A stretch of DNA of 39,879 bases, from assembly GCA_902625365.1 (NCBI GenBank), contig CACOAX010000001.1, forward strand, positions 237,329 to 277,207. Reading direction: 5' to 3'. Both the position numbers and the translations under genes were made by a program. This document shows, piece by piece, positions 1 to 39,879 of this stretch (position 1 is its first letter; every line of letters begins with the position of its first letter). The stretch comes from an uncultured Alphaproteobacteria bacterium. GTDB lineage: Bacteria > Pseudomonadota > Alphaproteobacteria > HIMB59 > GCA-002718135. Below the pieces are notes generated by a model, which was not told the origin of the DNA, searched no databases, and worked only from the letters and a program-made list of their open reading frames with translations.

Positions 1-647
1 ATGTATTTTATATTCATAGTCGTCTTTTAGAAAGAGCTGCCAAAATGAGTGATGAACATGGTGGTGGAAGTTTGACCGCCCTTCCAATTATTGAAACTCA
101 AGCAGGGGATTTATCTGCTTATATTCCAACGAATGTTATATCCATTACTGATGGACAAATATTCTTGGAAACCAACCTATTCTTTGCTGGTATTCGACCT
201 GCGATTAACGTTGGTCTTTCAGTAAGTCGTGTTGGTTCTGCTGCGCAAACAAAAGCAATGAAAAAAATTGCTGGTCCTGTAAAACTAGAGTTAGCTCAAT
301 ATCGTGAAATGGCTGCTTTTGCACAGTTTGCATCAGACTTAGATGCTTCAACAAAACAATTACTTGATCGTGGTGCAAGACTAGTTGAAATTTTAAAACA
401 AGGTCAATATTCCCCACTAACGGTTTCAGAGCAAGTTGTATCTATTTATGCAGGTGTACGCGGATATCTTGATAAAGTTGCAGTAGGCGATGTAGTCAAG
501 TTTGAAACAGAAGTTTTAAATGAGATTAGAACTAAACATAGTGATTTACTAGATGCAATTGCCAATGAAAAAGAATTATCTAAAGATAATGATGATAAAT
601 TAAAATCAATCTTAGATGATTTGGTTGGAAAGTTTGCAAGTAACTAA
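1..647 (+). CDS. atpA: F1 ATP synthase subunit alpha (3' part)
   Basis: This is the C-terminal 215 or so residues of the alpha subunit of F1F0 ATP synthase, the non-catalytic nucleotide-binding partner of beta in the membrane-bound complex. The frame is open to the left edge from base 3, reading into the typical [10 protein letters not shown] stretch before the first internal ATG at 45, so that ATG is not the start. The visible part includes the [10 protein letters not shown] segment, the arginine-containing [13 protein letters not shown] segment with its catalytic Arg, and the helical C-terminal domain. It ends 3 bases before atpG, as the next gene of the usual atpHAGDC operon. The 5' part lies outside the window. 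Identification is secure. Confidence 0.97.
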
Positions 648-650
648 TCT

Positions 651-2975
<2,325 letters not shown>

Positions 2976-2976
<1 letters not shown>

Positions 2977-3374
2977 TGGCAACAATTTCTTTTGATTTAG
3001 TTTCTCCAGAAAACCTTGTTTTCAATGATGAAGTTGGTACTATAATTGTCCCTGGTAAAGATGGCGATTTAGGTATTTTACCAGGACATAGTAAGGTCAT
3101 GTCCTCTCTTAGACCAGGAAGAATAATGGTATACAGTGAAGATAAAAATTTAATTAAATCCTTTTTTGTTTCTGGTGGTTTTGCAGAAATCAATCCTGAA
3201 AAATGTATTGTTCTTGCAGAAAGTGTTGTTGAAGTTAATTCTTTAGAAAAAACATCAATTGAAAAAGAAATACAAGAATTAGAAAATAAAGAAGGTAAAG
3301 AATCAGAGGAACAACTTTCTGTAGCTAAAGCAAAATTAGAAGCAATAAATGTAAATTATTACGATAAAATTTAA
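2976..3374 (+). CDS. atpC: F1 ATP synthase subunit epsilon
   Basis: Epsilon connects gamma to the c-ring and can inhibit ATP hydrolysis. The 132 residues fit the family: an N-terminal beta sandwich (SFDLVSPENLVF, then the DGDLGILPGHSKV loop) and a charged two-helix C-terminal part rich in Glu and Lys. It is the last gene of the ATP synthase operon and starts on the last base of the atpD stop codon, so it should be translated by coupling. It is convergent with rppH and separated from it by only 12 bases. Confidence 0.95.
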
Positions 3375-3391
3375 TTTCTTTTTAAATTAAA
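3370..3391. terminator. AT-only inverted repeat between atpC and rppH
   Basis: A perfect 8-base inverted repeat (TTTAATTT / AAATTAAA, loop CTTTTT) spans both stop codons of the convergent genes atpC and rppH. It is the only candidate for a shared terminator at this junction. All pairs are A-T, so the hairpin would be weak and there is no clear run of T after it on either strand. It may simply reflect stop codons in AT-rich DNA. Confidence 0.3.
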
Positions 3392-3857
3392 CTTCAACTA
3401 AATTACTTCTAAATTCTTTTTGAATTTTTATATAAACTTTTTTTTTAAATGGTACTGCACTTTGGCTAATTTCATCATAATCCATCCATTGCCATTCACT
3501 AAATTCAGGACTTTCTGTTCCTACATTTATATCGTTATCAATTCCTGTAAAACGAAATAAAAACCACTTTTGAATTTGACCTATGTATTTATCACCCCAA
3601 GGTAATGTCTTAAGTGTTTCTGTAGGTATGTCATAAGAGATCCATTCTTGAGATGAAGTAATCAAGGATGCATTATTTGTACCAATCTCTTCCATCATTT
3701 CTCTCCACACTGCTTCTTCAGGATTTTCATTTTCATCGATACCACCTTGAGGCATCTGCCAATATCCACTTGGATGATCTAATCTTCGACCTACCAAAAT
3801 TTGATTTTTTGCATTGAGAATCATCATTCCCACACACTTTCTATATTTTTTTTGCAT
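3387..3857 (-). CDS. rppH: RNA pyrophosphohydrolase (Nudix)
   Basis: RppH removes pyrophosphate from the 5' end of mRNAs, starting RNase E-dependent decay; its alphaproteobacterial relatives are also annotated as diadenosine polyphosphate hydrolases. The 156 residues begin with the family pattern YRKCVGMMILN and carry a full Nudix box, from GGIDENENPEEAVWREMMEE through the following IG, and a PWGDKYIGQIQKWFLFRF segment typical of RppH. It lies 2 bases after ctpA, the order often seen in alphaproteobacteria, and is the last gene of the long minus-strand run that begins at rplU. Confidence 0.93.
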   Translation of the reverse strand: MQKKYRKCVGMMILNAKNQILVGRRLDHPSGYWQMPQGGIDENENPEEAVWREMMEEIGTNNASLITSSQEWISYDIPTETLKTLPWGDKYIGQIQKWFLFRFTGIDNDINVGTESPEFSEWQWMDYDEISQSAVPFKKKVYIKIQKEFRSNLVEV

Positions 3858-3859
3858 TA

Positions 3860-5155
3860 CTATTCTTGAGTTTCATTAAAGAGACTGACGCCTTGCACAA
3901 GATCAAAAGCTCTACGAAGCTGATAATCAACTTCTAATCGTTTTTCAAACTCACTTAACTCATTTTCTTCGTTATCTTCCAAATCTTCTTCATTATTTTT
4001 ATCAAGGGAGTCTTTTAAATCTGACTCAGAGAATCTCTTATAATTAAAAGATTCAAATTCTCCTTGTTCAATGGTTATATCTGGTACGATCCCCTTGCCT
4101 TGGATTGACTCACCTGAGGGTGTATAATATCTAGCGGTGGTTAATCTTATACCAGTTAAATTATCACTATTTGACACTTGAAAGGGAATTATTGTTTGTA
4201 CTGATCCTTTACCAAAAGATTGTGTGCCTATAATGATTGCTCTTTTATGATCTTGAAGTGCGCCTGCAACAATTTCAGAAGCAGATGCGGAACCGCCGTC
4301 AATAATTACAACAAGTGGTTTTCCATTAGTTCTATCAGATTTTTTTGCACGATATCTTCTTATATCTTTTTTATCTCTACCTCTTGTTGAAACAATTTCA
4401 CCTCTTTCCAAGAATATATCTGTTACTTTAACTGCTTGAGTAAGAAGTCCTCCTGGGTTAGACCGTACATCTAAAACATAACCTTTTATTTTATTCTCTT
4501 TTTCGATTTTCTTTATAGCGTCTAGAAGACCACTTTCTGTTTGCTCGTTAAAAGATGTTATTCTCAAATATCCTATATTGTTAAGCACTTCACTTTTAAC
4601 TGATCTAATTTTTATATAATCTCTGATAATTTCAATCTCAAATGGTTCAGTATTTGCTCTAGAAATAGTAATTACTATTGGCTCGCCTTTTTTGCCTCTC
4701 ATTAATTCAACAGCTTCATTTAACGTAAGCCCAAACACAGGTGTTTCGTCTATTTGAATGATATAATCACCAGCAAGAACTCCAGCTTCATATGCTGGTG
4801 TATCCTCTATCGGAGCAATGACTTTGACAAAACCTTCTTCCATGGTAATTTCAATACCTAATCCGCCAAATTTACCCTCTGTATCCATTTGCATTTCTTG
4901 AAATACTTCTTCATTCATAAAACCAGAATGAGGATCTAAGCCTGACAACATTCCATCAATTGCTTTTTCAATTAATTCTTGATCCGTAACCTCTTCCACA
5001 TAGGAAGATCTTACCCTGTCGAATACTTGTCCAAATAGATCTAAATATTTATATTTTTCATCATCTGAAGAAGATCCATATGTTTTAGATGCAAGAAGTG
5101 TAATGAGAGTGAACAGTAGTATTACTTTTAAAAATACGTTTTTTGAAATTATCAT
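3860..5155 (-). CDS. ctpA: C-terminal processing protease, S41 family
   Basis: A periplasmic carboxyl-terminal serine protease that trims or degrades envelope proteins. It has an N-terminal signal peptide (hydrophobic residues 8-22, probable cleavage near TYG-SSS), a PDZ domain around 95-175 (GGLGIEI, AGDYIIQIDETPV), and the S41 catalytic core with DVRSNPGG (229-236), the serine region SASASE (289-294) and the catalytic lysine in SFGKG (K316). The C-terminal 60 residues are very acidic. The usual alphaproteobacterial neighbour upstream of ctpA, an EnvC/NlpD-like peptidase, is absent; rsfS lies directly upstream, 5 bases away. Confidence 0.94.
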   Translation of the reverse strand: MIISKNVFLKVILLFTLITLLASKTYGSSSDDEKYKYLDLFGQVFDRVRSSYVEEVTDQELIEKAIDGMLSGLDPHSGFMNEEVFQEMQMDTEGKFGGLGIEITMEEGFVKVIAPIEDTPAYEAGVLAGDYIIQIDETPVFGLTLNEAVELMRGKKGEPIVITISRANTEPFEIEIIRDYIKIRSVKSEVLNNIGYLRITSFNEQTESGLLDAIKKIEKENKIKGYVLDVRSNPGGLLTQAVKVTDIFLERGEIVSTRGRDKKDIRRYRAKKSDRTNGKPLVVIIDGGSASASEIVAGALQDHKRAIIIGTQSFGKGSVQTIIPFQVSNSDNLTGIRLTTARYYTPSGESIQGKGIVPDITIEQGEFESFNYKRFSESDLKDSLDKNNEEDLEDNEENELSEFEKRLEVDYQLRRAFDLVQGVSLFNETQE

Positions 5156-5160
5156 ATATT

Positions 5161-5496
5161 TTAAGCTAGTTTAGTTTGTGAAGAATCAAAGCTTACTTCC
5201 CATAATTTTTCTAATGCATATAATTCTCTAATTTCTTGTCGAAACAAATGAACAATTATCTCACCTGCATCAACAATTATCCAGTCACATTGAGGTCTTC
5301 CTTCAGGGTTAGGGCAATTTATACCTGCCTTTTTTAATTTTTTGACCATTTCGTCTGCTGTCGCATCTGAATGTCTAGTTGATCTACAAGTAGCAATCAC
5401 AAAGGCATCAGCAACAGATGACTTATTGGATAAATCAATTACTTTTATATCTTCAGCTTTTGCATCACTTAGTATTGATACAATATTTTCTGTCAA
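5161..5496 (-). CDS. rsfS: Ribosome silencing factor RsfS
   Basis: RsfS (Iojap/YbeB family) binds ribosomal protein uL14 and blocks 30S-50S joining when nutrients are low. The 111-residue protein shows the family's core: DIKVIDLSNKSSVADAFVIATCRSTRH, the CPNPEGRPQCDWIIVDAGEIIVHLF segment and the C-terminal YALEKLW. It follows nadD after a 13-base gap. In many proteobacteria rlmH lies immediately downstream; here ctpA follows instead. Confidence 0.95.
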   Translation of the reverse strand: MTENIVSILSDAKAEDIKVIDLSNKSSVADAFVIATCRSTRHSDATADEMVKKLKKAGINCPNPEGRPQCDWIIVDAGEIIVHLFRQEIRELYALEKLWEVSFDSSQTKLA

Positions 5497-5509
5497 TGAA
5501 GTAATTTTA

Positions 5510-6088
5510 TTAATATTTGCCTCTTAATTTATTTCTTTGATTTCTAATTTCAGATGATGAAATTTTAATTTCTTTATTTTGTATCAAAGTCCATGCAGGA
5601 ATTTTATTTGAAACATGTTCTATGTCTTGAGCTATATATTTATTATGAATAAATTTTTTTGCTGCAACACTTTTCAAAGCATTTGTATTATATCCATGTC
5701 TTCTAAAAATAACAATAGAGATAATATGAAAAATTGATTGCCATTTTTCCCATTCGTGGAAATTAACTAAATTGTCTGCACCCATTAACCAAAAAAATTT
5801 AATATTTTTATAATATTGAATTAGAAATTTAATTGTTTGATAAGAATATTGAGATTTAATTTTTTTTTCTACCTCTAATATTTTTATAGGAAAATTTTTT
5901 GTAATTTGTTTACAATTTTGTAATCTTTCTTCGTATGTTGCGGGTTTTGAAATCTTTAAAGGGTTCTGAGGTGTAACTAACCACCAAATTTCATCAAGTT
6001 GTAATACTTTTTTAGCTTCATTGGAAATAAATAGATGCCCACGATGTGGTGGATCAAAAGATCCTCCAAGAAGTCCGATCTTTTTCAA
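5510..6088 (-). CDS. nadD: Nicotinate-nucleotide adenylyltransferase
   Basis: NadD converts nicotinate mononucleotide and ATP to deamido-NAD in NAD synthesis. The N-terminus has the nucleotidyltransferase signature GGSFDPPHRGH (residues 8-18), and the C-terminus has the ISSSEIRNQ motif that corresponds to the family's ISSTxIR. The 192-residue length is normal. The gene directly abuts proA, whose stop codon ends one base before this ATG, and precedes rsfS, as in many proteobacteria. Confidence 0.94.
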   Translation of the reverse strand: MKKIGLLGGSFDPPHRGHLFISNEAKKVLQLDEIWWLVTPQNPLKISKPATYEERLQNCKQITKNFPIKILEVEKKIKSQYSYQTIKFLIQYYKNIKFFWLMGADNLVNFHEWEKWQSIFHIISIVIFRRHGYNTNALKSVAAKKFIHNKYIAQDIEHVSNKIPAWTLIQNKEIKISSSEIRNQRNKLRGKY

Positions 6089-7338
6089 TTAGGGTCTTTC
6101 CTGGCCATTGCCATTAACTACATATTTAAATGTTGTTAAATGTTTTGTTCCCACTGGTCCTCTTACATGTATTTTATCAGTTGAGATTCCTATCTCAGCA
6201 CCAAAACCAAATTCACCACCATCCGCGAATTGGGTAGATGCATTTTTAAGTATTATTGCGCTGTCAATTTTATTATAAAATTTTTCAAAGGTTTTTTCAC
6301 TTTCTGTAATTATACTTTCCGTATGTCCAGAAGAATAATCATTTATATGTTTAACTGCTTCCTCAACACCAGAAACAATTTTTACTGATAAAATTTTATC
6401 TAAATATTCTAATGACCAATCTTCTTCACTGGCAGTTTTAAAATCACTATCTAAAGACTGAATATATTCATCACCTCGAATTTCACAATTTACTTCTTTT
6501 AGAGGTTTCAATATTTTCATTGCTTCATTTTTAATTTGTTCATCAATTAAAAGTGTTTCTGCAGCACCACAAATTTCAGGACGCCTCATTTTACTATTAA
6601 AAACCACTCTTTCTGCAACACTTAAATCAGCATCTTTATCTACATATACATGACATATGCCGTCTAAATGTTTGATGACAGGAATCTTACTTGATGAATT
6701 AATTTTTTCAATCAAACCTTTACCACCTCTAGGAATAATTACATCAACATATTCTCTCATACTAAGTAAATGATCAACCGCTTCTCTTTCAGGTGTATTA
6801 ATCATTTGAACACAATGTTCAGGGAGGCCAGCTTCCGTGAAAGCATTTGTAATATTATTTACCAATTCTTTAGAGGAATGAAAACTATCACTACCACCTC
6901 TTAAAATTATACAATTACCAGATTTTATGGAAAGACAAGAAGCATCAACAGTGACGTTAGGTCTAGATTCATAAATTACACCTAATACACCAAGCGGTGT
7001 TGAAATTTTACGAAACTGCAATCCATTAGGTCTTTTCCATTTTTCTAGTGTAATACCAATAGGATCTGGTATTTCAATTATATCTTCAATTGATGTAATC
7101 AATCCATCAATAGATTTTTCTGTTAATGTAAGTCTATTCATTAAAGGTTTAGCTAAAGATTTTTTTTCTCCATTTTCTAAATCTATCTTATTAGCTTCAA
7201 GAATTTTATCTCTGTTTTTATTTAAATTTTTAGTGAGTTTTGTTAAAGCAAGATTTTTTTGATCACTGCTGCAAATCTTCATATTTAGAGAGGCAGTTTT
7301 TGCTCTTTTGCCTAATTCAATAATATTATTTCCAATAC

Positions 7339-7342
<4 letters not shown>
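6089..7342 (-). CDS. proA: Gamma-glutamyl phosphate reductase
   Basis: ProA reduces gamma-glutamyl phosphate with NADPH to glutamate semialdehyde, the second step of proline synthesis. It is a 417-residue aldehyde dehydrogenase-fold protein with the catalytic cysteine in RRPEICGAAETLL, the cofactor-binding VIYESRPNVTVDA and GNCIILRGGSDS segments, and the FGFGAEIGISTDKIHVRGPVG C-terminal signature. Its start overlaps the end of proB by 4 bases (ATGA type), so the two proline enzymes should be made together. Confidence 0.96.
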
Positions 7343-9436
<2,094 letters not shown>

Positions 9437-9450
9437 TTAATTAATTGGGA

Positions 9451-9708
9451 TTATTGTTCTGTGGGAACAACTGATACAAAAGTTCTTACTCTTGTTTTTT
9501 TAAAAGCTACTTTTCCATTTATTGTAGCAAATATTGTGTGATCTTTACCTATGCCAACATTATCACCTGGATGAAACTTTGTGCCTCGTTGTCTAATAAT
9601 AATGTTTCCTGCTATTACGTTTTCACCACCAAATTTCTTAACTCCAAGTCTTCGACCCGCCGAGTCTCTTCCATTCCTTGAACTACCACCTGCTTTTTTC
9701 GTTGCCAT
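9451..9708 (-). CDS. rpmA: Ribosomal protein bL27
   Basis: bL27 reaches toward the peptidyl transferase centre of the 50S subunit. The 85-residue protein begins [20 protein letters not shown] and continues with the [14 protein letters not shown] segment, both signatures of the family, with no N-terminal processing extension of the Firmicutes kind. The ATG shares one base with the rplU stop codon (TAATG), so rplU and rpmA are coupled. Confidence 0.97.
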
Positions 9709-10229
9709 TATTTATCTTCTTTTTTAGTTTTAACAGTTTTTTTAACAGTTTTCTTTACTGATTTTTTCTTAGTAGGAGAAGCTTTATTTAATGCTTTTTT
9801 TGCAACTGTCTTCTTTTTTGTAACTTTTACTTCTTTAGACTCATTTTTTTCTTTAGTAACTTTAGCTTCAGTTTTTTTAACTTTTTTTGTTTCAGGTTCA
9901 GCAGTGGACTTTTTTCCACCATATGAAATTGATTCTATTCTTAATACAGTCAGATATTGTCTATGCCCTTGTGTTAGTCTGTAATTTTGTCTTTTTCTTT
10001 TTTTAAAAACTATTATTTTTTTATCTCTTATTTGATCAACAATTTTTGCTTCAATTGAAGCATCTTTTAGTAATGGCTCGCCTAAGCTATTTGTGCTTTG
10101 ATCACTGATCGCTAATACATCAGTAATAGACACTTTATCACCTTTGGAACCCTCAAGTTTTTCTACTTTAAGTATCTGACCAGCTCTTGCTGAGTATTGC
10201 TTTCCACCAGTTTTGAAAATTGCTAACAT
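9708..10229 (-). CDS. rplU: Ribosomal protein bL21 with basic C-terminal tail
   Basis: bL21 is a structural protein of the 50S subunit. Residues 1-103 or so match the family ([18 protein letters not shown] at the start, [21 protein letters not shown] near the end). The remaining 70 residues are a low-complexity tail made mainly of Lys, Thr, Val and Ala with repeated KKTVKK-like units. Such tails occur in alphaproteobacterial L21 proteins and are probably disordered and RNA binding. It is the first gene of the minus-strand run down to rppH and has a candidate promoter close upstream. Confidence 0.95.
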
Positions 10230-10246
10230 ATCTTTTGAAGGCGGGG

Positions 10247-10273
10247 TTTATAGTGAACTATGCTAATAGTCAA
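10247..10273 (-). promoter_or_regulatory. Candidate sigma70 promoter of rplU-rpmA-obgE
   Basis: Read on the minus strand, TTGACT (10273-10268) and TATAAA (10252-10247) are separated by 15 bases, and the rplU ATG follows about 17 bases later. Each box matches the consensus at five of six positions, but the spacer is short and the leader would be only about 10 bases, so the exact assignment is uncertain. The interval between gloB and rplU is the only gap where this operon could start. Confidence 0.42.
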
Positions 10274-10309
10274 ATTAAAAATATGGCGCAAATACTGGAA
10301 ATAAAGACC

Positions 10310-11062
10310 TTAAAAGCTATCCTTTGCTTTTCGCAAATAAGCAAACAATTCAAAGTCAGTAAAACCTAGCTCTTTCTTAATTATAGTACTTAATTTTGAA
10401 TTTTGATTCAGGAATAAGTTATATTTTTTTTCATCTTCTAATAAAAAAGGTACAGATTTTCCTTTACTATTTAAATCATCATTAATTTTGTTTCTAACTG
10501 TCAAATAAGAACTTTCTTTTTTGAGTGTTTTCTCAAGAAAATTTAAATTGCTTATTGTATATTCATGACCACAATAAATAATTGTATTTTTATCTAACTC
10601 ATTAATTTTTTTTAAACTATTAAACATTTCATTTAATGTTCCTTCAAACACACGACCACAACCAAGTCTGAACAGTGTATCACCACAAAATAAAACACTA
10701 TTGTTTTCATCATAGTAAATTATATGATCTAATGTATGCCCGGGTGTTTTTATTATTCTAAATGTATTTAAGCAGGAGTTGATCTCATCTCCATCACGTA
10801 AAACAAATCTTGTATTTTCAATCTGGGCACTTGGAGAGTATATATTAACTTCTGGAAAAGCATTAAGTATTCCTTTCACACCTGATGTGTGGTCATTATG
10901 ATGATGTGTAATAAATATATCTTCTATGGTTAAATTGTTTTCAAGAGCAAAATTTAATATAGGATTACTATCAGCAGGATCTACAACACAGCTTTTAAGC
11001 GTGTCATTATATAAAACAAAAGAGTAGTTATCTTTTAATTGATTTATAATTTCAACTTTCAT
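10310..11062 (-). CDS. gloB: Hydroxyacylglutathione hydrolase (glyoxalase II)
   Basis: Glyoxalase II splits S-lactoylglutathione into lactate and glutathione, ending methylglyoxal detoxification. The 250-residue metallo-beta-lactamase-fold protein carries the metal motif THHHNDH (residues 52-58), then KTPGHTLDH and FCGDTLF with the other ligands, CGRVFEGT, and YCGHEYT, followed by the glyoxalase II helical C-terminal domain. It lies 7 bases downstream of metW; the pairing with metW/metX is probably an operon of convenience. Confidence 0.92.
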   Translation of the reverse strand: MKVEIINQLKDNYSFVLYNDTLKSCVVDPADSNPILNFALENNLTIEDIFITHHHNDHTSGVKGILNAFPEVNIYSPSAQIENTRFVLRDGDEINSCLNTFRIIKTPGHTLDHIIYYDENNSVLFCGDTLFRLGCGRVFEGTLNEMFNSLKKINELDKNTIIYCGHEYTISNLNFLEKTLKKESSYLTVRNKINDDLNSKGKSVPFLLEDEKKYNLFLNQNSKLSTIIKKELGFTDFELFAYLRKAKDSF

Positions 11063-11069
11063 TTAATAA

Positions 11070-11753
11070 CTAATTTGCAATAACAGAATTTTTTGCAAAA
11101 ACTTTTTTTGAAGATTTAATTTTTATTGGTTCAAAATTTTTATAACTTAATAAAAAGATAGCTTCGTGAGTGAAAAAATTAACTCCAGTAACTGATTCAC
11201 TTATATCAAACTGTTTACCTTTTGATGTTAATCCAATACTTTTTTCAATCACAATATTCATTTCATTACACAAATTCAAAAAATCCTTAATTGTAAAAAA
11301 ATGAATGTTAGGTGTGTCATACCATGTATAAGGTAAACTTTCTGTTACTGGCATTTTTCCAGATATTAAAAGCTGTAATCTTATTTTCCAATGTCCAAAG
11401 TTAGGAAAAGAAACTATTGCTTTTGATCCTATTCTTAATAATTCAGACAGAATATCTTTGGGTTTCATCATTGCTTGTAAAGTTTGACTTAAAATTACAT
11501 AATCAAAACTATTATTTGAATATTGGGACAAATCTAATTCGGCATCTCCATGAACAACATTGAAACCCCTTGCGATAGCATTTGCAGCTAGATCTCTATT
11601 TAATTCAATGCCATGAGTCATCGCATTACGATTATTTTCTAATTGCTCCATAAGACCTCCATCACCACACCCAATATCTAGGATTTTTCTATCTTGTGCG
11701 ATAAGTGTTTCAATAAGAGACCAATCTTTTCTTATGCTATTAATTTTATTCAT
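11070..11753 (-). CDS. metW: MetW, methionine biosynthesis partner of MetX
   Basis: MetW is a small SAM-dependent methyltransferase-like protein that in proteobacteria is encoded next to MetX and is needed for full homoserine acetyltransferase activity. The 227-residue protein has the DIGCGDGGLMEQL nucleotide-binding motif near residues 26-38, and the MetW-typical GIELN, VILSQTLQAM and FPNFGHWKIRLQLL segments with the NIHFFTIKDF region. Its ATG overlaps the metX stop by 8 bases (ATGAATAA), which fits one transcript under the upstream riboswitch. Confidence 0.93.
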   Translation of the reverse strand: MNKINSIRKDWSLIETLIAQDRKILDIGCGDGGLMEQLENNRNAMTHGIELNRDLAANAIARGFNVVHGDAELDLSQYSNNSFDYVILSQTLQAMMKPKDILSELLRIGSKAIVSFPNFGHWKIRLQLLISGKMPVTESLPYTWYDTPNIHFFTIKDFLNLCNEMNIVIEKSIGLTSKGKQFDISESVTGVNFFTHEAIFLLSYKNFEPIKIKSSKKVFAKNSVIAN

Positions 11754-12894
11754 CTATCTTCACAAAGTTGTTTGTTAGGAAACCTTTTATTACATCATCT
11801 AACTGTGGTTCCTCTAATAAAAAACTATCATGTCCTTTATCAGTATCTATTTCTAGAAAGCTTACTTCTCTTGATAGAGAGTTTAATTGATTTACAATCA
11901 TTTTACTTTCTATTGTAGGGAATAACCAATCCGAGGTAAATGAGACAATTAAATATTTTAAATGGTTATTTGGATTATGACTAAACTCAATATTTTTTCT
12001 AAATGTTTCATCATGATCAAAATAATCCATAGCCCTTGTTAAATAAAGATATGAATTTGCATCAAATCTTTCAACAAATGATTTACCTTGATATCTCAGA
12101 TAACTCTCAACTTGAAAATCAGCATCAAACCCAAAAGAAATAATATCTCTTGATTGAAGTTTTCTTCCAAATTTTCTATGCATCGCATTTTCTGATAAAT
12201 ATGTGATATGTGCAATCATTCTTGCTACTGATAGACCTCTTTCTGGCACTTCATTATTTTCAAAATACTTTCCATTTTTCCAAATAGGATCACTCATTAT
12301 TGCCTGTCGCCCAACTTCATGAAATGCAATATTTTGAGCCGAATGTTTTAAAGCACCAGCAATATGTATTATATTTAAAATTTTATCTGGAAAATCGATT
12401 GCCCATTGAAGTGCTTGCATTGCTCCCATCGAACCACCAATGACAGAAAATAACTTCTCTATATTTAAACTTTCAATCAATAAAGATTGAGCCTTCACCA
12501 TATCTTTTATTGTTATGGAAGGAAAATTACCACCATATGCAACATCACTTCCATTTTGTAACTCTTTAGGACCAGTTGAGCCAGCACAACCGCCAAGTAC
12601 ATTTGAGCAAATTACAAAAAATTTGTTTGTATCAATTGGTTTATTAGGCCCAACCATTCTAGACCACCAACCTTCTCTCCCAGTAATGGGATTATTCCCA
12701 GCAACATATTGATCTCCAGTTAAAGCATGGCAAACAAGAATAGCATTAGTTTTATCAGCATTTAATTTGCCATATGTTTTGAATGCTAGTTTAAAACTAT
12801 CTATTATATCTCCTGATTCTAGTTTTAAATTAATATTCTCGAAATAGGCTATTTCGCTTGCAAGTTTTGTGTCAGTAGTAAATTTTGTTTTCAT
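11746..12894 (-). CDS. metX: Homoserine O-acetyltransferase
   Basis: MetX acetylates homoserine with acetyl-CoA, the committed step of methionine synthesis by sulfhydrylation. The 382-residue alpha/beta hydrolase-fold protein has the nucleophile motif GGSMGAMQALQWA, the oxyanion region CHALTGDQY, the ITGREGWWSRMVGP segment, and DKGHDSFLLE with the catalytic His. Upstream lie a SAM-II-like riboswitch and a promoter, so expression should fall when SAM is abundant. O-acetylhomoserine would feed the MetY-like enzyme at 23375-24685. Confidence 0.95.
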   Translation of the reverse strand: MKTKFTTDTKLASEIAYFENINLKLESGDIIDSFKLAFKTYGKLNADKTNAILVCHALTGDQYVAGNNPITGREGWWSRMVGPNKPIDTNKFFVICSNVLGGCAGSTGPKELQNGSDVAYGGNFPSITIKDMVKAQSLLIESLNIEKLFSVIGGSMGAMQALQWAIDFPDKILNIIHIAGALKHSAQNIAFHEVGRQAIMSDPIWKNGKYFENNEVPERGLSVARMIAHITYLSENAMHRKFGRKLQSRDIISFGFDADFQVESYLRYQGKSFVERFDANSYLYLTRAMDYFDHDETFRKNIEFSHNPNNHLKYLIVSFTSDWLFPTIESKMIVNQLNSLSREVSFLEIDTDKGHDSFLLEEPQLDDVIKGFLTNNFVKIDE

Positions 12895-12941
12895 ATCTTT
12901 TTAGTCTAACACTATTTGAAAGAATGAAGGAGGAGTGTAAA

Positions 12942-12994
12942 CGCTTTAGCTGATTATTGCTCCACCCGCAAGCTGTCTCAAATCGGTGATAATC
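12942..12994 (-). ncRNA. SAM-II (metA/SAM-alpha) riboswitch-like leader of metX
   Basis: Read on the minus strand, a short stem CACC (12988-12985) / GGTG (12966-12963) encloses a loop with GATTTGA and GCTTGC, and is followed by an A-rich linker and AGCTAAAGCG (12950-12942). This order (P1, GAUUU...UUGC loop, P1', then AGCUAAA pairing back into the loop as a pseudoknot) is the SAM-II pattern known upstream of metA/metX genes in alphaproteobacteria. GATTAT/ATAATC around it can form an extra pairing. It lies about 48 bases ahead of the metX ATG and starts about where the promoter predicts transcription to begin. I recognised it by eye; a covariance search was not possible. Confidence 0.8.
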
Positions 12995-12997
12995 GGT

Positions 12998-13025
12998 CTT
13001 ATATTTATATATCTATCTAAGTCAA
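12998..13025 (-). promoter_or_regulatory. Sigma70-type promoter of metX-metW-gloB
   Basis: On the minus strand, TTGACT (13025-13020) and TATAAG (13003-12998) are 16 bases apart. Transcription would begin near 12991, right at the 5' edge of the riboswitch, which supports both calls. It is one of the two best promoter matches in the window. Confidence 0.6.
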
Positions 13026-13103
13026 TAAATCGTCATTTTTTAAATTAAATACTACTTTATTTTGATTTATCGTAAGATAGTTTGTAAAGAAACGTCCAAA
13101 ATT

Positions 13104-14453
13104 ATGAAAAATAAAGAATTAGACAATTTAAGAAGCAAAATTAATAACATTGATGATGAAATTTTATCTTTATTATCTAATCGATCTAAAATTGTTTTAG
13201 AAATAGGAAAACATAAAAAAGATAATTCAGTTGTTGATCTAGCTAGAGAACAAAAAATTCTCGACAGATTAAGCTCAAAATTTACAGGATCTTATCCGAA
13301 AGATACCATTGTTAGACTTTGGAGAGAAATCTTTCAATCTTCTGAAAAACTTCAGAAGTTAACTAAAGAAAATATTCAATCAAAAAGATCTATAGAAAAC
13401 ATTAATGTTTATAAAGGTGGTAAGGCAAAGTTAAATAACAATAAAAGAGTTATCAAACTTTCTTCAAATGAAAATCCCTATGGTGCTTCACCGAAAGCAA
13501 TTGAATTGTTAGAAACAAAAAATATTAATCATGATTTACACAGATACCCAGAAATTGATGGATCATCATTAAGAGAAGCAATAGCTAAAAATTTTTTTAT
13601 TGATAGTAATAGAATTATTCTTGGCTCTGGTTCAGATGAAGTTTTATTATTTGCAGCTTTGGCATTTTGTCAAGATGGCGATGAAATTCTCCACGCAAAC
13701 CACGGCTTTGAGATGTATTCAATTGTGAGTAAAGTAGTTGGCGCAGTTCCAAAAAAAATTAAGGAAGATGTAAATTTCAATTTAAATATTGAAAATCTCA
13801 TAGATCAAACAAATGATGCTACTAAAGTAATTTATATTGCATCACCTAATAATCCAACTGGAACTTATTTGTCTAGAGACCAACTTGTTAAATTAATGAA
13901 TAGTATTTCCAAAAATATTATAGTTGTTATAGACGGGGCATATGTCGAATATGTGCAAAAAGACGATTATGATAAAGGATTTAGTTTAACAGATGAATAT
14001 GAGAATATTATTTTAACAAGAACATTTTCAAAAACATATGGACTTGCAGCTTTAAGAGTAGGCTGGTGTTATACCAGTCAAAAAATAGCTGATATAATTA
14101 ATAAAATAAAACCTCCTTTTAATACGACAACTATTTCACAGTCTCTTGCAATTAAAGCTTTGGAGGATAAAGAACATATTGAAAACTCTGTTAAATTAAA
14201 TTCTGAAATTAAAGATTGGTTTGAAAAAGAGCTCAAACTTCTAAATATTAAAACCAGACAAACTGAAGGTAATTTTACTTTAATTGAAACTTCAGAAGAA
14301 GAAGCTGAGAAAATTAGTAATCATCTTATGACTGATGGCATTATTATAAGGCGTTTAAATAGTTATAATTTGCCTAATTTTTTGAGAATTAGTATTGGTA
14401 CAAAAGAAGAAATGAATTTGACAGTTGAAAGTTTGAAGAAATTTAATGTCTAA
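13104..14453 (+). CDS. Chorismate mutase fused to HisC-like aminotransferase
   Basis: Residues 1-90 are an AroQ-type chorismate mutase: the Arg in DNLRSKI, the Arg of LLSNRSK, the Lys of GKHKK, the Asp/Arg/Glu of VVDLAREQK and the late Ser and Gln of SSEKLQ line up with the E. coli mutase active-site residues. From about residue 110 it is a class I/II aminotransferase of the HisC family (SSNENPYGASP, ASPNNPTGTY, VIDGAYVEY, and the PLP lysine in TRTFSKTYG). The fusion would make prephenate and transaminate prephenate, hydroxyphenylpyruvate or phenylpyruvate; histidinol phosphate is also possible. I choose the ATG at 13104 (449 residues) because the mutase helix starts there; 13062 adds 14 unlikely residues. 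tyrA overlaps its end by 8 bases. Confidence 0.87.
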   Translation: MKNKELDNLRSKINNIDDEILSLLSNRSKIVLEIGKHKKDNSVVDLAREQKILDRLSSKFTGSYPKDTIVRLWREIFQSSEKLQKLTKENIQSKRSIENINVYKGGKAKLNNNKRVIKLSSNENPYGASPKAIELLETKNINHDLHRYPEIDGSSLREAIAKNFFIDSNRIILGSGSDEVLLFAALAFCQDGDEILHANHGFEMYSIVSKVVGAVPKKIKEDVNFNLNIENLIDQTNDATKVIYIASPNNPTGTYLSRDQLVKLMNSISKNIIVVIDGAYVEYVQKDDYDKGFSLTDEYENIILTRTFSKTYGLAALRVGWCYTSQKIADIINKIKPPFNTTTISQSLAIKALEDKEHIENSVKLNSEIKDWFEKELKLLNIKTRQTEGNFTLIETSEEEAEKISNHLMTDGIIIRRLNSYNLPNFLRISIGTKEEMNLTVESLKKFNV

Positions 14454-15357
14454 AATAACTTATGAATCAGCTCTGGTCATTGGTATGGGATTAATCGGAT
14501 CATCCATAGCAAGGGCACTCAAGGAAAAACAATTATCAAAAAAAATTTTTGCTATTGATAGAGATAGTGAGGTAATAAATATTTCAAAAAATTTAAATCT
14601 TGTGGATGCAATAGAGAGTGATTTAAATAAATATAATCAACAATTTGATATTGTTTTTATTTGTACACCTTTGAGTTCATATAGAGATATATTTAAGCAA
14701 TTGAATAGCTATGTTAATGAAACAACACTAGTAACAGATGTTGGTTCAACAAAAGTAAGTGTTATAGAAGATTTTAAAGAAACAATTAATAATAAAAAAA
14801 TTTTATTTGTTCCTGCGCACCCTATTGCTGGATTAGAGAAAAGTGGACCAGAATTTGGTTTCGCAAAGCTGTTTGAGAATAGGTATTGTATTTTGACCCC
14901 AACAGAAACTCAGAGTGAGATAATAAGATCAGTTTCAGATATTTGGGAGTCATTTGGAATGAATATAGAAATCATGGAACCCAAACGTCATGACAGAGTA
15001 CTAGCTATGACATCTCATATTCCACAACTCATTGCATATTCTGTTGTAGGAACTGCAACAGAGCTTGAATCTCAAATGAAAGATGAAGTAATTAAATATT
15101 CAGCTGCAGGTTTTAGAGATTTCACAAGATTGGCAGGTAGTGATCCAGTGATGTGGCGTGATGTTTATGAAAAAAATAAAGAAGCCGTTTTAGAAATGCT
15201 TGGTCGTTTCAGTGAAGATCTGCTTACTTATCAAAAAGCAATAAGAAATAATGATTTAAAATATTTGGAAGAAAAATTTATACAATCAAAAGAGATTAGA
15301 AAAATTATTGAAGAGATTGGTCAAGCAGGAACTTTTGATCCCACAGAAAAGAATTAG
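14446..15357 (+). CDS. tyrA: Prephenate/arogenate dehydrogenase
   Basis: TyrA oxidatively decarboxylates prephenate to 4-hydroxyphenylpyruvate, or arogenate to tyrosine. The 303-residue protein starts with a Rossmann motif (VIGMGLIGSSIARAL, residues 11-25), and has VTDVGSTK, the PAHPIAGLEKSGPEFG substrate-binding segment with its conserved His, and the helical MTSHIPQLIAY region. Sequence alone does not tell whether it prefers prephenate or arogenate. The upstream mutase-aminotransferase and this gene overlap by 8 bases, so the three steps to tyrosine are produced as one unit. Its TAG stop overlaps the plsC stop (TTAG). Confidence 0.92.
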   Translation: MSKITYESALVIGMGLIGSSIARALKEKQLSKKIFAIDRDSEVINISKNLNLVDAIESDLNKYNQQFDIVFICTPLSSYRDIFKQLNSYVNETTLVTDVGSTKVSVIEDFKETINNKKILFVPAHPIAGLEKSGPEFGFAKLFENRYCILTPTETQSEIIRSVSDIWESFGMNIEIMEPKRHDRVLAMTSHIPQLIAYSVVGTATELESQMKDEVIKYSAAGFRDFTRLAGSDPVMWRDVYEKNKEAVLEMLGRFSEDLLTYQKAIRNNDLKYLEEKFIQSKEIRKIIEEIGQAGTFDPTEKN

Positions 15358-16061
15358 TTATCCAATAATAAATTTGAAGCAGTTTCTATTCTATTTTGAA
15401 CTTCGTTTAATAAAAATTTTTTATCTAAACCTTCATCAATTGTCGGTAAAAATTTTATAGTAATTAATCCTTTTTCTAATACCCATGATTGTTTTGGCCA
15501 ACATAAACCTGAATTTAAAGCTACAGGAAGGATTTTTCTTTTTGTATGATTATAAATTCCGATAAAACCTGTCTTATAATCAGGTTTACTACCAGGCAGC
15601 TTTCTTGTTCCTTCGGGGAAAATAATAATTGAAGATCCAAAAGATAATTTTGACTGAACTTTTTGTAACATATCTCTCATAGCTTTTGTTCCACCATCTC
15701 TATTAATTGCAACCATATTAGACTTGAATAAATATTGTCCAAAAATTGGTATAAAGAAAAGCTCTCTTTTATGGACAAAGAAACAATCTTTTAAATAGTA
15801 ATAGAGTGCGAGTGTCTCAAATGCGGACTGATGTTTAGAAGCAATTAAGACACTTTCATTTGGAATATTTTCTAAACCCTCAATTTTATGTTTAATATTA
15901 CATATAAGATTAAGAAAAACAAAAATAACACGTATCCAAAGTTTTGTTGGATATTTAAGTAAATAACTTGGTAATAAGAGAAAAGGTAAACATACAATAC
16001 CCATCAACACAGTCCATATAACCAAGGAAATATAAAATATTATACTTTTTAAAATTAACAT
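15354..16061 (-). CDS. plsC: 1-acyl-sn-glycerol-3-phosphate acyltransferase
   Basis: PlsC adds the second acyl chain to lysophosphatidate at the inner membrane. The 235 residues begin with a hydrophobic stretch (about 5-33) and a second hydrophobic segment (42-55). The acyltransferase motifs are KHQSAFET (H77 to E82, an HX4E form of the usual HX4D), a basic RDGGTKAMRDML region, and FPEGTRK. The acidic residue in motif I being Glu rather than Asp is the one departure from the textbook motif. It is convergent with tyrA, sharing four bases, and divergent from the zinc-ribbon gene. Confidence 0.9.
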   Translation of the reverse strand: MLILKSIIFYISLVIWTVLMGIVCLPFLLLPSYLLKYPTKLWIRVIFVFLNLICNIKHKIEGLENIPNESVLIASKHQSAFETLALYYYLKDCFFVHKRELFFIPIFGQYLFKSNMVAINRDGGTKAMRDMLQKVQSKLSFGSSIIIFPEGTRKLPGSKPDYKTGFIGIYNHTKRKILPVALNSGLCWPKQSWVLEKGLITIKFLPTIDEGLDKKFLLNEVQNRIETASNLLLDN

Positions 16062-16111
16062 ACTTAATGATTTTGTTTTATATACTAGCCTGACTGATCT
16101 ATATATAATTT

Positions 16112-16555
16112 ATGTTCATTGTTTGCTCTAATTGTGAATTCAAGTATTTAGTAAATTCTGCAGATCTTAAACCAAATGGTAGAATGGTTGAATGCGCAAA
16201 TTGTAATCATCAATGGTTTCAAGAATTAGATGATACTGACATTACATCATCAGTCCCATCTACAAAAAAAGAAGAATTAGATCAAAATTTAAATAATAAT
16301 AACCAAAAAGAAAAATTAGAAAAAGATCCAGTTAGAAATTTACCAAGCACAGTTGTAAGACAAGAAAAACCAAGTGTTATTAATTCAACGATAGTAATTG
16401 CTCTAGCTATAGTTGTAATTTTAGCAATATGGATTTATCGATCCTACGGTGTAAATACTTTTATTATTATTGATTTCTATATTAGGGAATTTTTCTTTAA
16501 TTTAAATTTGATAATTTCAGACTTAGCTAAAATTATACACAATACTTTAAATTAG
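16112..16555 (+). CDS. Zinc-ribbon (MJ0042-type) single-pass membrane protein
   Basis: The N-terminus is a compact zinc ribbon with two CxxC pairs (C5/C8 and C28/C31) in the arrangement of the MJ0042 domain: CSNCEFKYLV, then VECANCNHQWFQ. A polar, Asn/Lys-rich linker follows, then one transmembrane helix at about 91-112 (STIVIALAIVVILAIWIY) and a short hydrophobic C-terminal part. Alphaproteobacteria commonly have one such protein, often annotated as a zinc-ribbon domain protein, with no established function. The gene is alone between plsC and lysA, and its stop directly abuts that of lysA. Confidence 0.82.
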   Translation: MFIVCSNCEFKYLVNSADLKPNGRMVECANCNHQWFQELDDTDITSSVPSTKKEELDQNLNNNNQKEKLEKDPVRNLPSTVVRQEKPSVINSTIVIALAIVVILAIWIYRSYGVNTFIIIDFYIREFFFNLNLIISDLAKIIHNTLN

Positions 16556-17797
16556 TTACAACCAACTAGGAATAATATCAGCTTCAATTATTTTCTCAAT
16601 TTTTTCTGGAGAATAAATAATTGCATAATTATCATTGTTTATTAAAATTTCAGAGGGCAGTGGTCTAGAGTTATAATTTGAAGACATTACTTTTCCATAG
16701 GCTCCTGTATTTTTTATAACCAATAGATTGCCAATTTTTTGTTTAGCCAATTTAATATTTTTTAAAAAAATATCTGAACTTTCACAAATTGGACCAGCAA
16801 TAGCATAATCCATAATTTCCTCTGATTCTACATCAATCGCTAAAATTTCATGATGTGCACCATACATGGCTGGACGTATCAATGTATTCATTCCTGCATC
16901 AACAATTAAATAATTTATACCTCCATTATTTTTAATTGTAACAATAGAAGTGACTGTAACTCCAGCCTCAGCAATTAAATACCGACCAGGCTCAAATGAT
17001 AATTCATAGTTTGTTTGTGTAAAACAATTATCAAGTTCTTCTTTTACCATCTCAATATTAAAGTCAGGATCAGATTCTTCATATTTAACATGAAAACCTC
17101 CACCTAAATCTACATGCTTGATATTAATACCTGATTCAATAAACTTATTTGCAGCCATTTTCATTTGAGAAAACGTATTTTTATATGCCTCAATTTTACT
17201 AATTTGACTTCCAACATGACAACTAATACCAATTAAATTTAAATTTTTACAACTTTTAACTAATTTGATAATTTTATCTAAATTTTCAAATTCAATACCA
17301 AACTTATCAGTTTTTTTTCCTGTTGAAATTTTACTTAAAGTCTCACCATCAACATCTGGATTAAGTCTAACACCAATATCAACGATTTTATTTTTTTCAT
17401 TTGCTAAATTATCGAGTAGTTTTATTTCTTCTAAAGATTCAGTATTAATTAAACGTATGTTTTTATGCATAGCATAGAGTAAGTCTTGTTCAGATTTTCC
17501 AACACCTTCAAAAATTATTTTTTTTGGTTTGAAACCAGCTTCCAAGGCTCTTTTTAATTCACCAACTGACACTACATCTGCTCCAATATCTAACGAGTTC
17601 ATTAACTTCAAAATAGCTTGATTTGAATTAGACTTAATTGAATAATAAATATTGTTACCTAAAATTTCTTTAGCTTTATTTACTTGATTTATAATTTTTT
17701 GTTGTGAATACACATAAAAAGGTGTTTCACAAACTTTCACCAAGTCATATAGAGAAGTACCCTCAATATACGGGTCATTATTTTTATAAGTGAGCAT
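16556..17797 (-). CDS. lysA: Diaminopimelate decarboxylase
   Basis: LysA decarboxylates meso-diaminopimelate to lysine. The 413-residue, alanine-racemase-type (fold III) PLP enzyme carries the PLP lysine in YYSIKSNSN (K55), the HVGSQI segment, the phosphate-binding DLGGGFHVKY, EPGRYLIAEAG, and the active-site cysteine in GPICESSD. The gene directly abuts the small lptM-like gene upstream, with argH before that, a conserved alphaproteobacterial trio. Confidence 0.95.
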   Translation of the reverse strand: MLTYKNNDPYIEGTSLYDLVKVCETPFYVYSQQKIINQVNKAKEILGNNIYYSIKSNSNQAILKLMNSLDIGADVVSVGELKRALEAGFKPKKIIFEGVGKSEQDLLYAMHKNIRLINTESLEEIKLLDNLANEKNKIVDIGVRLNPDVDGETLSKISTGKKTDKFGIEFENLDKIIKLVKSCKNLNLIGISCHVGSQISKIEAYKNTFSQMKMAANKFIESGINIKHVDLGGGFHVKYEESDPDFNIEMVKEELDNCFTQTNYELSFEPGRYLIAEAGVTVTSIVTIKNNGGINYLIVDAGMNTLIRPAMYGAHHEILAIDVESEEIMDYAIAGPICESSDIFLKNIKLAKQKIGNLLVIKNTGAYGKVMSSNYNSRPLPSEILINNDNYAIIYSPEKIEKIIEADIIPSWL

Positions 17798-17983
17798 TTA
17801 TTCAGTGTTTATAATAACGGATTGTTGACGTTTTTTCTCTTCTTCTAATTTCTCTAAACATGCTTGATCACATGGATATGTAATTACGGATTTGTCTACT
17901 TGATCTTCTGGTAAACTTAAAGGACCAACTTTACCACAGCTAAAAGTAAACAACAAAAATGATAATAATATTAATCTGATCAT
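17798..17983 (-). CDS. lptM: LptM-like lipoprotein
   Basis: A 61-residue protein with a hydrophobic signal (residues 3-14) ending in a weak lipobox (TFS-C16), followed directly by CGKVGPLSLP, the CGxxGPLxxP pattern that defines the LptM/YifL family. LptM helps assemble the LptD-LptE lipopolysaccharide translocon, assisting correct disulfide formation in LptD. Two more cysteines lie downstream in PCDQAC (C38 and C42), which I do not associate with the E. coli protein. It starts on the last base of the argH stop and ends one base before lysA. Confidence 0.8.
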   Translation of the reverse strand: MIRLILLSFLLFTFSCGKVGPLSLPEDQVDKSVITYPCDQACLEKLEEEKKRQQSVIINTE

Positions 17984-19365
17984 TATAAGTATTTTTTTAT
18001 AACAAGTTTTATCATTTTTTTAGTAATTTCAGGAGCCGTACCCCCAAAACTTGATTTTGATTTAACACTGTTAGAAGCTGATAGCACTTTTTTTGCGTCA
18101 GCTGTTATATTTTTGTCAAATTTTTTTAATTCATCAAGAGATAATGAATCTATGTTTCTATTTTGTTTTGAACAATAAGAAACAATCTTTCCTGTCACAA
18201 TATAAGCATCTCTAAATGAATATCTAAGTTTTTGAACTAACCAATTAGCCAAATCTGTAGCGGTTGCATTTGAATTATCAATCAACCCTTTCATTCTAGT
18301 CTTGTTGAATGTAGATTTTGATAAAATTTCATTAATAACTTTTATACACAACGAAACATTGTCGTATGAATTAAATGTTATTTGTTTATCGTCTTGTAAG
18401 TCTTTACTATAAGAAAGTGGTAACCCTTTAATAATATTAAGCATTGTACTTAAATTACTAATGATAATACTTGTTTTTCCTCTAACAAGTTCTGCGCCAT
18501 CAGGATTTTTTTTCTGAGGCATAATTGAACTGCCAGTTGAAAGATCATCTGGTAAATTTATAAAATCAAATTGTTGATTTGACCAAAGTACTATTTCCTC
18601 TGCTATTTTTGATAAATGAACAGCAATTAATGATAGAACAAATAAAAATTCAATTACAAAGTCTCTATCTGAGACTGTATCCATGGCATTTTTTGTTGGC
18701 TCTCTAAAACCTAATTCTTTAGATGTATATTTTCTATCAATAGGAAAAGAGGTGCCTGCAAGCGCAGCTACTCCTAATGGGTTTTCATTAAGACGATATA
18801 AACAATCTTCAAGTCTTGTTCTGTCTCTACCAATCATTTCAACGTAAGCTAAAACATGATGAGCCAATGTTATTGGTTGAGCAATCTGTAAATGAGTGTA
18901 ACCTGGCATAATTGTTTCAGTATTTTTTGTTGCAATATTAATTAAAGTTCTCTGAAATTTTTTTAGTTCACTATCTAAAATTTTAGATTCTTTTTTAATC
19001 CATAATTTTAAATCAGTTACTACCTGATCATTTCTAGATCTTGCAGTATGAAGCTTTCCTGCAACTTTTCCAATTTTCTTAAATAATAAACTTTCAATGT
19101 TCATATGAATATCTTCAAGTTTTTTTGAAAATACGACCTTATTTTTTTCAATATCTCTTTCAATTGCTTTAAGCCCAGAGACTATTGCACTTTGTTCTTT
19201 TTTATTTATTATTTTTTGTTTACCGAGCATTCTAGCATGCGCTATTGACCCAGTAATATCTTCTTTATACAGACGTTGATCGATATCTATAGACGAATTA
19301 ATTGCATCTAAAATCTCACTAGGTCCTTTTGAAAAATGGACATTTCTTGAAGGATTTTTTTTCAT
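17983..19365 (-). CDS. argH: Argininosuccinate lyase
   Basis: ArgH splits argininosuccinate into arginine and fumarate, the last step of arginine synthesis. The 460-residue fumarase/aspartase-superfamily protein has AHARMLGKQKII near the N-terminus, the TARSRNDQV motif, PGYTHLQIAQPIT with the catalytic His, and the mobile loop signature GSSIMPQKKNPDGAE with the catalytic Ser. It is first in the argH-lptM-lysA unit and is divergent from the beta-oxidation gene, with 104 bases between their starts. Confidence 0.95.
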   Translation of the reverse strand: MKKNPSRNVHFSKGPSEILDAINSSIDIDQRLYKEDITGSIAHARMLGKQKIINKKEQSAIVSGLKAIERDIEKNKVVFSKKLEDIHMNIESLLFKKIGKVAGKLHTARSRNDQVVTDLKLWIKKESKILDSELKKFQRTLINIATKNTETIMPGYTHLQIAQPITLAHHVLAYVEMIGRDRTRLEDCLYRLNENPLGVAALAGTSFPIDRKYTSKELGFREPTKNAMDTVSDRDFVIEFLFVLSLIAVHLSKIAEEIVLWSNQQFDFINLPDDLSTGSSIMPQKKNPDGAELVRGKTSIIISNLSTMLNIIKGLPLSYSKDLQDDKQITFNSYDNVSLCIKVINEILSKSTFNKTRMKGLIDNSNATATDLANWLVQKLRYSFRDAYIVTGKIVSYCSKQNRNIDSLSLDELKKFDKNITADAKKVLSASNSVKSKSSFGGTAPEITKKMIKLVIKKYL

Positions 19366-19469
19366 TTTGCGCGCCTATAAGAGATATTTATATTAATTTC
19401 CACTCTTATGCTTAAATTATTTTCATACGGCAAATTTTTCTTATATAAGCTCCCCTTTATAGAACTCAC

Positions 19470-21704
19470 ATGAATATTAAAAAAGTAGTAGTAATAGGAT
19501 CTGGCACTATGGGCAGTGGAATTGCAGCCCAAATAGCAAATGCTGGTATTGATGTAACAATTCTAGACTTACCTTCAAAAGAAGGATCTAGAAACCAAAT
19601 TACAGAAAACGCTAAAGAAAGAATTAAAAAATCACGACCCCCACTTTTAGTAGAAAAAAACAAAGCAGAATTAATTAAGGTTGGAAATATTGAGGACGAC
19701 TTTAATGAAGTTGCCGAAGCTGATTGGGTTGTGGAGGCTGTTGTTGAGAGAATAGATATTAAACACAACATTTATGATAAAATTCAGACTACAAGAAAGA
19801 ACAATTCTATAATTTCATCTAATACATCTACAATTCCATTAAAAATTTTATCAGCAAATATGTCAGACCAAATGAAAAAAAATTTTTGCATTACTCATTT
19901 TTTTAATCCAGTTCGATATATGGCATTGCTCGAGATAGTAACTGAAAAAGTTAATGACATTGAAAAAATAAATTTATTAAAACAATTTTGTGATGAAAAA
20001 CTTGGTAAAGGTGTCATTATTTGTAACGACACTCCAGGATTTATTGGAAACAGAATTGGAGTTTATGCAATGCAAGTTGCTATGACTGAAGCTTTTAAAA
20101 TGAAGATATCAATTGAAGAGGCCGATGCAGTATTTGGAAGACCTATGGGTATCCCAAAGACTGGAATTTTTGGACTATACGATTTAATCGGCATTGATTT
20201 GATGGCTGATGTTTTAAAAAGTTTTATCAAAGAACTCCCAAAAGAAGATCCTTTCCATGAGGTTGCACAAGAGATTCCATTGGTCAGAAAACTTATTGAA
20301 ACTGGGTATACAGGAAGAAAAGGTAAGGGCGGTTTTTATAGAATGAATAAATCTGATGGAAAAAAAATTCTTGAAGCTATTAATTTAGAAACTGGTGAGT
20401 ATCACCCAAGTCAGAAAATTAATTTAGGTATGGGAGATAAAATTGACATAAATAAACTTATCCAAAGAAAAGACAAATACGGTGAATATGCAAAATCAAT
20501 TCTGACAAAAGTAATTAGGTATGCTGCATATTTAATCCCTGATGTATCATCAAAGTATATAGACATAGATGATGCACTAAGATTAGGTTTTAATTGGATT
20601 GTTGGCCCTTTTGAAATGCTTTCAAATATAGATACAAAAAATTTTATTGATCAAAATACTGATATTAACTTCTTTAAAGATTTAAAGGGAATTTTTGAAT
20701 TTAATAAAAGACCTGGATATTTAGATTCAAGTATTGATAATTTAAGATCGTTAAATTTACAAAAAACTTTTGAGAACCCTTCTGCTAATGTTAAAAATGC
20801 TGGATCTTATCAGGTTGTTGAATTTACTACTAAGGCAAACGCTTTAGATACTGACTCTATGTTAGCTTTAAAAGAAGCTGCTCAAAATAATAAGAGCACA
20901 ATTGTGATTAATGATGCAATGCAATTTTCTGCTGGTGTAAATTTAAATTATGTAATGGAATTTGCTAAAAATAATGAATGGTCTAAAATTGAAAAATTTA
21001 TAATTGATTTCCAACAAACGTGTAAAACAATAAAATATGCAGATAAGCCTTTTATTGCTGCGCCATCAGGGCTTGCTATTGGAGGTGGTTTTGAAGTGGT
21101 ATTGCATTGTGATTATAACGTTGCGCATACAAATGTTGTTCTTGGACTAGTTGAATCTTTAGTTGGACTCATTCCTGCTGGTGGGGGTTGTAAGGAAATG
21201 CTGTGGCGTTGGTTACAAACTCCAAAGGGTAAAGAAAATTCTGAACATGCTTCTATGAAAGTTTTTGATCTTATTGGTTATGCTATTACTGCTACCTCAC
21301 CAAATGAAGCGCTACCAAATCAATTCTTTTTAGAAAAGGATAAAGTGGTAATAAATAGAGACAGACAATTATCAACGGCTATCGATTTATTAAATAATAT
21401 TGAGGGAGGGTATGAAAAACCATCTCAACCTAAATTCAATTTAGGCGGTAGTGCCGTTAGAGATAAAATGTTTGAAAAACTTGAAACACTATATAATGAA
21501 AATAAAATTTTAGAACACGGATTAGAAGTAGGTAAACAAATTGCTTTTGTACTTAGTGGTGGAAATACAAATATTGATAATCAATTAAGTGAAGATGATC
21601 TTTATAATCTCGAATTAGAAGCTTTCATGCGACTTATCCAGATGCATAAAACTCAAGAGCGAATAAAACATACACTTGAAACTGGAAAACCATTAGTAAA
21701 TTAA
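19470..21704 (+). CDS. 3-hydroxyacyl-CoA dehydrogenase / enoyl-CoA hydratase fusion
   Basis: A 744-residue two-domain beta-oxidation enzyme. Residues 4-300 are the NAD-dependent 3-hydroxyacyl-CoA dehydrogenase (VIGSGTMGSGIAAQIANAG, SSNTSTIPL, THFFNPVRYM with the catalytic His, NDTPGFIGNRIG), a second dehydrogenase C-domain repeat follows (about 345-410), and the C-terminal part is a crotonase-like domain (SGLAIGGGFEVVLHCD, LGLVESLVGLIPAGGG). The domain order is the reverse of E. coli FadB, as in the common alphaproteobacterial form. It would hydrate enoyl-CoA and oxidise the product; the crotonase half could also be a hydrolase or lyase. A TATATAAG element lies about 20 bases before the ATG. 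The acyl-CoA ligase follows 38 bases later. Confidence 0.9.
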   Translation: MNIKKVVVIGSGTMGSGIAAQIANAGIDVTILDLPSKEGSRNQITENAKERIKKSRPPLLVEKNKAELIKVGNIEDDFNEVAEADWVVEAVVERIDIKHNIYDKIQTTRKNNSIISSNTSTIPLKILSANMSDQMKKNFCITHFFNPVRYMALLEIVTEKVNDIEKINLLKQFCDEKLGKGVIICNDTPGFIGNRIGVYAMQVAMTEAFKMKISIEEADAVFGRPMGIPKTGIFGLYDLIGIDLMADVLKSFIKELPKEDPFHEVAQEIPLVRKLIETGYTGRKGKGGFYRMNKSDGKKILEAINLETGEYHPSQKINLGMGDKIDINKLIQRKDKYGEYAKSILTKVIRYAAYLIPDVSSKYIDIDDALRLGFNWIVGPFEMLSNIDTKNFIDQNTDINFFKDLKGIFEFNKRPGYLDSSIDNLRSLNLQKTFENPSANVKNAGSYQVVEFTTKANALDTDSMLALKEAAQNNKSTIVINDAMQFSAGVNLNYVMEFAKNNEWSKIEKFIIDFQQTCKTIKYADKPFIAAPSGLAIGGGFEVVLHCDYNVAHTNVVLGLVESLVGLIPAGGGCKEMLWRWLQTPKGKENSEHASMKVFDLIGYAITATSPNEALPNQFFLEKDKVVINRDRQLSTAIDLLNNIEGGYEKPSQPKFNLGGSAVRDKMFEKLETLYNENKILEHGLEVGKQIAFVLSGGNTNIDNQLSEDDLYNLELEAFMRLIQMHKTQERIKHTLETGKPLVN

Positions 21705-21742
21705 ATTAATTTCTTGTAGAATTTGATCCTTATAGGAAACAG

Positions 21743-23374
21743 ATGAGTAATTTTGATACAAACTTAGATAAAAATTCAGCCAATTTTGTTCCATTATCAC
21801 CGTTAAGTTTTATTTCTCGAGTAAAAGATATTTATCCAAACTATGACTCTTTAGTTTATGGAAATAGAAGTTACACTTGGCTTGAAACCTATAATCGATG
21901 TACCAAATTTGCTAGTGCTTTAGCAAAAAAAGGAATTACAAAAGGAAGTACCGTTTCAATTATAGCTGCAAATACTCCAGAATTATTCGAAGCACATTAT
22001 TCTATTCCAATGACTGGCGGTGTTATTAATACGATCAATACCAGACTTGATGCAGAAACAATTGCGTATATTCTAGATCATAGTGATGCAAAACTTCTTA
22101 TAACTGATACACAATTTTCACCTACAATGAAAAAAGCTTTAAAAATATATGGGAAGAATATTCCTATTATTGACATTCATGATGATCAGGCAGTTTTTAA
22201 AGATGGTGAGGGCGAACAAATTGGAGAAATGACATATGAAGAATTTTTAAAAACGGGTGACGACAATTATAATTGGTCTTTACCTGAAGATGAATGGCAA
22301 GCAATTTCACTAAGCTATACATCAGGCACAACAGGTAAACCAAAAGGTGTTGTGTATCACCACCGTGGATCATATTTAATGTCTACAGGAAGTGTTACGG
22401 CATGGAACATGCCTAATAAATTAACATTTCTTTATACTGTTCCAATGTTCCACTGTAACGGATGGGGCTACCCTTGGACAGCCGCCTTAATACATGCAAA
22501 GATTATTTGCTGCAGATACATTGTTGCAAAAGATATTTATAATTTAATATATAAATACAAAGTAACTCATTTTGGAGGTGCTCCTATAGTTTTAAGTTTA
22601 ATTGCTAATGCTGATGAAAAAGATAAAAAAGAAATAAATCATAAAGTATATGTATTAACTGCTGGTGCTCCACCAACGAGTGCAATTCTTGAAAAGATGG
22701 ATAACTTAGGTTTTGAAGTTATGCACGTATATGGATTAACTGAAACATACGGTCATATTCTTCAGTGTGCTTGGAATGAAGAATGGGAATCACAATCAAA
22801 ATCTGAAAAAGCTGATATTAAAGCAAGACAAGGTGTTCGTTACCCAAATACTGAAGAAGTATGTGTAGCAGATCCAGAGACCTATGAAAAAGTTCCAATG
22901 GATGGAGAAACCATGGGAGAGATCTTAATTCGAGGTAATGTAGTAATGAAAGGATATTACAAAAATAAAGAGGCGACTGAAACATCCATGAAAAAGGGAT
23001 GGTTTCACTCTGGTGATTTAGCCGTTGTCTATCCTGATGGATATATTCAAATAAAAGATAGATCGAAAGATATCATAATTTCTGGAGGAGAAAATATCTC
23101 ATCTGTGGAAGTGGAAAATGTTGTTGCAAAACACCCAGCTGTTTCCTTGGTTGCAGTAGTTGCCAAGCCAGATGAGAAGTGGGGTGAAACACCATGTGCT
23201 TTCGTAGAACTAGCCCCTGGAAAAAATGCCACAGAAGACGATATAATTCAGTTTTGTAAAGAAAATATGGCTGGATTTAAAAGACCAAAGCATGTAATCT
23301 TTGGTGAATTACCAAAAACATCAACTGGGAAGATACAAAAGTTTGAATTAAGAACAAAAGCAAAGGAGTTATAA
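21743..23374 (+). CDS. Acyl-CoA synthetase (AMP-forming)
   Basis: A 543-residue ANL-superfamily ligase that activates a carboxylic acid as its CoA thioester. It has the P-loop SYTSGTTGKPKG (residues 191-202), the YGLTET motif, the HSGDLA hinge region, and the C-terminal catalytic lysine in TSTGKIQK (K530). The overall pattern resembles medium/short-chain acyl-CoA ligases of the AlkK type and also the methylmercaptopropionate-CoA ligase DmdB; motifs alone do not tell these apart. A good ribosome binding site precedes the start. The stop directly abuts the MetY-like gene, whose ATG is the next base. Confidence 0.88.
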   Translation: MSNFDTNLDKNSANFVPLSPLSFISRVKDIYPNYDSLVYGNRSYTWLETYNRCTKFASALAKKGITKGSTVSIIAANTPELFEAHYSIPMTGGVINTINTRLDAETIAYILDHSDAKLLITDTQFSPTMKKALKIYGKNIPIIDIHDDQAVFKDGEGEQIGEMTYEEFLKTGDDNYNWSLPEDEWQAISLSYTSGTTGKPKGVVYHHRGSYLMSTGSVTAWNMPNKLTFLYTVPMFHCNGWGYPWTAALIHAKIICCRYIVAKDIYNLIYKYKVTHFGGAPIVLSLIANADEKDKKEINHKVYVLTAGAPPTSAILEKMDNLGFEVMHVYGLTETYGHILQCAWNEEWESQSKSEKADIKARQGVRYPNTEEVCVADPETYEKVPMDGETMGEILIRGNVVMKGYYKNKEATETSMKKGWFHSGDLAVVYPDGYIQIKDRSKDIIISGGENISSVEVENVVAKHPAVSLVAVVAKPDEKWGETPCAFVELAPGKNATEDDIIQFCKENMAGFKRPKHVIFGELPKTSTGKIQKFELRTKAKEL

Positions 23375-24685
23375 ATGGATCCAAAAACTTATAAATTTGA
23401 CACACTAAGTCTACACGCTGGTTATCAACCAAGTAAAAACGCTGGCTCAAGACAAGTACCAATTTATCAAACAACTTCATATATGTTTGATGATGTCGAT
23501 CATGCGGCAGCACTTTTTAATTTAGAAAGAGGTGGTCATATTTATAGTCGTATGTCCAACCCAACAGTACAAGTTCTAGAAGAAAGAGTTTGTGCACTTG
23601 AAGGAGGAACAGCTGCTCTTGCAACTGCATCTGGAATGAGTGCAATATTTTTAACTATTATGACCCTTTGTAACGCTGGTGATCACATGGTTGTTTCCTC
23701 ACAGCTTTACGGTGGAACTGTAAATTTATTTAGATTAACGCTTCCTAAGTTTGGTATTAAAACAACTTTTGTAAAACCAAGAGATACAGAAGGTTTTAAA
23801 AAAGCAATTCAACCGAATACTAAAGGTATTTTTGGTGAGCTTGTTGGTAACCCTGGTAATGAATTGATGAACATGCCTGAAGTTTCAAACATAGCAAAAG
23901 AAGCTGGTATCCCACTAATAATTGATAGTACTTATCAAACTCCTTATTTGTGCAGACCTTTTGAACACGGAGCTGACCTGGTTGTACACTCACTAACTAA
24001 ATGGATGAGTGGTAATGGTTCTTCTATGGCAGGAATATTAGTTGAAGGTGGAACTTTTGATTGGATGCAAAATGATAAATTTCCTTCTATGACAGAACCT
24101 TACGAAGGCTATCATGGATTATCATTTGCAGAAGAATTTGGCCCAACAGCTTTTACAATGATGGCTAGAGCTGAGGGTATGAGAGATATGGGGCCGTGTT
24201 TAGCACCACAAAATGCATGGAATATTTTACATGGTTTAGAAACCCTCTCTCTTCGAATGGAAAAACATTGTTCTAATGCGTTGAAAATGGTTGAGTATTT
24301 ATCAAATCATGAAAGTGTTGCTTGGGTTTCTCATGCTAGTGCACCAGGACATCCAGACAAAGAACTAGCTGAAAAAATTCTACCTAAGGGTACAGGGTCA
24401 ATGATCGCCTTTGGAATTAAAGGTGGCAAGGAGGCTGGAGCTGCATTTATTAACAATGTTAAACTTGCATCTCATTTAGCAAATGTAGGTGATGCGAGAA
24501 CACTAGTTATACATCCAGCATCTGCAACGCACTCACAAATGGATGAAGCAACTTTAAAATTTGCTGGACTATCTCATGATATGATTAGACTATCTGTTGG
24601 CTTAGAAGACTTTGAAGATATTGTAAACGATTTCGAAGATGGATTCAGAGCAGCAAAAAAACCTCGTTTAGTTGCAAACAAATAA
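23375..24685 (+). CDS. metY: O-acetylhomoserine sulfhydrylase-like PLP enzyme
   Basis: A 436-residue member of the Cys/Met metabolism PLP family. The start (FDTLSLHAGYQPSKNAGSRQ), YSRMSNPTVQVLEER, SSQLYGGTVNLF, VVHSLTKW with the PLP lysine (K209), LCRPFEHGAD, GLETLSLRMEKH, and LANVGDARTLVIHPASATH all follow MetY more closely than cystathionine gamma-synthase or methionine gamma-lyase. MetY makes homocysteine from O-acetylhomoserine and sulfide, or methionine when methanethiol replaces sulfide. The presence of metX supplies the substrate. It sits with no gap between an acyl-CoA ligase and a hydrolase, an unexpected place for a methionine gene, so substrate range remains open. Confidence 0.82.
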   Translation: MDPKTYKFDTLSLHAGYQPSKNAGSRQVPIYQTTSYMFDDVDHAAALFNLERGGHIYSRMSNPTVQVLEERVCALEGGTAALATASGMSAIFLTIMTLCNAGDHMVVSSQLYGGTVNLFRLTLPKFGIKTTFVKPRDTEGFKKAIQPNTKGIFGELVGNPGNELMNMPEVSNIAKEAGIPLIIDSTYQTPYLCRPFEHGADLVVHSLTKWMSGNGSSMAGILVEGGTFDWMQNDKFPSMTEPYEGYHGLSFAEEFGPTAFTMMARAEGMRDMGPCLAPQNAWNILHGLETLSLRMEKHCSNALKMVEYLSNHESVAWVSHASAPGHPDKELAEKILPKGTGSMIAFGIKGGKEAGAAFINNVKLASHLANVGDARTLVIHPASATHSQMDEATLKFAGLSHDMIRLSVGLEDFEDIVNDFEDGFRAAKKPRLVANK

Positions 24686-25504
24686 ATGAAGTTTAAAGTT
24701 CGCGGTATTGATACGTTTGCCTCCACTGGAGGCAGACCTTTTGATAAAAATAAACCTCTTATTATTTTTGTTCACGGTAGTGGACTAAGTCACATGGTTT
24801 GGGTTTTACAAACACGTTACTTTGCATTTCGTGGATATAGTGTTTTAGCAGTTGATTTACCAGGTCACGGATTATCTTCTGGTGAAAGTTTAAAAACTAT
24901 TGAAGAAATGGGAAACTGGGTTGGTGATGTTATTGGTGCAGTTGGATGTAAAGAAGCTTCACTAGTCGGACATTCTCAAGGATGTCTTGTAACAATGGAA
25001 TGTGTTGCACAGCACCCAGAAAAAATTAAAACGTTAACTCTTATGGGTGGTGCGTCTGCTATTCCGATGAACCCAGAATTATTAAAGCTAGCTGAAGAGA
25101 GTAATCCTAAGGCTGTTGATCTTATGATGGATTTTGCGCATGGTCCAGCAGGACATTTTGGTGGTCATCCTGTTCCTGGCTTATATCACCTAAATGTTGG
25201 CTCTATGATAGTTCAAAATAAAGAAATTAAAGATACTCTAGGTGTCGATTTTAGAGCATGTGATAATTATAAAAACGGACCTGAGGTTGCTAAAAAATTA
25301 GAATTACCAACTCTTTCTATATTAGGCGCACAAGACAGAATGTGCCGTTTAAAAGATGGAAAAATTCTTGCTGATTATATTAAGGGCTCGGAAGTAAAGA
25401 TTATTGAAGATTGTGGTCATATGATGCTCTTAGAAGAAGCAGATCAAACATTAGAAATTTTAAAGAAATTTATAGCTGAACATTATCCTTTACCCAGTCA
25501 GTAA
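24686..25504 (+). CDS. Alpha/beta hydrolase
   Basis: A 272-residue alpha/beta hydrolase fold protein with an oxyanion-hole HGSG (residues 30-33), the nucleophile elbow GHSQG (S97), an acid residue in LGAQDRM and the catalytic His in CGHMMLLE near the C-terminus. The length and GHGLSSGES segment are typical of small esterase/thioesterase/lactonase-like hydrolases; the substrate cannot be read from the sequence. It starts on the base after the metY-like stop, completing a three-gene block with no spacers, so its substrate is probably linked to the ligase or to MetY. Confidence 0.85.
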   Translation: MKFKVRGIDTFASTGGRPFDKNKPLIIFVHGSGLSHMVWVLQTRYFAFRGYSVLAVDLPGHGLSSGESLKTIEEMGNWVGDVIGAVGCKEASLVGHSQGCLVTMECVAQHPEKIKTLTLMGGASAIPMNPELLKLAEESNPKAVDLMMDFAHGPAGHFGGHPVPGLYHLNVGSMIVQNKEIKDTLGVDFRACDNYKNGPEVAKKLELPTLSILGAQDRMCRLKDGKILADYIKGSEVKIIEDCGHMMLLEEADQTLEILKKFIAEHYPLPSQ

Positions 25505-25539
25505 ATTTTAAATATTTTTAATAATTAATATTTCTGCTA

Positions 25540-25722
25540 TTACTGATTTTCCTCTTTATCAGGTCTTGTAAGCTCTTCAAGTTTACGCATTTCCTCTTCC
25601 ATTTTAAGCTTTTCTTGCTCTTCACGTTTTCTTTTGCGTTCCTCAGCTTTCATTTTAAGCTTTAGCTCTTTTTGCATTTTGCGGTCTCCCGCCTTGGATT
25701 TGTGATTAAAGTGAATGCCCAT
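25540..25722 (-). CDS. Small charged coiled-coil protein
   Basis: A 60-residue protein of unknown function. After MGIHFNHKSKAGDRK almost all residues are Lys, Glu, Arg, Met or Leu in a pattern favouring one long helix (about 16-54), possibly a coiled coil. It has no signal or membrane segment. A GGCAGG element about 8 bases upstream could serve as ribosome binding site. The base composition is less AT-rich than its neighbours. It is 54 bases downstream of the small membrane protein on the same strand. I do not recognise a named family. Confidence 0.6.
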   Translation of the reverse strand: MGIHFNHKSKAGDRKMQKELKLKMKAEERKRKREEQEKLKMEEEMRKLEELTRPDKEENQ

Positions 25723-25776
25723 ATAAACCTGCCAACTGTATACTAAATATTATAAAATTTTTCTAGAGTCTAAATA

Positions 25777-25971
25777 CTAATTTCTTGCCAGCCAGACAAT
25801 TAATACAAAAACAAATATAGCTATAGCTTGAAAAAGTACTCTTAAACGCATTAGTTTATTACTATGATTTTTATTAAGTTTTCCATTTACTGCCATGGCT
25901 ATTACACCAATGACAACAACCGCTAAAGTTGCAGCCATAAATAAAACAAGTACTATCTGCATTGTGCTCAT
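25777..25971 (-). CDS. Twin-transmembrane small protein (HIG1-like)
   Basis: A 64-residue protein with two transmembrane helices (about 5-25 and 42-62) joined by a short loop, NGKLNKNHSNKLMRLRVLFQA. The NKLMRLRVLFQA stretch is like the HIG1-domain 'twin transmembrane' proteins of alphaproteobacteria, whose mitochondrial relatives accompany cytochrome oxidase. I start at the ATG at 25971 (MSTMQIV), since this places the first helix at the N-terminus as in that family; the longer start at 26028 adds 19 residues that run into the divergent esterase gene. Confidence 0.72.
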   Translation of the reverse strand: MSTMQIVLVLFMAATLAVVVIGVIAMAVNGKLNKNHSNKLMRLRVLFQAIAIFVFVLIVWLARN

Positions 25972-26029
25972 ATTAGTATCTATATAAAACTTTTCTTGAA
26001 TGAAGCAAGAATTCATACATAAGATCAAT

Positions 26030-26704
26030 ATGGATAATATATTAGTAGGCCCATCAATATCAAAACACGATAAGCCTAAGAAATTAATGATAATGCTTCA
26101 TGGTTATGGTGACAATGCTGCTAATTTTATTCATTTAGCAGAACCTCTAGACCAAGATGAATGGGGAATGCACTATGTTGCTTTAAATGCACCAAGTATT
26201 ATGCCTGGCAATCCAATGAGCTATCAATGGTTTGATTTATATTTGAATGGTGTTTATATTTCTGATGTAGGTCCGAAAGAGTTTGAATTTATTAGAAATT
26301 TAATAAATGAAAATGTTAAAAAAATTTATAACACAATATCTCTTCTTATAAATGATTTAAATATTGAGATGAGCGATTGTTTCGTTATGGGCTTTTCCCA
26401 AGGAGGAATAATGGCATTTGAATTGGGTCAAACTCTTAATAAAAAATTAGCTGGAATAGCAATTATTTCTTCAAGAATAATTTCAAGAGAATTTGTTCCA
26501 AAAAATTCATTTTTAGAAACACCAATATTTATTTCACATGGTGGACAAGATAATGTACTACCTATTTCAAATTTCAATCAATCAGTTGAAATTCTAAAAA
26601 AAAATAAATTGAAATTTGAATCTCACCTTTTATCAAATGATGAGCATACTATATCACAAGATACAATAACTTTATTCCAAAATTTTATTAAAAAAAATAT
26701 TTAA
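26030..26704 (+). CDS. Phospholipase/carboxylesterase family hydrolase
   Basis: An alpha/beta hydrolase of the acyl-protein thioesterase / carboxylesterase type: LHGYGDNAANF near the N-terminus, nucleophile GFSQGG in the middle, ISHGGQDNVLP with the Asp, and DEHTISQ with the catalytic His. Physiological substrate unknown. The start at 26030 (224 residues, MDNILVGP) fits the family's usual start close before the first strand, and leaves room for the divergent small gene; an in-frame ATG at 26000 would add ten residues. It stands alone, followed by the HNH gene. Confidence 0.85.
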   Translation: MDNILVGPSISKHDKPKKLMIMLHGYGDNAANFIHLAEPLDQDEWGMHYVALNAPSIMPGNPMSYQWFDLYLNGVYISDVGPKEFEFIRNLINENVKKIYNTISLLINDLNIEMSDCFVMGFSQGGIMAFELGQTLNKKLAGIAIISSRIISREFVPKNSFLETPIFISHGGQDNVLPISNFNQSVEILKKNKLKFESHLLSNDEHTISQDTITLFQNFIKKNI

Positions 26705-26768
26705 AGTAATCGAAACTTAATATTATATTACTATCTGAATAATATGACTTGGGTGAGTAAAAACTAAA

Positions 26769-27323
26769 ATGAGTACCACAGAAAATCCAGCTTTGGTCCT
26801 TAATGCTGATTTTCGGCCACTATCTTATTACCCACTTTCTTTATGCTCATGGCAAGATGCCATTAAAGCTGTTTTTCTTGAAAGAGTTTCAGTGATCGAG
26901 AATTATGAGCATGAAGTTCATTCTCCAAACCTTACTTTCAAGTTACCAAGTGTAATTGCACTCAAAGATTATGTAACACCTCAAAGAAGACCAGCATTCA
27001 CTCGTTTCAATGTATTCTTAAGAGATAACTTTACTTGCCAGTATTGTACTAATCGTTTTCCTGCTAATGAACTGACGTTTGACCATTTAGTACCTAAATG
27101 TTTGAATGGAAAAACTACTTGGGAAAATGTTGTCTCCGCATGCACATCGTGTAATTTAAAAAAAGGACGAAAATTAATTCACAATACGGATATGAAACTT
27201 TTTAAAAAACCTCTGCGACCATCATCAATTCAACTTCAAAATAATGGAAGAAATTTCCCTCCTAATTTTTTACATGAAACTTGGAGAGATTATTTATACT
27301 GGGATACTGAATTAGAAAATTAA
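26769..27323 (+). CDS. HNH endonuclease domain protein
   Basis: A 184-residue protein with an HNH fold framed by two zinc-binding pairs: CQYC (C90, C93), the catalytic-type TFDHLVPK (D105, H106), an Asn in WENVV, and CTSC (C125, C128). The N-terminus begins PALVLNADFRPLSYYPLS and the basic segment DYVTPQRRPAFTRFN precedes the zinc motif. This is the widely conserved, solitary proteobacterial HNH protein, usually without a methylase or phage neighbours; its role is not established. It overlaps coq7 tail to tail by four bases (TTAA), sharing stops. Confidence 0.88.
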   Translation: MSTTENPALVLNADFRPLSYYPLSLCSWQDAIKAVFLERVSVIENYEHEVHSPNLTFKLPSVIALKDYVTPQRRPAFTRFNVFLRDNFTCQYCTNRFPANELTFDHLVPKCLNGKTTWENVVSACTSCNLKKGRKLIHNTDMKLFKKPLRPSSIQLQNNGRNFPPNFLHETWRDYLYWDTELEN

Positions 27324-27889
27324 ATTTTTTTTGATATAGCGATTGCTGTTTTACATCCGAGCTCTATTACTTTTGACAAAATTTTATAACCAGGAGCATT
27401 TTCTGCATCATGTTCTATTCCAATATCATGATGTTCAAGTTCATCATCTCTAAATTTGGAAATTGTTTTTTTTAAATCTTTATGGTCATCTCCTAAGAGC
27501 TCCAGTTGTTCTTGGTAATGTTCACCGATTACTTTTTCAACGGCAACAGTACACGCCATGGCAGCTTTTTCACCCATTAAGGCAGTGGATGCGCCAAGAG
27601 CATATCCCGCAACATTCCACAAAGGGAGGAGAGCAGTTGGTCTGACACGATGTTCTAATATTAATTCATTAAATTTATCAATATGCTCTTGTTCTTGATC
27701 AGCCATATGTTGAATGGTTTTGCCAAGCTTTGAGCTTTTCCCAAAAATTGCTATTTGTCCATCATATATTTTAGTTGCACCATATTCACCAGCATGATCT
27801 ACTCTGATGATTTCTTCTAAAATTTCCCTATGAGTAGTTTTTTTTGAAGACGAGTTTTTTTTAAACGTTTTTTTCTTTTTTATAGCCAT
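27320..27889 (-). CDS. coq7: Demethoxyubiquinone hydroxylase Coq7
   Basis: Coq7 is the di-iron monooxygenase that adds a late hydroxyl in ubiquinone synthesis. The protein has a basic N-terminal stretch, then RVDHAGEYGATKIYDGQ, DQEQEHIDKFN, EKVIGEHY and RDDELEHHDIG, which hold the expected six Glu/His iron ligands in two related halves. I start at 27889 (189 residues, MAIKKKK), which overlaps the end of dsbB by 29 bases; a further in-frame ATG at 27913 would add 8 residues. It marks the organism as an oxygen-respiring ubiquinone user. Confidence 0.93.
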   Translation of the reverse strand: MAIKKKKTFKKNSSSKKTTHREILEEIIRVDHAGEYGATKIYDGQIAIFGKSSKLGKTIQHMADQEQEHIDKFNELILEHRVRPTALLPLWNVAGYALGASTALMGEKAAMACTVAVEKVIGEHYQEQLELLGDDHKDLKKTISKFRDDELEHHDIGIEHDAENAPGYKILSKVIELGCKTAIAISKKI

Positions 27890-28355
27890 AGTATCTAAAT
27901 AAATAAATAGCATTTAAAATAAAAATAACTAGTAAAACAAGTGTATTAATTGAAGCAGCAGAAATTCCAAAAAAACTCCAAATAACTTCATCACAACTAA
28001 TTACCTGTTTTGATAATATCTGTGCTTTTAGGTCTTCAGCACTCTTACTGTTTGTTAGCACTGCCGAACAACCTGTTGGTCCCTTAAAAATTTTATTCTC
28101 AACTCCAACGTGCCATATAGAATAAAAAAGACCGTAAACTGACGCAAACTGTATTACTAAATAAAGCCAAATTATATTTAAATTTTTGAATAAAAATATC
28201 AGAATTAAGCATAGTAAAATTAAATAATACGGATGTCTTTGCTTTAAACACAATTCACATGGTTGAAGATTAAAAAAATATTCTGCAATTAATGCTGATG
28301 ATATTGAGATTAATGATATTACAAATAAAAGCCGCGTCCAATTACGAATTATCAT
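27861..28355 (-). CDS. dsbB: Disulfide bond formation protein DsbB
   Basis: DsbB is an inner-membrane protein that reoxidises DsbA using quinone. The 164 residues form four hydrophobic helices, with the first periplasmic pair in PCELCLKQ (C33, C36) and the second pair in GPTGCSA (C96) and ISCDE (C121), which is the expected CxxC plus spaced pair. Its start overlaps the upstream DedA-like gene by 4 bases (ATGA) and its end overlaps coq7, which supplies the pathway to its electron acceptor ubiquinone. Confidence 0.9.
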   Translation of the reverse strand: MIIRNWTRLLFVISLISISSALIAEYFFNLQPCELCLKQRHPYYLILLCLILIFLFKNLNIIWLYLVIQFASVYGLFYSIWHVGVENKIFKGPTGCSAVLTNSKSAEDLKAQILSKQVISCDEVIWSFFGISAASINTLVLLVIFILNAIYLFRYYGYKKEKNV

Positions 28356-28936
28356 AAAAATCTAATTATAAAAAGACTTCCAACAAGTAAAATAAAAAAA
28401 ACAATAGTTAAAATATTAAAATATTTATCAATAATTAATTTAATTTTTTCACCAAAAAAATACAGAAGTATTGCTATCAAATAAAAACGAAATCCTCGCC
28501 CAATAATTGAAACAACAATAAATAAAATAATATTTAACCCAAATACACCACTTGCAATTGTAATAAACTTATATGGAAAGGGAGTTATGCCAGCACCTAA
28601 AACTATCAATATACCAAATTCTTTGTAGTAATTTTCAAAGATACCAAAAGAATTTTCAAAATGATAAAAATCAACAATATAAATACCTAACGATTTATAA
28701 AAAAAATACCCAATTCCATATCCTAGGATTCCACCAAGAACAGAAAAGAGTGTGCAGATAAATGCATAAAATAAAGCCCTTGCTTTAGAAGCTAATGCCA
28801 TTGGTATTAGAAGTATATCGGGTGGAATTGGAAAAAATGAACTCTCTGCAAAAGATATTAAACTTAAATACCACTTTGCATTTCTATGTTCTGCTTTTTT
28901 TAACGTCCAATCGTAAATATTTTTTAGAAAGTTCAT
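28352..28936 (-). CDS. YqaA/DedA-family membrane protein
   Basis: A 194-residue polytopic membrane protein of the SNARE-associated/VTT (DedA, YqaA) family, some of which act as lipid flippases. The family segment FAESSFFPIPPDILLIPMAL lies near residues 29-48, followed by GGILGYGIGYFFYKSLG and the reentrant-type GAGITPFPYKFITIASG. The correct start is the ATG at 28936; an in-frame ATG at 28981 lies inside the tRNA-Leu gene and the extra residues are a translation of the tRNA. It begins 13 bases downstream of the tRNA and leads into dsbB and coq7. Confidence 0.88.
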   Translation of the reverse strand: MNFLKNIYDWTLKKAEHRNAKWYLSLISFAESSFFPIPPDILLIPMALASKARALFYAFICTLFSVLGGILGYGIGYFFYKSLGIYIVDFYHFENSFGIFENYYKEFGILIVLGAGITPFPYKFITIASGVFGLNIILFIVVSIIGRGFRFYLIAILLYFFGEKIKLIIDKYFNILTIVFFILLVGSLFIIRFL

Positions 28937-28948
28937 TATAATTAATAC

Positions 28949-29033
28949 TGGTAGGAGTAGAGGGAATCGAACCCACACCACCGAAGTGACCGGATTTTGA
29001 ATCCGGCGCGTCTACCAGTTCCGCCATACTCCC
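28949..29033 (-). tRNA. tRNA-Leu (anticodon CAA)
   Basis: An 85-base class II tRNA with encoded CCA. On the minus strand it begins GGGAGTATGGCGGAACTGG, has an anticodon stem CCGGA/TCCGG around loop TTCAAAA (anticodon CAA, reads UUG), a variable arm (TCACTTCGGTG region), the GGTTCGATTCC T arm, and TACTCCT with discriminator A before CCA. The acceptor stem is complete except that the first pair is G1-U72 rather than G-C. It is intact, unlike the related copy at 30226-30310. Confidence 0.95.
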
Positions 29034-29336
29034 AGTTTATTTTTCCCTGTAATACTTGGTTTTGAAAACTAAGTCTATGTACATATTATTAATTATTAAA
29101 AGTTTAGGGTGACAATAGGGAAGCCAAAAAAAAGAACATATTTAATTATTTAAAGAATCAATATGATTCGTTATCTGAGTTTTGATTTACTAGGATAGTC
29201 TAATTTGGCTTATTTTGTTTTAAATCAATTATTATTAAGTAAGGTATCTTAAAGCCATAATCTCAAATATTCTTTGCTTTCTATTTTTTTTCAATAACTA
29301 CTGAAAATAATTTAAATTAAAGTATAATTTTATTTG
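29034..29336. other. AT-rich spacer between tRNA-Leu and the sulfotransferase-like gene
   Basis: About 300 bases without a gene on either strand. It must hold the promoter of the minus-strand tRNA; TAGACT and TATTAC, 17 bases apart, lie just upstream of the tRNA 5' end and are a weak candidate. It also holds one copy of a 14-base direct repeat (29104-29117). No other ordered structure is evident. Confidence 0.5.
29104..29117 (+). repeat. Direct repeat, left copy, beside sulfotransferase-like gene
   Basis: The sequence TTAGGGTGACAATA matches TTAGAGTGACAATA at 30168-30181 in 13 of 14 positions and in the same direction. The two copies bracket the sulfotransferase-like gene at distances of 219 and 69 bases. 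Such a length can arise by chance in AT-rich DNA, but the GTGACAATA core is not simple AT sequence. Confidence 0.45.
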
Positions 29337-30098
29337 ATGAAAAATAAAAATATCATTTTTTTACATATTCCTAAAACTGCTGGCACTACAATTCAAACAG
29401 GCTTGAGAAATATTGCAGATAATCATAAAAAGGTGGTTTTTTCTAAAGCTGCTGTGCCCGGTTTAGTAGACCATTTTTCACTAGATCATTTTAAAAACCT
29501 AGATTTAAATGAAAATATTAATATTTTAAAAGGTCATTTTGTATTTAGTGATATTTGTAAAAATTTTGAATTATTTTCAATGGTTCGAGAAATTGTAGAT
29601 CTCTTTATCTCTAATTTGTATTTTTTTTATATTGAAGAATATTTGAGACGAAATTTAAATTCTGATAATATTACAAACATAAAAAAAAAGATAAATATAG
29701 ATTTAACCTTATCTAATAGTGATTTAAAAATTATTTCTAAATTATTAAAATACAATTTTGTAAATTCTAATTTAATAACAAAAACCTTAGCTGGAATTCC
29801 TTTTGAAAAACATTTTTTTGTTGAAGAAGATTATAAATTAATTGAAGAAGATTTTTTTCTTGCAAAAGAAAATTTAAAATATTTCACATATATTGGCAAT
29901 ACCACAAATGTCCAAAAATTTTTAAATTTTCTTTTACAGTATGTCCCTGTAAAATCTTTTGAAGTAAGCCATAAAAGATTTTTCAAAAAAGATCAAAAAT
30001 TAATAAATGATATTAAATATAATCTAGCTGATCAAATAAAAGAATACAATTATTTTGATACAGAAATGCTTAAAATAATAAAAAATAAATATCAATAA
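29337..30098 (+). CDS. Sulfotransferase-like protein
   Basis: A 253-residue protein starting at the ATG at 29337. The N-terminal FLHIPKTAGTTIQ is the PAPS-binding (5'-phosphosulfate loop) signature of the Sulfotransfer_2 type family found in glycan sulfotransferases. The second expected motif (F-x-x-R-D-P-x-x-R-x-x-S) appears only as FSMVREIVDLFIS, with the DP pair and the second Arg lost. The rest is Lys/Asn/Ile-rich and not recognisable. GC content is visibly lower than its neighbours, and it has long intergenic gaps on both sides, a pseudo-tRNA and flanking repeats, all of which suggest a transferred or decaying gene. Function: possibly sulfation of a surface glycan, if active. Confidence 0.65.
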   Translation: MKNKNIIFLHIPKTAGTTIQTGLRNIADNHKKVVFSKAAVPGLVDHFSLDHFKNLDLNENINILKGHFVFSDICKNFELFSMVREIVDLFISNLYFFYIEEYLRRNLNSDNITNIKKKINIDLTLSNSDLKIISKLLKYNFVNSNLITKTLAGIPFEKHFFVEEDYKLIEEDFFLAKENLKYFTYIGNTTNVQKFLNFLLQYVPVKSFEVSHKRFFKKDQKLINDIKYNLADQIKEYNYFDTEMLKIIKNKYQ

Positions 30099-30167
30099 CT
30101 CCAATTATATATTTATTTCTAACCTAAATTTTTTTGTAAATCCTATAACTTCTCAGCTTTTTAAACC

Positions 30168-30181
30168 TTAGAGTGACAATA
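30168..30181 (+). repeat. Direct repeat, right copy, beside sulfotransferase-like gene
   Basis: The sequence TTAGAGTGACAATA pairs with the left copy at 29104-29117 (13 of 14 bases). It lies 45 bases to the left of the tRNA-Leu pseudogene. Confidence 0.45.
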
Positions 30182-30225
30182 CAACAATTAATTATATATA
30201 AAATTGTTTGCTGAATATTATTCAG

Positions 30226-30310
30226 TTGAATAATTAGTATAAATAATACCTTCAACACTAAATTGACTGTATTTCGAATCCGGTATGTCTGCCATTTCCG
30301 CCATAATCCT
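30226..30310 (-). pseudogene. Decayed tRNA-Leu copy
   Basis: On the minus strand the first 50 bases (from 30310) match the first 50 bases of the intact tRNA-Leu at 39 positions without gaps, including TATGGCGGAA, CCGGATTC and GTCA. The remaining 35 bases keep only scattered identity (GTG, TG, GGT, ATT), no 3' acceptor strand pairs with the 5' end, and the anticodon loop reads TTCGAAA. It cannot fold as a tRNA and is a relic of a duplicated or displaced tRNA-Leu, in the same orientation as the intact gene 1.2 kb away. Confidence 0.75.
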
Positions 30311-30383
30311 TAATTATTTTTATTAATATTTCTTGGTTTTTATATTTTAGCACATGAGGTTGTTCGGTAAAATTAAATAAGTT

Positions 30384-30989
30384 TTATTTTCTTTTTAAAT
30401 TAAATTTAGAGGCAACTGTTGTATACTCACTGTATCCCATCCTGGCAATATAATGCATTGATACACTATCTACTCTATTATTTTTGATAAATTTGTCTTT
30501 TATAAAAATTCCAATTACTTCTCCAATTATCATTGTTGAAGTTTCTTTTGTGTTTGACTTAAGTTTAATTGTTTTTACTAACTTACATTCTAAATTTACA
30601 GGACTATCTTTAACAGAAGGTGCTCTAACAAGTTTTGACTTTTTCTTTTTTAATTTTGATAAAATAAATTCATCTTCATCTGGTTTATAATCTTTGGAAC
30701 TATTGTTCATTTGATTTCGTGTTGAAGATGTGGCAAAATTTACAACAAACTCTTTTGTAGACAAAATATTAGATAAAGAATCTTTATATTTGTAGCTAAA
30801 TGAACCACCATTTGAACAAAACATAATTTGTGGAGGCTCATCAGCAACTGCATTAAAATACGAGTAAGGAGCTAGATTAGCTATTCCTTTTTTATTTACA
30901 GAAGATATCCATCCAATTGGTCTTGGAAAAATAAGTGATTTAAAAGGATTTACATCAAAAGGTACTCCCTTTTTTGGCTCATAAAACAT
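30384..30989 (-). CDS. Flavin reductase-like protein
   Basis: A 201-residue protein with the FMN-binding split-barrel fold of the flavin reductase / DIM6-NTAB family: MFYEPKKG at the start, FPRPIGWISSVNKKGIANLAPYS, FNAVADEPPQIMF and EFVVNFATSS are the family's typical segments. Members reduce flavin with NAD(P)H or bind FMN for a partner; the partner is not evident here. It follows sufE by 9 bases and is the last gene of the galE-galT-sufE run. Confidence 0.85.
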   Translation of the reverse strand: MFYEPKKGVPFDVNPFKSLIFPRPIGWISSVNKKGIANLAPYSYFNAVADEPPQIMFCSNGGSFSYKYKDSLSNILSTKEFVVNFATSSTRNQMNNSSKDYKPDEDEFILSKLKKKKSKLVRAPSVKDSPVNLECKLVKTIKLKSNTKETSTMIIGEVIGIFIKDKFIKNNRVDSVSMHYIARMGYSEYTTVASKFNLKRK

Positions 30990-30998
30990 AATTAATTC

Positions 30999-31412
30999 TT
31001 AGGAATAGGAATTAGCGTACTCTTTTATTTTTTCTAACATTGAATAAACCCCATTTCTTCTTCCCGGAGTTAAAAGAGTATCAAGCTCTAAGTTATTTAA
31101 CATACTAAAGTCTGAATTTTTAATTTCAGAGGGATTTCTATCACCATAAATATCACATAGAATTGTAACCATGCCTTTTGATATAAAAGCGTCTGAGTCA
31201 TAATAGAATGAAAGTTTATTTTCTTTTAATTGAGGAACTAGCCAAACTTGTGCCTGACATCCTGAGACTTTAAAGGATTCATTTCTATACTCTTCAGGAA
31301 AATTTTTAGCATTTTTTGCTTGATCTATTAAAAATTTGTACTTGTCCATTCCATCATCAAATAAATCTAGACTTTCTTTATAATAATTAATTTTTTCTTC
31401 TATTGTTTTCAT
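30999..31412 (-). CDS. sufE: SufE-family sulfur acceptor
   Basis: SufE takes sulfur from the SufS cysteine desulfurase for Fe-S cluster assembly. The 137-residue protein carries the acceptor cysteine in VSGCQAQVW (C52), preceded by the EEYRNESFKV segment and followed by the typical SDAFISKGM and the LTPGRRNGV C-terminal motif. No suf operon is next to it; the neighbour galT overlaps by four bases (ATGA), so it is likely cotranscribed with galactose genes by genome packing. Confidence 0.9.
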   Translation of the reverse strand: MKTIEEKINYYKESLDLFDDGMDKYKFLIDQAKNAKNFPEEYRNESFKVSGCQAQVWLVPQLKENKLSFYYDSDAFISKGMVTILCDIYGDRNPSEIKNSDFSMLNNLELDTLLTPGRRNGVYSMLEKIKEYANSYS

Positions 31413-32458
31413 TTCATAAATTTTCGTAATACTTTAGCAGAATCTTCGGGCAATACATCCATAATAAAAACACCAGCCATTGACTCGGAGCCAGCTAAAA
31501 CTTTTGGTTTGTCACCATGTCTTAGGGGTGGATAAAATTCAACGTGAAAATGAAACCTACTATCATTTAATTCAGGAGAAGCGTGTAAACCCATTATATA
31601 TGGACATCTTCTATTGAGAAAACTATCGTAACCTTTTGCAACTTGTTGAATGCATTTAGAGAAATCTTCAATTTTTTTATCATTAAATTTCCAAGGTCCT
31701 TCAATTTGAACTTTTGGTATTATCCATACCTCATATGCATATCTGGCAAAAGGTGGTACAGCAGCTACAAAATTTTCATTTTGATATACATAATATCTCT
31801 CTTCTAATTGCTTCATAATATTTAATAAAAAGTTCTCTTTATTAAAAGCTCGTATTTCCTTTTCAATTGTAGGAGGAATAAAAGGATAAGCATATATTTG
31901 ACCGTGTGGATGGTGAAGAGTGACACCGCATTCCTCACCTCTATTTTCAAAAGGCATTACATATTTAATTTCTGGATTTTTTCGTAACTCGTTATATCTA
32001 TCGATCCAAACATTAGTTAACAATTCTATTCTCTCTAAGGGCATTTCAGAAACTGTACCAGAATGCTCTGGAGAATATACAACAACTTCACATTCACCTT
32101 TTGAAGGTTTAGTTTTTACCTTTTCTAACGATATGTTTTCTCCCATTGAATTAAAACTTGCCCACCGATTTGGAAAGACTGCAACCTCAAAGTTTGAGAA
32201 AGGAATTTCCGTTGGATAACTCAAATTAACTCCTGGACATAATGGGCAGTATTGTTTTGGCGGAAAAGATATTCTATCTTTTCTTCCTGCTGAGTATGTT
32301 ACCCATTCTTCTCTTGAAGGATTCCATCTCATATGAGGTTTTGGAATATCAGTTATATCAATTTCTTTGCTAGGAGACTCTTTGTGTTCATCATAACCGT
32401 ACAAAAGAAGTTCTTTATTATCATTTCTAACAAATTTTCTTTTATGTATCTGACGCAT
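31409..32458 (-). CDS. galT: Galactose-1-phosphate uridylyltransferase
   Basis: GalT exchanges UMP between UDP-glucose and galactose-1-phosphate in the Leloir pathway. The catalytic HPHGQ lies in TLHHPHGQIYAYPF, with zinc-type cysteines in YCPLCPG, an NRWASFN segment, and a C-terminal HFHVEFYPP. The start at 32458 (349 residues, MRQIHKRK) overlaps the end of galE by 17 bases; the longer frame from 32509 only translates galE sequence. No galactokinase is visible nearby. Confidence 0.92.
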   Translation of the reverse strand: MRQIHKRKFVRNDNKELLLYGYDEHKESPSKEIDITDIPKPHMRWNPSREEWVTYSAGRKDRISFPPKQYCPLCPGVNLSYPTEIPFSNFEVAVFPNRWASFNSMGENISLEKVKTKPSKGECEVVVYSPEHSGTVSEMPLERIELLTNVWIDRYNELRKNPEIKYVMPFENRGEECGVTLHHPHGQIYAYPFIPPTIEKEIRAFNKENFLLNIMKQLEERYYVYQNENFVAAVPPFARYAYEVWIIPKVQIEGPWKFNDKKIEDFSKCIQQVAKGYDSFLNRRCPYIMGLHASPELNDSRFHFHVEFYPPLRHGDKPKVLAGSESMAGVFIMDVLPEDSAKVLRKFMK

Positions 32459-33425
32459 TAATTTTTTCTTCCCATTTAACAGATGAATTAATAATTTCTT
32501 TAAGATCATTATGTTTTGGCTTCCAGTTAATATGCTTTAAAATTTTTGAATTTGAAGAAATTAATTTTTCTACATCTCCATCCCTCCTACTTGAAAATCT
32601 ATAAATAATTTTATTTTGATAAATTCTATTAGCAGTATTTATAACATCTAAGACACTAAAACCATTTCCATAACCACAATTAAATAAATTTGATTCTAAA
32701 TTCTCTAAAAGATATTCAGCTATTTCTGCATGTATATCTGCGAGATCTGAAACATGTATGTAGTCTCTTATCGCTGTCCCATCTGGAGTATTATAATCAT
32801 TTCCAAAAATTTCAATTCCATCTCTTTTACCAACGACTACTTCTGATAATATTTTAATTAAATGAGTTGATTTTTTAGATATTTGTCCAGATCTCATTTT
32901 TTTATCTGCTCCTGCAACATTAAAGTACCTTAGAATAATGAAATTAAATTTATCTTGATTATCAAATAAAAATTTTTCTGTTCTAATTTTAGATTCTGCG
33001 TATGGATTTTGTGGATTCAAATTAGTATCTTCATCTATTAATTTTTTTTCACGCACTGAGCCGTAAGCTGCAGCTGTAGATGAAAAAATTAATTTATTTA
33101 GACCATTATTTTTACAAGTATTAAAAAACTTAATGGCATTATTGGTATTATTTTCAAAATATTTCTCAGGTTGCTGAACCGATTCTTCAACTTGTATAAA
33201 TCCAGCAAAATGCATAAGTAAATCAAATTTATCTGATTTAATCAGATCTGAAATTTTACTTTCATCATTTATATTACAATTTGTAAATTCTGCATTCTTA
33301 GGAATTAGGAGTTTACTTCCAGTTGATAAGTTATCAACAATATGAACGCTATGACCTTTATCTAGTAAAGAAAGTGCAGCATGACTCCCGATATAACCGG
33401 CCCCACCAGACAAAAGAACATTCAT
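32442..33425 (-). CDS. galE: UDP-glucose 4-epimerase
   Basis: GalE interconverts UDP-glucose and UDP-galactose with bound NAD. The 327-residue extended SDR has GGAGYIGSHAAL (residues 7-18), HFAGFIQVEESV, SSTAAAYG, the catalytic YxxxK as YAESK, and YFNVAGAD. It is the first gene of the galE-galT-sufE-flavin reductase run. It could supply galactose for surface glycans or serve galactose catabolism with galT. Confidence 0.94.
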   Translation of the reverse strand: MNVLLSGGAGYIGSHAALSLLDKGHSVHIVDNLSTGSKLLIPKNAEFTNCNINDESKISDLIKSDKFDLLMHFAGFIQVEESVQQPEKYFENNTNNAIKFFNTCKNNGLNKLIFSSTAAAYGSVREKKLIDEDTNLNPQNPYAESKIRTEKFLFDNQDKFNFIILRYFNVAGADKKMRSGQISKKSTHLIKILSEVVVGKRDGIEIFGNDYNTPDGTAIRDYIHVSDLADIHAEIAEYLLENLESNLFNCGYGNGFSVLDVINTANRIYQNKIIYRFSSRRDGDVEKLISSNSKILKHINWKPKHNDLKEIINSSVKWEEKINASDT

Positions 33426-33512
33426 GTCTTTTATAATAAATCATTATTTGACTATTTAAAATATATTAACAAAAATTGTTTCATCCTTAATAATATGTGT
33501 TAAACATTATTT

Positions 33513-34355
33513 ATGGAATTAATAGATACCCATCAGCATTTAATGTACCGCGACCAAATTGGATATAGTTGGGCTAATGAGTTTCCACCTATTGATAAGG
33601 GAAACTTTACATTAGAAGACTATAAAGAACTAACTAAAGAGTTTGAAATCAAAGGAACAATATTCATGGAAACAGGAGTAGATGACTCTGATTATAAAAA
33701 AGAAACAAAATTTATAAAATCAATTATGGATCAGCCTGATAGTAACATGAAAGGTTTAATTGTTTCAATAAGACCAGAAGAGGAAACTGGTTTTGACCAA
33801 TGGTTGGAGGAAACAATTGATATGAATGTGGTTGGATACAGGAGAATTTTCCATGTTATGCCGGATGAATTTTCTCAAAATTCAATATTAAGAAATAATG
33901 TAAAAAAAATTGGTTCTGCTGGGAAACCCTTTGATATTTGTTTTTTGCCAACACAGTTAAAAATTGCAAAAGAATTTGCAAAAGAATGTGATCAAATGGA
34001 TTTAGTATTAAATCATTGTGGAGTTCCACCTATTGCATCTGGAGAGATTGACGAATGGAGTAAAGATATTAAATCTTTGTCTGAACTTCCGAATGTTACT
34101 TGTAAATTATCAGGCTTAATGGCCTATTGTGCACCTGGCACTTCTTCTTATGAAACAATAAAGCCATACGTAGATCATTCTTTAGAATGTTTTGGACCTG
34201 ATCGAATGGTATGGGGAAGTGATTATCCAGTAGTCAATGCTGGTAAAGGTATTCAAGAGTGGATTAAAGTTACTCATACTATTTTAGCAAATCTTTCAGA
34301 TGATGAAGCAAAAAAAATAGCAAGCTCTAATGCTGAAAGAATATATCAAATTTAA
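33513..34355 (+). CDS. Amidohydrolase-family (lactonase-like) protein
   Basis: A 280-residue metal-dependent TIM-barrel hydrolase of the amidohydrolase-2 / COG3618 group. Metal and active-site residues are visible in DTHQHL (4-9), a central NHCG, and WGSDYP near the C-terminus. Characterised relatives hydrolyse sugar lactones such as L-fuconolactone, L-rhamnonolactone or galactonolactone; others act on 2-pyrone dicarboxylate. The neighbouring short-chain dehydrogenase could make a lactone. They are convergent and share their stop codons (TTAA). Confidence 0.85.
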   Translation: MELIDTHQHLMYRDQIGYSWANEFPPIDKGNFTLEDYKELTKEFEIKGTIFMETGVDDSDYKKETKFIKSIMDQPDSNMKGLIVSIRPEEETGFDQWLEETIDMNVVGYRRIFHVMPDEFSQNSILRNNVKKIGSAGKPFDICFLPTQLKIAKEFAKECDQMDLVLNHCGVPPIASGEIDEWSKDIKSLSELPNVTCKLSGLMAYCAPGTSSYETIKPYVDHSLECFGPDRMVWGSDYPVVNAGKGIQEWIKVTHTILANLSDDEAKKIASSNAERIYQI

Positions 34356-35128
34356 AACGTACTAGATACACCACCATCAACTAATAAAGTTTGGCCAGTT
34401 ACATATTTACTATCTTCAGAGCAAAAGAAATAAACTGCGCCTGCTATATCATCTGGGTTGCCGTATCTACCCATTGGTAGCTTTTCATATTTAAGATAGA
34501 CATCTTTAAACCAATCTGAATCCCACTCTAAAGTTCCATCCTTCATTACTGACATATCTGTATTTATAAAACCTGGAGCAACTGAATTTACCAAAATATT
34601 TTCATTTGCTAATTCTGTTGATAAAACTCTTGTCATATTTATCATACCGCCTTTAGCAGTATTATAAGATATATTTCCTTTATAACCTCTTATTCCCTGA
34701 ATTGAGGAAATCATTATTATTCTGCCACCTTTATTTATCTTGAATAGGGGTAGGGCATATTTAGAACATAAAAAAGGGGCATCCATATTAATTCTAATAG
34801 TTTTTTTGTAGTCTTCATACGATTGATCTTTAACCAAGAAACCATCTTCTATTCCAGCGTTATTAATTAAAAAATTAAGTGTGCCCCATTTATTTTTTAC
34901 AAATTTAAAAAGATCTAAAATTTGATTTTCTTCAGATAAATTTGTCCTATGAAAAAAAATTCGATCTTTTGCTTTCAAACTATTAATAAGATCATTAGCT
35001 TCATCTTCTAGTATATCGGCAATAATAATATCACTTCCTTCATCGAATAATCTTTTTACAATTCCGGCACCAATACCCCTTGATCCACCTGTAACAACTG
35101 TTTTTGTATTTAATAATCTTTTATCCAT
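34352..35128 (-). CDS. Short-chain dehydrogenase/reductase
   Basis: A 258-residue classical SDR: NAD(P) loop TGGSRGIGAG (about 13-22), NNAG in LNFLINNAG, the catalytic Ser in MISSIQG, and YxxxK as YNTAK, ending in TGQTLLVDGG. An acidic Asp in IIIADI after the second strand suggests NAD rather than NADP. Similar proteins oxidise sugars and polyols (glucose or fucose dehydrogenase type) or make fatty acids; a sugar role is favoured by the lactonase-like neighbour. It begins one base downstream of the potC stop codon, in the same direction, at the end of the potABC run. Confidence 0.87.
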   Translation of the reverse strand: MDKRLLNTKTVVTGGSRGIGAGIVKRLFDEGSDIIIADILEDEANDLINSLKAKDRIFFHRTNLSEENQILDLFKFVKNKWGTLNFLINNAGIEDGFLVKDQSYEDYKKTIRINMDAPFLCSKYALPLFKINKGGRIIMISSIQGIRGYKGNISYNTAKGGMINMTRVLSTELANENILVNSVAPGFINTDMSVMKDGTLEWDSDWFKDVYLKYEKLPMGRYGNPDDIAGAVYFFCSEDSKYVTGQTLLVDGGVSSTF

Positions 35129-35129
35129 T

Positions 35130-35930
35130 TTAATACATTATCTTTTTTTCAGATTTAGAAATAATCCAGGCTATTAGTAATACCAGAGTTGTTGTTAAAA
35201 TTAAAATCAAAGTTACAGAAGCATTAACTTGCTTAGAAAATCCAACTCGCATTTTTGCCCATAGTTTTATTGGCCAAGTCGTATCATCACCTATTAAGAA
35301 TAGAGTTATTAACGTCTCATCAAGAGAGATTGTAAAAGCTAGTAAACCAGCGATAACCAGTGAGAGTTTAATATTTGGAAGTAAAACATACCAAAAAGCC
35401 TGAAGTTTATTTGCTCCTAAATCATAAGCTGATTCCATCAATGATGGTTTTAATGTTTCAAGCTTATTAAGAATTATTTTATAAACAATTGCTAAAACAA
35501 AAATTGTATGACCAATAACAACTGTATTTAATGAACGTGGTAAACCAACTTCACGAAAGAAAATTAATAGCGCTAAACCAGAAATAATTGGAGGTAGCAA
35601 AAATGGTAAAAAAATTACAAACTGTAAAAATTCTCTCATTTTTCCTTTATGAGTATGATAATAATTTGCAAAATAAAAACCAATTAAAACAGAAAATACA
35701 ACTGTTACTAGACCCACATAAACTGAATTAACTAAAGATTCTAAAATTTGTTTTTCAAAAATAAGTTTTGTATATGGCTCATATGAAAATGAGTCCCAAT
35801 CAACTTTACCCTTCCTAGTTTTATAGAATGAATAAAATATTGTAAGTACAATGGGAGCGTATAGAGCTATAACAACAAAAATAGTAAGAAAACCTAAAAT
35901 ATATTTCGTAAATGTTTCAGCGCGTGTCAT
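35130..35930 (-). CDS. potC: ABC transporter permease, PotC type
   Basis: Inner-membrane permease of a spermidine/putrescine-type ABC importer, 266 residues with about six transmembrane helices. The EAA loop that meets the ATPase is visible as ESAYDLGANKLQAFWYVLLP, and TISLDETLITLFL near the C-terminus is typical of PotC. I start at the ATG at 35930 (MTRAETFTKY), which shares one base with the potB stop (TAATG); the longer frame from 36020 translates potB sequence. Confidence 0.88.
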   Translation of the reverse strand: MTRAETFTKYILGFLTIFVVIALYAPIVLTIFYSFYKTRKGKVDWDSFSYEPYTKLIFEKQILESLVNSVYVGLVTVVFSVLIGFYFANYYHTHKGKMREFLQFVIFLPFLLPPIISGLALLIFFREVGLPRSLNTVVIGHTIFVLAIVYKIILNKLETLKPSLMESAYDLGANKLQAFWYVLLPNIKLSLVIAGLLAFTISLDETLITLFLIGDDTTWPIKLWAKMRVGFSKQVNASVTLILILTTTLVLLIAWIISKSEKKIMY

Positions 35931-36775
35931 TAAGTTTTTCTCGTTAAGTAGTTTGTTAATAAAATTATTATCACAGAAACAATTAGTAATATGCTGGCTA
36001 AAGCAGTTCCAAATGGCCAATTAAATGCCATTCCAAAATTACTATAAATTATTTTTCCATAAGTAAATCCAGAAGTTCCACCAACTAATTGAGGTGTCAC
36101 AAAATCTCCTAATGCTAATATAAATACAAAAACAGCACCAACAATTAATCCTGGTAAACTTATTGGAAATATAACGTATCTAAATGATTGAAACGGTTTA
36201 CAACCTATATCATAAGTAGCTTCAATTATATTTCTCGGTATTTTTTCTAAAGAAGTAAATGTAGGTATAATAATAAGTGGAAGCAAAATAATTATAAGAG
36301 TTATAATAACTGCATTTTGATTATATAAAAAAAACTCACTTGGCTCACTTATTATCCCAAACATCATAAGCAATTTATTTATTAAACCAGAGTATCCTAG
36401 AATAGATCTCATCATGTAAATTTTAATAATGTAGCTCATAAAAAGAGGAATAATTAAAATAAGTAAAATGAAATATTTTGATCTGTGAGCATACATAGCT
36501 AGAAAATACGCGATTGGATAACCCGTTATCATGCAGGCAATCATCACAGTTAACGCAAGCAATAATGTCCTGAAAAATGTAGGAATGTATATTTCACCTG
36601 TTAAAAATTCTTTGAAATTATACAAACTAAATTCATGAATAATCTCAACATTATCAACTGTGAAGAATGAATAACTTAGAAATGAAAGTAATGGTATAAG
36701 TATAATAATAGTTACCATTATAAAGCTAACTATAGTCCAAATTGATGACTGAAAATAATTTATAATATTAGTCAT
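35930..36775 (-). CDS. potB: ABC transporter permease, PotB type
   Basis: Second permease of the same importer, 281 residues. It has a first helix at about 11-36, a large periplasmic loop, five further helices, and an EAA loop in EATYDIGCKPFQSFRYVIFP; GDFVTPQLVGG is a PotB-family motif. The ATG at 36775 overlaps the potA stop by eight bases (ATGACTAA); the longer frame from 36832 begins inside potA. The order potA-potB-potC matches the E. coli polyamine operon. Confidence 0.88.
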   Translation of the reverse strand: MTNIINYFQSSIWTIVSFIMVTIIILIPLLSFLSYSFFTVDNVEIIHEFSLYNFKEFLTGEIYIPTFFRTLLLALTVMIACMITGYPIAYFLAMYAHRSKYFILLILIIPLFMSYIIKIYMMRSILGYSGLINKLLMMFGIISEPSEFFLYNQNAVIITLIIILLPLIIIPTFTSLEKIPRNIIEATYDIGCKPFQSFRYVIFPISLPGLIVGAVFVFILALGDFVTPQLVGGTSGFTYGKIIYSNFGMAFNWPFGTALASILLIVSVIIILLTNYLTRKT

Positions 36776-37841
36776 TAACAAACAAATTTCCAAAATTAGG
36801 ATCAAAATAAATATTAAATTGATCATTTTCATTAATAGCTATTTGTTCTTCAGCATTATTTATTTGAACTTTAATTTTTATATTTTTTGGAAAATTTAAT
36901 ATAATATTTGTCACTGCCCCTTTAAATTCTACTCTATCAACTTTAGTGCTAAATGAATTATTATCCTTATTTTGATTCAAAAATATTTGTTCTGGTCTAA
37001 TAGCAAATGTAACATTTTGGTTTTGACTTATATTTTTATATTTGTTTTTGACATTTATTTTTCCAAAAGCAGTATTAATAGTTATTATATCACTATTTAT
37101 ATGATCAACAGTCCCATCAATTAAATTACATTCTCCAAAAAAAGACGCAAGATATTTACTCTTAGGGTTATAATATAATTCTTTTGGGGATCCTACCTGT
37201 TCAAATTGGTGATTATTTAATACAGCAATCCTATCTGATAAAAAAATAGCCTCCTCTTGATCATGTGTAATAAAAACAAAAGTTGTTTTAATTTTTTTTT
37301 GAATATCTTTTAAAAACAACTGCATTTGTTTACGTAATTCTGCATCCAAAGCTCCTAAAGGTTCATCAAGTAAAATAACTTTTGGCTCGCAAACAATAGC
37401 TCTTGCTAAAGCAACTCTCTGTTGCTGACCACCAGATAATTCATGAGGCATTCTTTTTTTAAAATCATTTAAACCAACAATACTTAATACTTCTTCAACT
37501 TTATCAGTAATTGTTTTTGGATCTAATTTTCTAATTTTTAAACCAAAGCCTATATTATTATAAACATTCATGTTGGGAAACAATGCATAATCCTGAAATA
37601 CTGTATTGAACGGTCTCTTAAAAATTGGTTCTTCGTTTATAACTTTGCTGTTAAAGATTAGATCACCGCCTGATGGTTTAACAAATCCCCCAATAATTCT
37701 TAAAAGGGTTGATTTTCCTGATCCACTTGATCCAAGTATTGTAAAAAATTCATTATTTTCTATAGAAAGATTAATATCTTTTAAAACTACAGAACTTCCA
37801 TAATTTTTTGAAATATTTTGTAACTCTAAAATAGAACTCAT
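36768..37841 (-). CDS. potA: ABC transporter ATPase, PotA type
   Basis: A 357-residue importer ATPase with Walker A GSSGSGKST (37-45), Q-loop VFQDYALFP, signature LSGGQQQR (135-142), Walker B VILLDEP (155-161), switch His in FITHDQEE, and a C-terminal TOBE domain (about 240-350). The family includes transporters for polyamines, iron and other small solutes; the binding protein next door favours polyamines. It is the first gene of the minus-strand potABC unit, facing away from the binding protein gene. Confidence 0.92.
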   Translation of the reverse strand: MSSILELQNISKNYGSSVVLKDINLSIENNEFFTILGSSGSGKSTLLRIIGGFVKPSGGDLIFNSKVINEEPIFKRPFNTVFQDYALFPNMNVYNNIGFGLKIRKLDPKTITDKVEEVLSIVGLNDFKKRMPHELSGGQQQRVALARAIVCEPKVILLDEPLGALDAELRKQMQLFLKDIQKKIKTTFVFITHDQEEAIFLSDRIAVLNNHQFEQVGSPKELYYNPKSKYLASFFGECNLIDGTVDHINSDIITINTAFGKINVKNKYKNISQNQNVTFAIRPEQIFLNQNKDNNSFSTKVDRVEFKGAVTNIILNFPKNIKIKVQINNAEEQIAINENDQFNIYFDPNFGNLFVND

Positions 37842-37893
37842 TTAAGGTGGACGATAGAATATTTAAAAAATCTATCAAGTTTAATTTAAAAAA

Positions 37894-37921
37894 ATTATTG
37901 TTAAAAGATAGCATTTATCAA
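37894..37921 (-). promoter_or_regulatory. Candidate promoter and inverted repeat ahead of potABC
   Basis: On the minus strand TTGATA (37921-37916) and AATAAT (37899-37894) lie 16 bases apart, 53 bases or more ahead of potA. The same boxes sit inside an inverted repeat whose 10-base arms (37891-37900 and 37919-37928) match at nine positions, centred between the boxes. This could be an operator, but AT-rich DNA produces such repeats readily. Confidence 0.33.
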
Positions 37922-37985
37922 TAATATTAAGATTTATATATAAAATTAACTTATATCATTTGACTTAAAATGGCTTATATAGTTT

Positions 37986-37991
37986 TATAAT
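37986..37991 (+). promoter_or_regulatory. Candidate -10 box of the binding protein gene
   Basis: A perfect TATAAT lies 27 bases before the binding protein ATG. The only TTGACT upstream (37960-37965) is 20 bases away, a longer spacer than usual, so the -35 element is unclear. A strong ribosome binding site, AAGGAGG, follows just before the ATG. Confidence 0.4.
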
Positions 37992-38018
37992 TTTTATTAT
38001 TTTCATTAAGGAGGAAAT

Positions 38019-39020
38019 ATGAAAAAAATTATTTATACGTTTTTATCTTTTCTTTTCGTCTTTTCTTTTTCTTTCTCATCATTCGCAGCGAAAGAATTAA
38101 GTTTAGGTTGTTTTGAAGGTTATGCAGAACAAGAATGGATAGATGAATTTGAAGCTAAATACGACGCAAAGGTTAAGGTAAAGTATGTCGGTAGTGTTGA
38201 CGAATTATTTGCTTTAACTCAGGCAAGTAAAGGTGAGGATTTTGATCTAATTTCAATAGATACTAGTTTATTTCCTCGATACGGTGGCGCAGGTTTAATT
38301 AAACCATATGATAAGGGTAAACTTTCTAACTTTGGTAATTTAATGCCAGCATTTCAAGACGTTAAAGAAGTTATGATTGATGGAGAAATGTATGGTGTCT
38401 CAATTGCTTGGGGATCGCTTGGATTAATTTATGACGTTGACGTTCATGGCGAAATTGATTCATGGGATGCTATGTGGGATCCTGCTAACGCTGGAAAAAT
38501 GATTGTTCTAGACGATACTAACAATAATATTGTCAATGCTGCTATTTATCTTGGTATGGATAATCCATACAATTTATCTGAAGCAGAAATGGAACAAGTA
38601 AAGCAAAAACTCATTGAACAAAAACAACTTGTTAGAACTTACTATGCAGGTTTTGAAGAAGGAAATCAAATCTTTGATGGTGGTGGAATTTCTTTAATGT
38701 TCTCTATGGGTGAGTTCCAAGAAAAAGCTCTTCAAGATATGGGTCATAATGTAAAATACATTATACCAAAAGAAGGTGGAATTGGATGGTTAGATACTTG
38801 GGCTATGACTTCTGGTGCTGATGAAGATCTTGCACATGCTTGGGTAGATTTCTTTATTCAAAAATCAACTCAAGAATTGATGAATGAAAGATATGGTTAT
38901 GGGACTGTAACTCATGAGTCATCAGGGCTTGATTACGCGGATAGATTGAACTGGTTACAACCAGCAGAAGATTTTGAATGGCGTAACAGAGTTTGGAACG
39001 AAGTGAAAGCTTCTAACTAA
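38019..39020 (+). CDS. potD: Periplasmic polyamine-type binding protein
   Basis: The substrate-binding protein of the importer, 333 residues. It has a Sec signal peptide (basic MKK, hydrophobic 5-20, cleavage likely after SFA-A near 23-24). The mature part has the PotD/SBP_bac_8 pattern: GYAEQEWIDEFEAKY, FDLISIDTSLFPRY, YGVSIAWGSLGLIYD, and PKEGGIGWLDTWAM, which corresponds to the ligand-pocket Trp/Asp segment in PotD. The strong ribosome binding site and less AT-rich coding sequence suggest high expression, usual for binding proteins in marine oligotrophs. Related amines are possible ligands. It is divergent from potABC. Confidence 0.87.
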   Translation: MKKIIYTFLSFLFVFSFSFSSFAAKELSLGCFEGYAEQEWIDEFEAKYDAKVKVKYVGSVDELFALTQASKGEDFDLISIDTSLFPRYGGAGLIKPYDKGKLSNFGNLMPAFQDVKEVMIDGEMYGVSIAWGSLGLIYDVDVHGEIDSWDAMWDPANAGKMIVLDDTNNNIVNAAIYLGMDNPYNLSEAEMEQVKQKLIEQKQLVRTYYAGFEEGNQIFDGGGISLMFSMGEFQEKALQDMGHNVKYIIPKEGGIGWLDTWAMTSGADEDLAHAWVDFFIQKSTQELMNERYGYGTVTHESSGLDYADRLNWLQPAEDFEWRNRVWNEVKASN

Positions 39021-39027
39021 TTTTTTT

Positions 39028-39045
39028 GGGGGCTAATAAGCCCCC
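39028..39045 (+). terminator. GC-rich hairpin after the binding protein gene
   Basis: GGGGGCT and AGCCCCC form a perfect 7-base stem with an AATA loop eight bases after the stop codon. It is the strongest hairpin in this AT-rich window. A T-run precedes the stem and an A-rich run follows, so the stem can be extended by A-T pairs, but there is no T-tract after it on the plus strand. It may terminate transcription or protect the 3' end of the mRNA. Confidence 0.65.
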
Positions 39046-39066
39046 ATAAAAATATTTAGTATTATT

Positions 39067-39498
39067 ATGCATATACAATTTATAGATACTCCCAAGCCAA
39101 TTGGTAATTTTGCTAATGTAAGATTTTCAGGAAAATACGCGTACATTTCTGGACAAGGAGCATTTGATGATGGCGGTAAGCTTATAACAGGAAAGGTTGG
39201 AAAAGATTTTAGTCTTGAGGAAGCTTACGATGCAGCAAGAAGAGTTGGTGTTACAATATTATCAGTTATAAAAAATGATATAGGTTTTGAAAAAGTTCAC
39301 AAAGTTGTTAAAATTTTAGGATTAGTTAATTGCACTGAAGATTTTTTATTACATCCAAAAGTTATTAATGGCTGCTCTGATCTTTTTGTTGAATATTTTG
39401 GCGAGGAGAAGGGCACTCATGCAAGAAGTGCAATGGGTGTTTATGTTCTACCTAATAATATACCTGTGGAAATTGAAGCAATATTAGAATTAGTCTAA
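39067..39498 (+). CDS. RidA family protein
   Basis: A 143-residue RidA/YjgF-family protein. Members are homotrimers that hydrolyse reactive enamines or imines released by PLP enzymes. The segments YAYISGQGAF, a central LGLVNCTEDFLLHPKV, and GTHARSAMGVYVLPNNIPVEIE show the family, including the conserved Arg (in HARSA) and the Glu near the C-terminus. It lies 18 bases after the hairpin behind the binding protein gene and overlaps the next gene tail to tail. Confidence 0.87.
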   Translation: MHIQFIDTPKPIGNFANVRFSGKYAYISGQGAFDDGGKLITGKVGKDFSLEEAYDAARRVGVTILSVIKNDIGFEKVHKVVKILGLVNCTEDFLLHPKVINGCSDLFVEYFGEEKGTHARSAMGVYVLPNNIPVEIEAILELV

Positions 39499-39879
39499 CC
39501 AACTAAGCCACTCTTTTTTTGATTTAGAAAGATACTCATCCAAAGATATATTACTTTTAATTTTTCTTAAAATTAGATTATTAATAATTTTTTTAAATTG
39601 TAACATTACAATTTTTTCCTGACCTTTTTTTAGATTACATGTATCTAACTCAAAGTGATTAAAGTGGATCAAATCATCACGAACAAAAATTGCTGGATCA
39701 TTTTTTTCTAAATGAAACGCCAAAGATTGGATTGTGTATTTAGACTTTTTTGAATCAACATAAATTCTCAGTCTATTAATTTTATTACCTGTTGGGTCAG
39801 CAACAACCTCAAAAGAGATGCCTTTAAATTTTTCTTTAGACAAAAATTTTAACCAATATTGTAAAATATTATTTTGATT
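39490..39879 (-). CDS. C-terminal part of an unidentified protein, possibly PLP enzyme
   Basis: The frame is open from its stop at 39490 to the right edge of the window. A TTG at 39843 is available as a start, but twelve further codons upstream of it are open, so this is best read as the C-terminal 129 residues of a longer protein. The segment NDPAIFVRDDLIHFNHFELDTCNLKKGQE resembles the end of SelA-like, fold-type I PLP enzymes (aminotransferase class V-like), which would suit the RidA neighbour, but the match is by eye and weak. Confidence 0.5.
   Translation of the reverse strand, partial: NQNNILQYWLKFLSKEKFKGISFEVVADPTGNKINRLRIYVDSKKSKYTIQSLAFHLEKNDPAIFVRDDLIHFNHFELDTCNLKKGQEKIVMLQFKKIINNLILRKIKSNISLDEYLSKSKKEWLSWLD

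Follow-up and report, generated by a model that had tools for sequence, protein, structure and literature searches.

A probable tyrosine-integrase attachment scar around a one-gene cassette at tRNA-Leu(CAA) in an uncultured HIMB59 alphaproteobacterium

How did a single, very AT-rich gene come to lie between an intact tRNA-Leu and a decayed copy of the same tRNA? We addressed this question in a 39,879-nucleotide stretch of contig CACOAX010000001.1 (assembly GCA_902625365.1), here called the window, from an uncultured member of the order HIMB59. This order is also called AEGEAN-169 (PMC10308909), and the single-cell genome AG-891-K05 is given as a genomospecies reference in its family GCA002718135 (PMC10734472). 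The initial annotation had seen in the locus a sign of past insertion or duplication at the tRNA. Since the preserved part of the decayed copy is the 5' half, it favoured duplication followed by replacement over a classical att site.

The intact tRNA-Leu(CAA) is positioned at 28949-29033 on the minus strand (ARAGORN; Rfam RF00005, 56.8 bits) and we take it as the right attachment junction. The left junction is a relic of tRNA-Leu positions 1-62 at 30249-30310, also on the minus strand, where 30310 corresponds to tRNA position 1 and 30249 to position 62. Aligned to the intact tRNA in the same orientation, the relic is identical at 39 of the first 50 bases, exactly the count in the initial annotation, and at 46 of all 62. 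Its local alignment score of 32 was reached by none of 1000 dinucleotide shuffles (mean 9.0, maximum 14). The relic thus stands as tRNA-Leu by alignment, with no Rfam covariance-model match at E<=1; a miss of this kind would be expected of a 5' part in decay. The stretch separating relic position 62 from the intact tRNA is 1,215 bp long and encloses one ORF. As noted initially, the gaps around this ORF are unusually long, because the mean intergenic spacer of the family is 3.32 bp (PMC10734472). The chromosomal neighbours are a flavin reductase-like gene on the left (30384-30989, minus strand; PF01613) and a VTT-domain (YqaA-like) gene on the right (28352-28936, minus strand; PF09335 at 1.4e-4, below the curated cut-off).

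To compare the locus across relatives we mapped 68 sequences: the window, 7 earlier loci and 60 fetched loci, the last hand-picked from those of the 102 genomes that had matches. For counting we used the 45 loci (44 relatives and the window) in which a single contig holds the flavin gene, the VTT gene and a tRNA copy. The gene order, where present, is galT - sufE - flavin reductase - tRNA site - VTT - dsbB - coq7 - HNH. Three of the 45 loci (L066, L069 and L072) are fully empty, with the flavin gene, the tRNA and the VTT gene and nothing else. There is no insert upstream of the tRNA in 13 loci, and extra DNA is present there in 32.

In the empty relatives the intact tRNA stands where the window has the relic. 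Counted from the last sense codon of the flavin gene, the relic starts at offset 77 and the intact tRNA of the three empty relatives at offsets 74, 76 and 77. On the other side, 13 bp separate the intact tRNA from the VTT gene, both in the window and in these three relatives. The 76 bp next to the relic (30311-30386, minus strand, including the flavin gene stop codon) represent the native 5' flank of the original tRNA with its decaying promoter: compared with the native flank of the relative G053, the relic side is identical at 67 of 76 positions and the flank of the intact copy at 48 of 76. The promoter region of the intact tRNA (29034-29079, minus strand; TAGACT and TATTAC separated by 17 bp, recognised by eye) would therefore have been supplied by the inserted element; similar boxes also precede many other tRNA copies. 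We infer that the intact tRNA gene combines a promoter and 5' half from the element with a 3' half from the chromosome.

The comparison that the initial annotation had proposed thus returned relatives without the interval and relatives with different cargo between the same landmarks. This supported its suspicion of a past insertion, and the tRNA-Leu(CAA) site is an insertion hotspot in related genomes. In the relative G115 (L067), a perfect 1-62 relic is followed by two ORFs, one with an SNase domain, and an intact tRNA. The cargo of the sampled inserts, from a scan of 20 proteins of which not all are cargo, included an FkbM methyltransferase and other methyltransferases, a rhodanese, a bactofilin, an exonuclease, a MORN-repeat protein, a polysaccharide lyase, a DNA methylase with HNH and also proteins that Pfam did not match. 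Larger islands at the site reach 17 kb.

Several further arrangements were observed at this site. About 1.2 kb with an MFS-type gene lies between the tRNA and the VTT gene in L083, L085, L086, L088, L096, L097 and others; in some relatives it forms a tandem pair, and it is missing from the window, G053, G115, G054 and G022. Within the island of G092 the flavin reductase gene occurs a second time, as an interrupted partial copy (G092:C2:67726-67866, residues 154-200). In L107 (G010) and L104 (G071) a cassette lies between two full-length tRNA-Leu(CAA) copies, which is possibly the stage before one half decays.

Next, we looked at which parts of the tRNA are kept in the relics. Two copies were omitted, the one at the contig end of L121 and the alien tRNA of L123. 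In the class of 5' relics (24 copies), tRNA positions 1-41 are kept; this class includes long, diverged copies such as those of L113 at 8457, L121 at 1974 and L120 at 1275. The 9 copies classed as 3' relics keep positions 32-85, and the copies of L077 and L098, which match from position 2, were put into this class by hand. Positions 32-41, ATTCAAAATC, are the anticodon loop and its edges. They are retained in at least 21 of the 24 5' relics and at least 8 of the 9 3' relics, and besides them no stretch is well kept in both classes, only the isolated position 68. Tyrosine integrases usually cross over with the anticodon stem as the inverted repeat. Since the 5' and 3' relics overlap in ATTCAAAATC, the crossover probably took place there, with the anticodon stem as the inverted repeat.

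In one relative (L123, G042:C1, oriented 5431-10316) an element of 4.8 kb divides the host tRNA-Leu(CAA) into 1-41 and about 32-85, with ATTCAAAATC in both parts. This element contains two ORFs, one integrase-like and one serine-recombinase-like, and also a complete divergent tRNA-Leu(CAA). We found no intact native tRNA-Leu(CAA) copy in this genome, which is 79% complete, and the insertion apparently breaks the tRNA and brings a substitute.

Beyond the tRNA part, seven relics, which we call class A, share about 80 nt past position 62 (L113 less). This stretch contains paired TTGTTGxCC-like repeats 11 bp apart, as judged by eye. The exact class A pattern, which takes in the final 8 bases of the tRNA portion, is present in 9 of the 102 genomes, always at a partial tRNA-Leu copy, and in a tenth genome with one mismatch. 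It has no exact match in the window's own genome, where the shared sequence follows the relic in decayed form (30164-30248, minus strand) and aligns with the left end of the G093 element. The 14-base direct repeat that had been reported to bracket the gene is real and belongs to these arms, with the right-end copy TTAGGGTGACAATA at 29104-29117 and the left-end copy TTAGAGTGACAATA at 30168-30181, both on the minus strand. The elements with 3' relics start with a different sequence and have similar repeats at an equal distance. The left and right arms of one cassette are more alike than arms between cassettes (25 cassettes; 1 of 5000 permutations), with the right arm of the window ranking third of 25 for its left arm and several cassettes ranking low.

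We also inspected by eye the halves discarded by the 3' relics. In 6 of the 9, the discarded 5' half resembles a decayed tRNA 5' half with a promoter-like flank before it; no such half was found in L076, L081 and L123. Because the discarded halves keep the promoter-like flank and the resemblance to tRNA, the attP sites may derive from whole tRNA genes.

There is no integrase gene inside the interval and no PF00589 match in the window's own genome, which is 55% complete. PF00589 matches occur in 81 of the 102 genomes, and many of them belong to a single conserved protein, about 365 aa long and probably a housekeeping Xer recombinase. Three integrases are located at tRNA-Leu(CAA), in G093, G044 and G002. 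They are 75-85% identical to each other, while their next relatives among 162 genomes of the order reach at most 60% identity. The G093 integrase lies directly after a perfect 1-62 relic, and the right end of its element is beyond the contig. The G044 integrase follows a diverged tRNA copy that closes a sulfotransferase-like cassette. The G002 integrase is of the phage type and is part of a 9.5-kb element with a 3' relic (25-85) and a DUF5906 protein. Closely related integrases at tRNA-Leu(CAA) thus accompany both relic polarities. The G002 element (L081, G002:C7, 1492-10976) encodes the integrase, a DNA-binding protein and a DUF5906/VapE-like protein, and looks like a phage satellite.

A trace of such an integrase is probably left in the window. 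Aligning the 150 nt past the relic to the left end of the G093 element gives a score of 34, which none of 1000 shuffles reached (maximum 19); the corresponding counts for the left ends of G002 and G044 are 0 and 30 of 1000 shuffles. Part of this match, at 30115-30164 on the minus strand, is a probable remnant of the ribosome-binding region and first codons of an integrase, as it corresponds to the start of the G093 integrase. Taken alone, the integrase-start part is a moderate match: it was reached by 4 (G093), 25 (G002) and 158 (G044) of 2000 shuffles. In a survey of the relatives, L098 (score 48) and L110 (score 46) have clear integrase-start remnants. The survey also gave weak matches (15-17) beyond the intact tRNA in five genomes, and since no integrase is expected there, its weaker matches are unreliable. 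These results suggest that at least some integrase-less cassettes are deletion derivatives, the one in the window probably among them.

We searched for a vector carrying these arms and found none in viral contigs or phage records. The exact class A, class C and alien-tRNA patterns had no matches in viral contigs, a search that distant relatives would escape. The G093 integrase gave 11 pattern matches in viral contigs, none of which was confirmed, and the primase-like protein of G002 gave no match there. Among phage records, 113 matched the G093 integrase, all below 60% identity (12 were listed at 32%).

Integrases were also seen at other tRNA genes. Six of them (L190, L192, L199, L203, L204 and L205) begin or end within about 130 bp of, or overlap, tRNA genes, namely tRNA-Arg(ACG), tRNA-Gln(TTG) (two), tRNA-Gly(GCC) and tRNA-Leu(TAA) (two). 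Other tRNA genes of the genus may host similar inserts.

The gene inside the interval had been described as very AT-rich and sulfotransferase-like. The former is accurate: it is a single ORF of 253 aa (29337-30098, plus strand; ATG at 29337, with TTG at 29334 likewise open) with 20.9% G+C against 30.4% for the window. The latter label is only partly supported. One of five aligned homologues matched PF03567 (Sulfotransfer_2, 3.8e-7), and the motif FLHIPKTAGTT is invariant in the five except for one position; the window protein itself gave nothing above the cut-off in Pfam or NCBIfam. Its structure model was unusable (mean pLDDT 40.7). Of two PDB sequence searches one returned nothing and the other one chain at E 0.28, which was not usable, and phage records gave no match.

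Homologues of the cargo protein were found at E<=0.001 in 10 of the 102 genomes, the window's own included. Nine of these hold the gene at the tRNA-Leu site, so that its distribution is patchy and, within the count, confined to this site. The match in G112 lies elsewhere and was omitted from the count as weak (31% over 90 aa). Among the nine, the homologue in G073 lies next to the flavin gene on a short contig where no tRNA is visible. Compared with five homologues, the window gene has dN 0.22-0.31 and dS 0.83-1.29 (dN/dS 0.24-0.28), and with a sixth, L091, dN 0.55 and dS 0.92 (dN/dS 0.60). By these ratios the gene appears to be under purifying selection.

We then compared the similarity of cargo with that of core genes. 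Between G083 and three other genomes, the c12 cargo has 88-90% identity, and VTT and coq7 have 72-78%. The c7 cargo was more alike than all three compared core genes in 5 of 10 genome pairs. The c1 cargo, which includes the window's gene, and most c8 pairs are less alike than core genes; the c1 and c8 identities are by themselves no proof of recent transfer.

The relic also informs on the age of the insertion. In its chromosomal half 8 of 39 positions are changed. At synonymous sites G115 is the nearest of six relatives (dS 0.42), and the divergence between the window and G053 is 0.54, counting both lineages together. Given a similar rate of drift in the relic, the insertion would date from about the time of the split from G053. 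Judged by its flank, the relic is most similar to G053 and G050 (67/76 each) and not to G115, the closest of the six by synonymous sites, and this difference in ranking hints at a mosaic ancestry.

We conclude, with a probability of roughly 0.87, that the interval is a one-gene cassette without an integrase, enclosed by a decayed tyrosine-integrase attachment scar whose polarity is the rarer one, with a 5' fragment. We base this on the geometry of the site, the empty sites, the arms, the homologous integrases at the same tRNA and the differing cargo, all of which are direct observations. The proposed course of events is as follows. A tyrosine-integrase element would have recombined with tRNA-Leu(CAA) in the anticodon loop, the exact crossover being deduced from the relics. 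Its attP would have carried a working tRNA promoter and 5' half, so that the new intact gene would consist of the element's 5' half and the chromosomal 3' half, and the old chromosomal 5' half would have been left as a decaying relic. The integrase would then have been lost while the attachment arms, and probably the first codons of the integrase, stayed, leaving one sulfotransferase-like gene between the two junctions. In relatives, the same site collects other inserts, which often hold one or two genes from one tRNA copy to the next and sometimes stand in tandem. These were probably inserted and moved in trans by the integrases of a few complete elements.

The duplication route of the initial annotation, in which the tRNA is duplicated, one copy decays and a gene is captured between them without an integrase, was rejected because of the flanks, the arms and the common breakpoints, and we regard it as highly improbable. 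It would fit the two full-length copies (>=95% identical) in G010 and G071, as well as the absence of an integrase from the interval itself. However, the relic bears the native flank and the intact copy a different one. Duplication does not predict arms common to genomes with differing cargo or integrase genes after relics, and the breakpoints of 5' and 3' relics fall in the same ten bases. Relatives have perfect 1-62 relics with a conserved arm, in one case with an integrase gene directly after the relic, and the relic in the window has the arm in decayed form. Nor does the preserved 5' half argue against an att site, since 5'-fragment islands are known and make up 159 of 3919 islands in Islander (PMC4383910); anticodon-centred crossovers account for 2083 of the 3919 in the same source.

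Two other scenarios concern the later history of the cassette. It might have been made by an integrase in another lineage and have arrived in this one by homologous recombination through the flanking genes, which would have brought the junctions along. This would explain only the last transfer and is compatible with an attachment scar; we consider it rather unlikely. An old insertion speaks for it, the 8/39 relic changes being about half of the dS to G053, and so does the affinity of the relic flank to G053/G050 and not to G115. Homologous recombination has also been proposed for phosphate islands in the HIMB59 island paper (PMC10734472). The flank of 76 bp, however, is too short to decide. 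That the interval is a mobile cassette even today, excised by an integrase in trans, seems to us very unlikely. The gene is apparently under purifying selection and both junctions and arms are recognisable, but the arms are decayed and the left core, TTCGAAATACAG, has one change in its loop and no longer shows the symmetry of the stem. Owing to this lost symmetry, the cassette in the window is probably fixed and no longer mobile.

The attachment scar can be placed in a wider model, which we put forward tentatively, as a possibility short of an even chance. One integrase lineage would insert exchangeable small cassettes on either side of tRNA-Leu(CAA), much as at an integron platform, with the side set by the working tRNA half. 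Every attP would stem from a complete tRNA gene, one half of which decays, and most cassettes would be integrase-less and moved in trans by a few satellite-like complete elements. The likeness of the window cassette to integron gene cassettes is one of layout only.

Cassettes at tRNA genes and cis-mobilizable elements are already known kinds, and the interval is a variant of them. Like the islands in Islander, it pairs an intact tDNA with a displaced end fragment, which lies on the expected side and points the same way (PMC4383910). Islander discards islands that are shorter than 2 kb or lack an integrase (PMC4383910); unlike the islands it retains, our interval is 1,215 bp long and without an integrase, and it would be discarded. 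Set against the features of a tRNA-targeting island, we found the fragment geometry and the empty relatives, and neither an integrase nor a length of at least 2 kb. The interval does have the form of a cis-mobilizable element (CIME), with attL- and attR-like junctions, the left one decayed, and no integrase or transfer genes. In Dehalococcoides, 15 ssrA islands without integration modules are discussed as cis-mobilizable elements (PMC3146451). There, too, att-bounded units without an integrase occur in tandem with integrase-bearing units at one RNA gene, as described for CIMEs and accretion (PMC3146451). By comparison with that account, the units studied here are very small, the integrase is of the tyrosine and not the serine type, and both 5' and 3' relics occur.

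Cassettes at tRNA genes have been described in flexible islands of Ca. Actinomarinales (PMC7771536) and in Methylophilaceae (PMC10872708). The accessible parts of these two sources do not describe the attachment arms and two polarities seen here, and the repeat in Methylophilaceae is the last 20 bp of tRNA-Lys, unlike here (PMC10872708). Tycheposons are tRNA-anchored cargo elements with a tyrosine recombinase (PMC10872708), to which the 9.5-kb G002 element is comparable; they measure 4-200 kb (PMC10872708), whereas the unit in the window is 1.2 kb and has no recombinase. The HIMB59 island paper mentions tRNA once in its accessible part, where its islands lack tRNA at their boundaries (PMC10734472). 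In searches of open-licence PMC papers we met no description of this tRNA-Leu site.

Related integrases with opposite polarities at one tRNA offer a directly testable idea on the evolution of attachment sites. These genomes are streamlined, yet within one genus they differ at the tRNA-Leu site by whole genes, and the site points to a way in which genes could be acquired singly or in pairs. A standard tRNA-island finder such as Islander would miss such gains, as it drops islands below 2 kb or without an integrase. With their decaying relics, the arrays could give the relative ages of gene gains in uncultured cells.
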